DNA from: Bacilli bacterium
Lineage (GTDB): Bacteria; Bacillota_I; Bacilli_A; RFN20; CAG-826
Assembly: GCA_024408335.1 (NCBI GenBank)
Contig: JAKSVB010000001.1
Coordinates: 1 to 64,000, forward strand
DNA length: 64,000 nucleotides
Reading direction: 5' to 3'
The notes under the pieces are model-generated. The model was not told the origin of the DNA and ran no database searches. It saw only the letters and a list, made by a program, of their open reading frames with translations. A program made the position numbers and the translations under genes. Positions within the stretch are counted from its first letter, which is position 1, and the number at the start of each line of letters is the position of its first letter. Positions 1 through 64,000 of this stretch are shown here, in pieces.

Positions 1-2394
1 GGCGTAGCCTGCCATCATGCCGGAGATGAGTGGGTCTTCTGTATAGTTTTCGATGTTACGTTCGCCATATGGGGAACGGTGGATGGTGAGACCAGGAGCG
101 TACCAGCCAGTTAAGCCTGATGCTGCACCTTCTTTACCGATTGATTCGCCAAAGAGGACTGCTGCATCGATGTTCCAAGTTGAAGCGACGATGACACCGC
201 ATGGGTGACCTGAGCCTGAGTGGAAGGCTGCAGCTGGGCCGTCATAGTCGACAGCTTTTGCTTTACCAATTGATTTGATTTCAGCGGTTTGGAAGCCACC
301 GTGTTCGACGAGGTTCTCAAGATCGTTGATTGATAATTCGTCAAGGAGGTCTTCCCATCTAGCATCATCCCAATCTGCATCTTTGAGGTCTCTTAATGTG
401 AGGTTGTTTTTTTGGTCGGTAGCTGGGGCTTGGAGATCGGAAAGATTGTTATCGCCCCAGTTCTTGTTATGGATGTTAAGTTGTTCGTTGTGACGTGAAT
501 CAAGAGCAACGCTCTTAAGATCGTTTGCAGATGTCCATGTTCCAGTCCAGTCTTCTCTCTTGAGGTATTGGATTGGGGTTGTTGAAGGACCGAGTTCTGC
601 TTCAACGAATTGCTTTGAATACTCGGTTCCTGTTTGATAGGAGGTCTTGTATTCAGTTAAAGGGAGGTTGAATTTGAAGGCTGTTGTGTGGCCTTGGGAA
701 ACGCTTTGGTGCCATGCATCGTCGCGGAGAGAGATTTCATATTCGCCTTCTTCAAGTACATAGTAACCTTTTTCTGTGTCCCATGAAGCCATGTCTCTAA
801 GCGTGAATTCAAGCTCATAGTTTTTGGTTTCGCCAGGAGCGATTTCGTTTGTCTTCTTAAATGAAAGGAGGTTGTAATATGACTTTTCGATTCTTTCGGT
901 GTATGGAGCGTGGTCATAAAGTTCAATGACGTCTTTGCCTGTGACGTTTCCTGTGTTCTTAACAGAAACTGTGACGGAGCATTTGCCAGTGTCTTTGTTG
1001 ACTTCTTGCTTTGCGATCCATTTTTCGAAGGTTGTGTAGCTCTTACCATAACCGAATGAGTATTGGACTTCGTCTTCGTAGTCGAAGTTGCTATCGGTCA
1101 TGCCGCGAGTGACATAGTAACGGTAACCAACGTAGATGCCTTCAACGTATTCGACGAATTTCTCATTGCTGTTGGTGTATTTTTGGGTGGTGTCATTACC
1201 CATTGATTGATAGGATGGTGCGGATTTAGCGCTATAAGCCCAGGTGTCGCTAAGCTTGCCTGATGGGTTATAGTCACCACCGATGATCTTTGCGATTGCG
1301 GTGTTGCCAGTTAAACCAGGTTGGCCAATGAGCATGATTGCATCAACGCCCATTTCTTCGAGATCACCGATTTCCATAGCGTGGCTGACGTTAAGGAGGA
1401 TGATGACTTTGTCGAAGTTCTCTCTAAGCATTGAGATAACAGCTTTCTCAGTTGGTTTGATTGTGAGTTCGCTGGTATTCATATCACTATCTTCGGTTCC
1501 GTATCTTGAGATACAGAAGATGGCGGTATCACTGAAATCTTTTGCGTCTTCGAGAAGTGTCTTGCCTGATTCGATTTGAGAATAGGTTTGAGTATAAGCG
1601 CTCACTTCTGGTTCGTGGTTATATGGGAGACAGGTTCTGACGATTTCTTTATAGGCATAGGTGTTAACGCCACATTCGATCTTGTTGTCACTTGGAGCGA
1701 TTGAATATGGAGTACGGCTTGGTCTATCAGAGTTTGATGTGTCGGTGTTGCCTGCTGTGGCAGGGAAGTAGTTCTTTACGAGGTTGAAGAGGTGAGGGTT
1801 GATCTCAAAGCCTTCTGCTTCCATCGCTTCTTCGAGCTTGACGACTTTTCTATCTGGGTGAGCACTTTGTGGACGGTAGGTTGTTTGGACTGCGCCTGAA
1901 CCACCGTTACCATAGAACATACCATAAACGCCTGCGCCGAAGAGGTTGACTTTCTTGTTGTCTTGAAGTGGGAGGCAGTTGTTCTCATTACGGAGAAGGA
2001 CTGCGCCTTCTTTTTCGATTTGGACGATATTCTCCTCTGCTTCTGCTGCAGCGAGTTTGCTTGATTCGTTATCGATAGCGCCAATACCGGCGTTACCAGT
2101 GATAGCCATCCAGACGTTGGACCAGTTACTCTTTAAGACTGGACCGCCAAGCATACCGACAAGGGCGAAGAATCCGACAATTGGACTGACGATTCTTGTG
2201 ATGATCTTGTGGCCTTTCTTTCCTTTTTCTTCTTTGCCTGCATATCCTGGAAGGAAGGCGAAAAGGAAATATAGAAGGGTGATTAAGAATACGGCAACGC
2301 CAAGGACTACGAGAGCGACCCACCAGTCCCAGGTTCCGATTTGTTGACCGGCGATTTCAATTTCGCCAATACCTGCATAAACATGTAAGTTCAT
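1..2394 (-). CDS. Membrane-anchored GH3 glycoside hydrolase with permuted domains (partial, 3' end outside window)
   Basis: A family 3 glycoside hydrolase, probably a beta-glucosidase or beta-xylosidase type enzyme acting at the cell surface. The frame is open from ATG 2394 to position 1 (798 codons) and continues beyond the window. The start has a good ribosome site (GGAG, 9 bases upstream). Two hydrophobic segments lie near residues 20-48 and 62-81. Then comes the GH3 C-terminal alpha/beta sandwich (about 105-400) and a fibronectin III-like domain (about 440-520). Only after that does the N-terminal TIM barrel begin, shown near the window edge by GWYAPGLTIHRSPYGERN followed by TEDP. In ordinary GH3 enzymes the barrel comes first, so this is the domain-inverted form. 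The catalytic aspartate lies outside the window. The gene follows the 2400-3464 gene by 5 bases, so they form an operon. Confidence 0.88.
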   Translation of the reverse strand, partial: MNLHVYAGIGEIEIAGQQIGTWDWWVALVVLGVAVFLITLLYFLFAFLPGYAGKEEKGKKGHKIITRIVSPIVGFFALVGMLGGPVLKSNWSNVWMAITGNAGIGAIDNESSKLAAAEAEENIVQIEKEGAVLLRNENNCLPLQDNKKVNLFGAGVYGMFYGNGGSGAVQTTYRPQSAHPDRKVVKLEEAMEAEGFEINPHLFNLVKNYFPATAGNTDTSNSDRPSRTPYSIAPSDNKIECGVNTYAYKEIVRTCLPYNHEPEVSAYTQTYSQIESGKTLLEDAKDFSDTAIFCISRYGTEDSDMNTSELTIKPTEKAVISMLRENFDKVIILLNVSHAMEIGDLEEMGVDAIMLIGQPGLTGNTAIAKIIGGDYNPSGKLSDTWAYSAKSAPSYQSMGNDTTQKYTNSNEKFVEYVEGIYVGYRYYVTRGMTDSNFDYEDEVQYSFGYGKSYTTFEKWIAKQEVNKDTGKCSVTVSVKNTGNVTGKDVIELYDHAPYTERIEKSYYNLLSFKKTNEIAPGETKNYELEFTLRDMASWDTEKGYYVLEEGEYEISLRDDAWHQSVSQGHTTAFKFNLPLTEYKTSYQTGTEYSKQFVEAELGPSTTPIQYLKREDWTGTWTSANDLKSVALDSRHNEQLNIHNKNWGDNNLSDLQAPATDQKNNLTLRDLKDADWDDARWEDLLDELSINDLENLVEHGGFQTAEIKSIGKAKAVDYDGPAAAFHSGSGHPCGVIVASTWNIDAAVLFGESIGKEGAASGLTGWYAPGLTIHRSPYGERNIENYTEDPLISGMMAGYA

Positions 2395-2399
2395 CGTTA

Positions 2400-3464
2400 T
2401 TACTCCTTCTTGCCTTTCTTCTTAAGAACAGTGAGGACAACCATTGTAGCGATAAGAAGAACGCTTAATCCCATGGTGATTCCGAAGATGACATAGCCTG
2501 TATCCTTTTCTTCCCATTGTCTGGTTGGTTTTGCGGTTGGCTTTGAACCTTTGTCTCCAGCTGGTGCGCCTGCAATCTCAAATTCGACTTTGACGTCTTC
2601 TGATTTGTTGCCTGCTTCATCGGTTGCGTTAACTGAGACGATGTATTTGCCTGCCTCAGCAATGGTGAACTTCTTATCGGTGACGGTTACTGCTTTTGTT
2701 TGAGCGCCTGCAGGTTTCACTGTGACTTTGATTTCGGTTGTGATCTTATCTGCTGCGCTTTCATTATCTGTAACGTCGAATGAAATGGTTTGTTCTTTGT
2801 TAAGAGCCTTTTCGCCATTAACTACTAAATTTGAAATGACTGGTGCTGCTACATCCGGTGGAACTTCCACTACTTGAGAAGCTCCAGCAGGAAGAACTAT
2901 GTTAAGGCAGTCGAATGCTGCGTTGATGCCATTGAGGTTTTCGATGACAATGGTGTTCTTGCCAGCAGCAAAGTTAACGGCTTCGCCCATTGCGATATTT
3001 CTCCAATACGCCCATTGGTTGCCACTTCTTCCAGGGATGGAAGCGTTAGCTGCCCAATTGACCTTGGTGCCATTGACTGTTACTTTAAGCGAAGCATCAA
3101 GCGTTCTTGCACTTGTGTCTCCGTTACACATCCACCAGTTCATTGTTGCGCCACTCACGGCTGCGTCTGCTTTGACGGTAAATGTGATTTTGTTTCCTTG
3201 AGTAGCCCAGTAACCTACGCTGTTACCGCCACTTGTTGGGTGTTCGCTGTTGTCGCTAGTCTTTCCAACTTCGACAAAATTTTCTCCCGCGACGTGAGGT
3301 TCTCCAGTGATAAGGCCGTTCTCTGCTTCGATGAGAAGGGTTTCACCACCTACTGCACATTTTGGGGCTTCAACGACCGTGACATTTTTGGTGGCTGAAA
3401 GGGAAGCCCCTAATCCAGCAAGACCGAGAACGCCACTTAAAAGAAAAAGCTGAGTTTTTCTCAT
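2400..3464 (-). CDS. Surface protein with CBM-like and Ig-like domains and C-terminal membrane anchor
   Basis: A 354-residue surface protein of unknown ligand. It starts with a signal peptide (about residues 1-25). A beta-sandwich region (about 35-195) opens with LLIEAENG, as carbohydrate-binding modules of the CBM6/CBM35 type often do. An Ig-like domain follows (about 205-300). The protein ends with a threonine/lysine-rich spacer, one membrane helix (about 325-347) and a basic KKKGKKE tail, so the folded part faces outside. ATG 3464 is preceded by AAGGAGACAACAT, a strong ribosome site. The next gene, a membrane-anchored GH3 glycosidase, starts 5 bases after the stop. The pair probably binds and cleaves the same glycan; the CBM assignment is from the sequence pattern only. 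Confidence 0.8.
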   Translation of the reverse strand: MRKTQLFLLSGVLGLAGLGASLSATKNVTVVEAPKCAVGGETLLIEAENGLITGEPHVAGENFVEVGKTSDNSEHPTSGGNSVGYWATQGNKITFTVKADAAVSGATMNWWMCNGDTSARTLDASLKVTVNGTKVNWAANASIPGRSGNQWAYWRNIAMGEAVNFAAGKNTIVIENLNGINAAFDCLNIVLPAGASQVVEVPPDVAAPVISNLVVNGEKALNKEQTISFDVTDNESAADKITTEIKVTVKPAGAQTKAVTVTDKKFTIAEAGKYIVSVNATDEAGNKSEDVKVEFEIAGAPAGDKGSKPTAKPTRQWEEKDTGYVIFGITMGLSVLLIATMVVLTVLKKKGKKE

Positions 3465-3566
3465 ATGTTGTCTCCTTAAATGACAAATAGTTCAAAACTA
3501 ATCTATTTGGTTGCTTCAATTATAAACACGCCATCTTTTCTTTTAAAGAAAAATACACACTGTCGC

Positions 3567-3598
3567 AAAGAAAAAAGGAACCACTTTTAAGGTTCCTT
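3567..3598 (-). terminator. Intrinsic terminator after gpsA
   Basis: On the minus strand AAGGAACC pairs with GGTTCCTT across an 8-base loop and is followed by a run of T. It lies just after the gpsA stop codon and separates gpsA from the glycosidase operon. Confidence 0.85.
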
Positions 3599-3603
3599 GG
3601 AGG

Positions 3604-4608
3604 TTATTCGCTTTTAAGAGAATTCTGCATCATCTTCGCTATTTCTTCTTTTGGAGATTTGTTTTCGAAGACGACGTTATATATAGCGCAGGTTATTGGA
3701 GCGTATATTCCTTTTTCAGCGGCGATGGCTTTCGCAATCTCTGTTGCGTATATGCCTTCAACCGTCTTGGTGTTTGTTTCTCTAAAGTGCTCAATGCCGT
3801 TTTTGGCGATTTCAAAGCCTGCTTGGAAGTTTCTACTTGTGCTACTCGTACAGGTAAGAACAAGATCGCCAATGCCAGTTAAGCCTAAGCAAGTTTCGGC
3901 TTTGCCACCTAGCGCCGTAACGAAGCGGGTGATTTCTGCCATGCCACGAGTTATGAGAGCGGCTTTTGAATTAACGAGCATTCCAAGCCCTGAAAGGATG
4001 CCTGACGCCAAAGCGATGACGTTTTTAAGCGATGAGCAGATTGATGTGCCAATCTCATCGTTATTCGTGTATACGCGGAACCATTTATTTGAGAAAGCGT
4101 GTTGAACGGTTTTAGCAGCCTCTTCGTTTTTGGATGAGGCAACGATTGCAGTGAGCTCATGAACTGCGACTTCTTCTGCGAATGATGGGCCGACAAGGGA
4201 TACGACGCCGAAGACGTCATTATCATCGACCATGCTTGAGATGTATTCCATCATCGTCATCTTGGTTTCTTTTTCGAAACCTTTTGCGACGTTAAGGATG
4301 ATTGTGTCTTTGGTCACAAGAGGCTTGATTTGATTCATGACGCTTCTCATGGCGACACTAGGGACTGCAATGACAACGATATCGCTGCCTTTGACGGCTT
4401 CTTCGATATCCATTGTCGCCTTGATTCTTGAGTCGAGCAAAACATCTCCGAAGTATTTGGAGTTCTTGTGATTGTTATTAATGTCGTCAATCTCTTCTTT
4501 GACGATTCCATATACGACTACTTCTTTTTCGTTTGCTGCGACGACGTTTGCTAATGCGCTAGCCCAAGCGCCGCTACCGATGAATGAAACCTTGTTAACG
4601 TTTTTCAT
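3604..4608 (-). CDS. gpsA: NAD(P)H-dependent glycerol-3-phosphate dehydrogenase
   Basis: Makes sn-glycerol 3-phosphate from dihydroxyacetone phosphate for membrane phospholipids, in the cytoplasm. The 334-residue length is normal for GpsA. The N-terminal Rossmann fold shows the dinucleotide site GSGAWASALA (about residues 11-20). The middle has the family motifs VAKGFEKET and GPSFAEEV. The second domain contains the substrate-binding SSLKNVIALASGI region with its conserved lysine. A single transcription unit is likely: an extended -10 (TGATACAAT) is visible about 30 bases upstream and a terminator follows. Its job connects with pgsA (50630), which uses the same glycerol phosphate backbone. 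Confidence 0.96.
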   Translation of the reverse strand: MKNVNKVSFIGSGAWASALANVVAANEKEVVVYGIVKEEIDDINNNHKNSKYFGDVLLDSRIKATMDIEEAVKGSDIVVIAVPSVAMRSVMNQIKPLVTKDTIILNVAKGFEKETKMTMMEYISSMVDDNDVFGVVSLVGPSFAEEVAVHELTAIVASSKNEEAAKTVQHAFSNKWFRVYTNNDEIGTSICSSLKNVIALASGILSGLGMLVNSKAALITRGMAEITRFVTALGGKAETCLGLTGIGDLVLTCTSSTSRNFQAGFEIAKNGIEHFRETNTKTVEGIYATEIAKAIAAEKGIYAPITCAIYNVVFENKSPKEEIAKMMQNSLKSE

Positions 4609-4656
4609 GTTTGTTCTCTAAGTGTAACTATTGTATCAAGAATGAAATTTTTATCA

Positions 4657-4743
4657 TTATTTTTCGATAATTGGAAGAGCGCCTCCAGGATAGTAATCGC
4701 CTAAAATGTCATCTAATAAGATTTCGCCTACCAAGATAATCAT
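4657..4743 (-). CDS. Possible 28-residue ORF resembling the start of a PfkB-type sugar kinase
   Basis: Short open frame in the gap between the metalloprotease terminator and gpsA. It reads VGEILLDDILGDYYPGGALP, which looks like the first strand and the GGA segment of PfkB-family carbohydrate kinases, then stops. No clear ribosome site precedes it. It may be the remnant of a deleted kinase gene or chance. Not certain to be translated. Confidence 0.25.
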   Translation of the reverse strand: MIILVGEILLDDILGDYYPGGALPIIEK

Positions 4744-4762
4744 GGGCTAATGATATCACAAT

Positions 4763-4789
4763 TAGAAAAGCCCTTCATTACTGAAGGGC
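4763..4789 (-). terminator. Terminator of the opp-protease operon
   Basis: On the minus strand GCCCTTCA pairs with TGAAGGGC over a 4-base loop, followed by TTTT. It lies right after the metalloprotease stop and closes the long operon that begins at 17992. Confidence 0.85.
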
Positions 4790-4795
4790 CAGTCA

Positions 4796-6547
4796 TTATT
4801 TTGCGAGGTTAACAGTGATGGTTGCGATTGCGCCATATGTTGGATCAGTGACAATGTCTTTGACCTTGAGGTAGAAGTTACAAGTGCAGTTCTCGTCGAT
4901 TGTGAACTTTTGCTTGGAGGTGCCATTCCAACCAGTGATGGTCTTTGCCTTGTTCCAGAGGTTTGTGCCGCTTGGCATGAAGGTCTTAGCCCAGCCACTG
5001 TTATTAGTGAGGGTGAATCTTTGGTTCTTAACGAATAAGGTTCCGTTTGTTGCGCTGTATTGAGGTGAGGTAAGACAGTTGTTTTGAGCGTCGAGGTTGG
5101 ATTCCATTAAGTGTTGTTCACAGAACCACTTCTTAACGCTGCCATCTTCATTTGGCCACCAGTCTTGGTCATCTCTCATGTTGTTACGGCCACCGTAGCT
5201 ATTTGAGACACGGAAGTCGCCACCGTTTCTTCCAAGTTCATTTGGATCTTTGATGTAGGTGTCGTGGTCTCTTTGATACATACGGCCATCAACGTGGGTG
5301 ATTCTTAAACCAGGTTTGGTGAAGCCTTTTGTTGATTCGTATCCGCTCTTATAGTCACGTTCGCAGATTCCATAAGGACCAACGAGCTCGACCATGAAGT
5401 ATTCATCATATGCGGTGCCATTGTAATCAGGTGAAGCAAGAACTAAGCAATCTCCTGAAGTGGTTTGAGCGCGGAGGGTGATTTCAGCGACTTTATCATC
5501 AGCGAGGTCTTCTTCTCTAAGGACATATGGTTCGACCCAGCCATACATGAATTTGGTGTAAGCGCCGTGGTCGCCAAGGTTATGATCCATGAAGTCAACG
5601 CCGCCCATTGGTTTCCAGGCATTGTTGTAGTCATAGTAGTCATTAACACCTAAGGTGTGACCTGTTTCGTGGATGAAGGTGTGTGTGTCATAGCCATTGA
5701 ATTTGCTCATGAAGTTGGTTGATGCCCAAGCAAGAGTCATGATGTTTGGATCAGCAACGTTCTTTTGGTTGCCAGTGTAGGTGACATATGCCCACCAGAA
5801 TGAGGTATCGTGTTCGGTGTATGGGTAAGCGTAGACTTGCCAGATAAGGTCGAGGTAGCCGTCCTTATCGCTATCGAAGTCACTCCACTTGTACTGCCAG
5901 TCTGCACCAAGAGCGCCGTGACCTGCTTTTGCGTATTCGGTTGCATACCAGCTCTTAACGTAGTTACTCATAGCAACGCCGCCACCTTGGTTAGAAGCGG
6001 ATGTTTGGAAAGCTTTTGCGGTTCCGTTATATTCGATCCAGCATGGGAGAACGACAACGTCGAATGCGCCTTTGCCGAATGATGATTTCTCATAGAAGCT
6101 CTTGACGCTATAGATTTCTGCGCCAGCGACTGTTTTTAATGCTTCATCATCGCCGACAAAACTAAGGTTGATCTTAGCAAGAAGTTCATCGTTTGCTTCA
6201 ATGGTGTCTTTAGCATCTGTTGGATCCTTTTGGAATTTGATTGGGGCAACAAGAAGCTTTTGCTTGACGCCAGTTGCTGGTCTAGAGTCAACGTGAGGTG
6301 CACCGCTAGCAGCGTAGATACGTGAACGGGTGAGGTTCTTTTCTTGGCCGTTTTCATCAGTGTAGGTGAGTTTGCCTCTTGCAAGGTCAGCGTTTCTTAA
6401 ATCTGGTTCGACTGCGCTAGAAGATGCGCTTGCTGAATCGCTAGTGCCGGCTGATGTTGATGTGCTTGGAGTAGGTTTTGCGTCACAAGCTGCAAGAAGT
6501 AATCCAGCAAAGGCAAGGCCAATAACTGTAAGTTTATTCTTTTTCAT
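4796..6547 (-). CDS. Secreted M6-type zinc metalloprotease lipoprotein
   Basis: A 583-residue extracellular protease tethered as a lipoprotein: the signal peptide ends in LLLAAC with the lipidated cysteine at residue 21, then a Ser/Thr-rich linker. The zinc site HETGHTLGVND (His293, Glu294, His297, then Gly300 and Asp303) has the HExxHxxGxxD form of the immune-inhibitor-A-like M6 family. A DSDKDGYLDL segment upstream looks like a calcium loop. The start was set at ATG 6547, which has AAAGGAG upstream, rather than a TTG six codons earlier. It is the last gene of the opp operon, 14 bases after the 6562-7035 gene, so it likely produces peptides near the cell for Opp to import. Peptide specificity cannot be read from sequence. 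Confidence 0.88.
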   Translation of the reverse strand: MKKNKLTVIGLAFAGLLLAACDAKPTPSTSTSAGTSDSASASSSAVEPDLRNADLARGKLTYTDENGQEKNLTRSRIYAASGAPHVDSRPATGVKQKLLVAPIKFQKDPTDAKDTIEANDELLAKINLSFVGDDEALKTVAGAEIYSVKSFYEKSSFGKGAFDVVVLPCWIEYNGTAKAFQTSASNQGGGVAMSNYVKSWYATEYAKAGHGALGADWQYKWSDFDSDKDGYLDLIWQVYAYPYTEHDTSFWWAYVTYTGNQKNVADPNIMTLAWASTNFMSKFNGYDTHTFIHETGHTLGVNDYYDYNNAWKPMGGVDFMDHNLGDHGAYTKFMYGWVEPYVLREEDLADDKVAEITLRAQTTSGDCLVLASPDYNGTAYDEYFMVELVGPYGICERDYKSGYESTKGFTKPGLRITHVDGRMYQRDHDTYIKDPNELGRNGGDFRVSNSYGGRNNMRDDQDWWPNEDGSVKKWFCEQHLMESNLDAQNNCLTSPQYSATNGTLFVKNQRFTLTNNSGWAKTFMPSGTNLWNKAKTITGWNGTSKQKFTIDENCTCNFYLKVKDIVTDPTYGAIATITVNLAK

Positions 6548-6561
6548 GGGTGTTTCTCCTT

Positions 6562-7035
6562 TCAAAGATTGGTGTAAATGACAAGTAGCAAGATTCCAAT
6601 CGCTAGATACGCTAACGAGAGAATCATGAGGGGGTAGATGGCTTTTCTTTCCTCGTGGTCCTTCTTCACTTTGTAGTCATAGAAGGTCTTTGGGAAGCTT
6701 TCTTGACGGTACTTAGGTGCGAAGACATTGAGGATTAAGAGCTTTAGCGAATACGAGAGGATGTCGAAGGCTCCTTTCGAAGCGATGAATCCAAGGGAGA
6801 AGAATCCAAAGCCAAGGATTCCTGCTAAGCCAAAGGCATCAATTAGAAGGTGAAGAACGAAATTCTTATCAATCGAAGGATCGAGAGTGAAGAATTCAAG
6901 AAGGGCAACAAGTCCTCCTCCAACCGTAAGAGCAATAAGCGAGACGATGAAGTTGATTTTCCATCTGGCTTTCGCTAATAACGCTTGCGATTCAGGAGTA
7001 TTTGGACGTCCATTCGCGAGCGGGATTTTGCTCAT
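6562..7035 (-). CDS. Small membrane protein in the opp operon (DUF3899-like)
   Basis: A 157-residue protein of unknown function. Three or four membrane helices are visible: about residues 28-50, 62-88 and 132-154, with a basic cytoplasmic stretch (about 98-130) between the last two. The shape resembles small DUF3899-type membrane proteins, but I am not sure of the family. Its ATG overlaps the stop of oppF by one base, so it is translated with the transporter. A role in Opp assembly or in the protease that follows is possible but is inference. Confidence 0.7.
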   Translation of the reverse strand: MSKIPLANGRPNTPESQALLAKARWKINFIVSLIALTVGGGLVALLEFFTLDPSIDKNFVLHLLIDAFGLAGILGFGFFSLGFIASKGAFDILSYSLKLLILNVFAPKYRQESFPKTFYDYKVKKDHEERKAIYPLMILSLAYLAIGILLLVIYTNL

Positions 7036-8477
7036 TATTTGGCTTCCTCACGGAATTTCTTCTCTTCGGCGCTGTTACATCTGACGAAGTGGCCAGGTGT
7101 GACTTCTCTCCAAGTTGGGCCTTCTTGCGAATAATCGTGGTCGGCCATTGGATTATAGGTGATGCGCTTTCTGTTCTTTTCGATGATTGGATCAGGGAAT
7201 GGAACAGCACTGAGAAGTGACTTTGTGTATGGGTGCATTGGGTGAGCGAAGAGTTCGTCACTTGGTGCAAGTTCAACGAGGTTGCCGTAGAACATGACAG
7301 CGATTCTGTCACAGAAGTACTTAACGACGCTGAGGTTATGAGCGATGAAGATGATGGTAAGGCCGAGGTCGTTTCTAAGATCATTAAGAAGGTTAATGAC
7401 TTGAGCTTGGACCGAGACATCAAGAGCGGAGACAGGTTCATCAGCGACGATGAGTTCTGGGTTCATGATGATTGCACGGGCGATACCGATACGTTGACGT
7501 TGGCCACCGCTGAATTCGTGTGGGTAACGGGTAGCGTGTTCTGGGACAAGACCAACGAGCTTAAGGACGCGGTTGACTTCGTTATCGATGAAATCCTTAT
7601 CTTTGACGCCATTGATGATAAGACCTTCAGCGATGATGTTTCTGACGGTCATACGTGGGTTAAGGGAAGCGATTGGATCTTGGAAGATCATTTGGACCTT
7701 ATTGGAAAGAGTCATCTTACGGGCCTTAGCAAGTTCGCCTTGGTAATCGTAATTGGCTTTTTCTTCCTCACTCATGTTAGCGTACTTCTCTTCAACGAGG
7801 GCAACTTCATGAGCTTGGATGTTTTGGTTAACGTATTTGTTATTAAGGTGCTTTTGTTTGATGATGGCCATTTGCTCTTTGCGAACTTCTTCTTGGTGAG
7901 CTTTGACCGCTACGACTTCTTCGTCGAGCTTTTTGATCTTTGCAAGATATTCATCATACATCTCGCGTTTTGCGTTATTTGCTTCATTTGCAGCAGCTTT
8001 TGGATCGAATTTCTCACCAAATGATTCAGCAAATTTGTCTAAGAATGAGAGTTTGAGAGCTTTCTTCTCGGCATCGATTGCCTTGATTCTGTCTCTAGCG
8101 CGGACATTGGTCCACTTGATTTCTTTTTCATTCCAGCGGGTACCGCAGCTGATGGTGACTCCATCAAGTTTGATATCGCCACTAGTAAGAGGGTAAAGGC
8201 GAAGGATGTCACGACCTGTTGTGGTCTTACCGCATCCTGATTCGCCAACGAGACCGAAGACCTCACCACGGTAGACATCGAAGGAGACGTCGTGAACGGC
8301 TTTGAGGTATTTGATTTCGCTATTTTTGAAGCGGAAATATTGTTTGACGTGATCGAGTTCAAGAAGCTTTTCGGCTTTTTGATAATCCATCTTCTTTTGG
8401 AATTCTGGTGCGACTTCCTCTGGAGTTGGAATGACTTCTTGTTCCATCTCGGCGGTTACTTTTTTACGTGTTGCCAT
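7035..8477 (-). CDS. oppF: Oligopeptide ABC transporter ATPase OppF with large insertion
   Basis: Second ATPase of the peptide importer. The N-terminal half has Walker A GESGCGKTT; the C-terminal half has Q-loop IFQDPIASLNP, signature FSGGQRQRIGIARAI, Walker B LIVADEPVSALD and the H-loop histidine in FIAHNLSVVKYF. The C-terminal PFPDPIIEKNRKRI segment and the single cysteine near the end match OppF. At 480 residues it is far longer than the usual 310-330: about 150 residues rich in Lys, Glu and Ala (about 105-255) sit between Walker A and the Q-loop and look helical or coiled-coil. Enlarged OppD/OppF proteins are known from mycoplasmas. Confidence 0.93.
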   Translation of the reverse strand: MATRKKVTAEMEQEVIPTPEEVAPEFQKKMDYQKAEKLLELDHVKQYFRFKNSEIKYLKAVHDVSFDVYRGEVFGLVGESGCGKTTTGRDILRLYPLTSGDIKLDGVTISCGTRWNEKEIKWTNVRARDRIKAIDAEKKALKLSFLDKFAESFGEKFDPKAAANEANNAKREMYDEYLAKIKKLDEEVVAVKAHQEEVRKEQMAIIKQKHLNNKYVNQNIQAHEVALVEEKYANMSEEEKANYDYQGELAKARKMTLSNKVQMIFQDPIASLNPRMTVRNIIAEGLIINGVKDKDFIDNEVNRVLKLVGLVPEHATRYPHEFSGGQRQRIGIARAIIMNPELIVADEPVSALDVSVQAQVINLLNDLRNDLGLTIIFIAHNLSVVKYFCDRIAVMFYGNLVELAPSDELFAHPMHPYTKSLLSAVPFPDPIIEKNRKRITYNPMADHDYSQEGPTWREVTPGHFVRCNSAEEKKFREEAK

Positions 8478-8478
8478 A

Positions 8479-10242
8479 TTATTTGACCTCCTTGATGTAG
8501 TTAAGAATCGAGTTCTTGGTATTTGTTGGTTTTGGTGCGACTTCAGGGTGATCCTTTAAGGCTGCAGCAATACGTTTGATAACGATTTCTGGAGCGCGGA
8601 TTTCCTCGGCTCTTGGATCAACGTTCCATGTAGCGGCTTTGTGGGTGTCGCTGATTTCGAAGAATGGAGGTTGATAGAGTGAGTCGATTTCAAGAGCGTT
8701 AACGTTTCTTGGAGTGAAGGCATCGCCTTTTGCTGGGATGAGCATGTTTGGTGGGGTGCCTGGGATTGCGTTAAGTTTCTCTTTGGTCTCAAGATCTGGG
8801 ACAGAACCAAGAAGTGCCCAAGTATATGGGTGACGTGCATCGTAGAAGATGTCTTCTGCGGTGCCTTGTTCAACGATCTTACCAGCGTACATGACTGCGA
8901 TGTCGTCTGCCATATTAGCGACAACACCTAAGTCGTGGGTGATGAAGACGATTGAGAGGTTCTTTTCTTTCTTGAGCTTGTTGATGAGTTCAAGGATTTG
9001 AGATTGAATTGTAACGTCGAGAGCGGTTGTTGGTTCGTCGCAGATAAGGACTTCTGGGCTTGAGCAAAGAGCGATAGCGATGACGATACGTTGTCTCATA
9101 CCACCTGAGAGTTCAAATGGATATTGTGAATAACGTTTTTCTGCGTCTTTGATACCGACTTCTTCAAGCATCTTGATAGCGCGAGCCTTTGCCTCTTTTG
9201 GAGTGAGTTCACTCTTAGAGACGGTGACTGCTGATGCGTAGTTAAGAAGAAGATCTTTGGTGATCGCTTCTTTTTCACTATCGGTTCTATTCATTAATGA
9301 ACGGAGGTGATCGATGAGTGAAAGGGTTGCGTTCTTGAGTTTTTCTTTGAAGGCCTCAGGTGAGGTGATGACTTCACGGAGTTTTGCACGAACATCGGCT
9401 GGGAGATCGTAGAAGTCTGAGACTCCTGCTTTTTCCATTGCCTTTGCGCGTTCTTCGATGAGTTTTGCGCCGTCTTTAGCACCTTTGACGAAGGTCTTAA
9501 CGATGGTTGGGAAGACGCTGATTTCGTTATCTTTTTCGGTGCCGATGGTAAGTTCGCAAGAAGCGAGCCCCTTATAGAGCTTCTTGAATGATTCTTCGCT
9601 GGCTTTAAGATCTTCGAATCCTTTGGCAGCGATATCTTCAAGAGCAGGGATAAGAGCGGCGATAGCCTCTGTTTGTCTAACGCTTTCGGCGTCGACGACT
9701 TCTGCGAAGAGGGTCTCGTAATCTTTTAAGTCAACGCCAGTGTCTTTTGGAGTTTCTTTGACATACAAAGCAAGTGATTTTGCTTCTTTGGCGTTAATCG
9801 CAGCAAGGAGCTTATCAACCTTAGCAAGAAGGTGCTTTGCTTCTTTCTTGTCTGCTTTTTGCTTTAAGACCATGGCCTCGGTAAGTTGCTTACCGACGAT
9901 CATGATTGGGTTAAGGGATGAAAGAGGGTCCTGGAAGATCATTGAGATCTTAACACCACGGAGTTTGGTGAATTCTTCTTCGCTGATCTTAAGAAGGTCT
10001 TTTCCATCATAGATGATTTGACCATCTTCGATGATCTTGTTGTTTGCAAGAATACCAAGGATGGCTTTTGATGTGACTGATTTTCCTGAGCCTGATTCAC
10101 CGACGATAGCCATGGTTCTTCCTTTATAAAGAGGGAAGGAAATGCCACGGACTGCTTTGACGGTGCCTGAGTCGGTACGGAAGGAAACACGGAGGTCTTT
10201 GACCTCGAGGATTTTTTCGTTAAGGTTCTTGATGTCTGCCAT
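8479..10242 (-). CDS. oppD: Oligopeptide ABC transporter ATPase OppD with very large insertion
   Basis: First ATPase of the peptide importer. Walker A GESGSGKS (about residues 49-56), Q-loop IFQDPLSSLNP, signature LSGGMRQRIVIA, Walker B VLICDEPTTALD and FITHDLGVVANMAD are all present. At 587 residues it exceeds the family norm (about 330-360) because roughly 230 residues of charged, helical-looking sequence sit between the Q-loop and the signature, that is, within the helical subdomain. The insertion site differs from that of OppF, so the two were acquired independently or diverged beyond recognition. The start lies 3 bases after the oppC stop. Confidence 0.93.
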   Translation of the reverse strand: MADIKNLNEKILEVKDLRVSFRTDSGTVKAVRGISFPLYKGRTMAIVGESGSGKSVTSKAILGILANNKIIEDGQIIYDGKDLLKISEEEFTKLRGVKISMIFQDPLSSLNPIMIVGKQLTEAMVLKQKADKKEAKHLLAKVDKLLAAINAKEAKSLALYVKETPKDTGVDLKDYETLFAEVVDAESVRQTEAIAALIPALEDIAAKGFEDLKASEESFKKLYKGLASCELTIGTEKDNEISVFPTIVKTFVKGAKDGAKLIEERAKAMEKAGVSDFYDLPADVRAKLREVITSPEAFKEKLKNATLSLIDHLRSLMNRTDSEKEAITKDLLLNYASAVTVSKSELTPKEAKARAIKMLEEVGIKDAEKRYSQYPFELSGGMRQRIVIAIALCSSPEVLICDEPTTALDVTIQSQILELINKLKKEKNLSIVFITHDLGVVANMADDIAVMYAGKIVEQGTAEDIFYDARHPYTWALLGSVPDLETKEKLNAIPGTPPNMLIPAKGDAFTPRNVNALEIDSLYQPPFFEISDTHKAATWNVDPRAEEIRAPEIVIKRIAAALKDHPEVAPKPTNTKNSILNYIKEVK

Positions 10243-10245
10243 AAA

Positions 10246-11946
10246 TTAGTCCTCGCTTCCTCTAAGTGTTGTGTTGAATGCGTCACGAAGACCATTACCG
10301 AATAAGTTGAAGGAAATCATGAGCAATGAGATGACGATACATGGGAACAATAAGACGTGTGGGTGTTCTTTTAAACCTGCAGCTTGTCCATCGTTAAGAA
10401 GTGAACCGATTGAGCAAAGACCGCTTGTGTTGAAGTCAATGATGCCAAGGTATGAGAGTGAGGATTCACTGAAGATGACGCCTGGAATCATTAAGACCGA
10501 TGAGGTGACAAGGGTACCTGCTGCGTTAGGAAGGATGTGACGGAAGATAAGTCTTGAGTCTTTTGCACCTAAGGTTCTACTTGCAAGGACGTATTCTTGT
10601 CCTTTGAAACGGTAGAACTGCATACGGGTCGTTCCCGCAACGCCTATCCATCCTGAATAGACGAAGGCGACAAGGAAGGCGAGGACGGAAATACCCGCTT
10701 CACCTACTGCTGCTTTAAGCGCGCCGTTATTAAGGAATTGGATTGAACAGATAGTGAGAATGATGATTGATGGGATACATGAGATGATGTCGGTGACACG
10801 TTCCATGACAAGGTCAGCCGTTCCGCCATAGTAACCTGAGATAGCACCCCAGATAAGACCGATGATGAAGTTGATGAAGGAGATGCCAACGCCTAAGAGG
10901 AGTGAGAATCTAGCACCAAGAGCAAGACGGAGGAAGATGTCTTGTCCTGATGAGTTTGTACCGAAGACGAATCTTGGAGCGAATCCATTATGGAATTCGA
11001 AGTAGTCATAGTAGTCGACACGGATTTCATATAAACCGTTTGTCTTTTCAGCATAGACGAGGTTGCCACCAGCATCTCTCTTATAGATGTCTTGTGGATT
11101 TCCGCTAGCGTCTCTTGCCATGACGAAAGAGTTTTGTGAGTAGCTGTTATTGCTTACGCTTGCTGCGAGCTTATACCAAATTCTTGTGCTTTGGTTGTAG
11201 TAAGTCTTCAAGTAGTCGATGATGGCTGGAATACTTGTGTCATTAAGGTTTGTCTTAATGCCTTGGTTTTCGAGCTCTTCTCTTGTGTCACGAAGTTCTT
11301 GTTCGTAGTCCTCAAGGTATTTGTGGTAATCACGAAGTGGCTTCATGATTGATTTGTCAGTTTTTGCGATACCTTTTTCTTGTTCGTAAGAGACGAGTTT
11401 TTGGTATTCTTCTTCATTGATGAAGACTGACTTACAACCGACTGCGTATGAGTCGATCTTAAGATCGTATGACTTGTATCTTGAAGCACCGACGACGTGT
11501 TCTTTTTCGCCGACAATCTTGATTAAAGGTTTGTGGTTTGAGTCATCGTAGGTGTAGAAGTCGACGTCTTTTTTGCTGCAGCCTTTTTTGACTTCAGTTC
11601 CATCCCAGAAACCAGATCCTTCGAACATTGGGTTATATGGGAGGGCGTAAGAGAATTTAGCGTCTCTGAAACCTGTAGGGTATTCGACTTTGTCAACGTA
11701 TGTTGTTGGTGAAACAAGAGGGACGATGAGAGCGAAAAGGACGATGAAGGCGATGATGATTGCAGCGACGATTGAGGCTTTGTTTTTAGCAAAACGGATC
11801 ATCGCGCCTTTTAAGAATGAGATTGGTTTGGTCTCGAAAGCTTGGTCGTGAAGAGTTGAATTGTCAACGTTGCTCTTCTTGAAAAGCTCTGGTGAAAGTT
11901 CTTCGTAGTTCATAGAGGTACCAATAACTTTGTTTTCGTTTTCCAT
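10246..11946 (-). CDS. oppC: Oligopeptide ABC transporter permease OppC with large external domain
   Basis: Permease subunit (BPD_transp_1 type). The first membrane helix is at about residues 55-78; the remaining helices are in the last 240 residues, which include the EAA-loop region LASRTLGAKDSRLIFRHILP that contacts the ATPases. Between helix 1 and helix 2 lies an insertion of about 230 residues, charged and rich in Tyr and Lys, expected outside the cell. OppC proteins are normally about 300 residues; this one is 566. The external domain could contact OppA or the peptide. It overlaps the end of oppB by one base. Confidence 0.93.
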   Translation of the reverse strand: MENENKVIGTSMNYEELSPELFKKSNVDNSTLHDQAFETKPISFLKGAMIRFAKNKASIVAAIIIAFIVLFALIVPLVSPTTYVDKVEYPTGFRDAKFSYALPYNPMFEGSGFWDGTEVKKGCSKKDVDFYTYDDSNHKPLIKIVGEKEHVVGASRYKSYDLKIDSYAVGCKSVFINEEEYQKLVSYEQEKGIAKTDKSIMKPLRDYHKYLEDYEQELRDTREELENQGIKTNLNDTSIPAIIDYLKTYYNQSTRIWYKLAASVSNNSYSQNSFVMARDASGNPQDIYKRDAGGNLVYAEKTNGLYEIRVDYYDYFEFHNGFAPRFVFGTNSSGQDIFLRLALGARFSLLLGVGISFINFIIGLIWGAISGYYGGTADLVMERVTDIISCIPSIIILTICSIQFLNNGALKAAVGEAGISVLAFLVAFVYSGWIGVAGTTRMQFYRFKGQEYVLASRTLGAKDSRLIFRHILPNAAGTLVTSSVLMIPGVIFSESSLSYLGIIDFNTSGLCSIGSLLNDGQAAGLKEHPHVLLFPCIVISLLMISFNLFGNGLRDAFNTTLRGSED

Positions 11947-13127
11947 TATTTTTTACCTCCCATTCTGATACGTGGGTCGACGATTCCATAGGAAAGGTCA
12001 ACAACGAGTGTGCCGATAAGGCCGATTAAGATATAGAACATACTGACGAATTGGAAGACGTCGTAGTCAAGTTTTTGAATTGAATCAAGATAGAGACCGC
12101 CGACACCGTTAACACGGAAGATGTTCTCGATGATCATGGAACCGCTGAGGATTGAGATGAGTTCACCAAGGATCATTGGGAAGATTGGGACAAGTGAGTT
12201 ACGGAATGCGTGTCTAACTGTTGCTTGAGCACGTGATAAACCTTTGGTTCTAGCAAGGAGCATGAAGTCACTTGTAAGAACTTCGGTGAGCTCAGCACGG
12301 GTATAACGGGCATAGCCAGCGATTGAACCAAAGCTCATTGAGAGAATTGGAAGGATGATTGATCTGAAGTATTCTGGTGAGAAGTAACCGACCGAAGCAG
12401 ATTCTGCCATTGGAGGAAGGGTTTGCCAGACATAACCGAAGTTATATTGGAGAAGGAATGCGTAAACGAAGCTTGGAACAGAGATGACAAGCATGATGAG
12501 GACGCTGAGGAAGTGATCTTCCCAGTGGTTCTTACGGAGTGCCATGAAGATGCCAAGGCCAAGACCAAGAGGAACGGCGATGACCATCGTGTACACGTTA
12601 ATAAGGATAGTAGGAGTTAAGTGACTGGTGAGAATCTCGACTGGTGATTGTAACCAAGCGATTTTGTAGCTATAGCCCCATGGGTGATCGCCACCGCTAA
12701 AGAGGTTAGCGATGAATGTCCAAAGCTGTTGAAGGATTGGAGTAGGCATATAAGTTTTTGTGCCATCTTCATTGATGACGGCGATGTATCTGCCTTGAGC
12801 AACCATCTTGTTGTAGAAGACTTGAGGGTCATTCATACCGGTGTTTGCGTCGACAGGGAGGAGACGAACTAAAACGAAACAGATTAAGAAAATGATAACA
12901 AATGTGAAAACAAGGAGGAGGAGACGTTTGATGACGTATCTAAACATCTCGTTCTTACCGAGTTCGTGGAAGAAATTAAGGAAACCTTTCCAGAATCTCT
13001 TCAAAAATGATGGTTTTTTGTCTGCTTCTATTACCGCCTCATTGGAGGTGCCATTAGAAACAGAATTTGTAGTTGGCCCCGCCGATATTGTAGGCGCGCC
13101 TTTCAATTCTTCTTTTTCTTTTTTCAT
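11946..13127 (-). CDS. oppB: Oligopeptide ABC transporter permease OppB
   Basis: Permease subunit of the peptide importer, 393 residues from ATG 13127. A frame extension reaches 13169 through a TTG, but that start lies inside a hairpin, so the ATG that follows is preferred. A cytoplasmic N-terminal tail of about 55 residues rich in Lys, Glu and Ser is unusual for OppB. The first membrane helix is near residues 58-80 and the remaining helices follow residue 155. The EAA-type motif is in LLARTKGLSRAQATVRHAFR, and the C-terminal MFYILIGLIGTLVVDLSYGI matches OppB. The ribosome site in front is weak, suggesting lower output than oppA. Confidence 0.92.
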   Translation of the reverse strand: MKKEKEELKGAPTISAGPTTNSVSNGTSNEAVIEADKKPSFLKRFWKGFLNFFHELGKNEMFRYVIKRLLLLVFTFVIIFLICFVLVRLLPVDANTGMNDPQVFYNKMVAQGRYIAVINEDGTKTYMPTPILQQLWTFIANLFSGGDHPWGYSYKIAWLQSPVEILTSHLTPTILINVYTMVIAVPLGLGLGIFMALRKNHWEDHFLSVLIMLVISVPSFVYAFLLQYNFGYVWQTLPPMAESASVGYFSPEYFRSIILPILSMSFGSIAGYARYTRAELTEVLTSDFMLLARTKGLSRAQATVRHAFRNSLVPIFPMILGELISILSGSMIIENIFRVNGVGGLYLDSIQKLDYDVFQFVSMFYILIGLIGTLVVDLSYGIVDPRIRMGGKK

Positions 13128-13156
13128 AATAGTCACTTCGTTTCTTTGTTCGCTAA

Positions 13157-13185
13157 GTAAGGGTGCCAATAGTTGACACCCTTAC
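13157..13185 (-). other. Hairpin between oppA and oppB without a T-run in the transcription direction
   Basis: GTAAGGGTG pairs perfectly with CACCCTTAC over an 11-base loop. On the minus strand it is not followed by a T-run, so it is more likely an RNA-stabilising or processing hairpin at the 3' end of oppA than a full terminator. Such a hairpin would let oppA mRNA outnumber oppB-F mRNA. In the plus direction it is followed by ATTTTTTT. Confidence 0.7.
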
Positions 13186-13217
13186 ATTTTTTTGTTGTTG
13201 GTTTGATGCTAAGAGGA

Positions 13218-16022
13218 TTAGTTTTCGCCCTTTTCATATGACTTATAAGCATCTGATAAGTCATTGTTGTATTGTGAGCAGAACTTTGCCCATTCGCTGT
13301 CTGTGTAGTTGAACTTGAGGAAACGGATTCCGCCATAGCCAACGAGTGAGACATAGTTGTCGGTTGCGTTTTCGGTCTTGAAGCCGTTGAGTGATGAAGT
13401 ACCACGAGCAACAAGTGGGATAGCTTCGTAACGGTTGATGATGCCTGCTTCGAGGCCTGCGAGAACGTTAAGCTTACGGGTGTGTGCTTCTAACCATTCT
13501 TCATAGTTTTCATCACCTGCGATTAAGCCATCGCCATATTGAGCTTCGTTACAGTCATCGCTATCGACCATGTAGGTGTACCAAGCATGGAATGATTTGC
13601 ATTCTGAACCAGAATCGACCATTCCGTCGCTATCGGTATCTGTTGCGTCGATTGTGCCATCGCCATCAGCGTCAATGCCAAGATTGAACTTGTCTTGTTG
13701 ACCCATGAAGCCGTATTCACAGCAGTTGGTGAAGTCTTTCTTTGCGTAGACTTCCATAAGACCGTAAGGGTTAACAGCAGCGCCGCCCCATGTGGAGAAG
13801 ATCATGTCATATCCACCGTTACGTGCGGTTGTGTAGTAGTCTTGGTCTTTTTCCATCTTGACTGCGATTTCGATCTTATCGCTTTGGCCTAATGTGCCAT
13901 CAGCTTTAAGAGCGGTAACAGCGTCGTTGATGAGTTTTGCCCATTGTTGGGTGATGTAGGTGTGTGCAGCGATTGTGTTTTCACTTTCGTTGTCGTAGAC
14001 ACGGAATTCGATGTTGATCTTATCGTTAGCTTTGATGTGGCCTGCATCTGAAGAAGCGAGTTCTTCTTTTAAGGCTTTGACAGCGTATTTGACTGCGAGG
14101 CTGTAGTTGAAGCCACATTGTCTTTCACTAAGAGCAACGTTTTCTCCAATTTCATCGCCGCCGAGTTTGCCATAGACGAGATCATAGACGCTCTTACCTT
14201 GTGGGGTGCTTCTATAGGTTTCGCCTGTGCTGTTATTTGAGAGGTAAAGGTCATTGAGAAGACCAGTGAAGCCTTTTGAACCTGAGGTTGCTTGTGAAGC
14301 AAAGTCGTTACGGTTGATAGCAAGAGATAAGCCAGTACGGAAATCTTGGTTTGCTAAGATTGTTTTGTTGGTGTTTGGTGTGTCAGATTGACGTGCTTTG
14401 AGGCTATCACGTTTGGTGTTGAATGAGATCTTTTGGGTGTATGACTCATATGTTGTGCTGACACGGCCTGAGCTACCGTATTCACGGAAGTCATTGACTG
14501 TAAGATCAATGTCATCGAGACGGCCTGCCATAAATTCAAGGAGTGCGTTTTGGTGTTGTGGGATGATCTTGGTGACAATTCTATCCATTTGGAATTGACC
14601 AACGTGTTTGTCATCTTTCCAGCCATACCACTTGTCGTTACGTTCAATGGTGATCTTGTCGCCTGCTGCGAAGTAGGTGAGTTTGTATGGACCATATGAT
14701 TTGTAGTTAGCAACGCTGCCTGAAGCGTAGGTTGTAGCAAGTGAGTTGCCTTTGCCAAGAGGCTTGCTGAGTTGCTTGTAGAGAGGAACGTTGACGAGCC
14801 AGTTGCCTGAGAGAGCGAACTTGAGGTTGAGTTCAGTGATAGCACGGCTTAAGTAGAGACGGATCTTGTAGTCGTCAACCTTTCTGATACCGACATCAGT
14901 GAATTCGATGTTCTTTCCTTTGTATGTGAAGACAGGTGTGAAAAGTGGAAGTTTCCATGCCCAGCTCTTTGTGTAGACACCTCTGTTGTTACCAATGAAT
15001 TTGACAACAGCTGAAAGGTCTCTTTCTAAAGCTTCACGGGTGTATGCTTCGATGTTTGCTTCGACCCAGCCATCAGTGACGTTTTTGACTGTCTTGATGT
15101 AGTTCTTTTGGCCGGTGAAATCGGTGAAGCCTTCATCGAAGACCATGATTTCGATGTCTGCGATATCTTCTTTGATGTTGTTATCTGTGACATCGCTTGG
15201 CTTTGTTGGGAGGTGAGTTGTCTTATCGTATGCACGATCCCAGCTGGTTAAGTTGCTGTGATCCTTATACCATTGGAGGTAGTATTGATAAGCTGTTTTG
15301 ATACGTAAAGCAGGGAGCTTGACGCTGTTATCGTCGAGTTGGCCAAGGATATCGCCGAATGTCTTATCGGTTGCGCCTTCGCCATAGCTGAGGTCGAGGA
15401 ATGGGGTGTACTTACCTAAGTTGAGGTAGTATAAGCCTGAATCGTTTTCGACTTCGCCAGTCTTCTCATCATAGTATTTGAAGAATGGTTCGTTTGTAGC
15501 ACGACCTTGTTTGTAATAGTTTTCTGCGTTGCAGAGAACTAAGTTACTTCCGAAGTAGCTGTCTGCACGGTAGTTAGCGTACTTTGGTGAGAGTTGGAGT
15601 TCCATTGAGTCAACATAGTCTTGAGCGGTGATAGCTGTTCCATCTTCCCAAGTTGCTGCTCTATTAAGAGGAATATCCCAAACCATACCTGCGGTTGCGT
15701 TACCTTCCCAGTAGGTTGTTGCTTCTTGTTCGGTTAAGTCTTCTGGTGCAACTGCGGTTGGAAGATCGCTTGCCATTTCGCTTACGAAGACATAGCCATC
15801 TTTTGTTTCGTTAAGAATACAGTCGTAGAGACCCATTTCGCAGAAGCTACCGATATAGCTTTCGTCACTTGTTTCCCATGAGTGGACGTTCCAGTTTTTT
15901 GGTGAGCTTTGGAGGTAGGTGTTGTAAGTGTATCCATCTTCAGCTTTTTTTGGACCACAGCTTGCGAGAACACCCATACTCATAATAAGGCCACTGCCAA
16001 GAACTAAGAGTTTCTTTTTCAT
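13218..16022 (-). CDS. oppA: Oligopeptide-binding lipoprotein OppA, very large form
   Basis: Substrate-binding lipoprotein of the peptide importer, 934 residues compared with the usual 540-600. The signal peptide ends in GVLASC (lipidated Cys22). The SBP_bac_5 fold is shown by WEDGTAITAQDYVDSM, the YGPYKLTYFAAGDKI type segment, and FRTGLSLAINRNDFA. Near residues 781-804 there is a DADGDGTIDATDTDSDGMVD segment of the thrombospondin-type-3 or EF-loop kind, which would bind calcium; this is not usual in OppA. The gene follows the lipoprotein gene at 16091 and has AAAGGAGAAAG in front of its ATG. Confidence 0.92.
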   Translation of the reverse strand: MKKKLLVLGSGLIMSMGVLASCGPKKAEDGYTYNTYLQSSPKNWNVHSWETSDESYIGSFCEMGLYDCILNETKDGYVFVSEMASDLPTAVAPEDLTEQEATTYWEGNATAGMVWDIPLNRAATWEDGTAITAQDYVDSMELQLSPKYANYRADSYFGSNLVLCNAENYYKQGRATNEPFFKYYDEKTGEVENDSGLYYLNLGKYTPFLDLSYGEGATDKTFGDILGQLDDNSVKLPALRIKTAYQYYLQWYKDHSNLTSWDRAYDKTTHLPTKPSDVTDNNIKEDIADIEIMVFDEGFTDFTGQKNYIKTVKNVTDGWVEANIEAYTREALERDLSAVVKFIGNNRGVYTKSWAWKLPLFTPVFTYKGKNIEFTDVGIRKVDDYKIRLYLSRAITELNLKFALSGNWLVNVPLYKQLSKPLGKGNSLATTYASGSVANYKSYGPYKLTYFAAGDKITIERNDKWYGWKDDKHVGQFQMDRIVTKIIPQHQNALLEFMAGRLDDIDLTVNDFREYGSSGRVSTTYESYTQKISFNTKRDSLKARQSDTPNTNKTILANQDFRTGLSLAINRNDFASQATSGSKGFTGLLNDLYLSNNSTGETYRSTPQGKSVYDLVYGKLGGDEIGENVALSERQCGFNYSLAVKYAVKALKEELASSDAGHIKANDKINIEFRVYDNESENTIAAHTYITQQWAKLINDAVTALKADGTLGQSDKIEIAVKMEKDQDYYTTARNGGYDMIFSTWGGAAVNPYGLMEVYAKKDFTNCCEYGFMGQQDKFNLGIDADGDGTIDATDTDSDGMVDSGSECKSFHAWYTYMVDSDDCNEAQYGDGLIAGDENYEEWLEAHTRKLNVLAGLEAGIINRYEAIPLVARGTSSLNGFKTENATDNYVSLVGYGGIRFLKFNYTDSEWAKFCSQYNNDLSDAYKSYEKGEN

Positions 16023-16047
16023 ATTGCTTTCTCCTTTTATCTAGCCC

Positions 16048-16075
16048 CTAAGAGGGATGTTGCATCCCCCTTTAG
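16048..16075 (-). other. Hairpin between the lipoprotein gene and oppA
   Basis: Inverted repeat with CTAAGAGGGATG facing CATCCCCCTTTAG (one mismatch and a bulge), placed in the 68-base gap between the two genes. No T-run follows on the minus strand. It is a probable mRNA-stability or processing element of the same kind as the one after oppA. Confidence 0.55.
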
Positions 16076-16090
16076 GACGTTTGTTTTTTA

Positions 16091-17992
16091 TTAAGCAGCT
16101 AAGAGGCCAACGTTTGCGACTCCGCCTTTGATTGAGTTGAAGTCGTATGAGGTTGTGCCAATGTCGCTGATTGTGAATTTGATGATGAACGAATTTGAAT
16201 CAATATCTGAGAATGGTGCGTACATTGCTAATGTGACATCGATCTCATTTGTGACTGTGTTGACGACGAATGCTGAGTAGTCGCTGTATTCGCCAAGAGC
16301 AAACATGCCACCGCTTGTTGATTTTTCTGCTTTGGTCCAGAATTCACCGATTCCATTACCAACGCCGTATTCGCCACTGCCAAGCATGTTGAGGAGTTCT
16401 TTGAAGAGGCCGTTGTCGGAAGTGGTTCCGTCGTTGCTACCAACGTCGCCTGCGAATGTGACGGTGTGTGCTGCGTCATCAATCTTCTTCTTTGTCCAGT
16501 TGGTTTCGTTGACTGATGCAAGGGTAACTGCACCTGCTGTCATATCTTTAACACCTTGGATTTGGAAGACGTTTGTTTCGCCTGCGATTTCGGTTGCTGC
16601 TGGTAATGCGCCTTCAGCATCGAGTTTTGTCTTGTAGCACTTTGAGTCGTTAGCGTCATTCCAGATTGCTGCTGCATCGACAACTGAGTAATTGGTATCG
16701 AAGACGTAAACGCCAGCACCTTGTTGTTCAAGTTTCTTTTGCTTGTATTCGCTATAGACGCCGTTAGCGGTGACTTTGGAAGTTATGACTGTGTCGTAGC
16801 TGCCATAGAGGTTGATAGCTGCGTCTCCTGCCATCTCTTGAGTTGTAGTTGGCATGTATGGAGTGTCTTTATCGTGAGCTCCTGAAGCATCGACTGACCA
16901 GATGCTTGCGGTAACTGTGTAGTTGCCTGCAGCTTGGATTGCTCCGAATGCTGTTGCGATTTCATCACCGGTGATACGGGTTGGGATATATGCATCGCTC
17001 TTGATGGCGGTTTCCATAAATGGAACTGATGTTGTGCCGATATCGTAAAGCTTGAGGGTGACGAATTCTTCTGTTCTCGTTCCTTCTGTGAGGAAGACTT
17101 TGAATGTAGCTTCATCTGGGTTGCCATCCATACCGGTGTCTTTAAGTTCGGTAAGGACTGTGTGAGCGTATTCAACTTCTCCTGGGTAGATTGCTGGCAT
17201 TGGCATGCTGCAACCATATGCGAGAAGATTTTCTGTGAACGATGGGCCGAAGAATAAGTGATCCTCGCCTTCATAGAAATCGTAGTATGAATCAGATGCG
17301 TCTGGCATCATACCGATCATGAGGTAGTACCAGTTGAGAGTCTTGATGATACCAGGTTCGAATACGAGTTGACCTGCTTCATCGAGATATCCTAAATAGC
17401 CGTTGCCATCATTGAGGTAGGCCATTGCAAAGCTTGCTGATTCTCCATCTTCAAATGTCTTGCCTAAGTCAGTTTTGTCATAAGCAAGAGCGTAATCAGA
17501 GTTGTGAGCATAGGTTCTGAAGTATTCACCATTTGGTTCATAGGCATCGATGGTGAAGTTGTTTGGTTCATCTTCGAGATTTGATAAGAAGTTGATCGTC
17601 TTGATTTGCTCGTTGCTAAGAACTGTGATTGTGATTCTGCTAAGGAGCGAACCAGCCTCGACTGTGATGAAGTATTGGCCAATGGTATCACACTTAACTT
17701 TGTGTCCTTCAATAACGACTTCTGGTCTTGAGCAGCTGATGGTGTAGTCATGGGTTTCTGTGCCATCGCTCATCTCGATTGAGACATATTTGTCGAAGTC
17801 AAATTTAACACCTTCTTCAAGGTATGGAATTGTCTTCTTTTTGATGACGAGTGGGTATGCTTGCTCGCCTGCTGTATTAGATGTTGATTCACCAGGATTT
17901 ACGCTGTTGTTATTAGCACCAGCATCGCAGGAACCTAACATCATGAGTGTTGCTGCGCTGAGGAGCACTAATGTGCGCTGTAATTTTTTCAT
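16091..17992 (-). CDS. Lipoprotein of unknown function leading the opp operon
   Basis: A 633-residue extracellular lipoprotein that I do not recognise. The signal peptide ends in LMMLGSC with lipidated Cys22, followed by a short Asn/Ser-rich linker. Residues about 40-125 look like a bacterial Ig-like (Big) domain. The rest is beta-rich with many Asp, Gly, Tyr and Thr and no catalytic motif I can name. ATG 17992 was chosen because AAAGGAGAG precedes it; the frame extends 16 codons upstream without signal. It is the first gene of the operon that encodes OppA-F and the M6 protease, so it could capture proteins or peptides; this is inference from position only. Confidence 0.75.
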   Translation of the reverse strand: MKKLQRTLVLLSAATLMMLGSCDAGANNNSVNPGESTSNTAGEQAYPLVIKKKTIPYLEEGVKFDFDKYVSIEMSDGTETHDYTISCSRPEVVIEGHKVKCDTIGQYFITVEAGSLLSRITITVLSNEQIKTINFLSNLEDEPNNFTIDAYEPNGEYFRTYAHNSDYALAYDKTDLGKTFEDGESASFAMAYLNDGNGYLGYLDEAGQLVFEPGIIKTLNWYYLMIGMMPDASDSYYDFYEGEDHLFFGPSFTENLLAYGCSMPMPAIYPGEVEYAHTVLTELKDTGMDGNPDEATFKVFLTEGTRTEEFVTLKLYDIGTTSVPFMETAIKSDAYIPTRITGDEIATAFGAIQAAGNYTVTASIWSVDASGAHDKDTPYMPTTTQEMAGDAAINLYGSYDTVITSKVTANGVYSEYKQKKLEQQGAGVYVFDTNYSVVDAAAIWNDANDSKCYKTKLDAEGALPAATEIAGETNVFQIQGVKDMTAGAVTLASVNETNWTKKKIDDAAHTVTFAGDVGSNDGTTSDNGLFKELLNMLGSGEYGVGNGIGEFWTKAEKSTSGGMFALGEYSDYSAFVVNTVTNEIDVTLAMYAPFSDIDSNSFIIKFTISDIGTTSYDFNSIKGGVANVGLLAA

Positions 17993-18644
17993 ACGGTAAC
18001 TCTCCTTTCTTTTATAAAGAGTATAGGTATTATCAAACACAAAGGCTAAATTTCAATGATTATTTTTTATATATATAAAAGGCGCAAAGACAATAAGGAA
18101 AGAGCCAGATTTGGCGGAAAAGTGTAAAAATCTCAAAAATTTCAGGTTTTCTCGCGATATTATGCGTTTGGAAGCGGTTACAGTTACTATTCAACAAATA
18201 ATCTGTTTCTAAGAAAAAAGGCAAAAACCACCTTTAAAAATCGCTCAAAAAAGTTCAAATAGTTTTGTTCTGTTAGCGAATATTTCCCAAAAAATCACGA
18301 AATCTGACGCTTGCTAGCCACCTATGAGAAACGCTCAATTTTCACTATAAAATGTCGCTAAGAGAGATTTGGTTTTGCTCTCTTGAGCATCGGTTTTTGA
18401 TACTTTAAACCACTTATTTTTGACTCAAAAATCGTCTTGTGTTTCTTGTTTTTAAACCCTATTTTTGAGGGGGGAATGCACCCAATATTTCGGTGATTTT
18501 TCAGTCTTGTTTTTAGACTATTTTACCTATGTATTTTCGACCTTGAAACAAACATTTTGGCTACGAGATTTTTCAAATATTTTTAATATTTCCTATTAAA
18601 ATATGACCTAAATGGAATACACTCTTTCCTAGGAGAAATAATCT
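17993..18644. other. AT-rich divergent intergenic region, no gene seen
   Basis: About 650 bases between the opp operon (leftward) and the M32 peptidase (rightward). Both promoters must be here. I see an imperfect -10 (TATTAAAAT) about 45 bases before the peptidase ATG and a 7-base-pair hairpin AAGAGAG/CTCTCTT at 18359-18383. No open frame, tRNA or known riboswitch pattern is visible. The length suggests room for regulators or a small RNA, but nothing specific supports one. Confidence 0.5.
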
Positions 18645-20126
18645 ATGAAACACTGCGAATCTTATCAAAAAATCCTTCCATATCTTGAGTCTATTAGACG
18701 CTTAAAACACACCACTTCAGTCATCTATTATGACCTTGCCTGCGTTGCCGGAAAGGACGCTATCGGAGACCAAAGTGAGCTTCTAAATTACTGGTATGGG
18801 GAGCTTGCTAAAATTAGTCAAGACCCTACCTATATTGAACTCGTTAAAGCAGGAAGAAACGATCCTGAAGCTTCTCCAATGGAGAAAAGGTTATTTGAGA
18901 ATCTAGCCAAAGAGATCGACTTCATGGAAAACTTCACCCTCGAAGAGTACATCGAATACCGCAACATCATCACCGAATGCAATGAGATGTGGAGAATCTG
19001 CCGTCCAAAGAACGATTTCGCCTCGTGGCTCCCTTATTGGCAAAAGCAAGTCGATTCTTCACGCGCACTTGCTAAGAAGATGATGAAAGATGGACAAACC
19101 CCATACGACACATGCCTTGATGCTTATGAGCCAGGAGAGACGGAAGAAGTCGTTGACGCTATATTTAATCCTCTTAAAGAAGTCCTTATCCCTCTATTAA
19201 GAGAAACAAAAGAAAAACAAAAAGCATTCGTTATTCCAGCCTTAAAGCCATATGACACAATAAAGCAAAAAGAACTCTCAATCAGAATGCTTAACTCAAT
19301 CCATTATAATCTCGATAAGGGGGCTTTAATGGAATCTGCTCACCCATTCAGCGACTCTTTTAATAGAAATGACGCACGTGTGACAACCAAGTTCCTCATC
19401 GAAGATTGGAGAAGCAACGTCTTCACTTGCCTCCATGAAGGTGGCCACTGTCTTGAATTCCAAAACTGGAGCCAAGAGATGTATGACAACCATGTTGAGA
19501 ACATGGCCACTGCTGCTATCTGTGAGACTCACAGTCGTTTCTTTGAGAACATCATCGGCAGAAGCAAAGCCTTCATGCCTCGCCTCCAAAAAGACGCCGC
19601 AGAGACGCTTGATCCAGAAATTGCTAACATCCCAAGCGAAGACTTCTACCGCCTTATGAACCAAATACAGCCATGGCTCATCAGATGTGAAGCCGATGAA
19701 CTTTCATACTGCCTCCACATCATCATCCGTTATGAGATCGAGAAAGACCTCATTAATGGCAAAATCGAATGCAAAGACGTTCCTGCTATCTGGAAACAAA
19801 AATACCATGACTATCTCGATGTCGAAGTCACCGATGACAAGGATGGTTGCATGCAAGACACTCACTGGTCAGAAGCTCTTTGGGGATACTTCCCTTCATA
19901 CGCTTTAGGAAATCTATACGGCGCTATGATCAAGGAGAAAATGGAAGAAACCATGAATCTTAATGGGCTTATCGAAACTGGCCATATAGAGAAGATTGTC
20001 GAATGGATGAGAGACAATGACATCTGCTATGACTATCTTAAACCTGGCGATTGGATTAAGAAGGTTACAGGAAAAGAAATCACTGCAGAACCATTCATTC
20101 GCTATCTCAAAGAGAAGTTTGCCTAA
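18645..20126 (+). CDS. M32 family metallo-carboxypeptidase
   Basis: Cytoplasmic zinc carboxypeptidase that removes C-terminal residues from peptides, 493 residues as expected for the family. The zinc site is HEGGH at residues 264-268. The segment ETHSRFFENIIGRSKAF downstream corresponds to the conserved HESQSRxxEN block of M32 enzymes, with the third zinc ligand; here the first residue is Thr-His-Ser in place of Glu-Ser-Gln. It would finish peptides imported by the adjacent Opp system. AGGAGAAATAATCT precedes the ATG. It is the only gene of its unit and ends at a terminator shared with the convergent nup operon. Confidence 0.9.
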   Translation: MKHCESYQKILPYLESIRRLKHTTSVIYYDLACVAGKDAIGDQSELLNYWYGELAKISQDPTYIELVKAGRNDPEASPMEKRLFENLAKEIDFMENFTLEEYIEYRNIITECNEMWRICRPKNDFASWLPYWQKQVDSSRALAKKMMKDGQTPYDTCLDAYEPGETEEVVDAIFNPLKEVLIPLLRETKEKQKAFVIPALKPYDTIKQKELSIRMLNSIHYNLDKGALMESAHPFSDSFNRNDARVTTKFLIEDWRSNVFTCLHEGGHCLEFQNWSQEMYDNHVENMATAAICETHSRFFENIIGRSKAFMPRLQKDAAETLDPEIANIPSEDFYRLMNQIQPWLIRCEADELSYCLHIIIRYEIEKDLINGKIECKDVPAIWKQKYHDYLDVEVTDDKDGCMQDTHWSEALWGYFPSYALGNLYGAMIKEKMEETMNLNGLIETGHIEKIVEWMRDNDICYDYLKPGDWIKKVTGKEITAEPFIRYLKEKFA

Positions 20127-20144
20127 CGCCTCATAACGTGACAA

Positions 20145-20172
20145 AAAAGAACCGCAAATTGCGGTTCTTTTC
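20145..20172. terminator. Bidirectional terminator
   Basis: AAAGAACCGC pairs with GCGGTTCTTT over AAATT, with A-run on the left and T-run on the right. It can stop transcription from the peptidase gene (plus strand) and from the nup operon (minus strand). Confidence 0.88.
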
Positions 20173-20199
20173 AAATTCATGCGGAATTTGTGGGGGTTT

Positions 20200-21237
20200 T
20201 TAACGTTCTTCGCGGAAATAGTTAATGCCAAGAGATCCAGGTGGAAGAACGCTCTTTTTACCAACAATTGAGGTAATAACAAGAACTACAACAGTAACGA
20301 CGTATGGAGTGATTTTGAGTAAGTCTTTGCCAGCGGCTGTGTTTGTTGAGATACCACTTTGAGGGCTAACCCAAAGAGCACCGAACACGAGCGAACCGAC
20401 AATAGCGATAAGTGGATTCCAAACGGCGAAGATAACTAGAGCAAGAACCATCCATCCAAATCCTTGAAGGGTAGCGCTGTTCTCCCAGCCATTGATTTTG
20501 ACGACATAGAATAAGCCGCCAAGGCCTGCGATAGCGCAGCCAATTAATGTGGCGCCATATCTATATGCATTTGTGTTGATGCCTGCAGCATCTGCTGTAG
20601 CAGGGTTTTCACCAACTGATCTAAGCGAAAGGCCAACACGAGTCTTATTGATAATGACAAAGGCAACAATGGCAATTGCGAATCCAATCACAACGAGAAT
20701 ACTTTGGTTTAAGAATGAGTCGCCCCAAATGCCAACTGCTGTTCTGTCATATGGAAGAGAGAATTTTAAGATCTTAGCAGCCTTGGCTAAGAGAGCTTTT
20801 TCTTCCTCTTTAGGAGTGATAAGTGGAACAACGAAGTCTGCAAAGCCACCACCAAAAGTTGTAAGGGCTAAACCAGTGATGTTTTGGTTTGCCTTAAGAG
20901 TTGTTGTTAAGAATGAGAAGATAAGGCCGCTTATTGCGCCAAAGACACATGCAAAGATGATAGCGAATAACAATAAGCAGATATATGAGAGAACCGTTAC
21001 GAAAGTAATAACTGGCTCAGAGACATCGATTGGCCAAAGTTGATAGATGGTTTTCATATATAGGACGCAGCCAAGAACGCCGCCTACTGCGCCAAAACAC
21101 ATAACGCCAGGAAGGCCTAGATTAAGGTTTCCAGACTTTTCAGTGAGGATTTCACCAACGCAACCAAATAAGAAGATTATCGCAAGAGGGATTGCGCCTT
21201 GAATAATGTTAATAAGGATATCATTGAATGCTACCAT
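20200..21237 (-). CDS. nupQ: Nucleoside ABC transporter permease (NupQ-like)
   Basis: Second permease of a BMP-type nucleoside importer, BPD_transp_2 fold with eight to ten membrane helices in 345 residues. The segment NLGLPGVMCFGAVGG near the N-terminus and the LRSVGENPATADAAGIN motif, which contacts the ATPase, are typical of the family that imports nucleosides (Bacillus NupQ/YufQ). Its ATG lies one base beyond the stop of the preceding permease gene, so translation is coupled. It is the last gene of the riboswitch-controlled operon. Confidence 0.92.
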   Translation of the reverse strand: MVAFNDILINIIQGAIPLAIIFLFGCVGEILTEKSGNLNLGLPGVMCFGAVGGVLGCVLYMKTIYQLWPIDVSEPVITFVTVLSYICLLLFAIIFACVFGAISGLIFSFLTTTLKANQNITGLALTTFGGGFADFVVPLITPKEEEKALLAKAAKILKFSLPYDRTAVGIWGDSFLNQSILVVIGFAIAIVAFVIINKTRVGLSLRSVGENPATADAAGINTNAYRYGATLIGCAIAGLGGLFYVVKINGWENSATLQGFGWMVLALVIFAVWNPLIAIVGSLVFGALWVSPQSGISTNTAAGKDLLKITPYVVTVVVLVITSIVGKKSVLPPGSLGINYFREER

Positions 21238-21238
21238 A

Positions 21239-22441
21239 TTATTTTTCCTCCTTTGCTGGAGCTTCAGCTTGTGGTTCAGGAGCCTCTAAAGCAGGAGCCT
21301 CAGTTGGCTCTGAAATAACGTTTTCAAGAGGGTTCTTGGACTTTTTATTCCAAATGATCTTGTATTCGATAAAGAATTCACAGCCGATGATAAAGAAATA
21401 GATAAGACCCATGACGATATCGCCACTAGCGTTGTTCTTAAGAACATCCGAGAAAGCCAATTGAACTTGTCCCATACCAGTTGTGACAAAGACGACGAAG
21501 AATGATGTTGCGGCTGTTATGAATGGATTGAATTTTGCAAGCCAAACAGCAATGATAGCGGTGAAACCCATATTTGCTGCCGAAGTTTCGGTAACAGAGT
21601 ATGTGATAGCGCCAGAAATAAGGAAGCCTGCAATACCGCAGATAGCGCCTGAGAGAAGGATAGTTCTGATAATGACCTTCTTGACGTTGATGCCAACATA
21701 ACGGGCAGTATTTTCTGATTCACCAACAACACTTAATTCATAGCCGTGTTTACTAAATCTGAGATAGTAAATCATGAAGGCAAGAATGATAAGTGAAGCA
21801 ATGACGATAAGTGTTGCCTCTTTGCCAAATAATTGAGGAATACGGCCGTGTGCACAAATCATGTCAGGATCGATGAAGTGTGAGCCACCACCGCTAGAAA
21901 CAACGGTAATAAAGGCACTGACAAGACCAACGGCAATGTAGTTCATCATAAGGGTGAAGAGCGATTCGTTAGTGTTGAAGAACGCTTTAAATAGTGCAGG
22001 AATCAAAGCCCATATAGCGCCGGCTAAGACTGCAGAGATGAACATGCAGATGATGATTAACCAATCATATCCTGCTGGAAGGATGTTGCCTAAGTAGTAC
22101 ATGCACATGACGGTTACAAGGGCGCCCATGAGGATTTGTCCATTACCGCCAAGGTTCCAGAATTTCATTTTGAAAGATGGAACAAGTGCCAAACCAACAA
22201 TTAAGAGGAGTGCGCCATCTTTAAGGAAGTTGAAGAATCTATTAGGTGATGCAAATGAACCCCTAAACATTTCGTAAAGAGCTTCGAACGGGTTAATTCC
22301 ACGGGTGATTAAGAGAACGAGCATGCCAACAAGGACAGCTCCAACAACGAATCCCAAACGAATGAGGATTGATTGCCATAAAGGAATGTTTGAGCGTTTT
22401 ACAACGTGGAACAAAGGTGTTTTTTCTTTCTTTTCGGTCAT
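21239..22441 (-). CDS. nupP: Nucleoside ABC transporter permease (NupP-like)
   Basis: First permease of the nucleoside importer, 400 residues with about nine membrane helices. The segment FWNLGGNGQILMGALV and the motif ELSVVGESENTARYVGINV identify the YufP/NupP group. The C-terminal tail is rich in Pro, Glu and Ala (about residues 375-400) and probably disordered in the cytoplasm. It lies 2 bases after nupO and directly before nupQ. Confidence 0.92.
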   Translation of the reverse strand: MTEKKEKTPLFHVVKRSNIPLWQSILIRLGFVVGAVLVGMLVLLITRGINPFEALYEMFRGSFASPNRFFNFLKDGALLLIVGLALVPSFKMKFWNLGGNGQILMGALVTVMCMYYLGNILPAGYDWLIIICMFISAVLAGAIWALIPALFKAFFNTNESLFTLMMNYIAVGLVSAFITVVSSGGGSHFIDPDMICAHGRIPQLFGKEATLIVIASLIILAFMIYYLRFSKHGYELSVVGESENTARYVGINVKKVIIRTILLSGAICGIAGFLISGAITYSVTETSAANMGFTAIIAVWLAKFNPFITAATSFFVVFVTTGMGQVQLAFSDVLKNNASGDIVMGLIYFFIIGCEFFIEYKIIWNKKSKNPLENVISEPTEAPALEAPEPQAEAPAKEEK

Positions 22442-22443
22442 GA

Positions 22444-24156
22444 TTATTTACCTCCCTCTGCTTCTTTTTTGCTGGTCATAAGAAGACCAACTTCTTCTTT
22501 TGTAGTCGTTCTAGCATCGACGATGCCAGAAACTTGTCCTTCGCACATGACAAGAATTCTGTCGCAAAGAGCGAGGAGGACGTCTAAATCTTCTCCAACG
22601 AAGATAACGGCTGTGCCTTCTCTTTTTTGTTTATCGAGTAAGTTATAAATCAAATATGATGAGTTGATGTCAAGGCCACGAACTGGATAGGCAGCCATGA
22701 GGACTTTTGGAGCGGATGCAATTTCTCTACCAACAAGAACTTTTTGGACGTTACCACCAGAAAGCTTTCTAACTGGTGTGTGAAGATTAGGAGTAACGAC
22801 TTCGAGTTCATTAACAATTGCTCCTGCAAGGTTTTCTGGGTTTTTTCTATTAAGAAGTGTGCCTTTGCCTTTGCGGTAGCTACGAAGCATCATGTTGTCG
22901 ATAAGGTCCATATTTCCAACAAGACCCATGCCTAAACGATCTTCAGGAACGAAAGAGAGACGAACACCTAATTCTCTAATTTGAAGAGGTGATTTCTCAC
23001 GAAGGTTCATGACTTCGTTTTCATTAAAGAGGACGTCTCCGTTATTGACTAATGATTTGATTTGGAATGGGCGCATTCCTTCAAATGAGACAGGACTTCC
23101 ATTGTCATAATGGAATTTTCCTTCGCTTGCGAGTTTAACGACTTCGCGATATGTCTTGTGGTAAAAAGAAACTGGAAGGTTTTTCTTAGGGCGGAAGAAG
23201 ACAATGTCACCTTTTGCCTTTGGGTTTAAACCTGCAATGGCTTCAAGAAGTTCACGTTGTCCGCTTCCTGCAATGCCTGCAATACCGAGAATTTCGCCGC
23301 TTTTTGCAGTGAAATTGACGTCATCGAGGACTTTGATTCCCTCACCATTCACATATGTGAGCCCATTGACGATAAGACGGTCTTCAACGTCTTTTGGTTC
23401 TGAACGGTCAATATTAAGGACGGTCTTCTTGCCAACCATCATTTCGGTAAGTTGTGATTCGTTGGTTTTGCTCGTTAAAACAGTATCGATGTATTGGCCT
23501 TTACGGAGAATTGCGACTCTGTCGGAAATTTCCATAACTTCATTCAACTTATGAGTGATGATAATGATGGTCTTGCCATCTTTTCTCATGTTGTTGAGAA
23601 CTGCGAACAAACGTTTGATTTCGACAGGTGTAAGAACTGCTGTTGGTTCATCAAGAATGAGGATGTTTGCTTCTCTATAAAGGACTTTGATGATTTCTAA
23701 TGTTTGTTTCTCGGAAACAGAAAGGTCATAGACTTTTTTGTTGAGATTGATTTCAAATCCATATTTGTCACAGATTTCTTTAACGATTTTACGAGCTTTG
23801 GATTTGTTTGCTTTTTCTTTGTCTTCGATGCCAAGGACAATGTTTTCTAAGCAAGTAAAGACATCAATTAATTTGAAGTGTTGGTGAACCATGCCGATTT
23901 TAAGATCGAAAGCATCTTTTGGAGATGCGATTGTGACGTGTTCGCCATTGATGTAAATCTTTCCTTCATCTGGGAAGTAGATGCCGGAAAGCATGTTCAT
24001 GAGAGTGGTTTTGCCACTTCCGTTTTCGCCAAGGAGGGATAAGATTTCACCTTGATAGATGTCAAAGGAAATGTTTTCGTTTGCTTTGACTGGTCCGAAA
24101 AACTTAGAGACGTTTTCGAACCTAATGCTGATTTGTTTCTGAGTTTCTTTTTTCAT
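22444..24156 (-). CDS. nupO: Nucleoside ABC transporter ATPase, duplicated domains (NupO-like)
   Basis: Energises nucleoside uptake. Two ATPase domains in one 570-residue chain, as in Bacillus NupO/YufO. Domain 1: Walker A GENGSGKTT, signature LSVSEKQTLEI, Walker B LILDEPTAVLTP. Domain 2 has the degenerate GIAGSGQRELLEAIAG loop normal for this family, signature LSGGNVQKVLVGREI, and MAAYPVRGLD in place of a standard Walker B. Domain 2 carries an extra stretch of about 60 residues (about 300-360) before the family motif SFVPEDRLGMGLV. It lies behind the binding-protein gene and a strong intergenic hairpin. Confidence 0.92.
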   Translation of the reverse strand: MKKETQKQISIRFENVSKFFGPVKANENISFDIYQGEILSLLGENGSGKTTLMNMLSGIYFPDEGKIYINGEHVTIASPKDAFDLKIGMVHQHFKLIDVFTCLENIVLGIEDKEKANKSKARKIVKEICDKYGFEINLNKKVYDLSVSEKQTLEIIKVLYREANILILDEPTAVLTPVEIKRLFAVLNNMRKDGKTIIIITHKLNEVMEISDRVAILRKGQYIDTVLTSKTNESQLTEMMVGKKTVLNIDRSEPKDVEDRLIVNGLTYVNGEGIKVLDDVNFTAKSGEILGIAGIAGSGQRELLEAIAGLNPKAKGDIVFFRPKKNLPVSFYHKTYREVVKLASEGKFHYDNGSPVSFEGMRPFQIKSLVNNGDVLFNENEVMNLREKSPLQIRELGVRLSFVPEDRLGMGLVGNMDLIDNMMLRSYRKGKGTLLNRKNPENLAGAIVNELEVVTPNLHTPVRKLSGGNVQKVLVGREIASAPKVLMAAYPVRGLDINSSYLIYNLLDKQKREGTAVIFVGEDLDVLLALCDRILVMCEGQVSGIVDARTTTKEEVGLLMTSKKEAEGGK

Positions 24157-24185
24157 AGGTTAATTATCCTCCAAAAACGAGAAAT

Positions 24186-24211
24186 TCCCAAGGGCTTTTA
24201 GGCCCTTGGGA
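24186..24211 (-). terminator. Strong hairpin between binding-protein gene and transporter genes (partial terminator or stabiliser)
   Basis: TCCCAAGGGC pairs perfectly with GCCCTTGGGA over a 6-base loop, followed on the minus strand by AATTTCTC, a weak T-tract. It lies between nupN and nupO and would allow partial read-through, giving more binding protein than transporter. Confidence 0.7.
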
Positions 24212-24237
24212 TTTAAAACAATGTTTTTTAGCTCTAA

Positions 24238-25482
24238 TTAGTTAGCACTTGGAGCTTTGGTGTCGTCAAGGACGGTGATGCCATCGATAACGATATCGAA
24301 GTATGGAGCGCTGCGGAGTGAGCTTTCGTCGAAGTAGGTTTTGCCATCTTTTGTGACGACTGCTTCGTGGTCGCCAGTGTAGGCTTCGTCAAAGTCGACG
24401 TCTGCTTGGTAGCCAGTGAGCTTGCCATTGTCGTCCATGGTGATGAAGCCAGCTTTGCTGAATGGGCTTGCGTCAGCTTTTGCGTTTCTGACAGTGAATT
24501 TTTCGGTGTCGAAGACCTTGAGTGAACCATCAGCTAATTTGCCTTTGACTTCAGTAAGTTTAGCTTCGATGTTAAGACCTTTGGTTGCTTTCTTACCAAG
24601 ATCGGTGACTTTGACTGAGCCAGTTGCAACTGTGCCAGTGTAGTCGGTTTCGATGGCCTTGCCTTCTTTAACTGCATCGATGCAGTGTTCGAAGTATGGT
24701 TGCCAATCGATCTTGCTGGAGATAACGAATGTATCTTCGCAACGTGATTCGGTTGAGCCGTTGTATGAAACGTTTGGAACTTTCTTTTCTTCGCAGACGG
24801 TTGGAGCGCCCCAGCTGTCAGCGTGTTGTGAGATGAGCTTGCAGCCATTGTTGATAAGGGTTGTAGCAGCAATGCCTTCAAGGGTTTCATCGTACCATGA
24901 GTTGGTGTGGGTGACTTCCATAGTGACATCAGAAACGATTGATCTGACACCAAGGAAGAATGAGGTGTAGCCAGAGATGACTTCTGCGTATGGGTGAGCA
25001 GCGATGTAACCGATCTTGTGATCTGTGTTCATTGAAGCAAGTTTCATACCTGCAGCAACACCAGCGAGGTAACGGCCTTCGTAGATTGAAGCGAAAGCGT
25101 TGTGGAAGTTATTAAGCTTGTAGGTGTGAGCTTGGTTGCCAGTTGCGTGGCAGAATTGGACATCAGCGTGTTTTTCTGCTGAAGCTTTGAGGTATGGTTC
25201 GTGGCCAAATGAGTCAGCAAAGACTAATTTAACGCCATCTTCGACCATGTTGTCTGCTGCAGTGGTGCATTCTGGTTTTTCATCAACACCGGTTTTGATA
25301 ACTGCCTTGACACCTTTTGCTTTGCAAGCTGCTTCGAAAGCATCAATGAAGTTCTTGTCGTAGGTTGAGTTGTCATCGTGAAGAGTGATGAGGCCGACTT
25401 TCATCTTGTTTGCGTCGGAGTTGCAGCTGGCAAGACCGCCAACAGCGAGAAGGGAAGCGAGAGCTAAGATTGTTTTTTTCAT
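24238..25482 (-). CDS. nupN: BMP family nucleoside-binding lipoprotein (NupN-like)
   Basis: Extracellular binding protein of the importer, 414 residues. The signal peptide ends in VGGLASC (lipidated cysteine at about residue 20). The PnrA/BMP fold is shown by KVGLITLHDDNSTYDKNF, ATGNQAHTYKLNNFHNAF and SIYEGRYLAGVAAGMKLA, which line the purine nucleoside site in the family. ATG 25482 was preferred over a start 20 codons upstream because AAGGAGA lies in front of it and the signal peptide begins there. Behind a guanine-class riboswitch, guanosine or related purine nucleosides are the likely substrates. Confidence 0.92.
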   Translation of the reverse strand: MKKTILALASLLAVGGLASCNSDANKMKVGLITLHDDNSTYDKNFIDAFEAACKAKGVKAVIKTGVDEKPECTTAADNMVEDGVKLVFADSFGHEPYLKASAEKHADVQFCHATGNQAHTYKLNNFHNAFASIYEGRYLAGVAAGMKLASMNTDHKIGYIAAHPYAEVISGYTSFFLGVRSIVSDVTMEVTHTNSWYDETLEGIAATTLINNGCKLISQHADSWGAPTVCEEKKVPNVSYNGSTESRCEDTFVISSKIDWQPYFEHCIDAVKEGKAIETDYTGTVATGSVKVTDLGKKATKGLNIEAKLTEVKGKLADGSLKVFDTEKFTVRNAKADASPFSKAGFITMDDNGKLTGYQADVDFDEAYTGDHEAVVTKDGKTYFDESSLRSAPYFDIVIDGITVLDDTKAPSAN

Positions 25483-25490
25483 GTTACTAT

Positions 25491-25528
25491 GAATCTCCTT
25501 TTGTTTCGCAATTTGGTTAATGGGATTC
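25491..25528 (-). promoter_or_regulatory. Possible ribosome-site-hiding hairpin of the guanine riboswitch
   Basis: In the nupN leader GAATCCC can pair with GGAGATTC (GAATC/GATTC plus CC/GG across one bulged A), which would cover the AAGGAG ribosome site. It is a plausible expression platform acting on translation. No T-run terminator is seen between the aptamer and the ATG. Confidence 0.4.
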
Positions 25529-25567
25529 GAAGTACTAAACATGAAAGAACTAATCTTTACGATTTAG

Positions 25568-25634
25568 CATTCCGTAGTGCTTGATTATGGTCAAGCGTAG
25601 AGACTTCCAACCGATTAAGGAAATATACGAAATG
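25568..25634 (-). promoter_or_regulatory. Purine riboswitch aptamer, guanine type
   Basis: The minus-strand leader of nupN matches the purine riboswitch layout. P1 is CATTTCGTA with TACGGAATG (one GU pair). P2 is TTCC/GGAA with a loop that contains GG. J2/3 is TCTCTAC, fitting the UNUCUAC core. P3 is GCTTG/CAAGC with a loop ACCATAAT whose CC can kiss the GG of loop 2. J3/1 is ACTA, putting a C at the position that reads the ligand (C74 in xpt numbering), so guanine rather than adenine is expected. P2 is short. The controlled operon imports nucleosides, which agrees. Confidence 0.85.
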
Positions 25635-25658
25635 TCGAATTAGATTTTCGACACATAG

Positions 25659-25664
25659 AATATA
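25659..25664 (-). promoter_or_regulatory. Extended -10 promoter of the nup operon
   Basis: TGTTATATT on the minus strand (extended -10, hexamer TATATT) lies about 25 bases upstream of the riboswitch aptamer. The -35 is poor. Position fits a start just before the aptamer. Confidence 0.45.
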
Positions 25665-25923
25665 ACAAGCGATTTATGAAAAAACTACAAAATCAAATCA
25701 TTTTTTTCATGAAAACGGTTACATTTTGCAAACGTTTAAATTTTAAAACTTGAAATATTAGTCCCTCAATAATAAGAAAATCGTTCTTATAAATATTACA
25801 AATATTTATACTATGATAATTGACACTAAAAATCGATTTTGAAAGATTTCAATCGTTATTTTCAACAAACAATGAAAAAGTATGAAAATGATTTTCAACT
25901 TTAATGCAAATAATTGAATGTGC

Positions 25924-25929
25924 TACAAT
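25924..25929 (+). promoter_or_regulatory. Extended -10 promoter of the candidate small RNA
   Basis: TGCTACAAT (extended -10, hexamer TACAAT) with a weak TTTAAT -35 about 18 bases upstream. It points rightwards, 7 bases before the first hairpin of the structured RNA. Confidence 0.55.
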
Positions 25930-25935
25930 GGTGTC

Positions 25936-26040
25936 CCGCCGAAAAAGGCGGCATAAGAAAGAGAGCTTTGTCAATTACCTCTTCCACTTCAATAAGGAGG
26001 GTGGAAAAGGGTGGCCTAATTGGTAACGCCCTCTTTTTTC
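25936..26040 (+). ncRNA. Candidate structured small RNA of unknown family
   Basis: About 105 bases in the gap between the nup operon leader and pepF, with no open frame. It starts with hairpin CCGCC/GGCGG (25936-25951, loop GAAAAA). Then comes one long imperfect hairpin from 25961 to 26033: GAGAGC faces GCCCTC, TCAATTA faces TAATTGG, CCTCTTCCAC faces GTGGAAAAGG, with a 13-base apical loop. A run of six T follows at 26034. An extended -10 box stands in front. No gene follows on that strand before the pepF terminator, so it looks like an independent RNA. It lacks the GGAA-tetraloop core of SRP RNA and the central bubble and length of 6S RNA. Family unknown. Confidence 0.6.
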
Positions 26041-26044
26041 TTAT

Positions 26045-26071
26045 ATTAAAAGCCCTCTAGCGATAGAGGGC
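26045..26071 (-). terminator. Terminator of pepF
   Basis: On the minus strand GCCCTCTA pairs with TAGAGGGC across TCGC, followed by TTTTAATATAAG. It lies just after the pepF stop. Confidence 0.85.
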
Positions 26072-26076
26072 AGTGA

Positions 26077-27792
26077 TTAGAAGTTTTCTGGATGGTAACT
26101 TTTGAGGACTTTCTCAAGAGGTTTGACGGTCTTAGCAAGAACTCCGTCTTCGAATGGGACCTCTAAGCCGACTTTCTTAACAAGCTCGCAGAATGGATAT
26201 TTGCCACCAAGCTTGCAAAGCCTGATGTATTTGTTCCATGCGTTAGCGTGGGATCTGCGGTCCTTATTGAAGAATTGGAACGCGCATACCTGTGCGAGTG
26301 TGTAATCGATGTAATAGAAAGGCACTTCAAAGATATGTGATTGAGTGAGCCAGCGGTGACCTGAGAGAAGGTATTCGCAGTTCTTTTCCGCTTTGACTTT
26401 CCATGGGGTGTATTTGCATTCGATTTCATGCCATGCAGCATCTCTTTCAGCTGGAGTTGCCTCTGGGTGAGCGTATACCCAGTGTTGGAATTCGTCGACT
26501 GAAACGCCGTATGGGAGGAAGCAGATTGAGTCTGCAAGGTGGACATAACGGTATTTGTCTGGTTCATCGAAGAATAAGTCCATATATGGTTCTGCGAAGA
26601 ATTCCATGGACATTGAATGGATTTCACATGATTCAGCGGTTGGTGAACGATATGCTGGGACTTTGATCTCTCCGCCAAGGAAGCCTTGGAAAGCGTGACC
26701 AAATTCATGAGTGAGAACATCAACGTCTCCAGAGGTTCCGTTGAAGTTTGAGAAGATGATTGGTGTGCGCTTGATTGGGAAGTAGGTCATATAACCACCG
26801 CTTTGCTTGCCTGGTTTGGCATCGAGGAAGAGAAGATGGTGGTCAACCATGTAACGGAAATACTTTGATGTGTCTTCTGACATTGTGTCATACATCTTTG
26901 TTGCGGCGTTAACCTTGTCTTCGGTTGTTCCTCTAGGAGTTGGGTTTCCATTAGGGAACATGAGGTTAAGGTCATAAATCTCAGGGTTTCTGATTCCTAA
27001 GCGAGAGATTTGCTTTTTGACGATCTTGGCAGCAAGAGGAGTGACGACATCTTTGATTTGCTCATGGTATTTCTCAACCATTTCTGGATTATAGTCGAAG
27101 CGGTTCATCATGATGTAGCCAAGTTCAGTGTATGATTCAAAGCCCATCTCTTTTGCCATTTTGGTACGGACTTTGACTAACTTGTCATAAATGTCTTCGA
27201 GCTCTTCGACGTGAGTACCTAATACATCGTAGTAGACCTTTGCGGCTTCTTTTCTTGTATTGCGGTCAACGTCTTGGAGGAACTTGCCCATTTGAGGGAG
27301 GTTATATTTGTTTCCTCTAAACTCAAAGGTGATCGCAGCGATTGCAGCACCATACTTCATAGTAAGAGCGGCTTCTTCTTGTTTCATAGCGACAACCGAT
27401 TCATCGCTCTTCTTGACTGAGTAACGGTACATTTTGGTTAAGAATGTTCCGAGTTTGCTTTCGAGGTATTCAAGATATGGAGACTCTAAATAAGCCTTCA
27501 TGAACTTTTGTGATTCGATTTCGAGAAGCGGGGTTTCATTATTGACCTTTTCCATTGCCTTCTCGTATTTCTTGTTCTGGGTCTCTAAAGAGAAGAGAAC
27601 GCTGATATGGGTGATATGGTCCTCAACTGTATCTGAAAGATGGGAGAACTTTCTCCAAATACGGTATGCTTCTTCTTTGCTTGTCGCTTCTTTGAAGAGC
27701 TTTGTGAATCCCTTCATGCGTTCGCAGACATTTTTGAAGTTTGGGATCTGGAATGACCATTCTTCAAATTTTTCATCTGTCATCTTTTTCAT
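26077..27792 (-). CDS. pepF: Oligoendopeptidase F (M3 family)
   Basis: Cytoplasmic zinc endopeptidase that cuts short peptides, 571 residues. The zinc motif is HEFGH at residues 362-366 (VLTHEFGHAFQGFLGG), with the third ligand glutamate in ESCEIHSMSMEFF about 25 residues later. The fold is fully represented. AAGGAGGACAAACA gives a very strong ribosome site. The ATG overlaps the stop of the preceding RQC-domain gene by 4 bases. It processes peptides brought in by Opp and complements the M32 carboxypeptidase. Confidence 0.95.
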   Translation of the reverse strand: MKKMTDEKFEEWSFQIPNFKNVCERMKGFTKLFKEATSKEEAYRIWRKFSHLSDTVEDHITHISVLFSLETQNKKYEKAMEKVNNETPLLEIESQKFMKAYLESPYLEYLESKLGTFLTKMYRYSVKKSDESVVAMKQEEAALTMKYGAAIAAITFEFRGNKYNLPQMGKFLQDVDRNTRKEAAKVYYDVLGTHVEELEDIYDKLVKVRTKMAKEMGFESYTELGYIMMNRFDYNPEMVEKYHEQIKDVVTPLAAKIVKKQISRLGIRNPEIYDLNLMFPNGNPTPRGTTEDKVNAATKMYDTMSEDTSKYFRYMVDHHLLFLDAKPGKQSGGYMTYFPIKRTPIIFSNFNGTSGDVDVLTHEFGHAFQGFLGGEIKVPAYRSPTAESCEIHSMSMEFFAEPYMDLFFDEPDKYRYVHLADSICFLPYGVSVDEFQHWVYAHPEATPAERDAAWHEIECKYTPWKVKAEKNCEYLLSGHRWLTQSHIFEVPFYYIDYTLAQVCAFQFFNKDRRSHANAWNKYIRLCKLGGKYPFCELVKKVGLEVPFEDGVLAKTVKPLEKVLKSYHPENF

Positions 27793-28163
27793 TGTTTGTC
27801 CTCCTTAATAAGTCTAATGTTCGTGTTGATTCTTAGATCAATGTCTTTTTTCTCTAATGGCTCTAATCTTAATTCATCAGCCATCTTCGTTAAACGAAGA
27901 AATGATGTTTTGGTTTCAAAATCGTAATCTTCTTCAAGATATCCCTTGGAGATGAGTGTGTTGATTCTTCCCTTAAGCCTTCTTGAAGAAAGGGAAGGGA
28001 ACGCTTTAAACGCAGCGCTATAAATGAATTTGTTCGTATCCATATCCACTACTCCCCTAAGGATTTTTGAAAGCCCGTCAGCAGTAGCCTCGATCCCTTC
28101 AAGTTTGAGAGTGAATACGCCATTAAGTACGTGTAAATAAGCCAAAGACAATTTTTTCATCAT
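27789..28163 (-). CDS. Stand-alone RQC-domain (winged helix) protein
   Basis: A 124-residue protein that resembles the RQC winged-helix domain normally found inside RecQ helicases: GLSKILRGVVDMDTNKFIYS, then PSLSSRRLKGRINTLISKGY and a final LRLT strand. No helicase domain is attached. RQC domains bind DNA or RNA duplex ends, so a regulator or accessory role is possible. It is the first gene of a two-gene unit with pepF (overlap ATGA). No clear ribosome site precedes ATG 28163 and the start could be one codon later. Moderate certainty for the domain, low for function. Confidence 0.65.
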   Translation of the reverse strand: MMKKLSLAYLHVLNGVFTLKLEGIEATADGLSKILRGVVDMDTNKFIYSAAFKAFPSLSSRRLKGRINTLISKGYLEEDYDFETKTSFLRLTKMADELRLEPLEKKDIDLRINTNIRLIKEDKQ

Positions 28164-28205
28164 TGTTAGTATAACAACTTTTTTGAAAAGTCTTTATCGC
28201 TTTGC

Positions 28206-28233
28206 TTGTTCTTATTCAAAAAACTATTACAAT
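28206..28233 (+). promoter_or_regulatory. Promoter of nfu, close to its start codon
   Basis: TTGTTC, 16 bases, TACAAT. The -10 ends 11 bases before the ATG and no ribosome site is present, so the transcript would have a leader of only about five bases. Confidence 0.55.
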
Positions 28234-28244
28234 ATTCGTGATTT

Positions 28245-28547
28245 ATGGAACAAATTGAAAAACAAATCGAAATAGTCTTAGAAAAAATCCGCCCATTCCT
28301 CCAAAGAGAAGGCGGTGATGTTGAATACGTTGGCTTCCTTAATGGAACGGTCTACGTCAACATGGTCGGCGCTTGCCAAGGATGCGTGAACGCTGACGCT
28401 GACATCTCACAAGGAATTGAGACAATCCTTGTTGAAGAAGTGCCTGGTGTCATCAAATGCGAAGGCATGATGAACGCCCCGCTCGATATTATTGACAAGT
28501 ACCTCAAACGTAAAGAAGCCCTTTACGAAGAAATGGACGCCGAATAA
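28245..28547 (+). CDS. nfu: NifU-like iron-sulfur cluster scaffold (Nfu domain)
   Basis: A 100-residue stand-alone Nfu domain that carries or transfers Fe-S clusters. The family core GGDVEYVGF and the cluster-binding pair in CQGCVNADADISQGIE are present (CxxC, plus the typical following helix). The C-terminal V-G-V-I-K region matches. Length is normal for Bacillus YutI-like proteins. Likely clients in this window are MiaB, Nth and the ferredoxin. The mRNA appears nearly leaderless: no ribosome site, promoter ends 11 bases upstream. A terminator follows directly. Confidence 0.92.
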   Translation: MEQIEKQIEIVLEKIRPFLQREGGDVEYVGFLNGTVYVNMVGACQGCVNADADISQGIETILVEEVPGVIKCEGMMNAPLDIIDKYLKRKEALYEEMDAE

Positions 28548-28550
28548 AGC

Positions 28551-28578
28551 AAAAACTCCTGCAAAACAGGAGTTTTTT
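28551..28578. terminator. Bidirectional terminator between nfu and cysQ
   Basis: ACTCCTG pairs with CAGGAGT over CAAAA-type loop, with A-run left and T-run right; serves nfu on the plus strand and can serve cysQ on the minus strand. Confidence 0.85.
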
Positions 28579-28603
28579 AATCGAATTTCCTTACAAAAAC
28601 CGC

Positions 28604-29389
28604 TTATTTTTCAAAAATGATGTTTTCTTTTGAGTTTGCAGCGATATATCCTTCGCGGTTATAAACGTCTTCTCTGTTATATCTGAATCTGTCGCCTTTA
28701 GGATCTAGGAACACTCCACCGGCCTCAGTGATAATTAAGTCTCCTGCTGCGGTATCCCATTCTTTTGTACCACTACTATATCTAACCGCAAGCTCAGCTT
28801 TTCCTTCTGCAATTTCACAGAACTTCAAAGACGCTCCAAGAGGGATGACCTCTTCCCAAAGGTCTTTATGCCTTTCCGTGAATGATTTCTCTTTCTCACT
28901 ATAAAAGGAAAGCGAAACTAGAAGCCTAAGGTTGTTGCGGGCTCTATTTGAGACATGAAGTCTTCTGACCTTACCATCTTCTTCACAGAACGATCCTTGG
29001 CCTAAAACTGCGTAATAGAGTTTATGTTGAACCGGTATGTTTATGACTGCTGCCACTACTTCGCCTTTGTACGCTAAAGCGATGTTTGTGGAAAAACCTC
29101 CGGCTTTTTGAACGAATTGATGGGTTCCATCAACTGGGTCGACAATAAAGACATGGTCTTTTGAAAGCCTTTCTTTTGTATCAACGCTTTCTTCGGTTAA
29201 AAAGCCATAGTCAGGGAATGCTTTGCTCAAACGTTCTTTGATTATCTTATCGGCTGTCAAATCCGCAATGGTTACAGGACTATCATCATCTTTGGTCTCA
29301 ACATCAAAAGATGTCTCATATATCTCAAGAATAACTTTTTCAGCCTCTAAGGCTGCGATTTTCATTTCTTCTAATTCTTTTTCCCACAT
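28604..29389 (-). CDS. cysQ: 3'(2'),5'-bisphosphate nucleotidase / inositol-phosphatase family (CysQ)
   Basis: Metal-dependent phosphatase of the inositol monophosphatase family, 261 residues; CysQ members hydrolyse pAp to AMP. Motif 1 is DPVDGTHQFV with its two metal-binding aspartates; GFLTEES supplies the metal-binding glutamate; motif 2 is GTKEWDTAAGDLI. The order and spacing fit CysQ better than plain inositol monophosphatases. pAp is a by-product of acyl-carrier-protein loading and inhibits RNases, which may be why a small genome keeps it. A perfect TATAAT lies 7 bases before the ATG and there is no ribosome site, so the mRNA is probably leaderless. Confidence 0.85.
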   Translation of the reverse strand: MWEKELEEMKIAALEAEKVILEIYETSFDVETKDDDSPVTIADLTADKIIKERLSKAFPDYGFLTEESVDTKERLSKDHVFIVDPVDGTHQFVQKAGGFSTNIALAYKGEVVAAVINIPVQHKLYYAVLGQGSFCEEDGKVRRLHVSNRARNNLRLLVSLSFYSEKEKSFTERHKDLWEEVIPLGASLKFCEIAEGKAELAVRYSSGTKEWDTAAGDLIITEAGGVFLDPKGDRFRYNREDVYNREGYIAANSKENIIFEK

Positions 29390-29396
29390 GCCATTA

Positions 29397-29402
29397 ATTA
29401 TA
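29397..29402 (-). promoter_or_regulatory. -10 box directly before cysQ
   Basis: TATAAT on the minus strand, 7 bases from the cysQ start codon. The position where a -35 should be overlaps the terminator of the upstream small gene and matches poorly. Confidence 0.45.
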
Positions 29403-29404
29403 CG

Positions 29405-29430
29405 AAAAAAGCCTCCTTGGAGGGAGGCTT
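29405..29430 (-). terminator. Terminator of the small membrane protein gene
   Basis: On the minus strand AAGCCTCC pairs with GGAGGCTT across CTCCAA-type loop, followed by TTTTC. Confidence 0.85.
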
Positions 29431-29444
29431 AGTTTGTGAACAAA

Positions 29445-29681
29445 TTAGTCGTTGAACCAAAGTGGCTTACCAAAAGCAACAATCCAGATGATATCGAGGA
29501 GCCACATGAGTGCAGCACCAGGGATGATGGTGAGGATTGCGATAACGATCATGACGACGTTATCCGATTTGATTGCCTTGCAGAGCTTCCAAATTGACCA
29601 AATGATGTCAAGTACAGGTAAAGCAAGGGCGATCTTAACAAGCTTTGGTAACTTGTTCATTGCTTTAATGAAATCCTTCAT
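29445..29681 (-). CDS. Small two-helix membrane protein
   Basis: A 78-residue protein with two hydrophobic helices (about residues 14-32 and 38-66) and a conserved-looking ending GKPLWFND. Function not recognised; the shape recalls short membrane proteins of mollicutes and lactic acid bacteria. ATG 29681 was chosen because GGAGGTTATTCTA stands directly before it; the open frame continues 54 codons further upstream without any signal. It has its own terminator. Confidence 0.65.
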   Translation of the reverse strand: MKDFIKAMNKLPKLVKIALALPVLDIIWSIWKLCKAIKSDNVVMIVIAILTIIPGAALMWLLDIIWIVAFGKPLWFND

Positions 29682-29847
29682 TAGAATAACCTCCATGTTA
29701 ATTGTATCAAATAGTTCAAATTCGGTAGAGAAGAAAAAACAAAAAAGGAAGTTACGAGCCTGGATTTGAAAAGTTTTCGCCGATCGATTTAGTGAATCTT
29801 TTATTTTAGTTTTCGCAACAGGCCTACAGATATTTAGTCTCATGACC

Positions 29848-29876
29848 TTGCTAATTGATTATAAATATGAAATAAT
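29848..29876 (+). promoter_or_regulatory. Promoter of the serine protease unit
   Basis: TTGCTA, 17 bases, AATAAT, ending about 25 bases before ATG 29902, which has AGGAGGGCGTAT as ribosome site. Confidence 0.5.
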
Positions 29877-29901
29877 CCAATTATTAATTAGGAGGGCGTA
29901 T

Positions 29902-32025
29902 ATGAAGGGTGTTGGATTATTTCTCATCACACTCGTTCTAGGATCACTTTGTCCAAGTGTTTCAAAACGGGAAGTTTTTAAATCTCGCCAAACAAACTAC
30001 GAGGAACAATCTTGTTTTGCCGGTTTCTACTTCCAAGACAAAAATTACGAAGGCGGGGATCCGTTCTCTCTCCCATTGGGAATGACTAGTCTCGTTAGAT
30101 ACTCAATCGGAGCGAGTGGTATTACTACAATCGGGGGCGAAGGCGGACTTTCTTTGAGCGATTTATACTCACCTGATTACCTCGATTATGAACCAAATGA
30201 ATTCGAGTGGGATTCATATACCGTCAACAATGGTCAAATTGACAGCCAAGAAAAAGGTCCAAAAGACCCGTTCTTCGCCTCGACTTGCAAGATCCGCGCC
30301 TACTACCACAACATATCTCTCTTCGGGACGCTCGTCACCGCCATGTACGATTTCACAGGATTCCTCGTCGGGGACGACACGCTGCTCACATGCGCCCATG
30401 GCCTTTGGCTTGATGCGACGAGCGGCATCCTGGACGATGGAATCAACAACAAATACTTCCCGGGAAGAATCGAAGTGTATGGCGCTATAGGACTCGGGGA
30501 CCAATGGGGAAAGGATTACCCGTATTACGCGAAAGCCACTGACATCTACCTCAGGTCGCAATACCTGACCGGCAGATCGTTCGGCGACGATTGGGCGGTT
30601 CTAAGGCTCGATAGGCCGATAGGAAAAGATCTTGGACATAGGGTACTAACCCCTTTCTCAGATCCTGCGCCAAGATACAAGATGATCGGATATCCTACGT
30701 TCAACCAATCGCATGAATGCACTCAGGTGGATGGGCTCCTAAGAAACTTCATGGATGGAACGGTCAGATATTCGGCACAATCGCTGGACGGAATGAGCGG
30801 ATCACCAATATATAACAGCAATATTCAAAATAATGTGTATTCCATATCGACGCACCGTTTCGACGAGCATAGGGTGACATACGCCATGCATCTAGGATAC
30901 GATTCGTCAACTGGTGCAGGCATAGGGGTGTGGCTCAGTCCGGAGATCAGGGAGCTTGTCGATGAACTGAACAAGAAATACAGGCCATCGTCCGTCCAAT
31001 TAAACTTTGACAACCTATTGGGCACCACGAACGAAGGCGAGTATTCGCTTCGATTTTCTGAGGAATACAGGGCCAAAGTCATCCCAACAAACGCCTCGGC
31101 CGCTGGCAGGGAGGTGGCTTTCCGCTCGGGCGCATCCGTCCTATCGGTCGAATTCGACTTCCCTGTGTCAGGGGTTTCCTTCGAGTTCCAGGCAAACCCA
31201 GCTTCCGCCTCTTCCAAATTCGATGTGAGGGCACGCGATTTCTACGGGAACCAAGAGTCCATAGCAATAGGAGATTGGCGAACCGGGAGCTCGCAATGGA
31301 AAACAATTTCAGTTGCCTTTCCTTCGATCATGAAACGTGTGAGCTTTACATTTGCAAACCTGCCATATCCTTTCGAAGCTAGCGAGTGGGCCAGGATCCG
31401 GAATATCTCATTCGAGGCCTCATGGGAAACGATACCGCCATCGGTAGACGCTCCTCAGTTTGACGAGCACGAGATGGACCCGTTCTCGTGGGTCAGGAAC
31501 CCGGACGAGAATTGCGCGACGTACGCGGTGCAGAGGCACATGGACTTCCGCGGCCTATGCCAAACAAACCACAATTACAACGGCCACGGCCAACACAGCG
31601 GGATTGTCCCCGGCCTCATAAGCGGGACGTATCTCCCAAGGGAGAAGCCATTCGCTCTGAAACTCAATTCTCTGAAAGCCGATTTCAGAACGTTGGGCAT
31701 AGGCTTCAGGGCCGCCAGCAAATACGCACCTTGCTCCGCAGGGTGGTTCAAAATAGCGATAATGACCGACCTCAGCGGGTACTACCATTTCCTCAGGGAG
31801 AACTCCGACGGGGTATGGTCCCACTATTTCAAAGGGTACGACATCTATCGAGTCGACAGTTTAGGGAACGCCATCACAGACCCGGGGAATGCGGTCATCG
31901 TCTCTCTCGGACCTAACGAAGAGACCAACGCTAATCCGCTGGGCAATTACTTACCAGTCGGATCCGAGGTTTTCGATACGTTGAGCTTGTTCGGCTATTT
32001 CGCAGTCGAGAAAGGAGCGTTATGA
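29902..32025 (+). CDS. Secreted trypsin-like serine protease with C-terminal papain-like domain candidate
   Basis: A 707-residue exported protein: signal peptide about residues 1-20, no lipobox. A V8/trypsin-like domain (about 125-350) shows His in LLTCAHGLW, Asp in DDWAVLRLDRPIG and Ser in SLDGMSGSPIYN, in catalytic order. A beta-rich middle (about 365-510) looks like a galactose-binding-type domain. The C-terminal part (about 520-700) has ENCATYAVQ, PGLISG, YYHFLRENSDGVWSHY and ITDPGN, a pattern I know from Firmicutes proteins with a putative Cys-His peptidase-like fold. ATG 29902 has AGGAGGG in front. From about 30290 on, base composition is much richer in G+C than the first 380 bases and the neighbours, with AGG and CGG codons. 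The stop overlaps the next gene by 4 bases. Confidence 0.82.
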   Translation: MKGVGLFLITLVLGSLCPSVSKREVFKSRQTNYEEQSCFAGFYFQDKNYEGGDPFSLPLGMTSLVRYSIGASGITTIGGEGGLSLSDLYSPDYLDYEPNEFEWDSYTVNNGQIDSQEKGPKDPFFASTCKIRAYYHNISLFGTLVTAMYDFTGFLVGDDTLLTCAHGLWLDATSGILDDGINNKYFPGRIEVYGAIGLGDQWGKDYPYYAKATDIYLRSQYLTGRSFGDDWAVLRLDRPIGKDLGHRVLTPFSDPAPRYKMIGYPTFNQSHECTQVDGLLRNFMDGTVRYSAQSLDGMSGSPIYNSNIQNNVYSISTHRFDEHRVTYAMHLGYDSSTGAGIGVWLSPEIRELVDELNKKYRPSSVQLNFDNLLGTTNEGEYSLRFSEEYRAKVIPTNASAAGREVAFRSGASVLSVEFDFPVSGVSFEFQANPASASSKFDVRARDFYGNQESIAIGDWRTGSSQWKTISVAFPSIMKRVSFTFANLPYPFEASEWARIRNISFEASWETIPPSVDAPQFDEHEMDPFSWVRNPDENCATYAVQRHMDFRGLCQTNHNYNGHGQHSGIVPGLISGTYLPREKPFALKLNSLKADFRTLGIGFRAASKYAPCSAGWFKIAIMTDLSGYYHFLRENSDGVWSHYFKGYDIYRVDSLGNAITDPGNAVIVSLGPNEETNANPLGNYLPVGSEVFDTLSLFGYFAVEKGAL

Positions 32026-33017
32026 GCATGAAAATAAAAAGAGCTATATTTTGCATTTGGACCGTCTCCCTCCTTTCGGCTTCCCTTGCGTCATGTTCCT
32101 TCGGCCCAAAAGCAAATGACGATTACGTGATCGGGAAAGACTACTCCGGTATGCCAATCGACGATTTCCTCGACAAGATCGTGTCGAAGCACTCGTACTC
32201 CAAGAGGATGGCCATTTGGACCAATTGGCAGGCACAGTACCCAGAGATCGAATACGATCCCGAAGGCGACAGCCAGTTCTCTAGGAAATACTCCGGGGCG
32301 GGGTTCATGCCGTTCAATTTCAAGGACAAGACGGTGTTCGCCATGCTCGACGAGGACAAAGGAGTCGTCCGTGAGACGATCGAAGAGGACAGGATCGTCT
32401 TGACGAGGGGTAGATGCGAGGAACTGGGCCTTATCGGCGACTTGAGGAATGACATAAACCTTGATTTCCTTATGAGACCTGTGGAGCTCAGTTATCACAG
32501 ATCATCTTTAAACTTCCCTCTCGATTTCGGTTTCCTCAGGCAACTTGGCGCGATGGATTCCGTCGTTGCATGGCCGTTCTACGACCATAAGTCGTTCGAT
32601 GACCTGATCGATGCCGAATACCGCCGCAACTACTGGCATCAGGACATGTTCTACTACGTGCCTGCCTATACGATCTACGAGGACGACATGAGCGGCGTCT
32701 ATGGCGTGCTCACGTTCGACAGCGACGGGTACGCAAGGTCGTTCCTCAAAGAAGATGATTGGTGCGATTTGATTGGCTTATTCGAGTTTTATGTTAAGTT
32801 ATATAGGAACCTCATCGATACCAGCAGATGTGCATTCTGTTTCACGCCTGAGCAGTTCAAGCCCGGATGGTGGCAGCTGGCGTTCAACCGCGAATTCTAC
32901 CCGGAGCAGAAAAAATCGTTCGAAATAGAAGAAAAGTACAGCACCACTAAATATACGTTCGACGAAAAAGAGCATCAGTTCACCAAAGAGGTCATATTAA
33001 AAGAGCAAAGCGAGTGA
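30290..33017 (+). other. G+C-rich island with foreign codon use
   Basis: By eye the sequence here is clearly richer in G+C than everything around it and uses codons such as AGG, CGG and TCG that are rare in the neighbouring genes. The border lies inside the protease gene at about 30290 and not at its start, so the 5' portion (signal peptide and pro-region) has host-like composition. Horizontal transfer with later fusion or amelioration of the 5' part is the simplest reading. Confidence 0.6.
32022..33017 (+). CDS. Lipoprotein partner of the serine protease
   Basis: A 331-residue lipoprotein of unknown function. The signal peptide ends in SASLASC (lipidated cysteine near residue 26). The mature part is rich in Tyr, Phe, Trp and Asp, mixed alpha/beta, with a clear C-terminal beta region; I recognise no catalytic motif. 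It overlaps the protease stop by 4 bases (ATGA), with AAAGGAG in front; a second ATG two codons on is possible. Shared G+C-rich composition shows that both genes arrived together. It may be an inhibitor, a chaperone or a receptor for the protease; this is inference from coupling. Confidence 0.75.
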   Translation: MSMKIKRAIFCIWTVSLLSASLASCSFGPKANDDYVIGKDYSGMPIDDFLDKIVSKHSYSKRMAIWTNWQAQYPEIEYDPEGDSQFSRKYSGAGFMPFNFKDKTVFAMLDEDKGVVRETIEEDRIVLTRGRCEELGLIGDLRNDINLDFLMRPVELSYHRSSLNFPLDFGFLRQLGAMDSVVAWPFYDHKSFDDLIDAEYRRNYWHQDMFYYVPAYTIYEDDMSGVYGVLTFDSDGYARSFLKEDDWCDLIGLFEFYVKLYRNLIDTSRCAFCFTPEQFKPGWWQLAFNREFYPEQKKSFEIEEKYSTTKYTFDEKEHQFTKEVILKEQSE

Positions 33018-33164
33018 TTGGATCTAAACAAGAAGCACCAATCTGTCATCGGCACTCGAATTAATATTAAAGACGGGCAGACACCTACTTGCCTTTATCA
33101 TCCTTGCCAATTTGTTTATCTTGATCAATGTTCAATCATACAATTTGTCACCCATAACGAAAAA

Positions 33165-33202
33165 CCTCTTACCACCATTAGGAGATAAGAGGTCTTTTAA
33201 TT
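33165..33202. terminator. Bidirectional terminator between the lipoprotein gene and rpoE
   Basis: CCTCTTA pairs with TAAGAGG across 14 bases, then TCTTTTAATTTTTT on the plus strand; an A-rich stretch on the other side serves the minus strand. Confidence 0.7.
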
Positions 33203-33257
33203 TTTTCAATTGAAACAAGCGTTCAATTCCAATTGCTGCTTAGTTTCTAAAATCAGA

Positions 33258-33704
33258 TTAGTTGTTGATGCCAAGAGATTCGAGTGATTCACCAGTGGAC
33301 TTCTCTTCTTCTTCGTCTTGGAAGGAGCCGTTTTCGCCTTCTTCATCAAGTTTCTTGTCCATTGATTCTTCGAGCTCGTCTTCTTCCTCTTCGCCGTCTT
33401 CTCTAGCAGCTGCTTGGTATTCAGCGTTAGCTTCTTCGATAGCGCTATAAACTTCGCTGATGCTGATGTGGACTTTTTCGTAGGTGTGGCGTTCACGAAG
33501 ATCCCAGTTGTTGTCGGTAAGAGCAACGAAGCGGCCATCAAGAGTGAGGTCGGTGTAGAAAGCGCCAATGTGAGCTTTCTTTTCTTCTTCTGTCATTTCG
33601 AGTGCGGCAGCAACTCTAGCGTAAAGGTCAGCAAATGTTAATGCTGAACAAGCGGTGGTTATCTCGTCATAGGCGCAATCGCGCATTGATTTTGTTGTTT
33701 TCAT
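33258..33704 (-). CDS. rpoE: RNA polymerase delta subunit
   Basis: Delta subunit found only in Bacilli and relatives; it helps RNA polymerase recycle and respond to the starting nucleotide. The N-terminal HARE-HTH domain (about residues 1-85) contains LTFADLYARVAAAL and FYTDLTLDGRFVALTDNNWDLR. The C-terminal tail (about 100-148) is very acidic and disordered, as expected. 148 residues is normal. AAGGAGAATCACAAAC precedes the ATG and it is the last gene of the ychF-ispF-argS-rpoE unit. Confidence 0.9.
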   Translation of the reverse strand: MKTTKSMRDCAYDEITTACSALTFADLYARVAAALEMTEEEKKAHIGAFYTDLTLDGRFVALTDNNWDLRERHTYEKVHISISEVYSAIEEANAEYQAAAREDGEEEEDELEESMDKKLDEEGENGSFQDEEEEKSTGESLESLGINN

Positions 33705-33721
33705 GTTTGTGATTCTCCTTG

Positions 33722-35350
33722 TTACATTTTATCTGGGGCACTGACACCCAAGAGAGCTAAAGCATTTCTCAAGACGATTTTACATGCTTTCATAAGAGCG
33801 AGTCTTGAAGCAGTAACAGCCTTGTTGTCGCGGTCAATGATCTTTGTTGCCGCGTAATATTCATGAATGAGCTGAGCTAATTGATGAATGTAATTTGCAA
33901 CCTTGTAAGGTGCTCTTGCACTAGCCGCAGCCTCTATCATACTCGGAAATTGAGCGAGTTGCTTCATAATTTCGCCTTCTTTTGGTGTTTCGAGCACAGG
34001 AGTGATTGAATCATCAATCATGTCCTTACCCATTTCAAGAAGGGAAGTACAACGAGCGTGAGCGTATTGGACATAGTAAACTGGGTTGTCTTTGCTCTTG
34101 CTTGTTGCAAGATCCATATTGAAGTCGAGATGGCTGTCTCCGTTTCTTTCAGCGAAGAAATATCTAACAGCATCTTTGCCGACTTCTTCAACGAGTTCGC
34201 GGTGAGTGATGGCTTTGCCAGTACGTTTGCTCATCTTGACCTCTTCGCCGTTTTTGTAGACACGGACGATTTGGTAGATGCCAGCTTCATAGGCTTCTGC
34301 TGGGTATCCTTTCATCATGAGAGCGCTCTTCATACGGTTGATGTAACCGAAGTGGTCAGCGCCAAGCATGACGATGAGATGATCGAAACCTCTATTCATC
34401 TTCTCGTAGTGGTAGCAGATGTCTGGAAGGTAGTAAGTGTAGCAACCATCTGATTTGATGATTGGACGATCTTTGTCATCAAGGAATTCGCTGGTCTTAA
34501 GATATGTGGCACCTTCGTTTTCATAGACAAATCCCTTGTCTTTTAAGAGTTTGATTGTGTCAACGATGGTTGTTCCGGCACGAATATCAGATTCTTTTGA
34601 GATGACGTCGAAGTGAACTCCGAAGTCCTCAAGGTCTTTCATGATTCTTGCGAGGTTTGCTTCGATACCGTATTGGATGAAGAACTCTTTTGTTTCTTCG
34701 TTATCAACGAGGTACTTGTCGCCGTATTTCTCTTTGATGCTTTCAGCAATCTTGATGATCTCTGGTCCATGGTAATCATCATCGCCAAGTTTTCCTTCTT
34801 CACCGAAGAGTTCGTGATAACGAATTCTGACGGAGTTTCCAAGGTGAGCGACTTGGTTGCCGCAGTTGTTGAGATAATATTCACGGGTTACATCGTAACC
34901 TGCTTTTTGGAGGATGTTACAGACGGAATCGCCAAGAGCGGCACCTCTAGTGTGACCAAGGTGAAGGTTTCCTGTTGGGTTTGCGCTGACGAATTCAACG
35001 TCGATCTTTTGGTTCTTGCTTGGAGCGGTACCAAAGTTATCGCCTTCTTTTAAGATGAGGCTAACAACCAAGGAAAGTGACTCCTTCTTCAAGAAGAAGT
35101 TAACAAATCCAGGACCTGCGATTTCGATGTGATCAACAAGTTCGCCATGGATTTCGTTAATAAGCTCGTTTGCTAAGTCTTGTGGTTTTTTGCCGAGTGC
35201 TTTTGAGTATTTCAAAGCGACATTTGAAGCGTAATCGCCATGAGCTAAATCTTTGCTTGGGGTTACAGCGATGTCGCTAGCTGATGCAGCTACACCAAGT
35301 TTGTTAAGAGCGGCGGCAATTAATTCTTTTAATTGTTCTTCGTTTGTCAT
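33722..35350 (-). CDS. argS: Arginyl-tRNA synthetase
   Basis: Charges tRNA-Arg, class I, 542 residues. The N-terminal Add-1 domain is followed by the HIGH-type motif in NPTGNLHLGHTRGAALGD, then the KMSK motif VKMSKRTGKAI, and the C-terminal DALR anticodon-binding domain begins about residue 425 (YVQYAHARCTSLLE). The start has AAAGGAGTAACCA. It follows ispF by 3 bases and precedes rpoE by 17 bases. Confidence 0.96.
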   Translation of the reverse strand: MTNEEQLKELIAAALNKLGVAASASDIAVTPSKDLAHGDYASNVALKYSKALGKKPQDLANELINEIHGELVDHIEIAGPGFVNFFLKKESLSLVVSLILKEGDNFGTAPSKNQKIDVEFVSANPTGNLHLGHTRGAALGDSVCNILQKAGYDVTREYYLNNCGNQVAHLGNSVRIRYHELFGEEGKLGDDDYHGPEIIKIAESIKEKYGDKYLVDNEETKEFFIQYGIEANLARIMKDLEDFGVHFDVISKESDIRAGTTIVDTIKLLKDKGFVYENEGATYLKTSEFLDDKDRPIIKSDGCYTYYLPDICYHYEKMNRGFDHLIVMLGADHFGYINRMKSALMMKGYPAEAYEAGIYQIVRVYKNGEEVKMSKRTGKAITHRELVEEVGKDAVRYFFAERNGDSHLDFNMDLATSKSKDNPVYYVQYAHARCTSLLEMGKDMIDDSITPVLETPKEGEIMKQLAQFPSMIEAAASARAPYKVANYIHQLAQLIHEYYAATKIIDRDNKAVTASRLALMKACKIVLRNALALLGVSAPDKM

Positions 35351-35353
35351 TGG

Positions 35354-35836
35354 TTACTCCTTTCTGATCATTACTATGGCATTGGCCCTGATGGCCTTGC
35401 CTTCTCCTACTGCGTCAAAGCCTTCGTTTGTCATGGCTTTGAGGGAAATGTTTTCAACATCTGTCTCTAGGAGAGAAGCAATGTTCTTTCTCATTTCCTG
35501 TAGGTATTTCATTAGGTGAGGTTTCTCACAAGCGATAGACATGTCAACGTTATTAATGACGTATCCCTTGTCTTTGACAAGTGAGAAGCATTTTTTGACG
35601 ATGATGGATGAATCGACATCGTCATATTGAGGATCGTTTGTTGGGAAGTGTTGCCCGATATCCCCAAGTGCGAGCGTGCCTAGAAGCGCGTCGCTTAAGG
35701 CGTGATAAACGACATCTGCGTCGCTATGTCCTAGAAGGCCTTTCTCAAAAGGGATATAAACGCCTCCGAGAATGAGTTTCCTTTCAGGAACTAAAGCGTG
35801 TATGTCTTCGCCTTGCCCGATTCTAAATTCCATCAT
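35354..35836 (-). CDS. ispF: 2-C-methyl-D-erythritol 2,4-cyclodiphosphate synthase
   Basis: Zinc enzyme of the MEP isoprenoid pathway, forming the cyclic diphosphate from CDP-ME 2-phosphate. The metal site DIHAL (Asp and His) and GHSDADVVYHALSDALLG, and IGQHFPTNDPQY, cover the active site. 160 residues is normal. The MEP route means that isoprenoids (undecaprenol, the dimethylallyl donor for MiaA) are made in-house. The start overlaps the stop of ychF by 4 bases. Confidence 0.95.
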   Translation of the reverse strand: MMEFRIGQGEDIHALVPERKLILGGVYIPFEKGLLGHSDADVVYHALSDALLGTLALGDIGQHFPTNDPQYDDVDSSIIVKKCFSLVKDKGYVINNVDMSIACEKPHLMKYLQEMRKNIASLLETDVENISLKAMTNEGFDAVGEGKAIRANAIVMIRKE

Positions 35837-36948
35837 ACGTTGAATCTGAAGAAGACGCAGTCACCGTCTTTCATCACGTATTCCTTTCCTTCGAATCGGA
35901 GTTTGCCTGCTTCTTTGACAGCGAGTTCACTGCCGTATTTCTTGAAGTCTTCGAAGCTATAGATCTCTGCTTTGATGAAGCCTTTTTCGAAATCGCTATG
36001 AATGACGCCTGCGCATTGTGGAGCGGTCATGCCGTTTCTAAATGTCCATGCACGGCATTCATCGGTACCACAGGTGAGGAAGGTTGAGAGGTTAAGAAGC
36101 TTGTATGAGGCTTTGACAAGACGGTCAAGACCGGATTCAGCAACGCCTAAGGTGTCTAAGAATTCTTTCTTCTCTTCTTCGGTTTCGAGTTGTGAGATTT
36201 CATATTCGATAGCACAGCTAAGAGGGATACAGACAGTATTTTCCTCTTCAGCGATTGCTTTGACTGTTTGGTAGTATTTGCAGTTATCTAAATCTGCATA
36301 ATCGCTTTCAGCGACGTTAGCGACATAGAGGATTGGCTTAAGGGAAAGAAGGAAGAAGTTCTTTCTAGCGTATTCGAGTTGGTCGCTAGATAAGCCTTTG
36401 ACGGCTCTTGCTGATTTGCCATCTGCAAGGACTTCCTTCAAAGCGTTTAAGATTGGCATCTCATAGAGAGCGACCTTATCTTTGGCAACACGGGCTTTCA
36501 TTTCGACTTTGCCAATACGGTTATTGACTGTATCAAGATCTGCCATTGAAAGTTCAAGGTTGATGACTTCAATATCGTTCTTTGGATCGACTGGTTCTTC
36601 GTTATAACGTAAAACGTTAGTTGAATCAAAACATCTAACAACCTCAACAATGGCATCACATTCACGGATAGCCGCTAAGAATTGGTTGCCAAGACCTTCG
36701 CCTTTTGAAGCGCCTTTGACAAGGCCAGCGATGTCATAGAAATCGAATGTTGCGTTGATTTTCTTCTTTGGATTGAAGACTTTGGTTAAGTAATCAAGTC
36801 TCTCATCTGGAACAAGAACAACACCGTTATTTGGGTTGATTGTGGCGAATGGATAATTCTCCGCCAAGACGTGCGAATTGGTGATCGCATTGAAGAGTGT
36901 TGACTTACCAACATTTGGTAATCCGACGATTCCTGCTTTAAGTGCCAT
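35833..36948 (-). CDS. ychF: Ribosome-associated ATPase YchF/EngD
   Basis: Universal OBG-family ATPase linked to translation and stress response. The G1 motif is [11 protein letters not shown]; the nucleotide base motif is of NVAE type (YVANVAESD), which explains the preference for ATP over GTP. The coiled-coil insertion and the C-terminal TGS domain ([19 protein letters not shown]) are present. 371 residues is normal. A 17-base dyad covers the -10 region upstream. First gene of the unit with ispF, argS and rpoE. Confidence 0.96.
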
Positions 36949-36973
36949 AATTAGTTTCTAACCTCGCGTTGCC

Positions 36974-36990
36974 TAGAGATTATATCTCTA
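36974..36990 (-). promoter_or_regulatory. Perfect dyad over the -10 box of ychF
   Basis: TAGAGAT-ATA-ATCTCTA on the minus strand embeds TATAAT. It is a likely operator or a hairpin at the mRNA 5' end, 26 bases before the ychF ATG. Confidence 0.45.
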
Positions 36991-37048
36991 AGAGATTTTG
37001 TTTTGTAGCAAAGAAAAAAGCTATTTGCTTTTTATTTATGTGAGGGAA

Positions 37049-37072
37049 AGAAAAGCCCTCTAAAGAGGGCTT
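37049..37072 (-). terminator. Terminator of the cold-shock gene
   Basis: On the minus strand GCCCTCT pairs with AGAGGGC over two bases, followed by TTTTC, just after the csp stop. Confidence 0.8.
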
Positions 37073-37097
37073 ATAGTTCATATATTAAATCAACAAA

Positions 37098-37307
37098 CTA
37101 CTTAATCTCTTTAACATCCTTAGCACGGAGGCCACGTGAGTTGTTCTCTGCGTCGACTTCGAACTCGACAGGTGCGCCTTGTTCGACGCTCTTGTAACGT
37201 TCTTCGCTAATGATGGAGCTGTAGTGGAAGAAGTAATCTTTGCCGTCTTCTGCGCGAATAAAGCCAAAGCCTTTTTCCTTGTTGAACATTTTGACAGTTC
37301 CCTTCAT
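37098..37307 (-). CDS. csp: Cold shock protein (CspA family)
   Basis: A 69-residue single-stranded RNA/DNA-binding protein. RNP1 KGFGFI and RNP2 YFFHYS are intact; the fold is the usual five-strand OB barrel. AAAGGATGTT precedes the ATG. The 96-base gap in front holds a possible TTTACG / TATATT promoter with an AT-rich leader of the sort seen before csp genes. It has its own terminator. Confidence 0.95.
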   Translation of the reverse strand: MKGTVKMFNKEKGFGFIRAEDGKDYFFHYSSIISEERYKSVEQGAPVEFEVDAENNSRGLRAKDVKEIK

Positions 37308-37403
37308 AACATCCTTTCCGACAATTTATGAAATTGACGTGATTAATATATATTAAAATGCCATATTTCGTAAATAGAAATGTAAATATTTTCGTAACTT
37401 TAT

Positions 37404-40181
37404 TTACTCTCGTTTGAAATTTCTTTTCTTGACCCAAAAGTCGATTAGGAAATAGGAGATAACGTATCCGATAAAGCCTACGAAAGCCGCTACAAAAATC
37501 GGCATCAAATCAGGGGTGAATGGGGCGTTTGACATAAAGACATCTTGAATCACTTCATCGAATACGAGTTCAAGCATGAATATCGAAAAAGAAGACACGA
37601 TAATCGAGTATCCAATCATGAGAAGAAGCCCTGCTCCATAACTGTTTGTAATCTCCCCTCTTTTGATACCGAGATAGAACAAGAGCTCGCCTTCGCTTTT
37701 GTTCTCTAGCCCAGTGAGTATTGCGATAACAATAAGCAAGAACGAAGCGATTGCCAAAGTCGTTAAAGACGCTATATTTAGGGCGGTTTTAACGTAGTTA
37801 ATGATAGGCGAAACGCTTTCTTTGATCGCTTTGGAAGGATCCACGAATCTATATCCTTGGTACCTTGAGCTTAAAGCCTTTATGACCTGCTCTTTGCTAT
37901 AGCCTTCTTTTAGCGAAAAAGACACTTTGGAGACTCCAAGCAAGAAAGGGCTCATTCCAAATACGTCCCTCCAATAATCAACGCACCAATAGTCCTCTGC
38001 GTACAAAACGTCGTTTTGATTCTCAACTATGCCTACGACAGTCAATTCGCCAATCCGATAATCTCTTTCGATATAGTCTCCATCTACTTTGCTTGAAACC
38101 ATTCCGGCGCAGAACAAATTAGGGCCGTTTCCAATCTTTTCGCTTAATGCTGAACTGATACAAACCTCTTTTTCGTTTGTTGGAGCACGTCCATCGATCA
38201 AATTACGGAAATCATTCGAAAATGTGAGTGAGTTATTTTTCGGTTTTAGGATGCTTCCCTCCACTACTCCCCTAGGGAGTTCTAGGTTTCCAGTAGCAAG
38301 ATCCTTTGGGACTCTTCCCATAGCGTCGCTTGCTAGTTCAACTCCTTCTCTAGTTGACCCTAGGAAAAAGGGGTTCGTAAAACCCAAAGCAAGGGAATCC
38401 GGGTAAGCTGAATATGCGTTTTCGCCATAGACTTCAAAAGAGGCAAAGCAATCCAAATCCTTTAGTTCGTTAATCGTCTCCGTGTCTATGTAATCATTAT
38501 CGGCAACATATACGTAGTAACGATTCATGTCGCTTGCGTAGGCTGGATAGTTGTTCGTATGGTCGTAAAGATAATTCGACCTTTCAAACTGGTAATTGTT
38601 ATAAAGCGGATTCGTCCTAAGAGACTTAAAAAAGTCCTGTGGTTCTTGTTTGGTTTGGATGTAAAACACCTTCCTCATGTCCCAAGGCTTCTCCTGGATG
38701 TCTTCGTCAATGCTAGGAAACGTCATTTGGGTTTCAAAAACCCATTCATTCCACTTCTGCTCATGATGGAGAATCTTGAATCTTTCACCTTGAGTCACCG
38801 CGATGACTTTGAAATACTGCAAATCCCAATAGTTCCAACTGTCGTTTTGCACTTGAAGAAAGAGATCAAGAGGGGTCTCATACAAAAACTCTCCAAGGCT
38901 GTCGTAGTCTCTAAGGATTTTTAAATTAGCGCACATGTTATACATGGTTTGATAAGGCAAAACGAGACAAACGCACTCTGGCTCAAGGACTCTTGGGTAC
39001 TCCGGATAAAAGGGTTTTGACTTATAGTCATCGAGCCAAAGGTAATCGTTAATGGATCTTGCCGATGCATCGCTTATTGGGTAGCGTTCTCCCTTATAGA
39101 GGTAGTAGAAACTATTCTCATCAGGGAAAAAGGACTCAAAGTTTGCCAAATACGAAACGCCATAACCATCAACGAAGTTCCTATGGGTGTAGGCGATATT
39201 AGCAACATCCTCCTCGCTAGCGGATATGACTCTTCCAAAGGAAGGGTTTGCCCCCATTTTCTCCATGACAATCAAATCGTCTCCTGCAAGCGAGGAAAAG
39301 GAACTCACGATTTGATTCTCTAAATCACGCGAAACATATAGTGACAAACCAAGCGATATCAAAGAGAAGATCAATATGGCCGTCGAAAGGAATGTCCTCC
39401 CCTTTTTCGCCCTAAGAAGATGGTATCCATGCTTAAGCCAAGTTAGGAAAGGAACGCTAGGTTTTTTCTCTTTCTCCTCTTTCGCGCATAGATAGGCATT
39501 CGCTTCGGTTTTGACGGCGTTTTCTTGATATTTAATCTTGCCGTTTTCCAAAAAGAGCAAGGAATTGCAGTACTTTTTGGTTCTTTCAAGGTCATGAGAG
39601 ACTAAAATTACCAGCTTCTCTTTGGAGATTTTTGAAAGCAACTCATATATCTTTTCTGCATTGTTTTCATCTAACGCTCCAGTAGGTTCATCCGCTAAAA
39701 GGATAGGAGGATCGTTTACCAAAGCTCTAGCTAAGGCGACTCGTTGCTTTTCGCCTCCAGACAAAGTGGTTATTAGTTGCTTCTCTTTGCCTTTTAGCTG
39801 GCAATGGTGAAGAGCTTCTTTGACTTTTCTTTTTAGAGAGAACGTGGATGTCTTTGTGGACTTTAGTGGCAAAGCGACATTGTCGAATACGTTCTCTAAC
39901 GCAAGAAGATCATAATGCTGTCTAATGAATCCGATATTTCTAATTCGATAATCACACCTATCGTTTTCCGACATTTCCTTTAATGGCTTACCCATCGTTA
40001 GGATTTCGCCAGAATAATCGGAATCAATACCTGAAATCATCTCAAGAAGAGTGCTCTTTCCGCTTCCTGAATCTCCAACAAAAGCGAAGAAACCTTTTGA
40101 AGGTAATGTTAAAGATACGTCATCAAAGATGACTCTGTTCCCAAACTTCTTCGTCAAATTTTTAATAACCAATGATTTCAT
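37404..40181 (-). CDS. ABC transporter fusion: MacB-type ATPase plus FtsX-like permease (subunit 2)
   Basis: A 925-residue transporter half. N-terminal ATPase (about residues 1-220): Walker A GDSGSGKSTL, signature LSGGEKQRVALARAL, Walker B ILLADEPTGALDE. One membrane helix follows near 260, then a large extracytoplasmic domain (about 285-770), and three C-terminal helices with an FtsX fold. The layout fits type VII (MacB/BceAB-like) ABC proteins that act on substrates in the membrane or outside, often in antimicrobial peptide resistance or lipoprotein handling. ATPase and permease are fused, and the external domain is unusually long. Its start overlaps the stop of the 40178 gene by 4 bases, so they form a heterodimer. 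Confidence 0.88.
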   Translation of the reverse strand: MKSLVIKNLTKKFGNRVIFDDVSLTLPSKGFFAFVGDSGSGKSTLLEMISGIDSDYSGEILTMGKPLKEMSENDRCDYRIRNIGFIRQHYDLLALENVFDNVALPLKSTKTSTFSLKRKVKEALHHCQLKGKEKQLITTLSGGEKQRVALARALVNDPPILLADEPTGALDENNAEKIYELLSKISKEKLVILVSHDLERTKKYCNSLLFLENGKIKYQENAVKTEANAYLCAKEEKEKKPSVPFLTWLKHGYHLLRAKKGRTFLSTAILIFSLISLGLSLYVSRDLENQIVSSFSSLAGDDLIVMEKMGANPSFGRVISASEEDVANIAYTHRNFVDGYGVSYLANFESFFPDENSFYYLYKGERYPISDASARSINDYLWLDDYKSKPFYPEYPRVLEPECVCLVLPYQTMYNMCANLKILRDYDSLGEFLYETPLDLFLQVQNDSWNYWDLQYFKVIAVTQGERFKILHHEQKWNEWVFETQMTFPSIDEDIQEKPWDMRKVFYIQTKQEPQDFFKSLRTNPLYNNYQFERSNYLYDHTNNYPAYASDMNRYYVYVADNDYIDTETINELKDLDCFASFEVYGENAYSAYPDSLALGFTNPFFLGSTREGVELASDAMGRVPKDLATGNLELPRGVVEGSILKPKNNSLTFSNDFRNLIDGRAPTNEKEVCISSALSEKIGNGPNLFCAGMVSSKVDGDYIERDYRIGELTVVGIVENQNDVLYAEDYWCVDYWRDVFGMSPFLLGVSKVSFSLKEGYSKEQVIKALSSRYQGYRFVDPSKAIKESVSPIINYVKTALNIASLTTLAIASFLLIVIAILTGLENKSEGELLFYLGIKRGEITNSYGAGLLLMIGYSIIVSSFSIFMLELVFDEVIQDVFMSNAPFTPDLMPIFVAAFVGFIGYVISYFLIDFWVKKRNFKRE

Positions 40182-42217
40182 TCGTCTCTAAGCTCCTCTA
40201 CAACAGGTTTTCTTGCCATCACATTAAGCGGGATCGAACTTCCAAATATCGCAATGACAAGCGCGAATACCACGGTCATGATAATTGGGAAGAACGGTAT
40301 GCCTAAAAACGACGAGAAAGGGATTCTAACTAGGTTAGATAATCCAACTTTGCCTTCTAGAAACATGGAAAGCAGTTTTTGGGCCGGGAACGACACGGCG
40401 ATCGATATGACTGAGCTAATCAAAACGTTCATTAGCCCCTCTCCCTCATATATGAAAGACAGATCTTCTTTTGAAGCACCAAGGCTTGTAAGAATTGCAG
40501 CCTGCTTTTTCCTTTCTAAAAACGATGAGCAGGATAGCGACCCCAAAATGAAAGCAACCCCAATAATGGAAATGATTAAGAAAGGGATCAAACAAGTCGT
40601 AAACGCGTTTATGAGCGATGAGAATGATTGGTTAATCATTAAGGCGTCGCTGCTTATTGTTAAGCCATTATATTCGGAGCCAAGTTTCTCAATCCTAGGC
40701 ATATCGCTTTCGCTAAAGAAGGCCAAATACGAATAGCCACAATAATCAGGATCAGCGTTTTCGTCATTAACAAAATCGATTATAGAAACATCCCTACCCC
40801 TAGCTTTCGATATGTTTTCTAATCTCTTCTTACAAAGAAACGATTCCAAAGCAGGATACGAATAGAAGGCTTTTGGGGTGTTAAGGAAAGCAAATTCATG
40901 AACAACACCAAGAACCCTAAACGAATAATTTAGGGTCAATGTGTCTGTGGCGTTATCTTCCGTGATCTGAATCTGATTGTTCACTGTGATAATCTTCCCT
41001 AGAATGTCTCCCCCATATTTCTTTTCGAATTCTTCGTTTACCAAAACATAATCTAAAGTATCGCCTGAAGGGGCTTTGCCTTTTGTCACAAACGAAGTGG
41101 TTCTATCTTTGAGGCTTAGATCAAAAATTGGATGAAATTCTGCAGGTTCTTCTTCGAAACCATTGCAGTCAAAAGCAGTAGAAACAGGCATAAAGAATGA
41201 CAAATCTACAGCAAATCGCGCATCAAATTCAGAAAATGCCGTTTCTACCTCCTCAATAGTCGGCTTAATAAGACGGTTTAGTTTTAATGGCGAGCCTTCT
41301 ATTTCGTAGACCTTTCTTTTGCAAATTGTCGCGCTGGTATAAAGGAGCGATGAAGTCTTCTCCTCGGCAAGTTTTTGGTTTGAGCCATTATAAAAACCAA
41401 GCGACAAAAGCAAAGAGCAAAAACCCATTACGCCGCTTATGATAGATAAGCCGTTCTTGAGGATGTTCTTCTTGTAATTGTGATTCAGAATCCAGCCAAG
41501 AAAGCTCTTGTGACGTTTTCTTGCTTTGACTTCCATCGGCATGCTGTGATGTTTCTCGTTTAATGGTTTGGATATGAGTCGCCCATCGGATAATTCGAGA
41601 ATCGAATCCGCATATTTCTCAATAATCTTTTCGTTATGAGAAACCATAATCACGAGAATCTTTTTGGAAAGAGCCTTCAAATCATCCATTACAATTTTCT
41701 CATTCTCTTTGTCTAACGCTCCGGTTGGCTCGTCCGCGAATAAGACTTTAGGATTTGTTATTAAGGCTCTACATAAGGCCACTCTTTGCTTTTCACCTCC
41801 GCTAAGAACCCCTACCATTTTTTCTTTCAAAGAAAGAACGCCGTACTTTTTAAGAAGAGATTCGGCCTTTATTCTGATTTCTTTTTTGTTTTCCCCTCTA
41901 AAAAGCAAAGGGGTCTCAACGTTTTCCAAAACGCTCATATCCTCTATGAGGTTGAAGTGCTGAAATACGAATGACGTCGTAGAAGAAAGGAACTCGCTTC
42001 TTTTCTTATCGCTTAGCCTCGAAAGCTCATTACCCTCAAATTCAATCGTCCCTTCGCTCGGCTTTTCAAGAAGAGAAAGCAAATTCAAAAGAGTGCTTTT
42101 CCCTGAACCGCTTTTGCCCTTGATTGCTATTAAGCCAATATCAGGCAATGAAAACGATACGTCTTTTAAAGCCCACGTATCTCCATATTGTTTTCCAAGT
42201 TTAGTAACACGATACAT
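40178..42217 (-). CDS. ABC transporter fusion: MacB-type ATPase plus FtsX-like permease (subunit 1)
   Basis: A 679-residue partner of the next gene. ATPase domain: Walker A GKSGSGKSTLLNL, signature LSGGEKQRVALCRAL, Walker B VLFADEPTGALD. A first helix is at about residues 248-270, an external domain at about 275-545, then three helices (about 550-670) of the FtsX type; the linker ERKKQAAILTSLGASKEDL is typical of these permeases. No nearby two-component system was found, which a BceAB-type resistance module would normally have. The ribosome site is buried in a terminator-like hairpin directly before the ATG. Confidence 0.88.
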   Translation of the reverse strand: MYRVTKLGKQYGDTWALKDVSFSLPDIGLIAIKGKSGSGKSTLLNLLSLLEKPSEGTIEFEGNELSRLSDKKRSEFLSSTTSFVFQHFNLIEDMSVLENVETPLLFRGENKKEIRIKAESLLKKYGVLSLKEKMVGVLSGGEKQRVALCRALITNPKVLFADEPTGALDKENEKIVMDDLKALSKKILVIMVSHNEKIIEKYADSILELSDGRLISKPLNEKHHSMPMEVKARKRHKSFLGWILNHNYKKNILKNGLSIISGVMGFCSLLLSLGFYNGSNQKLAEEKTSSLLYTSATICKRKVYEIEGSPLKLNRLIKPTIEEVETAFSEFDARFAVDLSFFMPVSTAFDCNGFEEEPAEFHPIFDLSLKDRTTSFVTKGKAPSGDTLDYVLVNEEFEKKYGGDILGKIITVNNQIQITEDNATDTLTLNYSFRVLGVVHEFAFLNTPKAFYSYPALESFLCKKRLENISKARGRDVSIIDFVNDENADPDYCGYSYLAFFSESDMPRIEKLGSEYNGLTISSDALMINQSFSSLINAFTTCLIPFLIISIIGVAFILGSLSCSSFLERKKQAAILTSLGASKEDLSFIYEGEGLMNVLISSVISIAVSFPAQKLLSMFLEGKVGLSNLVRIPFSSFLGIPFFPIIMTVVFALVIAIFGSSIPLNVMARKPVVEELRDE

Positions 42218-42222
42218 AAAAA

Positions 42223-42245
42223 CCCCTCCATTTCATATAGAGGGG
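42223..42245 (-). promoter_or_regulatory. Terminator-like hairpin that contains the ribosome site of the ABC gene
   Basis: On the minus strand CCCCTC pairs with GAGGGG across 11 bases, then TTTTT, then ATG of the 40178-42217 gene. The GGAGGGG arm is also the only ribosome-site candidate. So the same structure can terminate DUF951 transcription and hide the ribosome site of the following gene. Confidence 0.7.
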
Positions 42246-42260
42246 AAATCGGAAATTTTT

Positions 42261-42473
42261 TTATTTTATTTCGCCTTCGTGCTTTGCAATGACTTTCTTT
42301 ATTCTGCTATTGAATGCGTCACGGTCAATCATGATGACGTTTCCGCAGCCAAGACACTTGACCTTAATGTCCGCGCCAACACGAACAATTTGGAATCTTT
42401 TTGTTCTTGCTGAACATGGATGTGGCTTTTTTAATTCGACCTCATCATAGAGGCCATACTCAGGTATTAACAT
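42261..42473 (-). CDS. DUF951 family protein (YyzM-like)
   Basis: A 70-residue protein with the DUF951 pattern: KKPHPC, then VRVGADIKVKCLGCGN and VIMIDRDAFNSRIKKV. The cysteines suggest a metal site (C in HPC, CLGC). Function is not established; in Bacillus the gene lies beside ychF. Here it follows tcdA by 21 bases. No ribosome site is seen; TATTAT ends 6 bases before ATG, so the mRNA is likely leaderless. Confidence 0.85.
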   Translation of the reverse strand: MLIPEYGLYDEVELKKPHPCSARTKRFQIVRVGADIKVKCLGCGNVIMIDRDAFNSRIKKVIAKHEGEIK

Positions 42474-42479
42474 AATTTG

Positions 42480-42485
42480 ATAATA
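42480..42485 (-). promoter_or_regulatory. -10 box directly before the DUF951 gene
   Basis: TATTAT on the minus strand, 6 bases before the ATG, which places the expected transcript start on the start codon. The -35 is weak. Confidence 0.4.
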
Positions 42486-42494
42486 ATCTAATCT

Positions 42495-43184
42495 TTAAAG
42501 ATTAACCATCTGTTTTATTGCATATGCTGCCATGGTTAAGCCTGCAGCAGAAGGAACTGGCATTATGGAAGCTGGCTTAGGTAGCTTGACTAAAGGTTCT
42601 TCAGTTGAGATGACACACATAAACTTCTCAAGAGGGAGGCCTTCTTTTCTAGCCGCGGTTCTAAGAGCTTTAGCCAATGGATCCATCTCGGTCTTTTTAA
42701 GAGACACCATTTTGAGTTTGCTTGGGTCTATGCGGTTACCCATTCCTAAGCAAATAAGCAGAGGAACGTTCTTCTCAATCGAGTACTTCATAAGAGCGAC
42801 CTTAGCTTTAACATCATCAACGCAGTCGAGCATGATGTCACAATTTGAATAGTCTCTTTCATTTAAGGCTTCTATCGAAACGGAATAGTTTTCAGGAAGA
42901 ACTTCAACATCGTCTCTAATCAATTTGCTTCTAAGGAAGGCACACAAGGCTTTTTGGGCACCGACTTGGTCATGGGTGAATAGCATTTGTCTATTTAGGT
43001 TCGATTCTGAAACCACATCCCTATCAATAGCATGGATATGGCCTACTCCTGTTCTAACAAGAGCTTCGAACGCTGTTCCTCCAACGCCTCCAAGGCCAAA
43101 GACGGCAACTCTTTTGTCCTTTAATGTTTTTATGGCGTCTTCTCCTAAAAGGAGAGCGGTTCTTGATTCGATTGTCTCATCCAT
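42495..43184 (-). CDS. tcdA: tRNA threonylcarbamoyladenosine dehydratase
   Basis: E1-like enzyme that cyclises t6A to ct6A at position 37 of tRNAs using ATP. The nucleotide loop FGLGGVGGTAFEAL, the R-finger region SNLNRQML and DCVDDVKAK are seen; the C-terminus VPSAAGLTMAAYAIK matches TcdA/CsdL rather than MoeB or ThiF. 229 residues is slightly shorter than usual. It overlaps miaA by 8 bases, in a cluster of position-37 tRNA modification genes (tcdA, miaA, miaB). Confidence 0.92.
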   Translation of the reverse strand: MDETIESRTALLLGEDAIKTLKDKRVAVFGLGGVGGTAFEALVRTGVGHIHAIDRDVVSESNLNRQMLFTHDQVGAQKALCAFLRSKLIRDDVEVLPENYSVSIEALNERDYSNCDIMLDCVDDVKAKVALMKYSIEKNVPLLICLGMGNRIDPSKLKMVSLKKTEMDPLAKALRTAARKEGLPLEKFMCVISTEEPLVKLPKPASIMPVPSAAGLTMAAYAIKQMVNL

Positions 43185-44052
43185 TTTTGATTGCCTCCAA
43201 AATCTCTTCTAAAGAAGAAACCTCTATAACAGGGAATTGATGTCTAAAGAATGTCTCTTGTCTTTTAACATAATGTCTGGTGTCTGCTTTAACTTCGTTA
43301 ATGGCGGTTTCTAAATCGATATCACCATGGATATAAGGGATAAATTCTTTGACGCCTATCGCTCTAAATGCTGGAGCGTCTTCGCCATATTTCTTGATCA
43401 ATGTCACAACTTCGTTTTCTAAGCCTTGCTCCACCATTAGATCGACACGTTTATCGAGTTTTGGATATAGCGTTTCGCGGTCTTTCTTGAGAACAAAGAA
43501 AAGAGTTTTCTCTATTGGCTCGTGGTTTTGTTTAGCGAGTAACTCTGTCTTGCTTACGCCGCTAGCTAGACAAATAGCTATAGCGCGAAGAACCCTCACT
43601 CTATTTTGATAAGGAATCTTTTCGGCTTCTTTTGGATCAAGCTTTTTGAGCTCATCGTGAAGCTCTTCATTAGAGAAGGAGTCATACTTCGATAAGTCGA
43701 CATTGCTGGTATCCAAAGACAAATCGTAGTCATACAAAGCCGCACGGATATAGAGTCCGCTTCCACCGACAAATATTGGGGTTTTGCCAGCATTTTTTAG
43801 TTTTTCTATGACAAATCGCGCGTCTTTTTGGTATTTGTGGATATCGTAAGGCTCGCTTAAAGGCACGTAATCATAAAGGTGGTGAGGAACGATTTTCTTC
43901 ATTTCCTCACTTGGTGCTGCGGTTGAAATCTTGAGTTCCTGGTACGCTTGAAAAGCATCGGCGTTAACAATTTCTCCGCCGATCTTTTGGGCAAGAGCAA
44001 TGGCTAATTCGCTTTTGCCTGTTCCAGTCGCGCCAGTTAATACGATGATCAT
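43177..44052 (-). CDS. miaA: tRNA dimethylallyltransferase
   Basis: Adds dimethylallyl to A37 of tRNAs that read UNN codons. P-loop GATGTGKSELAIAL at the N-terminus; NADAFQAYQELKISTAAPS is the substrate-binding loop (Asp in NAD; family usually NADSxQxY), and VGGSGLYIRAALYD follows. 291 residues is normal. It overlaps miaB by 4 bases. The product is the substrate of MiaB. Confidence 0.95.
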   Translation of the reverse strand: MIIVLTGATGTGKSELAIALAQKIGGEIVNADAFQAYQELKISTAAPSEEMKKIVPHHLYDYVPLSEPYDIHKYQKDARFVIEKLKNAGKTPIFVGGSGLYIRAALYDYDLSLDTSNVDLSKYDSFSNEELHDELKKLDPKEAEKIPYQNRVRVLRAIAICLASGVSKTELLAKQNHEPIEKTLFFVLKKDRETLYPKLDKRVDLMVEQGLENEVVTLIKKYGEDAPAFRAIGVKEFIPYIHGDIDLETAINEVKADTRHYVKRQETFFRHQFPVIEVSSLEEILEAIKNG

Positions 44053-45782
44053 TTTAAGATATCTCTAATTGCAAGAAGTTCGCCTTCGACTGCTTCGTGA
44101 AGGGCGTCTCTATTTAAAAGGAGAGGGTGATTATTGATCTTGTTTAAGATCTCCTCGTAATGGGCTTTCTTTTCTTTGTGGCTTTCTTGGCCCATGGATA
44201 AAGCTAATTCTTTTTTTGCTTCGACAAGCTCTTCTCCTAATGATTTGATTTCTTCGTCGTTAGCGATCTCTTCGCTTAAGCGAGAATACTCTCTAAGAAG
44301 CTTATCGTGTTTCATATGGAAAGCTACGTCTCTAGCTTTAACTACAAGAGGGTCTTCAACCATCTCGCCTTTTAAAGAATAGACGTGTGATTCAAGGATA
44401 CGGACGTTAACTAAGCAACCTGTAAGATAAGCTGGTCCAACAAAGTTTACTAATTTACCGTTTCTAGCGTAGCCAGATAAGACGTTCTCGTCTCTTTTTG
44501 ATGTTCCTTCGACTAAAACTTCGAAAGTCTTTCCGATCATCTCATCGCTATGTTTGGCGGTTAAATCATCGACGAGGGCTTTGAGCCTATTGAAACGTTC
44601 GTGGGAAACCTCTGGTGGAACTTGTTCCATTGTTGCAGCAGGTGTTCCTGGTCTAGGTGAATAGATGAATGTGAATGCGCTGGAGTATCCAACTTCTTTA
44701 GCAAGGCTAAGAGTGTCAAGGAATTCCTCTTCTGTTTCACCTGGGAATCCAACAATGATATCGGTTGAAAGAGACATATCAGGAATCATTTCCTTAATCT
44801 TCTTTGCTCTTTCAAGATATTCTTCTCTTGTATATCTTCTACCCATTCTCTTTAAGCATGAGGTGGAGCCACTTTGAACTGGGAAATGGAGCCAGTGGTC
44901 AATGTTTGGATATTTGGCCATGGTTTCAATCATTTCGTCGTTGAATTGGCTTGGATAGGAAGTAAGGAACTTCAAACGGGAAATACCAGTTTCGGCAACT
45001 CTAGCTAAGAGAGTTGCGAAGTTAGTTCCATCTTTAAGATCTAAGCCATAGCTATTGACGTTTTGTCCTAAAAGGGTGATTTGTTTGTAACCATCGTCAA
45101 CGAGCTTTTGGCATTCTGCAACGACGTCATCAGGGTGACGGCTTCTTTCACGACCTCTGGTGAATGGGACGATGCAGTATGTGCAGAACTTGTCACAACC
45201 ATAAGAGATGTTAACGAAAGCTTCGGTATCATTAAGACGAACTGATGGAAGTTGTTCAACGACTTCGCTTGAGAATGAGTGAACGTTGATGATTGATTGG
45301 TGTTCTTTTAAGTAATCGGTAATGAGTTCATTGATTTTGTGGACATCATGGGTACCAATAACGAGGCTAATGAATGGGTATGTTTTGATGAGGTTCTCTC
45401 CGACGCCGTCTTCACCCATAACACAACCAGCAAGAATGAGAATGAAGTCTTTATTTCTGACTTTGTTGGCTTTAAAAGCACCGATTTCGCCATAGATTTT
45501 ATCTTCGGCGTTTTCTCTAACTGCGCAGGTGTTAATGACTGCGACGTCTGCTTTTGATTGTTCGTAGGTTCTAGTGAAACCTGCTTCACTTAAGAAGCCT
45601 GCCATGACTTCTTCGTCACGGACGTTTCCTTGGCAACCATATGTACGGATATAAAAATAGCGGCCTTTTGCAAAGGTTTTTAAAATTTCTGGAACTTCTC
45701 TATTAGCTAAGACTCGTTCTACTTCAGGGCGCTTTGCGGCGTCTTTCTGACATGGTTTTTGGATGATTTTAATTTTTGCCAT
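44049..45782 (-). CDS. miaB: tRNA methylthiotransferase MiaB with YmcA-like C-terminal extension
   Basis: Radical-SAM enzyme that converts i6A37 to ms2i6A37. N-terminal UPF0004 domain with TYGCQGNVRDEE and INTCAVREN, radical-SAM cluster motif GCDKFCTYCIVPFTRGRE, and a TRAM domain ending near residue 480. After TRAM there are about 88 extra residues (about 490-577), helical, with NNHPLLLNRDALHE and ELLAIRDIL. This resembles YmcA/YlbF proteins. In Bacillus, ymcA is a separate gene directly after miaB and its product works with YlbF and YaaT on RNase Y. Here the two appear fused, next to ymdB and rny. Confidence 0.93.
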   Translation of the reverse strand: MAKIKIIQKPCQKDAAKRPEVERVLANREVPEILKTFAKGRYFYIRTYGCQGNVRDEEVMAGFLSEAGFTRTYEQSKADVAVINTCAVRENAEDKIYGEIGAFKANKVRNKDFILILAGCVMGEDGVGENLIKTYPFISLVIGTHDVHKINELITDYLKEHQSIINVHSFSSEVVEQLPSVRLNDTEAFVNISYGCDKFCTYCIVPFTRGRERSRHPDDVVAECQKLVDDGYKQITLLGQNVNSYGLDLKDGTNFATLLARVAETGISRLKFLTSYPSQFNDEMIETMAKYPNIDHWLHFPVQSGSTSCLKRMGRRYTREEYLERAKKIKEMIPDMSLSTDIIVGFPGETEEEFLDTLSLAKEVGYSSAFTFIYSPRPGTPAATMEQVPPEVSHERFNRLKALVDDLTAKHSDEMIGKTFEVLVEGTSKRDENVLSGYARNGKLVNFVGPAYLTGCLVNVRILESHVYSLKGEMVEDPLVVKARDVAFHMKHDKLLREYSRLSEEIANDEEIKSLGEELVEAKKELALSMGQESHKEKKAHYEEILNKINNHPLLLNRDALHEAVEGELLAIRDILK

Positions 45783-45784
45783 AA

Positions 45785-46564
45785 CTATTTCTCCACAAAT
45801 TGAACAATCGGTGTGATTGAGATTGCCTTAAGGCTATATTCGTCAACCTCTATTAAGACTGCATTAATTTGCATTCTTGCATCGTCATCTAGGCCAAAAC
45901 GCCCTTCACCAAAGACGATTTTGTTGATGACGCTTTCTTTTTCGAATCCGATGACTCCATCAGGATCGCCGCACATTCCAACATCGCTCATAAAAGCCGT
46001 TCCGCCTTCTAGGACGTGTGCGTCATTGGTTGCAACGTGAGTGTGGGTTCCTAAAACAGCAGTGACTCTGCCATCAAAGTAATGGCCGAATATCGCTTTC
46101 TCGCTAGTTGATTCGCCATGGAAGTCAACGATATGGACACAAGGTTCGCTTGTTTCTAAAAGGTCTTCCATCGTAGCGATAGGGTCATCCACTTCTTCAC
46201 TCATAAAGGCTTGTCCAAGAATGTTTGTGACACGGACTTCAATGCCGTTACATGTGAAGGTTGAACTGCCACTGCCTAGTGCATAGTTTTTGATGTTTAT
46301 TGGTCTAACAAGGTAATCGGCGTCTTCGATGTAGTAGTCGATTTGTTGTTTTGCGTGCCAGTGGTTTCCAAGGGTAACGCAATCAACGCCGCTTTCCGTA
46401 AGGAAGTTGTAATTCGATTCGGTTAAGCCTTTTCCGTGGGACGCGTTTTCGCCATTTGCGATAACGAAATCAACGCCATACTTTTTGACGAGTTTAGGCA
46501 AAGAAAGATGGACCGCATTGCGACCCACCTTTCCAACAATGTCTCCAAAGAAAAGGATTTTCAT
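45785..46564 (-). CDS. ymdB: YmdB-type metallophosphodiesterase
   Basis: Cyclic-mononucleotide phosphodiesterase that in Bacillus affects biofilm and RNase Y activity. Metal ligands: GDIVGKVGR (Asp), NGEN (Asn/Glu), LGNHWHAK (Asn, His) and VDFHGE, TAVLGTHTHVATND. 259 residues is normal. It follows rny by 5 bases and is directly before miaB, the order rny-ymdB known from Bacilli. Confidence 0.95.
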   Translation of the reverse strand: MKILFFGDIVGKVGRNAVHLSLPKLVKKYGVDFVIANGENASHGKGLTESNYNFLTESGVDCVTLGNHWHAKQQIDYYIEDADYLVRPINIKNYALGSGSSTFTCNGIEVRVTNILGQAFMSEEVDDPIATMEDLLETSEPCVHIVDFHGESTSEKAIFGHYFDGRVTAVLGTHTHVATNDAHVLEGGTAFMSDVGMCGDPDGVIGFEKESVINKIVFGEGRFGLDDDARMQINAVLIEVDEYSLKAISITPIVQFVEK

Positions 46565-46569
46565 CTTCC

Positions 46570-48132
46570 TTATTTGGCTAATTCGTTAGCACGATACTCA
46601 CGAATGACTGAAACCTTAATTTGGCCTGGGTAGGTCATAGTGGTTTCAATTTGTTCGCGGATTTGTTGAGCCATTCTGACTGCATCAGCATCGCTGACTT
46701 TCTCAGGAACGACCATAACACGGATTTCACGGCCTGCTTGCATAGCATAAGCTTGTTGAACTCCGTCATATCCTTTAGCGATTTCCTCAAGTTGAGTAAT
46801 ACGCTTGGTGTATGATTCAAGGGTTTCACTACGTGAACCTGGGCGTGCTGCTGATAAGGTATCTGCTGCAACGACAAGGTGAGCGATAACACTCTTTAAA
46901 GCGACGTCGCCGTGGTGACCTTCGATTGAGTTGATAACAACTTCAGGTTCTCCGCTCTTTCTTGCGAGTTCAGCGCCAAGTGAAGCGTGTGAGCCATCTT
47001 GTTCAAAGTCAATTGCTTTACCAACGTCGTGGAGAAGACCTGCTCTACGAGCAAGGTTTTGATCAAGGCCGAGTTCAGCAGCCATGATGCCACAGAGGTA
47101 ACCGACTTCGATTGAGTGTTGAAGGACGTTTTGTCCATATGATGTACGGTACTTGAGTTTGCCAAGAACAGCGAGGAGGTCACGGTTGATACGTGGAAGT
47201 CCAAGTTTGTTGGCAGCGTCGATACCCGCTTTTTGGCAATCGTTTTCAACTTCTTCTTTGAACTTAGCAGCCATTTCTTCAATACGGCCAGGTTGGATAC
47301 GGCCATCTTTGACGAGGGCTTCTAATGTACGGCGTGCGATTTCACGTCTGATTGGGTTGAAGCAGCTGATGGTAATGACTTCTGGGGTGTCGTCGATGAC
47401 GAGGTCAACACCGAGTGTGCTTTCTAAGACACGGATGTTTCTACCTTCACGACCGATGATACGACCTTTGAGTTCGTCTGTTGGAAGAGCAATGACTGCA
47501 ACGGTACGTTCGGTGGTGACTTCTTGTGCGTATTTGTCACAAGCTAAAGCGAGTAAGTCTTTGGCTTTTGCTTCAGCTGTATCTTTAGCTTCGTCTTCAG
47601 CATTCTTGATATAAGTAGCAATTTCGACTGACATCTTTGATTCGACTCTTTTCATGATTTCGTCATGGGCTTCTTTAACTGACATTCCAGAAACCTTTTC
47701 GAGTTCAACGATGATAGCGTCGATCTTCTTTTCGAGTTCTTCGCTCTTCTTTTCATTTGCCTCAATCTTCTGGGTTAAGATATCGTTCTTTCTATCAAGA
47801 GCGGTTTCTTTTTGAAGAAGGGCTTTGTCACGTGAATCGATAGCGTCTTCACGAGCGTCCAATTTGTTTTGTTGAAGTTGGACTTCTTGCTTCATTTGTC
47901 TGATCTCGTTTTGAGCTTGCTGTTTCATTTCGAAAACAGTTTGCTTTGCATCGATCTCAGCATTCTTTTTTAAGCGTTCTGCTTTAACTTCTGCCTCACG
48001 CATGATTTGCTTTGAGCTCTTCTCTGCTCCTTTTACCTTTGAATTCAAAACGAAGTTGAGAATTATATAGGCTGCAGCAGCTCCAATAAGCAACGCAATC
48101 ACGATGAGGAGAATGGCTAACCAAATTTCCAT
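46570..48132 (-). CDS. rny: Ribonuclease Y
   Basis: Main endoribonuclease for mRNA turnover in this phylum. N-terminal membrane helix (about residues 5-26), long charged coiled coil (about 30-200), KH domain with IIGREGRNIRVLE, HD domain with LLHDVGKAID and SIEGHHGDV. 520 residues is normal. TTTTAGGAGATTAAAA precedes ATG. The leader of roughly 155 bases contains three inverted repeats, which may be cleavage or feedback elements. Confidence 0.96.
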   Translation of the reverse strand: MEIWLAILLIVIALLIGAAAAYIILNFVLNSKVKGAEKSSKQIMREAEVKAERLKKNAEIDAKQTVFEMKQQAQNEIRQMKQEVQLQQNKLDAREDAIDSRDKALLQKETALDRKNDILTQKIEANEKKSEELEKKIDAIIVELEKVSGMSVKEAHDEIMKRVESKMSVEIATYIKNAEDEAKDTAEAKAKDLLALACDKYAQEVTTERTVAVIALPTDELKGRIIGREGRNIRVLESTLGVDLVIDDTPEVITISCFNPIRREIARRTLEALVKDGRIQPGRIEEMAAKFKEEVENDCQKAGIDAANKLGLPRINRDLLAVLGKLKYRTSYGQNVLQHSIEVGYLCGIMAAELGLDQNLARRAGLLHDVGKAIDFEQDGSHASLGAELARKSGEPEVVINSIEGHHGDVALKSVIAHLVVAADTLSAARPGSRSETLESYTKRITQLEEIAKGYDGVQQAYAMQAGREIRVMVVPEKVSDADAVRMAQQIREQIETTMTYPGQIKVSVIREYRANELAK

Positions 48133-48297
48133 TTTTAATCTCCTAAAATAAAAGCAATAAATGCCACACCCAGTTTATAAACTGAAAGATGATGTCTCCT
48201 GTGATTATGTATTTATATTACGGACATAAGTCCGAAACACGATCCAAGCCAATCTATATTATTGGGTGGTGGTACATTTAGTACCACTTAAAGTATA
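48133..48297 (-). promoter_or_regulatory. Structured leader and promoter of rny
   Basis: A TATACT -10 (48292-48297, minus strand) is followed within a few bases by GTGGTAC/GTACCAC (48269-48287), then CGGAC/GTCCG (about 48219-48233) and a 14-base palindrome CAGTTTATAAACTG (48171-48184), and finally AGGAG before the ATG. So an mRNA leader of about 155 bases would carry three hairpins. Confidence 0.55.
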
Positions 48298-48392
48298 GTC
48301 ATTTTGGCCATAAAATCCTATAAGAATTGAACTTTTTGGAAATTTCTTTTTCGTCACTGTCCAAAATCCCATGCAAATTCCGCACGAATAGA

Positions 48393-48417
48393 AAAAAGGC
48401 CTGCAAACGCAGACCTT
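48393..48417 (-). terminator. Terminator of recA
   Basis: On the minus strand AAGGTCTGC pairs with GCAGGCCTT (one GU) over GTTT, followed by TTTTC. Confidence 0.82.
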
Positions 48418-48424
48418 AGTAGCA

Positions 48425-49483
48425 TTAGAGAATTTCGCCGTCTTCGTTGGCTTCTGCCGCTCCGGCATCGCCTGAGTTAAACGAATCGCGAATCTTCTTT
48501 TCGACTTCGAGTGCTTTCTCTTCGTGATGAATCAAGAAGTCTTTTGCAGCTTCACGGCCATTACCGATCTTTTCGCCATCGATAACGTACCAGTTTCCGG
48601 TTTTTTGGATGAAGCCCTTTTCGACACCGACATCAAGAAGTTCGCCTTCTTTTGAAATGCCTTTGCCGAAGATGATGTCAACTGAGCAGCTCTTGAATGG
48701 AGGAGCGACTTTATTTTTGACAACTTTGACTTTGACGGTGTTGCCGACAATATCAGCGCCGTTTTTGATTGCGTCTTGTCTTCTTAAGTCAATACGGATA
48801 GATGCATAGAACTTAAGTGCGCGTCCGCCTGTGGTTGTCTCTGGGTTGCCATAGAAGACACCAACTTTCTCACGGAGTTGGTTGATGAAGACAACTAAGC
48901 AGTTTGTTCTGTTGAGAATACCAGCGATCTTTCTCATAGCTTTAGACATAAGTCTAGCTTGAAGACCAACTTGGTTGTCGCTCATGACACCATCGAGTTC
49001 TTGTTGTGGAACAAGAGCAGCGACTGAGTCAACGATGATGATGTCGATTGCATTTGATGAAGCAAGCATCTCAACAATTTCTAATGCTTGTTCACCATTG
49101 TCTGGTTGTGAAAGGATGAGTTCGTCGATATCAACGCCAAGCTTTGCAGCATAGTCAGGGTCGATTGCGTGCTCAGCATCAACATAAGCGGCTCTTCCGC
49201 CTTTGAGTTGAGCTTGGGCGACGGCTTCGAGAGCGAGTGTTGTCTTGCCGCTTGATTCAGGACCAAAGATTTCGACAATACGTCCTTTTGGATAACCGCC
49301 AACGCCAAGGACGTTGTCGATTAATAATGAACCTGAAGGAATGACGTCGACGTTTACGTGTGGACGATCTCCAAGTTTCATGACTGCGCCTTTACCATAG
49401 GCCTTCTCGATTTCTTTGAGGGCTTGGTTAAGAGCGTCTTCCTTTGATGGGGTTTCGGTGTTTTTTAATGTTTTAGTAGCCAT
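48425..49483 (-). CDS. recA: Recombinase RecA
   Basis: Strand-exchange ATPase for recombinational repair. Walker [10 protein letters not shown], Walker B in [14 protein letters not shown], and the L2 region [20 protein letters not shown] are intact; the acidic C-terminal tail is present. 352 residues from ATG 49483, which has GGAGGTACCT in front. A start 12 codons earlier is in frame but lacks a ribosome site. It follows the cinA-domain gene, as in many Firmicutes (cinA-recA-rny). Confidence 0.97.
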
Positions 49484-49525
49484 AGGTACCTCCGCTATCA
49501 TATAGAGCCGTTCGCTCAAATTTTT

Positions 49526-49999
49526 TTAAATTTTTTCAATTATTTTTAAAATCATTCTATTCACGCACTCTTCTCTCATCTCATTTCGAGGCAATAGAAT
49601 GTCTTCTTCAAAGTCGTAAACGTCATCATTTATGGCTAATGCCATATGAACTCTTCCGACAGGAGCCTGGCCTTCTTCTTTCGTTGGCCCAGCGTTGCCT
49701 GTAAAGGAAACAGCGACATCTACGTTAAGAACAGTTTTTCCTCTGCTAGCCATCTCACGAGCGACTTCTTTGGAAACCACGCCTTTATCTTCTATGAGCT
49801 TTGGATCAATACCGAGAAGAGAGACTTTTTCACTTGCGGCATAGGTTACAAGTGAGCCTTTAAATACAGAACTCGCGCCTGGAACGCTGCAGATTGTAGA
49901 ACTGAAGAGTCCTCCAGTTAACGATTCAACAGCACCAAGAGTGAGGTGTTTATGATTTAAGAGAGCTAATACTTTCTTAGCCGCCTCGTAATCAATCAT
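49526..49999 (-). CDS. pncC: CinA C-terminal domain protein (NMN deamidase type)
   Basis: A 157-residue stand-alone C-terminal domain of CinA. ESLTGGLFSSTICSVPGASSV and SFTGNAGPTKEEGQ, with APVGRVHMALA, match the nicotinamide mononucleotide amidohydrolase (PncC) part. The N-terminal MoCF domain of full CinA is missing, as in other reduced genomes. It overlaps pgsA by 8 bases and lies upstream of recA in the same orientation. Confidence 0.9.
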   Translation of the reverse strand: MIDYEAAKKVLALLNHKHLTLGAVESLTGGLFSSTICSVPGASSVFKGSLVTYAASEKVSLLGIDPKLIEDKGVVSKEVAREMASRGKTVLNVDVAVSFTGNAGPTKEEGQAPVGRVHMALAINDDVYDFEEDILLPRNEMREECVNRMILKIIEKI

Positions 50000-50630
50000 T
50001 TTTCTTATCTTCCTTTAAGATATGCCAGTTTTGGGTAAGGTAGACGATCATGGAGATAAGAGACATTGCGGTGGCAAGATAGATGAAGATATTGCAGATT
50101 CTCAAATAGTTTCCCCATCCAAGATCGAAATAAGCGAATGGCCAGCTGTTAAGAAGAACCATAGGGATAGCAATCATTTGGAATACGGTTTTTAGTTTGC
50201 CATAAATGTTTGCTGCCAAAACGGCACCTTTGGTAGCGCCGCTAAGTCTGAATGCGTCGATGATCAAATCTCTTGCGATCATAAGAATGACACAGAAGAG
50301 AGGAATGACTGCTTGATTTGGAGCGCCGAAGTGAGGAAGGGCAAGATAAATGAGAACTGAATTTACAAGAATCTTGTCAGCAACTGGATCAAGGAATTTG
50401 CCTAAATCAGTGACTTGGTTGTTCTTTCTTGCAAGATATCCATCAAGGAAGTCAGTCAATGATGCAACCATGAAGATTATGAATGCGATCAAATAGATGA
50501 GATTGATTGGCCCAAGCATTGGAACAACGAGAAGTCCGTTCATGTATAAGATGTCACATGTGAAAAGACCAACCATTAAGAGAACAGCTAAGGCAATTCT
50601 TCCAACTGTGAGTTTTGTAGGTAAGTTCAT
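49992..50630 (-). CDS. pgsA: CDP-diacylglycerol-glycerol-3-phosphate 3-phosphatidyltransferase
   Basis: Integral membrane enzyme that starts phosphatidylglycerol synthesis. The CDP-alcohol phosphotransferase motif DGYLARKNNQVTDLGKFLDP plus VADK is complete (D-x2-DG-x2-AR-x8-G-x3-D-x3-D, starting at TDFLDG). Six membrane helices in 212 residues. Only about 20 bases separate its ATG from the end of rnpB; AGAGG lies in front, so it must be read from the rnpB/gpsB transcript. Confidence 0.95.
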   Translation of the reverse strand: MNLPTKLTVGRIALAVLLMVGLFTCDILYMNGLLVVPMLGPINLIYLIAFIIFMVASLTDFLDGYLARKNNQVTDLGKFLDPVADKILVNSVLIYLALPHFGAPNQAVIPLFCVILMIARDLIIDAFRLSGATKGAVLAANIYGKLKTVFQMIAIPMVLLNSWPFAYFDLGWGNYLRICNIFIYLATAMSLISMIVYLTQNWHILKEDKKND

Positions 50631-50651
50631 TTTAACCTCTTTTCTTTTAGT

Positions 50652-50983
50652 GAGTGTCCGACCCTGTAAGCCATGTTCTGTCGAGGGCGATAATTAATCT
50701 CAGATTGCTCTGGAAGAATTCGATTCGGTTCTCTCTTTCTTCTTCCCCTACCAAATTTGGGTTTCTCGCTTGTGGGGTTTACCAACGTTTCATCTTGCCA
50801 TCGCTAGCAAGCTCGTCTCTGTGGCACTTTAGGGAATCCTATCTACGAGAGATATTCATCCGCCGTCACGTACTCCTACGTGCCTAGGCTTATTTATTGG
50901 CCTAGCGCAATCACTACGTCCATCACAGGGCGTGCGAGCATGGACTTTCCTCTAGTTTCCTAGTAGTCGCCCGGGTCGGATAT
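50652..50983 (-). ncRNA. rnpB: RNase P RNA (type B)
   Basis: Catalytic RNA of RNase P. On the minus strand the 5' part has GAGGAAAGTCCATGCTCGCA and the 3' part ACAGAACATGGCTTA, both universal RNase P landmarks. P1 is formed by TCCGACCC at the 5' end and GGGTCGGA at the 3' end. The length of about 330 bases and the lack of the type A P6 region suggest type B. It begins within a few bases of the gpsB stop and ends about 20 bases before pgsA. Confidence 0.95.
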
Positions 50984-51397
50984 TTAGTTTCTTTTGGTTA
51001 AGGTTCGTGGGTCATATCCAATCGAATAGATGAAGTTCTCAAGTTCATGGATACGTTGAATCTGATTAAGATTCTCTTCGGAAACGTTATCGCTTGGTTT
51101 GATACCTCCAACGCGTTTCTTTAAGGATGCGTTTTCGACTTCAAGCTTTCTAAGTTCCTCGTTATCTTTTTGAGATCTTTGTATGATTTCCTCAACCTTT
51201 GTAGCTCTAGCTTTATCTGTTTCGTTAAGCTCATTTACTCTAGCTTCACACTGGGCAATTGCCTTTTCGTAAGCGTCATAATCTTGGATAATCAAATCCA
51301 AAAAGGCATCAACCTCATCAGGGTTATAACCTTTGACATCTTTCTCAAATTTTTTGTTGTAGATGTCCTTGATGCTTAACTTAACGTTCTTTTCCAT
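50984..51397 (-). CDS. gpsB: Cell division regulator GpsB (DivIVA family)
   Basis: Cytoplasmic protein that links cell-wall synthases to division. N-terminal DivIVA-type domain IYNKKFEKDVKGYNPDEVDA, then coiled coil (about residues 35-90) and a short C-terminal helix. 137 residues. It stands directly upstream of rnpB, as in Bacillus. It has a near-consensus promoter ending 11 bases before the ATG and no ribosome site. Confidence 0.93.
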   Translation of the reverse strand: MEKNVKLSIKDIYNKKFEKDVKGYNPDEVDAFLDLIIQDYDAYEKAIAQCEARVNELNETDKARATKVEEIIQRSQKDNEELRKLEVENASLKKRVGGIKPSDNVSEENLNQIQRIHELENFIYSIGYDPRTLTKRN

Positions 51398-51408
51398 AGC
51401 TTGCTTAA

Positions 51409-51437
51409 ATTATATTTAAGAACGAGACTCATTTCAA
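51409..51437 (-). promoter_or_regulatory. Near-consensus promoter of gpsB-rnpB-pgsA, leaderless
   Basis: TTGAAA (51437-51432), 17 bases, TATAAT (51414-51409), then 11 bases to the ATG of gpsB. The transcript would start 4-5 bases before the start codon. It is the strongest promoter in the window by eye. Confidence 0.8.
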
Positions 51438-51540
51438 TAATTATGACTTCTACATTTTTGTGTAGTAAATACAATTTTTCCGTGGACTTTTCTCAAATAA
51501 TTTGGTACAAAAACCTATACAATTTGCGTATCAAATATTG

Positions 51541-51600
51541 TTTGCAACCAATAGTTGCGAAAGAGCAAACTAGACTAGGTGGTACGCAACCGAGTGGTTC
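51541..51600 (+). promoter_or_regulatory. Leader with competing repeats before the XRE gene
   Basis: GCAACC (51544), GTTGCG (51554), CGCAACC (51585) and GGTT (51596) can pair in mutually exclusive ways, the last pair followed by CTTT. This might be an attenuator-like leader, but the stems are short. Confidence 0.25.
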
Positions 51601-51631
51601 TTTAATCTTATGGTCGTCGGAGGACAAAAGA

Positions 51632-52366
51632 ATGAATATTGAAATCGCAAACAGATTAGTTGAATTAAGAAAAAAGATGGGTTTCTCCCAAGAAGAGCTC
51701 GCTGATAAATTAGGATTATCACGCCAAGCAGTAAGCAAATGGGAACGCGCTGAAGCTTCTCCTGATACCGATAATCTTATCTGCCTCGCTAAGTTATATG
51801 GCGTATCTCTTGATACATTACTTGATACAGAGCAATCAATTGAAGACATCGCTCGCGAGGTAAAAGAAAAGAAAGAAGATATTGGCGTTTCCAAAAACGG
51901 CATTCATCTTGTTGATAATGAAAAAGGCGAAGAAGTCGTTATCGATAACACGGGCGTTCACGCATACAAGGATGGCAAAGAAGTTGACCGCAAAGAACTT
52001 GATCACGAGTCGCGCGGATGGAAGATCGCTAAATCAATTACTTTCTCCGTTCTTATGTTCAGCGCTTTAATCACCTACATTCTCCTTGGTGTCTATGTGC
52101 CAAAAGGATGGGCAGCTTGCTGGGTTATCATCCTCATCCCTATGATCATCGATTCAATCCTTAGCTCAATCTCTCATAGAGACCCAGGAAAATTTGCAAT
52201 GCCTCTTGTCGCTGTTGCCGTTTACATTCCTCTTAGCTTCTATTTCCACATCTGGCATCCATTATGGGTCGTCTTCTTAACCATCCCTCTCTATTACGGT
52301 GCCGTTTCTCCATTTACCAAACACGATGACGATGAAGACAAGGATGAAAAAGGAAAAGATAAGTAG
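51632..52366 (+). CDS. XRE-family regulator with membrane domain
   Basis: A 244-residue DNA-binding membrane protein. The N-terminal helix-turn-helix is LADKLGLSRQAVSKWERAEA (about residues 20-40). A linker (about 70-140) includes a short beta-rich DNEKGEEVVIDNTGVHAYKD segment. Three or four membrane helices (about 147-230) follow, and a charged tail. Such XRE-membrane proteins may sense the envelope, but no target is known. ATG 51632 has GGAGGACAAAAGA; the longer frame starting 51401 lies in non-coding sequence. Confidence 0.85.
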   Translation: MNIEIANRLVELRKKMGFSQEELADKLGLSRQAVSKWERAEASPDTDNLICLAKLYGVSLDTLLDTEQSIEDIAREVKEKKEDIGVSKNGIHLVDNEKGEEVVIDNTGVHAYKDGKEVDRKELDHESRGWKIAKSITFSVLMFSALITYILLGVYVPKGWAACWVIILIPMIIDSILSSISHRDPGKFAMPLVAVAVYIPLSFYFHIWHPLWVVFLTIPLYYGAVSPFTKHDDDEDKDEKGKDK

Positions 52367-52384
52367 AATCATCATTAATTAAGA

Positions 52385-52410
52385 CGCTGACGAGAAAGTC
52401 AGCGTTTTTT
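52385..52410 (+). terminator. Terminator of the XRE gene
   Basis: CGCTGAC pairs with GTCAGCG over GAGAAA, then TTTTTT. Confidence 0.88.
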
Positions 52411-52436
52411 AAATGCCCATTCGCCCTCTTTAGTGG

Positions 52437-52442
52437 TATTAT
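52437..52442 (+). promoter_or_regulatory. Extended -10 directly before the exonuclease gene
   Basis: TGGTATTAT (extended -10) ends 6 bases before the ATG, with no ribosome site in between. Upstream is TGCCCA 17 bases before TATTAT. A similar TGCCCA with CTTTAGTGGTA lies before the cca-like gene (55650-55680). Confidence 0.5.
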
Positions 52443-52448
52443 TTTTCC

Positions 52449-53177
52449 ATGAAAATTCTCGACAAGAAATTAAAAGGCAAACGTTGTTTAGTCTTCGTAG
52501 ACTTAGAAGGAACTGGTTACAGTCATGAAATGATTGAGATCGGTGCCTATTTAACCACGATTGATGAACAAGGCTTCATTAATAAAATCGGCGCCCCTTT
52601 TAAGAGATATGTCAAAGCGCATCACAAAATCGGCCATTTCGTTGAAAATATGACCGGCATCACCGAAAAGACTCTCGAAAAAGAAGGAAAACCTTTTGCA
52701 GAAGTCCTCAAGGAATTCAGAAAATACGTTGGCAAATATTGGGAAGATTGCGTATTTGTCACATTTGGAAACCACGATATGGTTATCGTTAATAGAAGCT
52801 TCGAGGAAAACAAAGAAACCGCAAGCGAAGTTTTTGTTAGACAAATCAATAGGGCCAATTTCGATTTCAGTGCTTTCCTTGCACCATACGTTCAAGACTT
52901 AAACGGCAATCCATTGTCCCTTGCAAACTACCTAAAAGCATTCGGCGTGGCTTTTGAAGGAAAGGCTCACGATGCTTTAACCGACGCATATAACTTAATG
53001 GACCTCTATAAAGCTGTTTTGGATCACCCAGAAGTTCTTAAGAAAGAGTACATGAAGGCCCTAACACATTACCACCACGCTCCACAACCAGTCGTTAAGA
53101 TGATTAAGAAGCTTACCGACGGCGAAAGCGTAAGCCCAGCCGATTGGGAAAAAGCGGTTGAAGAGACTTTTGAATGA
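52449..53177 (+). CDS. DEDDh 3'-5' exonuclease (DnaQ-like)
   Basis: A 242-residue single-domain exonuclease. Exo I is VFVDLEGTGYSHEMIEIGA (Asp and Glu), Exo II FGNHDMVI, Exo III HDALTDAYN, so it is of the DEDDh type. The C-terminal 50 residues (about 190-242) are helical and not recognised. It could proofread or trim DNA or RNA ends. It is likely leaderless and overlaps recU by 4 bases, which suggests a role in DNA repair. Confidence 0.88.
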   Translation: MKILDKKLKGKRCLVFVDLEGTGYSHEMIEIGAYLTTIDEQGFINKIGAPFKRYVKAHHKIGHFVENMTGITEKTLEKEGKPFAEVLKEFRKYVGKYWEDCVFVTFGNHDMVIVNRSFEENKETASEVFVRQINRANFDFSAFLAPYVQDLNGNPLSLANYLKAFGVAFEGKAHDALTDAYNLMDLYKAVLDHPEVLKKEYMKALTHYHHAPQPVVKMIKKLTDGESVSPADWEKAVEETFE

Positions 53178-53767
53178 AGATCAACTATCCAGGCGGAGTA
53201 AAGCCAACAAAAATAACAGAAAACAAAGAAACGTCTCCTAAGAAGAGGCATATTTTAAGCGCAGCCAATAGAGGTATGGTCCTTGAAAACGAAATCAACG
53301 ACTCAAACCTTTACTACCGTGAAAAGAACATGGCCATCATCTATAAGAGACCTACACCTATCAATATCGTTAAGGTCGACTACTCTCGTGGCGCCATAAT
53401 CACTCAAGCCTATTTCGAGACTCAATCAACAACTGACTATAACGGGGTGTATAAAGGAAGATATTTGGATTTTGAGGCTAAGAGCACAAAATCAAAGACA
53501 TCATTCCCATTAAGCAACATCGCCCCTCAACAAATCGATCACCTTGAAAAGGTCATTGAGCATGGAGGAATCGCTTTCTTCATTATCTCAATCAACCCTC
53601 TTAACGAGGTCTATCTCATCGACGCCAAATATATTTGTAGCTTCTATAGAGAAAAACCAAGGAAGTCCATCCCTGTAGAATCCATAAAAGAGCATGGTCA
53701 CCTTATCAAAGAAGGCTACCATCCACGTTTAGATTATCTTCCTTTGGTTGATGAGTTCTTTTTGTAG
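53174..53767 (+). CDS. recU: Holliday junction resolvase RecU
   Basis: Endonuclease that cuts four-way junctions in Firmicutes. The N-terminus has NYPGG, then AANRGMVLENEINDSN, YRPTP-type segment, and the active site GRYLDFEAKSTKSKTSF (Asp, Glu, Lys). 197 residues. It overlaps the exonuclease gene by 4 bases and its end overlaps the convergent nth gene by 34 bases. No penicillin-binding protein gene neighbour, which is the Bacillus arrangement. Confidence 0.94.
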   Translation: MKINYPGGVKPTKITENKETSPKKRHILSAANRGMVLENEINDSNLYYREKNMAIIYKRPTPINIVKVDYSRGAIITQAYFETQSTTDYNGVYKGRYLDFEAKSTKSKTSFPLSNIAPQQIDHLEKVIEHGGIAFFIISINPLNEVYLIDAKYICSFYREKPRKSIPVESIKEHGHLIKEGYHPRLDYLPLVDEFFL

Positions 53768-54381
53768 AAAGAACAATATTGTTTAAGAGGGCAAGCCTCG
53801 CAATCTGGGTTTATCGCAAGACACCTAGTCCTGCCAAACATAATAACAGAATGATGAATGAATGCATGTTCTTCTTTTGGGAACGCTCTTTCTAATTTCT
53901 TCTCAATCGTGACAAAATCATCGTTTTTGCCGGCAAATCCCAAACGAATTGCTATTCTTTTCACGTGTGTATCTACTGGAATCAGCTGTTCTCCCCTTCT
54001 TTCCAAAAGGAAAACGCCTGCAGTCTTAACGCCTACTCCAGGTAATGTGGTAAGTGTCTTTCTATCGTTAGGGAGGATGCCGCCATACTCTTTGGTGACT
54101 ACTTGTCCTAAGGCTTTAATAGACTTGGCTTTGTTATGATATAAACCAAGTGTTTTGATGTCTTGTTCGATTTCCTCGATGCTTGCGTTTCCAAGCGCTT
54201 CAAAAGTTGGGAAATGCGAGAAGAGGGTTGGCGAGATTTTGTTAACGCTTTTATCGGTCGTCTGTGCGCTTAAAACAATAGCGACAAGGCATTCGTAATC
54301 ATTACTGAAATCTAAACCTGCAAAGCTATTCTCATAATCTTTATGGAGAAAGGCTAATACATCGGTTACTTTATTCGTCAT
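53734..54381 (-). CDS. nth: Endonuclease III
   Basis: Base-excision repair glycosylase/lyase. Helix-hairpin-helix and catalytic region LPGVGVKTAGVFLLERRGE (catalytic Lys), Asp in PVDTHVKRIA, and the 4Fe-4S ligands in CLAINPDCEACPLKQYC (C-x6-C-x2-C-x5-C). 215 residues. It is read directly after dnaD (TAATG overlap), as in Bacillus dnaD-nth. Confidence 0.96.
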   Translation of the reverse strand: MTNKVTDVLAFLHKDYENSFAGLDFSNDYECLVAIVLSAQTTDKSVNKISPTLFSHFPTFEALGNASIEEIEQDIKTLGLYHNKAKSIKALGQVVTKEYGGILPNDRKTLTTLPGVGVKTAGVFLLERRGEQLIPVDTHVKRIAIRLGFAGKNDDFVTIEKKLERAFPKEEHAFIHHSVIMFGRTRCLAINPDCEACPLKQYCSFYKKNSSTKGR

Positions 54382-55028
54382 TATTTAGCCCAAAGATCTT
54401 TTGCTAAAGCAATTGTCTCTTCGATGTCCTTATCCCAGGTTTCGCTTACAGCGGAACTGCCCTCTCTAAGGATGTCTTTTTCTTTTCTGCTGTTTTTGAG
54501 TGTATTGCCGATTGCCCTAATTGATTTCTTGTTTGTTTTGAGGGTATCGAGAAGAGCGTTTTTGATTTCTTCTACACTATATTTGGCATCGAGCCATTCG
54601 TTGATTGTTGAAAGCTCTAATGGGGTTAAGCTGCGGTTAAGGCGTCCTTCGTAGAAGGAATAGAGGCCATTAAGAACTTCTTCTCTTCCCTTATCGGTTA
54701 ATTTGCTAGCCTCACGGTCCATAATGTCTTTGAATGAGGCATAGGCTTTCTCTCTAAGGTTATTGAGGGAAAGAGTGAGTTTGCCATTAACTGTTTCATA
54801 AGAAATGAGGTTCTTCTTAAGAAGATCGTTCATTATGGCATCGATCTCACTTGGCTTTTTATTGATTTTGAGGGAGAGCATGTCTCCGTTGATGAAGGTG
54901 TTGCCTTGCTCTAAAAGGTGGTCGATCATCAAAACGACAACAAGCTCGTCGTCGCTTAAACCAAGCCTCTTGTAGCATTCAAGAAGGACATAAGACAAAC
55001 TCACTGCATTGATGTATGGATTTTTCAT
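54381..55028 (-). CDS. dnaD: Replication initiation protein DnaD
   Basis: Helicase-loading and DNA-remodelling protein of Firmicutes. N-terminal winged helix (about residues 1-95) and C-terminal DnaD domain (about 120-200) with the YxxxIxxAL-like region after TPLELSTINEWLD. ATG 55028 was chosen over 55043 because AAAGGAC precedes it and it overlaps the previous stop as ATGA. 215 residues. It is coupled to the cca-like gene before it and to nth after it. Confidence 0.92.
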   Translation of the reverse strand: MKNPYINAVSLSYVLLECYKRLGLSDDELVVVLMIDHLLEQGNTFINGDMLSLKINKKPSEIDAIMNDLLKKNLISYETVNGKLTLSLNNLREKAYASFKDIMDREASKLTDKGREEVLNGLYSFYEGRLNRSLTPLELSTINEWLDAKYSVEEIKNALLDTLKTNKKSIRAIGNTLKNSRKEKDILREGSSAVSETWDKDIEETIALAKDLWAK

Positions 55029-55642
55029 ATCTGTCCTTTCCATCCTTTTCTTTGCTCTTCCTTGAGCTTCTCAGGATTAATCTTTTCTAACAAATAGCGC
55101 ATTTCATTCATAGCTTTTTGGGTCTTTTCTTCGATTTGGAACCCAAACCTATCACTGAAACGCTCCGCCCTGACAATTCTTAATGGGTCTTCCATAATAC
55201 GAGTTTTTGGGTCTCCAATAAAGCGAATTGTTTTGTTTTCTAAATCTTTTTGGCCCTCACAATAATCTAGAAGATTATATTCTTCATCCAAATACATGGC
55301 GTTTACCGTGAAATCGCGTCGGACGTAATCTAGCTTTGGATCATTTACAAAACTGACGCTAGAAGGGTGTCTAGAGTCGTTATAAGCCCCTTCTACTCTT
55401 AACGTCGTTATGTCGATGTGTTTGCCATTATATGGATATCTAACGGCGCCAAACTTCTTAAACGTGAAATCAGCTTCAGGAATGAACTTCATTTCATCTT
55501 CTGGCGTAGCGTCCGTAACGAAGTCCAAATCATCTAATGAAAGCGACAGCAAATAATCACGGACCGTTCCTCCAACGACGTAGAGTCTAAATCCGTTCTT
55601 ATTGAAAATAGTTTTTAAATGGTCAAACGCTTCAATGTTCAT
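55025..55642 (-). CDS. cca: Very short CCA-adding enzyme / tRNA nucleotidyltransferase head domain
   Basis: A 205-residue class II nucleotidyltransferase containing only head and neck. Motif GGTVRDYLLSLSLDDLDFVT with the metal-binding aspartates, RRDFTVNAMY and DPLRIVRAERFSDRFGF are intact. Normal CCA-adding enzymes are about 380-450 residues; the body and tail domains that hold tRNA are missing. It is not a frameshift: the end overlaps dnaD as ATGA. It could be a real minimal enzyme, need a partner, or be a poly(A) polymerase-like derivative. No ribosome site; TGGTAACAT lies 9 bases before the ATG. Confidence 0.82.
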   Translation of the reverse strand: MNIEAFDHLKTIFNKNGFRLYVVGGTVRDYLLSLSLDDLDFVTDATPEDEMKFIPEADFTFKKFGAVRYPYNGKHIDITTLRVEGAYNDSRHPSSVSFVNDPKLDYVRRDFTVNAMYLDEEYNLLDYCEGQKDLENKTIRFIGDPKTRIMEDPLRIVRAERFSDRFGFQIEEKTQKAMNEMRYLLEKINPEKLKEEQRKGWKGQI

Positions 55643-55679
55643 TATCTAACTATGTTACCACTAAAGCGGTGCTGGGCAT

Positions 55680-55707
55680 AAAAAAAGATGACCTTGCGGC
55701 CATCTTT
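55680..55707 (-). terminator. Terminator of the HU gene
   Basis: On the minus strand AAAGATGGCC pairs with GGTCATCTTT (one GU) over GCAA, followed by TTTT. Confidence 0.88.
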
Positions 55708-55727
55708 AATTTGTCGGTAAGAAGAAC

Positions 55728-56000
55728 TTAGTTGAGTTTTTCTTTGAAGGCTTTTGAAACCTTGAAAGCGACAGTGTTTGAAGCAGGGATTTGGATCTTT
55801 GCTTGGTTTGAAGGATTTGTGCCTTCACGGGCAGCACGTGCTTTCTTTGAGAAGATACCGAAGCCTGAGAGTTTGACTTCTTCACCTTTAACAACAGCAC
55901 CAACGATGACGTCGAGGACTGCATCAACAGCAGCTTCTGCGTCTTTCTTTGAGAGTTCGGCTCTATCAGAAACGAGTTCGACTAATTCAGCTTTATTCAT
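55728..56000 (-). CDS. hup: DNA-binding protein HU
   Basis: Histone-like chromosome protein, 90 residues. MNKAELVELVSDRAELSKKD at the N-terminus and GFGIFSKKARAAREGTNPSN, with the DNA-binding arm around the Pro, give an unmistakable HU. AAAGGAGGAATAACTC is a very strong ribosome site. It has its own terminator. Confidence 0.97.
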   Translation of the reverse strand: MNKAELVELVSDRAELSKKDAEAAVDAVLDVIVGAVVKGEEVKLSGFGIFSKKARAAREGTNPSNQAKIQIPASNTVAFKVSKAFKEKLN

Positions 56001-56261
56001 GAGTTATTCCTCCTTTGCTAATTGGTCATAAGAAATGTAACATCGACTTCTCTTTCACGCAAGAAAAAATAAACGAACAAAAATGTAGATACCACCTAAA
56101 CTTTTCTCAAAACAGCGAAAAAGGTGTAAGGGCTTTCAGATGAAAAAGTTGATAAATGCTAGGAAAATCTAGCAAAAATGTACAAAAAAACGGTGAAAGA
56201 CCAACACGGCATCTAATGAATATTTTTTGTAATTCATTTCCGCTAAAAAAGCGCTAAAAAT

Positions 56262-57569
56262 CTATTTCTTGGCTCTATAAACGATGTTAACAGGAGTGCC
56301 ATCGAAGTCGAAAGCAGCACGGATTTGGTTCTCTAAATAACGAGTATATGAGAAGTGAGCTGACTTTGGAGCGTTGCAGAACATGACGAATGTTGGAGGG
56401 CAAACAGCGCTTTGATTTGCGAATGAAATCTTAAGTCTAGCGTGATTGAACTCAGGAGCTGGGTTGAGGTCTTGAGCATCTCTAACGATGTCATTGAGGA
56501 TGTTTGTTGGGATTCTGCGGTTATATGCTTCGTGGACATTTAAGATGGTTGGAAGGACATCTTGAACGCCTAAACCAGACTTGGCTGATGTGAAAATAAT
56601 TGGAGCGTATTCCAAGAATTTAAATTGCTTACGAATCTCTTTTGTGAACTCTTCTTTTGTGAGCCCTTTCTTCTTACCTTCATCCCATTTGTTAACGACG
56701 ACAATGATGGCTTTATGAGCGTCTGTAGCAAAACCAACAACGTGCTTGTCTTGCTCAATGATACCTTCGTCAGCGTTGATCAAAAGAAGAACGACTTCAC
56801 TTCTTTCGATGCTTGCTAAAGCACGGATTGCAGCATATTTATCAATCGCTTCAAAGATCTTGCCGCGTTTAACTAGACCGGCAGTATCAATGACGACATA
56901 GTTTTGTCCATCTCTTTCGAATGGGGTATCAATTGAATCGCGGGTTGTTCCAGCAATATCTGAGACGAGTGTTCTCTCATTAGCAAGCAAACGGTTTGAA
57001 AGGCTTGATTTGCCGACATTTGGACGGCCAATTAAACAGAATGTGATAGCCTCGCCATAATTAGGAATCTCTTTTTCTGGAAGCTTTTTGATTATTGAAT
57101 CAAGGAGATCGCCGATGCCGATACCGTGAGCGCCACTTACCGCTATAGGATCGCCTAAGCCAAGCGAGTAGAATTCTGCGGCATTGCCGATTTCGAGAAT
57201 GTTATCGATTTTGTTTGCGACCAAGACGACTGGTTTCTTACTCATGCGAAGCATCTTGGAGATGTATTTGTCATCAGCAGTAAGACCTTTGTTTCCATCA
57301 ACGACAAAAACGATTAAGTCCGCTTCTTTCATTGCCACTTCTGCTTGAGCCTTGATAAGGTCTTGGAAAGGAACGTTAAGGGATGTTAAACCGCCCGTAT
57401 CAATGACGGTGAATTCCTTTGTAAGCCAAACACCTTTGCCGTATATACGGTCACGAGTGACGCCTGGAGTTGGTTCAACGATCGATTTGCGCTCGCCAAC
57501 GATACGGTTAAAGATGGTGCTTTTGCCAGCACTTGGGGCTCCAACTAACGCTACTACGCCTAATGACAT
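56262..57569 (-). CDS. der: Ribosome assembly GTPase Der (EngA)
   Basis: GTPase needed for 50S assembly. Two G domains: first P-loop GAPSAGKSTIFN (the usual GRPNVGKS is altered), second GRPNVGKSSLSNRLL; both have DTGG/DTAG and NKID/NKWD motifs. C-terminal KH-like domain (about residues 350-435). 435 residues is normal. It overlaps the end of cmk by 10 bases. Confidence 0.96.
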   Translation of the reverse strand: MSLGVVALVGAPSAGKSTIFNRIVGERKSIVEPTPGVTRDRIYGKGVWLTKEFTVIDTGGLTSLNVPFQDLIKAQAEVAMKEADLIVFVVDGNKGLTADDKYISKMLRMSKKPVVLVANKIDNILEIGNAAEFYSLGLGDPIAVSGAHGIGIGDLLDSIIKKLPEKEIPNYGEAITFCLIGRPNVGKSSLSNRLLANERTLVSDIAGTTRDSIDTPFERDGQNYVVIDTAGLVKRGKIFEAIDKYAAIRALASIERSEVVLLLINADEGIIEQDKHVVGFATDAHKAIIVVVNKWDEGKKKGLTKEEFTKEIRKQFKFLEYAPIIFTSAKSGLGVQDVLPTILNVHEAYNRRIPTNILNDIVRDAQDLNPAPEFNHARLKISFANQSAVCPPTFVMFCNAPKSAHFSYTRYLENQIRAAFDFDGTPVNIVYRAKK

Positions 57570-58243
57570 GGGACCTCGATTCCTGTTTTCTCAACAATGA
57601 TCTTTAAGACAGCTTCTACTGATTCATCGATGTTAAGATTCGATGTATCAAGATGGACTGCATCTTCAGCTTCTCTAAGAGGAGCGAAATCACGGTGTGA
57701 GTCAATATAGTCACGTTTTCTGACTGATTCTTCAATTTCTTCTAAGGTTGTGGCGATGCCCTTTTCAAGGTTTTCGTCATAACGGCGTTTTGCTCTGGTT
57801 TCAACAGAAGCTGTTTGGAAGATCTTAACGTCTGCGTTTGGTAAAACGTATGTTCCGATGTCTCTTCCATCAAGGATGACATTTTTAGCGGCTGCTAAAG
57901 CACGTTGCATATCAACAAGAGCTAAACGGATTGGCTTCATTGCGGCAATGTAGCTGACTTTGCTTGAAACGACAGGCTCACGGATGACTTTGGTGACATC
58001 TTCTCCATTGCAAAGAACGGTTCCGTCTTCCTTTAAGTCGATGGTCATTCCTGGAAGAACCTTTACTGATTCTTCTTCGATTTCAGGGTTGAGTCCAGCC
58101 TTCTCGACAGCATATGTAACAGCACGATACATAGCACCTGTGTCGAGATATGTGAAATTCAAAATCTTTGCGACTTTTTTAGCGATTGTGCTTTTTCCAG
58201 CGGCTGCTGGTCCGTCAATGGCGACAGTAATAAAATCTTTCAT
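57560..58243 (-). CDS. cmk: Cytidylate kinase
   Basis: Phosphorylates CMP and dCMP. P-loop DGPAAAGKSTIAKKVAK; DTGAMYRAVTYA, GRDIGTYVLPNADVKIF and RRYDENLEKG match the family. 227 residues is normal. GAGGTAACAAC precedes ATG. Followed by der with overlap, the cmk-der order seen in related genomes. Confidence 0.96.
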   Translation of the reverse strand: MKDFITVAIDGPAAAGKSTIAKKVAKILNFTYLDTGAMYRAVTYAVEKAGLNPEIEEESVKVLPGMTIDLKEDGTVLCNGEDVTKVIREPVVSSKVSYIAAMKPIRLALVDMQRALAAAKNVILDGRDIGTYVLPNADVKIFQTASVETRAKRRYDENLEKGIATTLEEIEESVRKRDYIDSHRDFAPLREAEDAVHLDTSNLNIDESVEAVLKIIVEKTGIEVPCH

Positions 58244-58247
58244 GTTG

Positions 58248-58547
58248 TTACCTCATTACCCATAAATTCCAAGCGAGAATGAACCCAATGACGGCTATCA
58301 CCGTCACGATTAATTTAACTACGAGTTGGGCTCTTTTTCTTTTAGTGTAAACACTATAAGAAGTTCCTTTCTCTTTCTTGGTTCCGCTAGTGATGATTGT
58401 GCCAAGCGCATCGGTTGACGAAGCAATCATTGCTTCGTCAGATGCTGACGTTTCCTCAATAATTTCCTTACGTTTTGGGAACTTATTTTCAGGAGTTTTT
58501 TTAATACTGGCTCTATAATGAGCCCATTTCTTAGTGCGGGAATTCAT
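58248..58547 (-). CDS. Small single-pass membrane protein
   Basis: A 99-residue protein of unknown function: hydrophilic, basic N-terminal three quarters, then one membrane helix (about residues 76-96) and a short tail. It ends 4 bases before cmk and shares its transcript. TATATT lies 9 bases before the ATG with no ribosome site, so it may be leaderless. I do not recognise the family. Confidence 0.6.
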   Translation of the reverse strand: MNSRTKKWAHYRASIKKTPENKFPKRKEIIEETSASDEAMIASSTDALGTIITSGTKKEKGTSYSVYTKRKRAQLVVKLIVTVIAVIGFILAWNLWVMR

Positions 58548-58569
58548 AACTAGCAGAATATATTTTACT

Positions 58570-58588
58570 CTCTAAAGACCCTTTAGAG
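58570..58588. promoter_or_regulatory. Perfect inverted repeat between divergent genes
   Basis: CTCTAAAG-ACC-CTTTAGAG, between the small membrane protein (leftward) and the ferredoxin (rightward). A candidate operator or a hairpin in the leftward leader. Confidence 0.4.
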
Positions 58589-58642
58589 AAACTCTAGTTT
58601 TAAAAAATAGCGCTTATCAAAAAGGCGTGGAAACTTAATATT

Positions 58643-58670
58643 ATTGACTTTCGAGGGTCAAGGGCTAGAA
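58643..58670 (+). promoter_or_regulatory. Promoter of the ferredoxin gene
   Basis: TTGACT, 16 bases, TAGAAT, about 30 bases before ATG 58700, with AAAGGAGC as ribosome site. Confidence 0.7.
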
Positions 58671-58699
58671 TTATGGTACAAAAAAGGAGCAAATCCAAC

Positions 58700-58879
58700 A
58701 TGAAAAAAATCAAAGTTAACCAAGATGCATGCATCGGCTGCGGCCTTTGCATTGGTATGCATCCAGAAGCATTAGCATTCAACGACGAAAGCAAAGCAAA
58801 CGCTATCGCTGAAATGGAAGACGATGCTGCTGATGAAGTCATCGCTAGCTGCCCAGTTGCTGCTATCGAAGCTGAATAA
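58700..58879 (+). CDS. fdx: Single-cluster 4Fe-4S ferredoxin
   Basis: A 59-residue acidic electron carrier. Cysteines C-x2-C-x2-C in CIGCGLC and a fourth in CPVAAIEAE hold one [4Fe-4S] cluster; the second cluster of clostridial ferredoxins is absent. ATG 58700 has AAAGGAGCAAATCCAAC; an earlier in-frame ATG lacks signal. Radical-SAM enzymes like MiaB may be clients. The transcript runs into the transposon end, which forms its terminator. Confidence 0.93.
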   Translation: MKKIKVNQDACIGCGLCIGMHPEALAFNDESKANAIAEMEDDAADEVIASCPVAAIEAE

Positions 58880-58892
58880 GTAACTTGAAACT

Positions 58893-58923
58893 AAAAGGGG
58901 CTGTTGAAAAACCTATAAGGTGA
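58893..58923. repeat. Left terminal inverted repeat
   Basis: Matches the complement of 59636-59666 with one difference in about 30 bases. Confidence 0.85.
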
Positions 58924-58940
58924 GCAGCTCCTTTTATTTT
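58893..58940 (+). terminator. Transposon left end acting as ferredoxin terminator
   Basis: AAAAGGGGCTG pairs with CAGCTCCTTTT (one GU, 11 pairs), with an inner ACCT/AGGT stem, then TATTTT. So the left inverted repeat stops transcription that would enter the element from fdx. Confidence 0.75.
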
Positions 58941-58958
58941 GTAAAACAATTAGTTTGG

Positions 58959-58987
58959 CAACAAGCTTAGCTTGTTGAAAAACCTAT
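58959..58987. repeat. Inner end of the element with perfect hairpin
   Basis: CAACAAGC-TTA-GCTTGTTG is directly joined to GTTGAAAAACCTAT, the same bases as the terminal repeat, which overlap the transposase stop codon. Confidence 0.7.
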
Positions 58988-59546
58988 TTGCCATTTTTAT
59001 ATATTTCCAAATTGATTCTTCTACCCTTTTTAGCCAACCGCTTCATGCTCGGCGATTTGACATTCTCTTTTTCTAATTCGCTTGGGGCAGCCCAATATCT
59101 ATCTGGCTTATTCGTGGTATAGAATCTGAATAATTTAGCAATATTCATCCCTAAAGCGTTTAGCATTATTTCAGTCGAAACATTCTCTATTCCTCTTCTT
59201 CGTTGGGAGAGATGACTTTGCTAATGAATCTGCAAATCGTTGAATAATCTAACTGCGTTTGCTCCATTAAATAGATGTATCTGAGATCGTGTTTGCAAGC
59301 GTCTTCTATATCTCGCAGCGTTGATTTTTTAAACGCAAAGCCATACAAAACGGTAGCAAACAAATTGTAATAGTTTGAGTTTGGCCTTCCGCCTTTTTCC
59401 GTATTGTTTTTCACGTATTTCGAAACGACATCTCCGACTCCCGATTTTTCCAAAAGCATCAAAAATTTACTGATTTTCTCTCTTTCCTTCTCCTCTAAGT
59501 CGAAGGAGGGAAATAAAAACACTTTTCTTGTGATAAAATAAGGCAT
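58984..59546 (-). pseudogene. Transposase remnant (IS1182 family), centre deleted
   Basis: The N-terminal part (59187-59546, about 119 residues) has the DUF772-like KGGRPNSNYYNLFATVLYG and LRDIEDACKHDLRYIYLM pattern followed by QLDYSTICRFI. The C-terminal part (58984-59186) reads ENVSTEIMLNALGMNIAKLF, typical of the last helix of these enzymes, in another frame. The DDE catalytic centre (about 250-300 residues) is missing. ATG 59546 has GGAGGTATTGTAC in front. Not functional. Confidence 0.82.
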
Positions 59547-59578
59547 GTACAATACCTCCGTGAACAAGAATATTGTAC

Positions 59579-59615
59579 CAAAAGAGGCGGAATCTTATAA
59601 AATCGCCTCTTTTTG
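59579..59615. terminator. Hairpin upstream of the transposase
   Basis: AAAGAGGCG pairs with CGCCTCTTT over 14 bases with T-run on the plus side and TTTT on the minus side, a typical insulator inside insertion sequences. Confidence 0.65.
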
Positions 59616-59617
59616 CA

Positions 59618-59666
59618 TAATAAAAGGGCTGCGAATCACCTCATAGGTTTTTCAACAGCCCCTTTT
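59618..59666 (-). terminator. Transposon right end acting as ribU terminator
   Basis: On the minus strand AAAGGGGCTG pairs with CAGCCCTTTT (one GU), with ACCTATGAGGT inside, then ATT. It stops ribU transcription as it enters the element. Confidence 0.72.
59636..59666. repeat. Right terminal inverted repeat
   Basis: Complement of the left repeat at 58893-58923. Confidence 0.85.
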
Positions 59667-59684
59667 TTTGTTTCTTTGCTCTAA

Positions 59685-60425
59685 TTATTCAGCTTTTGTT
59701 TCAACAACTTCTGGTTCTTGTTTCTTTTCTTCCCAGTGGAGAACCTTACGGATGTTGCGGTAGATGAGGAAGGTAACAATAATGACGATCGTATCCTTGA
59801 TGAGGTTTAGCGGGAGAACAGCGAAGAACGCATAGCTCCATTCAATGTCTTTGATTGCTGGGTTAGCGCCTTGGCAAATAGCAAGCATGCCTTCAGCATT
59901 CATGTGATAAAGGTTCATGTAGAATGGAAGCATTGCGTAAACGTTGAGGGTCATGGCGACAATGACTTGGATAACCATGCCGACGCCAAATCCAATTAAT
60001 GCGCCTTTGATGCTTCTGATTTTCTTGTAGATGAAGACGGTTGGAAGAACGAACGCACAAGAGAAGATGAAGTCTGCGAGTTCGCCAACCAATAAGGTTG
60101 AAGAGAATGGAAGTTTGATAACTGACTTGATGAGAATGACAAGTAATGCTGCGAATGGGCCATAGGCAAAACCTGCAATGAAGGCTGGGATTTCATCAAA
60201 GTGAAGAGCTAAGAATGGTGGTAAGAATGGAAGGTGAATTTCAAAGATCTTTACTATGTAAAGAATCGTTGATAAAGCACCAAAGATGCCGACTCTAGCG
60301 GCAAATCTGGCCCATGAGAATTCTTTGTTTTTCTTTACTAATTTTGAGTAAACGATAACAAAGACGAGCGATGCGACAATCGTGGCTGCCACAACAATTA
60401 AGCTTACGATGTGTTCTGGTTTCAT
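59685..60425 (-). CDS. ribU: Riboflavin transporter, ECF substrate-binding subunit RibU
   Basis: Membrane S-component that binds riboflavin and works with an ECF module not in this window. 246 residues with six or seven helices; ALHFDEIPAFIAGFAYGPF and VGELADFIFSCAFVLPT are the typical RibU segments. The first helix (about 8-28) and a C-terminal charged tail are extensions. AGGAGGATTTTTTT precedes the ATG. The FMN riboswitch upstream fits the function. Last gene before the transposon. Confidence 0.92.
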   Translation of the reverse strand: MKPEHIVSLIVVAATIVASLVFVIVYSKLVKKNKEFSWARFAARVGIFGALSTILYIVKIFEIHLPFLPPFLALHFDEIPAFIAGFAYGPFAALLVILIKSVIKLPFSSTLLVGELADFIFSCAFVLPTVFIYKKIRSIKGALIGFGVGMVIQVIVAMTLNVYAMLPFYMNLYHMNAEGMLAICQGANPAIKDIEWSYAFFAVLPLNLIKDTIVIIVTFLIYRNIRKVLHWEEKKQEPEVVETKAE

Positions 60426-60433
60426 AAAAAAAT

Positions 60434-60459
60434 CCTCCTATCAGATCACATCAGGGAGG
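60434..60459 (-). promoter_or_regulatory. Hairpin hiding the ribU ribosome site
   Basis: CCTCC pairs with GGAGG across 16 bases, so the ribosome site is hidden. CCCTGA in the loop side can pair instead with TCAGGG at the start of the FMN aptamer, a probable switch acting on translation. Confidence 0.6.
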
Positions 60460-60484
60460 GCGTAGTTATATATGTTTAATAACC

Positions 60485-60600
60485 CGCTTCTATCATCCGG
60501 ACTTTACCGTTGGCACTGGAATTTCACCAGTTCGTACAAGATAAATCTTGTTCGCGGGCTTTACCGCCAGTTGACGTAATTAACGTCACCCTGAAGCAAC
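60485..60600 (-). promoter_or_regulatory. FMN riboswitch (RFN element)
   Basis: Minus strand shows all RFN landmarks in order: GCTTCAGGGTGACG, ACTGGCGGTAAAGCCCGCGA, GGTGAAATTCCAGTGCCAAC, GGTAAAGTCCGGATGATAG and GAAGC closing P1. Located 60 bases upstream of ribU. High FMN should reduce riboflavin import. Confidence 0.96.
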
Positions 60601-60626
60601 ATAATATTAAGGCGAACGATTATATT

Positions 60627-61457
60627 TTAAAAGCGTTTTTTGAAGCGCTTTATGAACTCTTCTTTTTCTAGCGATGTTGAGAATTCAAAGGTAACGGAAG
60701 ACGTTTTGATTTTTACGTCGTTAGCGCCACTTTTTCTTATGAGTTCCACTTCCTCTTCATACTCGCTGTAATCATAGTGATAACGCTTCACCATTGCTTC
60801 TGTCTCTCTTACAGAGAGTTTCTTGTCTTTGATGGTTATAGCCGCTTCAAGAATCTCACTTTGATTAAGTGACAAAAGGGCTCTAGCGTGACCATAAGAA
60901 AGATCCCCCATGACAACTTGCTTGAGGACTTTGTCAGGAAGGGTGAGGAGCCTCATGATATTGGTGACTTGGCTTCTCGATTGGTGAGAAAGCTTAGCAA
61001 GGGTTGTTTGCGAATAGTGAAATTTGCTCGTAAGGGCTTGGCAGATATAAGCCATTTCAACAATGTTGCCTTCTCTTTCGTCTCTAGTGTCTGCTAAAAG
61101 CATGAGGAGAGTTTCTTCGTCGCTCACCTCTTTGACGATAACTGGGACTTCATTAAATCCGGCTTTTTTCGCGCCGAAAAAACGTTTTCTGCCAAGAATT
61201 AATTCATATCTATCGCCCTTTGGACGGACGAATAAAGGATTGAAAAATCCCTTCTCCTTGAGCGAAATCCCCAGCAAATTGATGATTTTTTTCGTGAAAA
61301 CGACATTTTTTACGTAGGAATTGTCGTCAATTAAATCTAATGGAATGGTGACCGAAGAAACGTTTTGATATTCCTTCTCCATTTGGAGAATAACGTCATC
61401 TTGAGAGAATCGGTTTATAAGCTCACTAAGAGAAGAAGAAACGTTTTCGTTACTCAT
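60627..61457 (-). CDS. parB: ParB-like chromosome partition protein, divergent
   Basis: Centromere-binding protein, 276 residues. The N-terminal region (about 30-140) is ParB-like with ISLKEKGFFNPLFVRPKGD, but the CTP-binding box reads GRKRFFGAKKAG instead of GERRxRAxxxAG, and the ENxQRxDLNPIE box is REGNIVEMAY. The HTH (about 140-200: TTLAKLSHQSRSQVTNIMRLL, YGHARALLSL) is intact. The dimerisation end (about 225-276) is shorter than usual. So it may be a Noc-like or CTP-independent variant. ATG 61457 follows AGAGG; it overlaps parA by 8 bases. Confidence 0.88.
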   Translation of the reverse strand: MSNENVSSSLSELINRFSQDDVILQMEKEYQNVSSVTIPLDLIDDNSYVKNVVFTKKIINLLGISLKEKGFFNPLFVRPKGDRYELILGRKRFFGAKKAGFNEVPVIVKEVSDEETLLMLLADTRDEREGNIVEMAYICQALTSKFHYSQTTLAKLSHQSRSQVTNIMRLLTLPDKVLKQVVMGDLSYGHARALLSLNQSEILEAAITIKDKKLSVRETEAMVKRYHYDYSEYEEEVELIRKSGANDVKIKTSSVTFEFSTSLEKEEFIKRFKKRF

Positions 61458-62217
61458 TTTCAAGGACCTCTCTAGCTAAAGCTAAATAGGCGGCTGCGCC
61501 ACTCGATGATGGCCTATAGTCGATAACGGACTCTCCATGGAAGCTTGCTTCAGGAAGAGATACGTTTCTAGGAATCATCGTAACGAATGTATTCTCATCG
61601 AAGAGGCTTCTGATTTGTGCAACAACTTCGTTGCTCATGCTTGTCTTCGAATCATACATGGTCATGAGGAAACCTTCGATCTTAAGGCTTGGATTGTAGT
61701 TCTTTTGAACGCGGTTGATTGTGCTAAGCATTGATGCCACTGCTTCCATTGCGAAGAACTCGCATTGGATTGGAACGATGACGTTAGTGCTAACGACAAG
61801 GGCATTAAGACTTAGAACGCCAAGAGATGGCGGACAATCGATAACGATGAAGTCATATGTGGCTTTGAGATTTGCCAAAGCCTCCGCTAAAACGCTAAAC
61901 GGAGAGCGAACAGCGCGAGATTGAAGGTGAGCTTCAAGATTGGCTAATCGAAGATTACTTGGAGCGATATCTACGTTTCTGGCGCTTGTAGGACGAATGA
62001 TTGAATTGATGTCAGCTTCTTTGATGCAAACATCATAGATGGTTAATGGGAGGGCCGAATAATCTAAGCCTAAGCCACGGGTTGAATTTCCTTGCGAATC
62101 GAAATCAATCAAAAGAACCTTCTTGCCATAGCTTCCTAAAGCAGCGGAAAGGTTGATTGCGGTCGTGGTTTTTCCAACGCCGCCTTTTTGATTGGCAACA
62201 CTAATGATTCTACCCAT
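61450..62217 (-). CDS. parA: Chromosome partition ATPase ParA (Soj)
   Basis: Deviant Walker A ATPase, 255 residues. KGGVGKTTTAINLSAALGS (lysines in KGGVGKTT), LLIDFDSQGNSTRGLG and FIVIDCPPSLGVLS are complete. It works with ParB in origin segregation and replication control. The promoter ends 6 bases before the ATG, without ribosome site, so the mRNA looks leaderless and starts independently of rsmG. Confidence 0.96.
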   Translation of the reverse strand: MGRIISVANQKGGVGKTTTAINLSAALGSYGKKVLLIDFDSQGNSTRGLGLDYSALPLTIYDVCIKEADINSIIRPTSARNVDIAPSNLRLANLEAHLQSRAVRSPFSVLAEALANLKATYDFIVIDCPPSLGVLSLNALVVSTNVIVPIQCEFFAMEAVASMLSTINRVQKNYNPSLKIEGFLMTMYDSKTSMSNEVVAQIRSLFDENTFVTMIPRNVSLPEASFHGESVIDYRPSSSGAAAYLALAREVLENE

Positions 62218-62223
62218 GTCGTT

Positions 62224-62252
62224 ATTCTATTCTAAAAACACAATTAACGCAA
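62224..62252 (-). promoter_or_regulatory. Promoter of parA-parB, inside the rsmG terminator
   Basis: TTGCGT (62252-62247), 17 bases, TAGAAT (62229-62224), then AACGAC and ATG. The -35 overlaps the right arm of the rsmG terminator hairpin. Confidence 0.6.
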
Positions 62253-62260
62253 AAGCGTTA
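62232..62260 (-). terminator. Terminator that contains the rsmG stop codon
   Basis: On the minus strand TAACGC pairs with GCGTTA over TTTT; the first three bases are the rsmG stop codon. ATTGTGTTTTT follows. Confidence 0.65.
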
Positions 62261-62953
62261 GAGAGGCTTTTTTTGTATTTCACCCCATGAACGTGGGTAT
62301 TTTTTCTCGGTCTTTTTATCTTTTTTGAAGATGATGTTGTAACGTTTGGACTCTTCGTTTGGAAGAATTGATTCTTCGATCTTAAGAACTCTAAGGGAAA
62401 GGCGTTCGATTGCTTTCTTTGAGGCAGCGAGTTCCTCATTTGCCTTTGCGCCTTTCATAGCGATCATTAAGCCCTTCTCTTTAACAAGAGGGACGCAGAC
62501 TTCGAGAAGGATGTTTAAAGGTGCGACCGCTCTAGCGGTAACGATATCGAAGTGCTCACGGCTATTAAGGTCTTCGCCACGTGAATTAACAACAAAGACG
62601 TTTGTAAGGCTAAGTTTGTCAGCGACTTCTCTAAGGAACGTGCATTTTTTGCCCGTTGCATCTACTAAGGTAACGACGCATTTTGGGTAAGCGATTGCCC
62701 AAACCATACCAGGGAAGCCTGCTCCGGTTCCTAAATCGCAGATAAGTTTGTCGTCAAGGAGATCGTGGTTTGTTGGGATGAGACAGTCATAAAAATGCTT
62801 CTCAACAATCTCTGGCTCTTCGGTAATGGCGGTGAGATTGATCTTCTCATTCCATTCCTTGAGGAGAGCGGCATACATCTTAAAACGCTCAATGGTTTTT
62901 TCGTTAAGCGTAACTCGGTCTGCAAGGAGACCTACCATCTCTTCATATGTCAT
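62258..62953 (-). CDS. rsmG: 16S rRNA 7-methylguanosine methyltransferase RsmG (GidB)
   Basis: Methylates G527 of 16S rRNA. SAM-binding motif CDLGTGAGFPGMVWA, the NLTAI segment near residue 40, and RGEDLNSREHFDIVTARAVAP are typical. 231 residues from ATG 62953, which overlaps the mnmG stop as ATGA; a longer frame upstream is inside mnmG and not used. Follows mnmG as at most origins. Confidence 0.95.
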   Translation of the reverse strand: MTYEEMVGLLADRVTLNEKTIERFKMYAALLKEWNEKINLTAITEEPEIVEKHFYDCLIPTNHDLLDDKLICDLGTGAGFPGMVWAIAYPKCVVTLVDATGKKCTFLREVADKLSLTNVFVVNSRGEDLNSREHFDIVTARAVAPLNILLEVCVPLVKEKGLMIAMKGAKANEELAASKKAIERLSLRVLKIEESILPNEESKRYNIIFKKDKKTEKKYPRSWGEIQKKPL

Positions 62954-64000
62954 ATGAGACCTCTCTTCTTCATTGTCAAAATGATAATCGAAATATCGGC
63001 TGGATTGACACCTGGAATTCTTGAAGCTTGTCCAATTGTTGCAGGATTGACCTTTTGAAGTTTCTCTCTTGCTTCTAAGCGGAGACCTTCCCAAGTCGAA
63101 TAATCGGTTCCAGCAGGCATCTTAATGTTTTCTAATTTGTTATTGCTCTTGGCGTCTTTGAGCTCTTGAGCAATGTATCCTTCATACTTAACTTTGGTTT
63201 CAAGAGAGAGGATTGTTGCCTCATCAAAGTCCAAAAACCCTTGCATTTCAGGCATAAATGACATGATTTCGCGAAGATGAAGGCCTGGACGTTTGAGAAG
63301 TTCGTAGCCTCTATGTCCAACTTCGGTATCTGTAAATCCGTTGGCGATAAGGTAAGATTTAAGACCTTCTTTGTCGCTTACGACTGTGTTTCTAAGAATC
63401 TCGATTGCCTCTTCGATTCTCTTCACCTTAGTGCGGTATTTCTCTATACGTTCTTCGGTGGCTAAACCGATTTCGTATCCTTTTTCAGTTAATCTCTCGT
63501 CAGCGTTATCGTGGCGGAGAAGGAGGCGGTATTCTGCTCTAGAAGACATAAGTCTGTATGGCTCATCGACACCTTTAGTTGTGAGGTCGTCGATCATGAC
63601 GCCAATATAAGCTTCATCTCTTCCAAGGATGAAAGGTTCTTGTCCTCTAATGGCTCTTACGGCGTTAATGCCTGCCATCAAACCTAAGCCTGCAGCCTCT
63701 TCATAACCTGAAGTGCCGCAGATTTGTCCTGCGATAAATAAACCATCGTATTTGTTGATCTTTAAAGTTGAGTCAAATTGGAACGAGGCAATTGCATCGT
63801 ACTCGATTTGATAGGCGTATTTGAGAATTTCAGCGTTCTCTAAGCCAGGAAGAGAATGAACAAGCTTCTCTTGGATATCATGAGGCATGCCAGTGCTGAA
63901 ACCTTGGAGATAAATTGATTCTCCATCTTCGTATTCTGGCTCTAAGAAAAGTTGGTGACGTTCTTTGTCTGCAAAACGAACAATCTTTGATTCGATTGAA
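62950..64000 (-). CDS. mnmG: tRNA uridine-5-carboxymethylaminomethyl modification enzyme MnmG (partial, 5' end outside window)
   Basis: C-terminal 349 residues of MnmG (GidA), which with MnmE modifies U34 of tRNAs. The reading frame is open at position 64000 and begins SIESKIVRFADKERHQLFLE with YLQGFSTGMP after it; GLFIAGQICGTSGYEEAAG is the FAD-binding end and MSSRAEYRLLLRHDNADERL the tRNA region; GVNPADISIIILTMKKRG is the C-terminal motif. About 275 residues, including the N-terminal GxGxxG, are outside. Confidence 0.96.
   Translation of the reverse strand, partial: SIESKIVRFADKERHQLFLEPEYEDGESIYLQGFSTGMPHDIQEKLVHSLPGLENAEILKYAYQIEYDAIASFQFDSTLKINKYDGLFIAGQICGTSGYEEAAGLGLMAGINAVRAIRGQEPFILGRDEAYIGVMIDDLTTKGVDEPYRLMSSRAEYRLLLRHDNADERLTEKGYEIGLATEERIEKYRTKVKRIEEAIEILRNTVVSDKEGLKSYLIANGFTDTEVGHRGYELLKRPGLHLREIMSFMPEMQGFLDFDEATILSLETKVKYEGYIAQELKDAKSNNKLENIKMPAGTDYSTWEGLRLEAREKLQKVNPATIGQASRIPGVNPADISIIILTMKKRGLI

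Follow-up and report, generated by a model that had tools for sequence, protein, structure and literature searches.

A putative species-restricted small-RNA gene between a nucleoside-uptake operon and pepF in an uncultured gut Bacilli species

The gap between the nucleoside-uptake (nup) operon and pepF carries on its plus strand, at 25936-26040, a compact arrangement of promoter element, hairpins and T-tract that we read as a putative small-RNA gene of about 105 nt, young, restricted to one species and forming an independent unit, a reading to which we give an even chance. A short independent plus-strand transcript is the most likely reading of the locus and its expression is, on balance, somewhat probable, while a regulatory role for the RNA appears unlikely at present. 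The main rival is a terminator or insulator hairpin devoid of regulatory function. Throughout, the window denotes the whole 64-kb stretch of DNA that was analysed.

Results

The original prediction had described a complete small-RNA gene, in which an extended -10 promoter is followed by a first GC-rich hairpin, a long hairpin and a terminal run of six T, with no gene after it on the plus strand. Each of these elements is present (Table 1), and together they support the proposed architecture, including the terminal hairpin with T-tract that is typical of independently transcribed intergenic small RNAs. The long hairpin had been put at about 73 bases of near-continuous pairing; it is real and unbranched, but it spans 85 nt and is interrupted on its 3' side, near GGUGGC, by a six-base bulge. 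Two features weigh against the small-RNA reading, namely the poor -35 region, with the TGCTACAAT site absent from the output of a simple sigma-70 promoter scan, and the T6 tract, whose bases are themselves occupied in base pairs with the A-rich 5' arm of the long hairpin.

Table 1. Coordinates of the candidate locus, its surroundings and the analogous unit in a congener
Feature	Position	Strand	Basis or remark
Perfect 7-1-7 palindrome TGAAAATGATTTTCA, possible operator	25883-25897		Just upstream of candidate promoter
Approximately 122 bp present here, missing from the gap of eight relatives	25920-26045 (approximate extent)		Gap comparison
Extended -10 promoter element TGCTACAAT	25921-25929	+	Sequence reading; -35 poor
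5' GC-rich hairpin CCGCC-GAAAAA-GGCGG, 5 bp	25936-25951	+	Folding
Long unbranched hairpin, 85 nt, 33 pairs; doubles as predicted intrinsic terminator	25955-26039	+	Folding
T6 tract, last six bases of long hairpin; inferred RNA 3' end	26034-26039	+	Sequence reading
pepF terminator hairpin, separate, facing candidate	26052-26071	-	Opposite direction to candidate
pepF (oligoendopeptidase F-like; name from the original prediction)	26077-27792	-	Convergent with candidate
Small-RNA candidate of congener G016, convergent with pepF	L012:3198-3340 (G016:C13:24811-24953)	-	Promoter and hairpins

The fold is more stable than expected from base composition and neighbouring-base effects: the folding energy has a z of -2.81 over 113 nt (1 of 200 dinucleotide shuffles as stable) and of -3.30 over 109 nt (0 of 200). 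The minus strand of the candidate folds equally well (z -3.73). Motif and hairpin scans covered 455 kb of this genome, made up of the window and 391 kb of further stretches. They returned 542 T-runs in intergenic DNA with pairing upstream of them, and among the long unbranched hairpins of this set the candidate's ranks near the top in stability; the ranking relies on a crude gene caller, such that several similarly stable hairpins look to lie inside missed coding DNA. The same T-run scan returned an orphan terminator-like structure on the minus strand at G000:C1:202908, a hairpin of 96 nt that ends in T6 and lacks a nearby upstream gene on its own strand. The TGNTAYAAT motif occurs in 11 intergenic copies in the 455 kb, eight of them within 300 bases before a same-strand gene; the candidate's copy is one of the three that have no annotated same-strand gene.

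No same-strand gene lies within 5.9 kb upstream of the T-tract hairpin, and pepF possesses a terminator of its own, so the hairpin is not required for ending an annotated gene. These two facts, the better-than-shuffle fold and the promoter-associated nature of TGNTAYAAT together make an independent plus-strand transcript the likelier outcome.

The idea that this is a new small RNA of its lineage, to be recognised by conserved and covarying stems in related genomes, found no support. Eight relatives (L004-L006, L008-L011, L140), with pepF about 81-82% identical, share the neighbourhood, a purine riboswitch and nucleoside-uptake operon followed by pepF. Taking a shared GAATATAA anchor and the pepF stop as end points, the riboswitch-to-pepF gap comes to 295-298 bp for seven relatives, 297 bp for the remaining one and 419 bp here; the excess of about 122 bp is the candidate, which is absent from the gap in all eight. 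For a ninth relative, G001, a short flank only was available, and it resembles that of the others. DNA searches of 61 genomes, and within the genus at E up to 1, yielded no homologue, the matches inspected falling inside coding sequences. Similarly, a covariance model built from the candidate alone (R1) and run on 37 genomes of the genus found no homologue in the 36 others, its matches being the candidate itself, its own reverse strand and one 33-nt match at E 0.44. Neither approach found a second copy in the candidate's own genome, and nothing similar was found in the phages, plasmids and viral contigs searched. Since no homologue turned up in the other genomes searched or in the syntenic gap, there is, as far as this is testable, no covariation to support the stems. 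Evolutionary evidence for function is thereby removed, which does not disprove the small-RNA reading, as a young RNA stays compatible with it. Either a gain here or a loss in the relatives fits the gap equally well, because different genes adjoin pepF in distant congeners.

Other elements lie nearby. The purine riboswitch (25555-25650, minus strand), which leads the BMP-lipoprotein/ABC nucleoside-uptake operon, is ordinary. Upstream of its promoter, at 25709-25722, lies TGAAAACGGTTACA, which we take to be a cre-like motif; it is fully conserved in the eight relatives although the surrounding gap has diverged, a sequence pattern that suggests CcpA-type catabolite control of the nucleoside-uptake operon. 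A further block, AGAATGTCGCTAATTAAATACTGATATATT, lies between riboswitch and pepF; it is strongly kept in the same eight genomes and diverged in the window's genome, and is perhaps a promoter or operator.

Known RNA families do not account for the candidate, and the original exclusion of SRP RNA, 6S, tmRNA and T-box stands. Rfam searches at gathering and relaxed thresholds gave no family match in the region (the best hit, at E 0.025, fell well short of gathering). A weak, non-significant match to the rli22/LhrC clan, confined to the opposite strand (E 1.7, 17.5 bits versus a gathering score of 80), is attributable to chance. SRP RNA was rejected, the genome's own being located at C1:183839-183936. 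The candidate does resemble 6S RNA (RF00013) in being short, hairpin-dominated and near the usual size range, but in this order 6S RNAs measure about 150-165 nt and carry GGUGUUGAAAGCU and GAAUCCUAA motifs, both of which are missing here. Neither RF00013 nor R2, a model built from five order-level 6S RNAs, matched the window's genome, and a divergent 6S was rejected given that R2 detects 6S in five congeners yet nothing in this genome. Those five RNAs (G026:C55:53-208, G034:C1:100722-100877, G036:C13:5771-5925, G016:C20:20888-21046 and G012:C169:9767-9914) fall below the RF00013 cut-off or are missed by RF00013; on the closest relatives of the window's genome, R2 gave no 6S match.

An analogous unit was found at the same end of pepF in the distant congener G016, whose pepF is 66% identical (Table 1). 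There, a near-consensus promoter (TTGACA-18-TATAGT; 11 of 12 matches) is followed first by one hairpin and then by a second, near-perfect one of 61 nt whose tail is rich in T (z -3.88). The unit shares no sequence with the window's candidate and is unique to G016; it is thus analogous and non-homologous. Other congeners have ordinary terminators at that end of pepF. We count the parallel in favour of the small-RNA reading; it may be coincidence, or the 3' flank of pepF may be permissive for new transcription units.

Discussion

If the locus works as its layout suggests, the extended -10 promoter would start an RNA near 25933-25937, and the product, about 105 nt long, would consist of the small 5' hairpin followed by the 85-nt hairpin, which with its T-tract would serve as an intrinsic terminator standing back to back with that of pepF, ending transcription and protecting the RNA. 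Perhaps the RNA, if expressed, is a young trans-acting antisense small RNA that pairs through exposed purine-rich loops, GAAAAA and CAAUAAGGAGG; this is a guess. Target prediction over 271 gene starts in a third of the genome gave a best value of -51.8 kcal/mol, as compared with -50.0 for the best shuffled small RNA, and thus nothing beyond shuffles. We infer transcription itself from the arrangement of the elements on the plus strand.

The main rival, which we consider a real though lesser possibility, holds that there is no small-RNA gene here and that the region is an additional terminator or insulator block of roughly symmetric build, which keeps pepF transcription from running on into the nup leader downstream and also stops stray antisense transcription, with the -10 match due to chance or giving rise to noise only. 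The equally good fold of the minus strand and the position of the hairpin directly after the pepF terminator are what such a block would look like. Moreover, all eight relatives have in their gap a terminator hairpin of the GCCCTC type flanked by runs on either side, and hairpins with a T-run frequently follow pepF in other congeners. Against this rival stand the minus-strand tail, which is no more than CTCTCTTTCTT, and the dedicated terminator that pepF already has. In addition, the promoter-like motif is rare outside gene fronts and is correctly spaced on the plus strand.

A more elaborate version of the small-RNA reading would have a regulatory gene recently born through a single insert of about 122 bp, bringing promoter, body and terminator at once and possibly controlled through the palindrome upstream, with unrelated small RNAs arising repeatedly at the pepF 3' flank in the genus (the window, G016); we hold this to be quite unlikely. 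The palindrome TGAAAATGATTTTCA resembles a Fur-type 7-1-7 operator, and this exact sequence occurs only once in the genome. A Fur-regulated small RNA of the RyhB/FsrA kind, which would share its operator with iron genes, gained no support: sites like the palindrome with up to two mismatches number 22 in the genome versus 17 in the control, and because looser matches are not enriched over the control and no regulon is visible, we make no regulon claim for it.

It is also improbable that the candidate arose by insertion of a small mobile hairpin of the MITE or REP type, which brought along a promoter. The 122-bp excess over a gap of constant length and the long near-palindromic ends (ATAAGAAA...TTTCTTAT) would suit such an element, and small RNAs are known to derive from MITEs (PMC5896051). 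Against this, the candidate is single-copy in its genome, and is therefore not a member of a MITE family; nothing of the kind was seen in plasmids, phages or viral contigs, and there is no clear target-site duplication, gain here and loss in the sister clade both fitting the gap. Finally, a short basic peptide of 32 aa from an ATG at 25928 is highly improbable: the plus-strand frame MVSRRKRRHKKESFVNYLFHFNKEGGKGWPNW is open, but it has no ribosome-binding site, its ATG overlaps the -10, and we rejected it on its codon score (-13.3; for coding windows the median is +14 and the 5% point -3.3) and on the absence of any homologue or Pfam match.

The putative small-RNA gene resembles the intergenic, independently transcribed small RNAs of bacteria in its predicted promoter, its short length, its stable 3' hairpin with T-tract and its lack of a frame under selection, and differs from them in being known from sequence alone and in one genome among those searched. 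Restriction of this sort is not unusual, as RNA-seq in Staphylococcus has revealed many small RNAs unique to one species, and species-specific small RNAs are common (PMC5343137), so the candidate would be of a known kind. The MITE-derived small RNAs CbsR3, CbsR13 and CbsR16 of Coxiella offer a second comparison: like them, the candidate is a short, hairpin-rich insert that may carry a promoter, whereas the Coxiella families run to about 50 copies (PMC5896051) and the candidate to one. On present evidence it is a plausible, fairly ordinary, species-restricted small-RNA candidate and not a new RNA class. The relatives of the source genome are rumen and gut MAGs. Should transcription be borne out, the candidate would represent a small RNA confined to a single species of uncultured gut Bacilli, from a lineage in which RNAs of this sort have received little study, and would provide a clear example of one syntenic gap gaining or losing a small-RNA gene.
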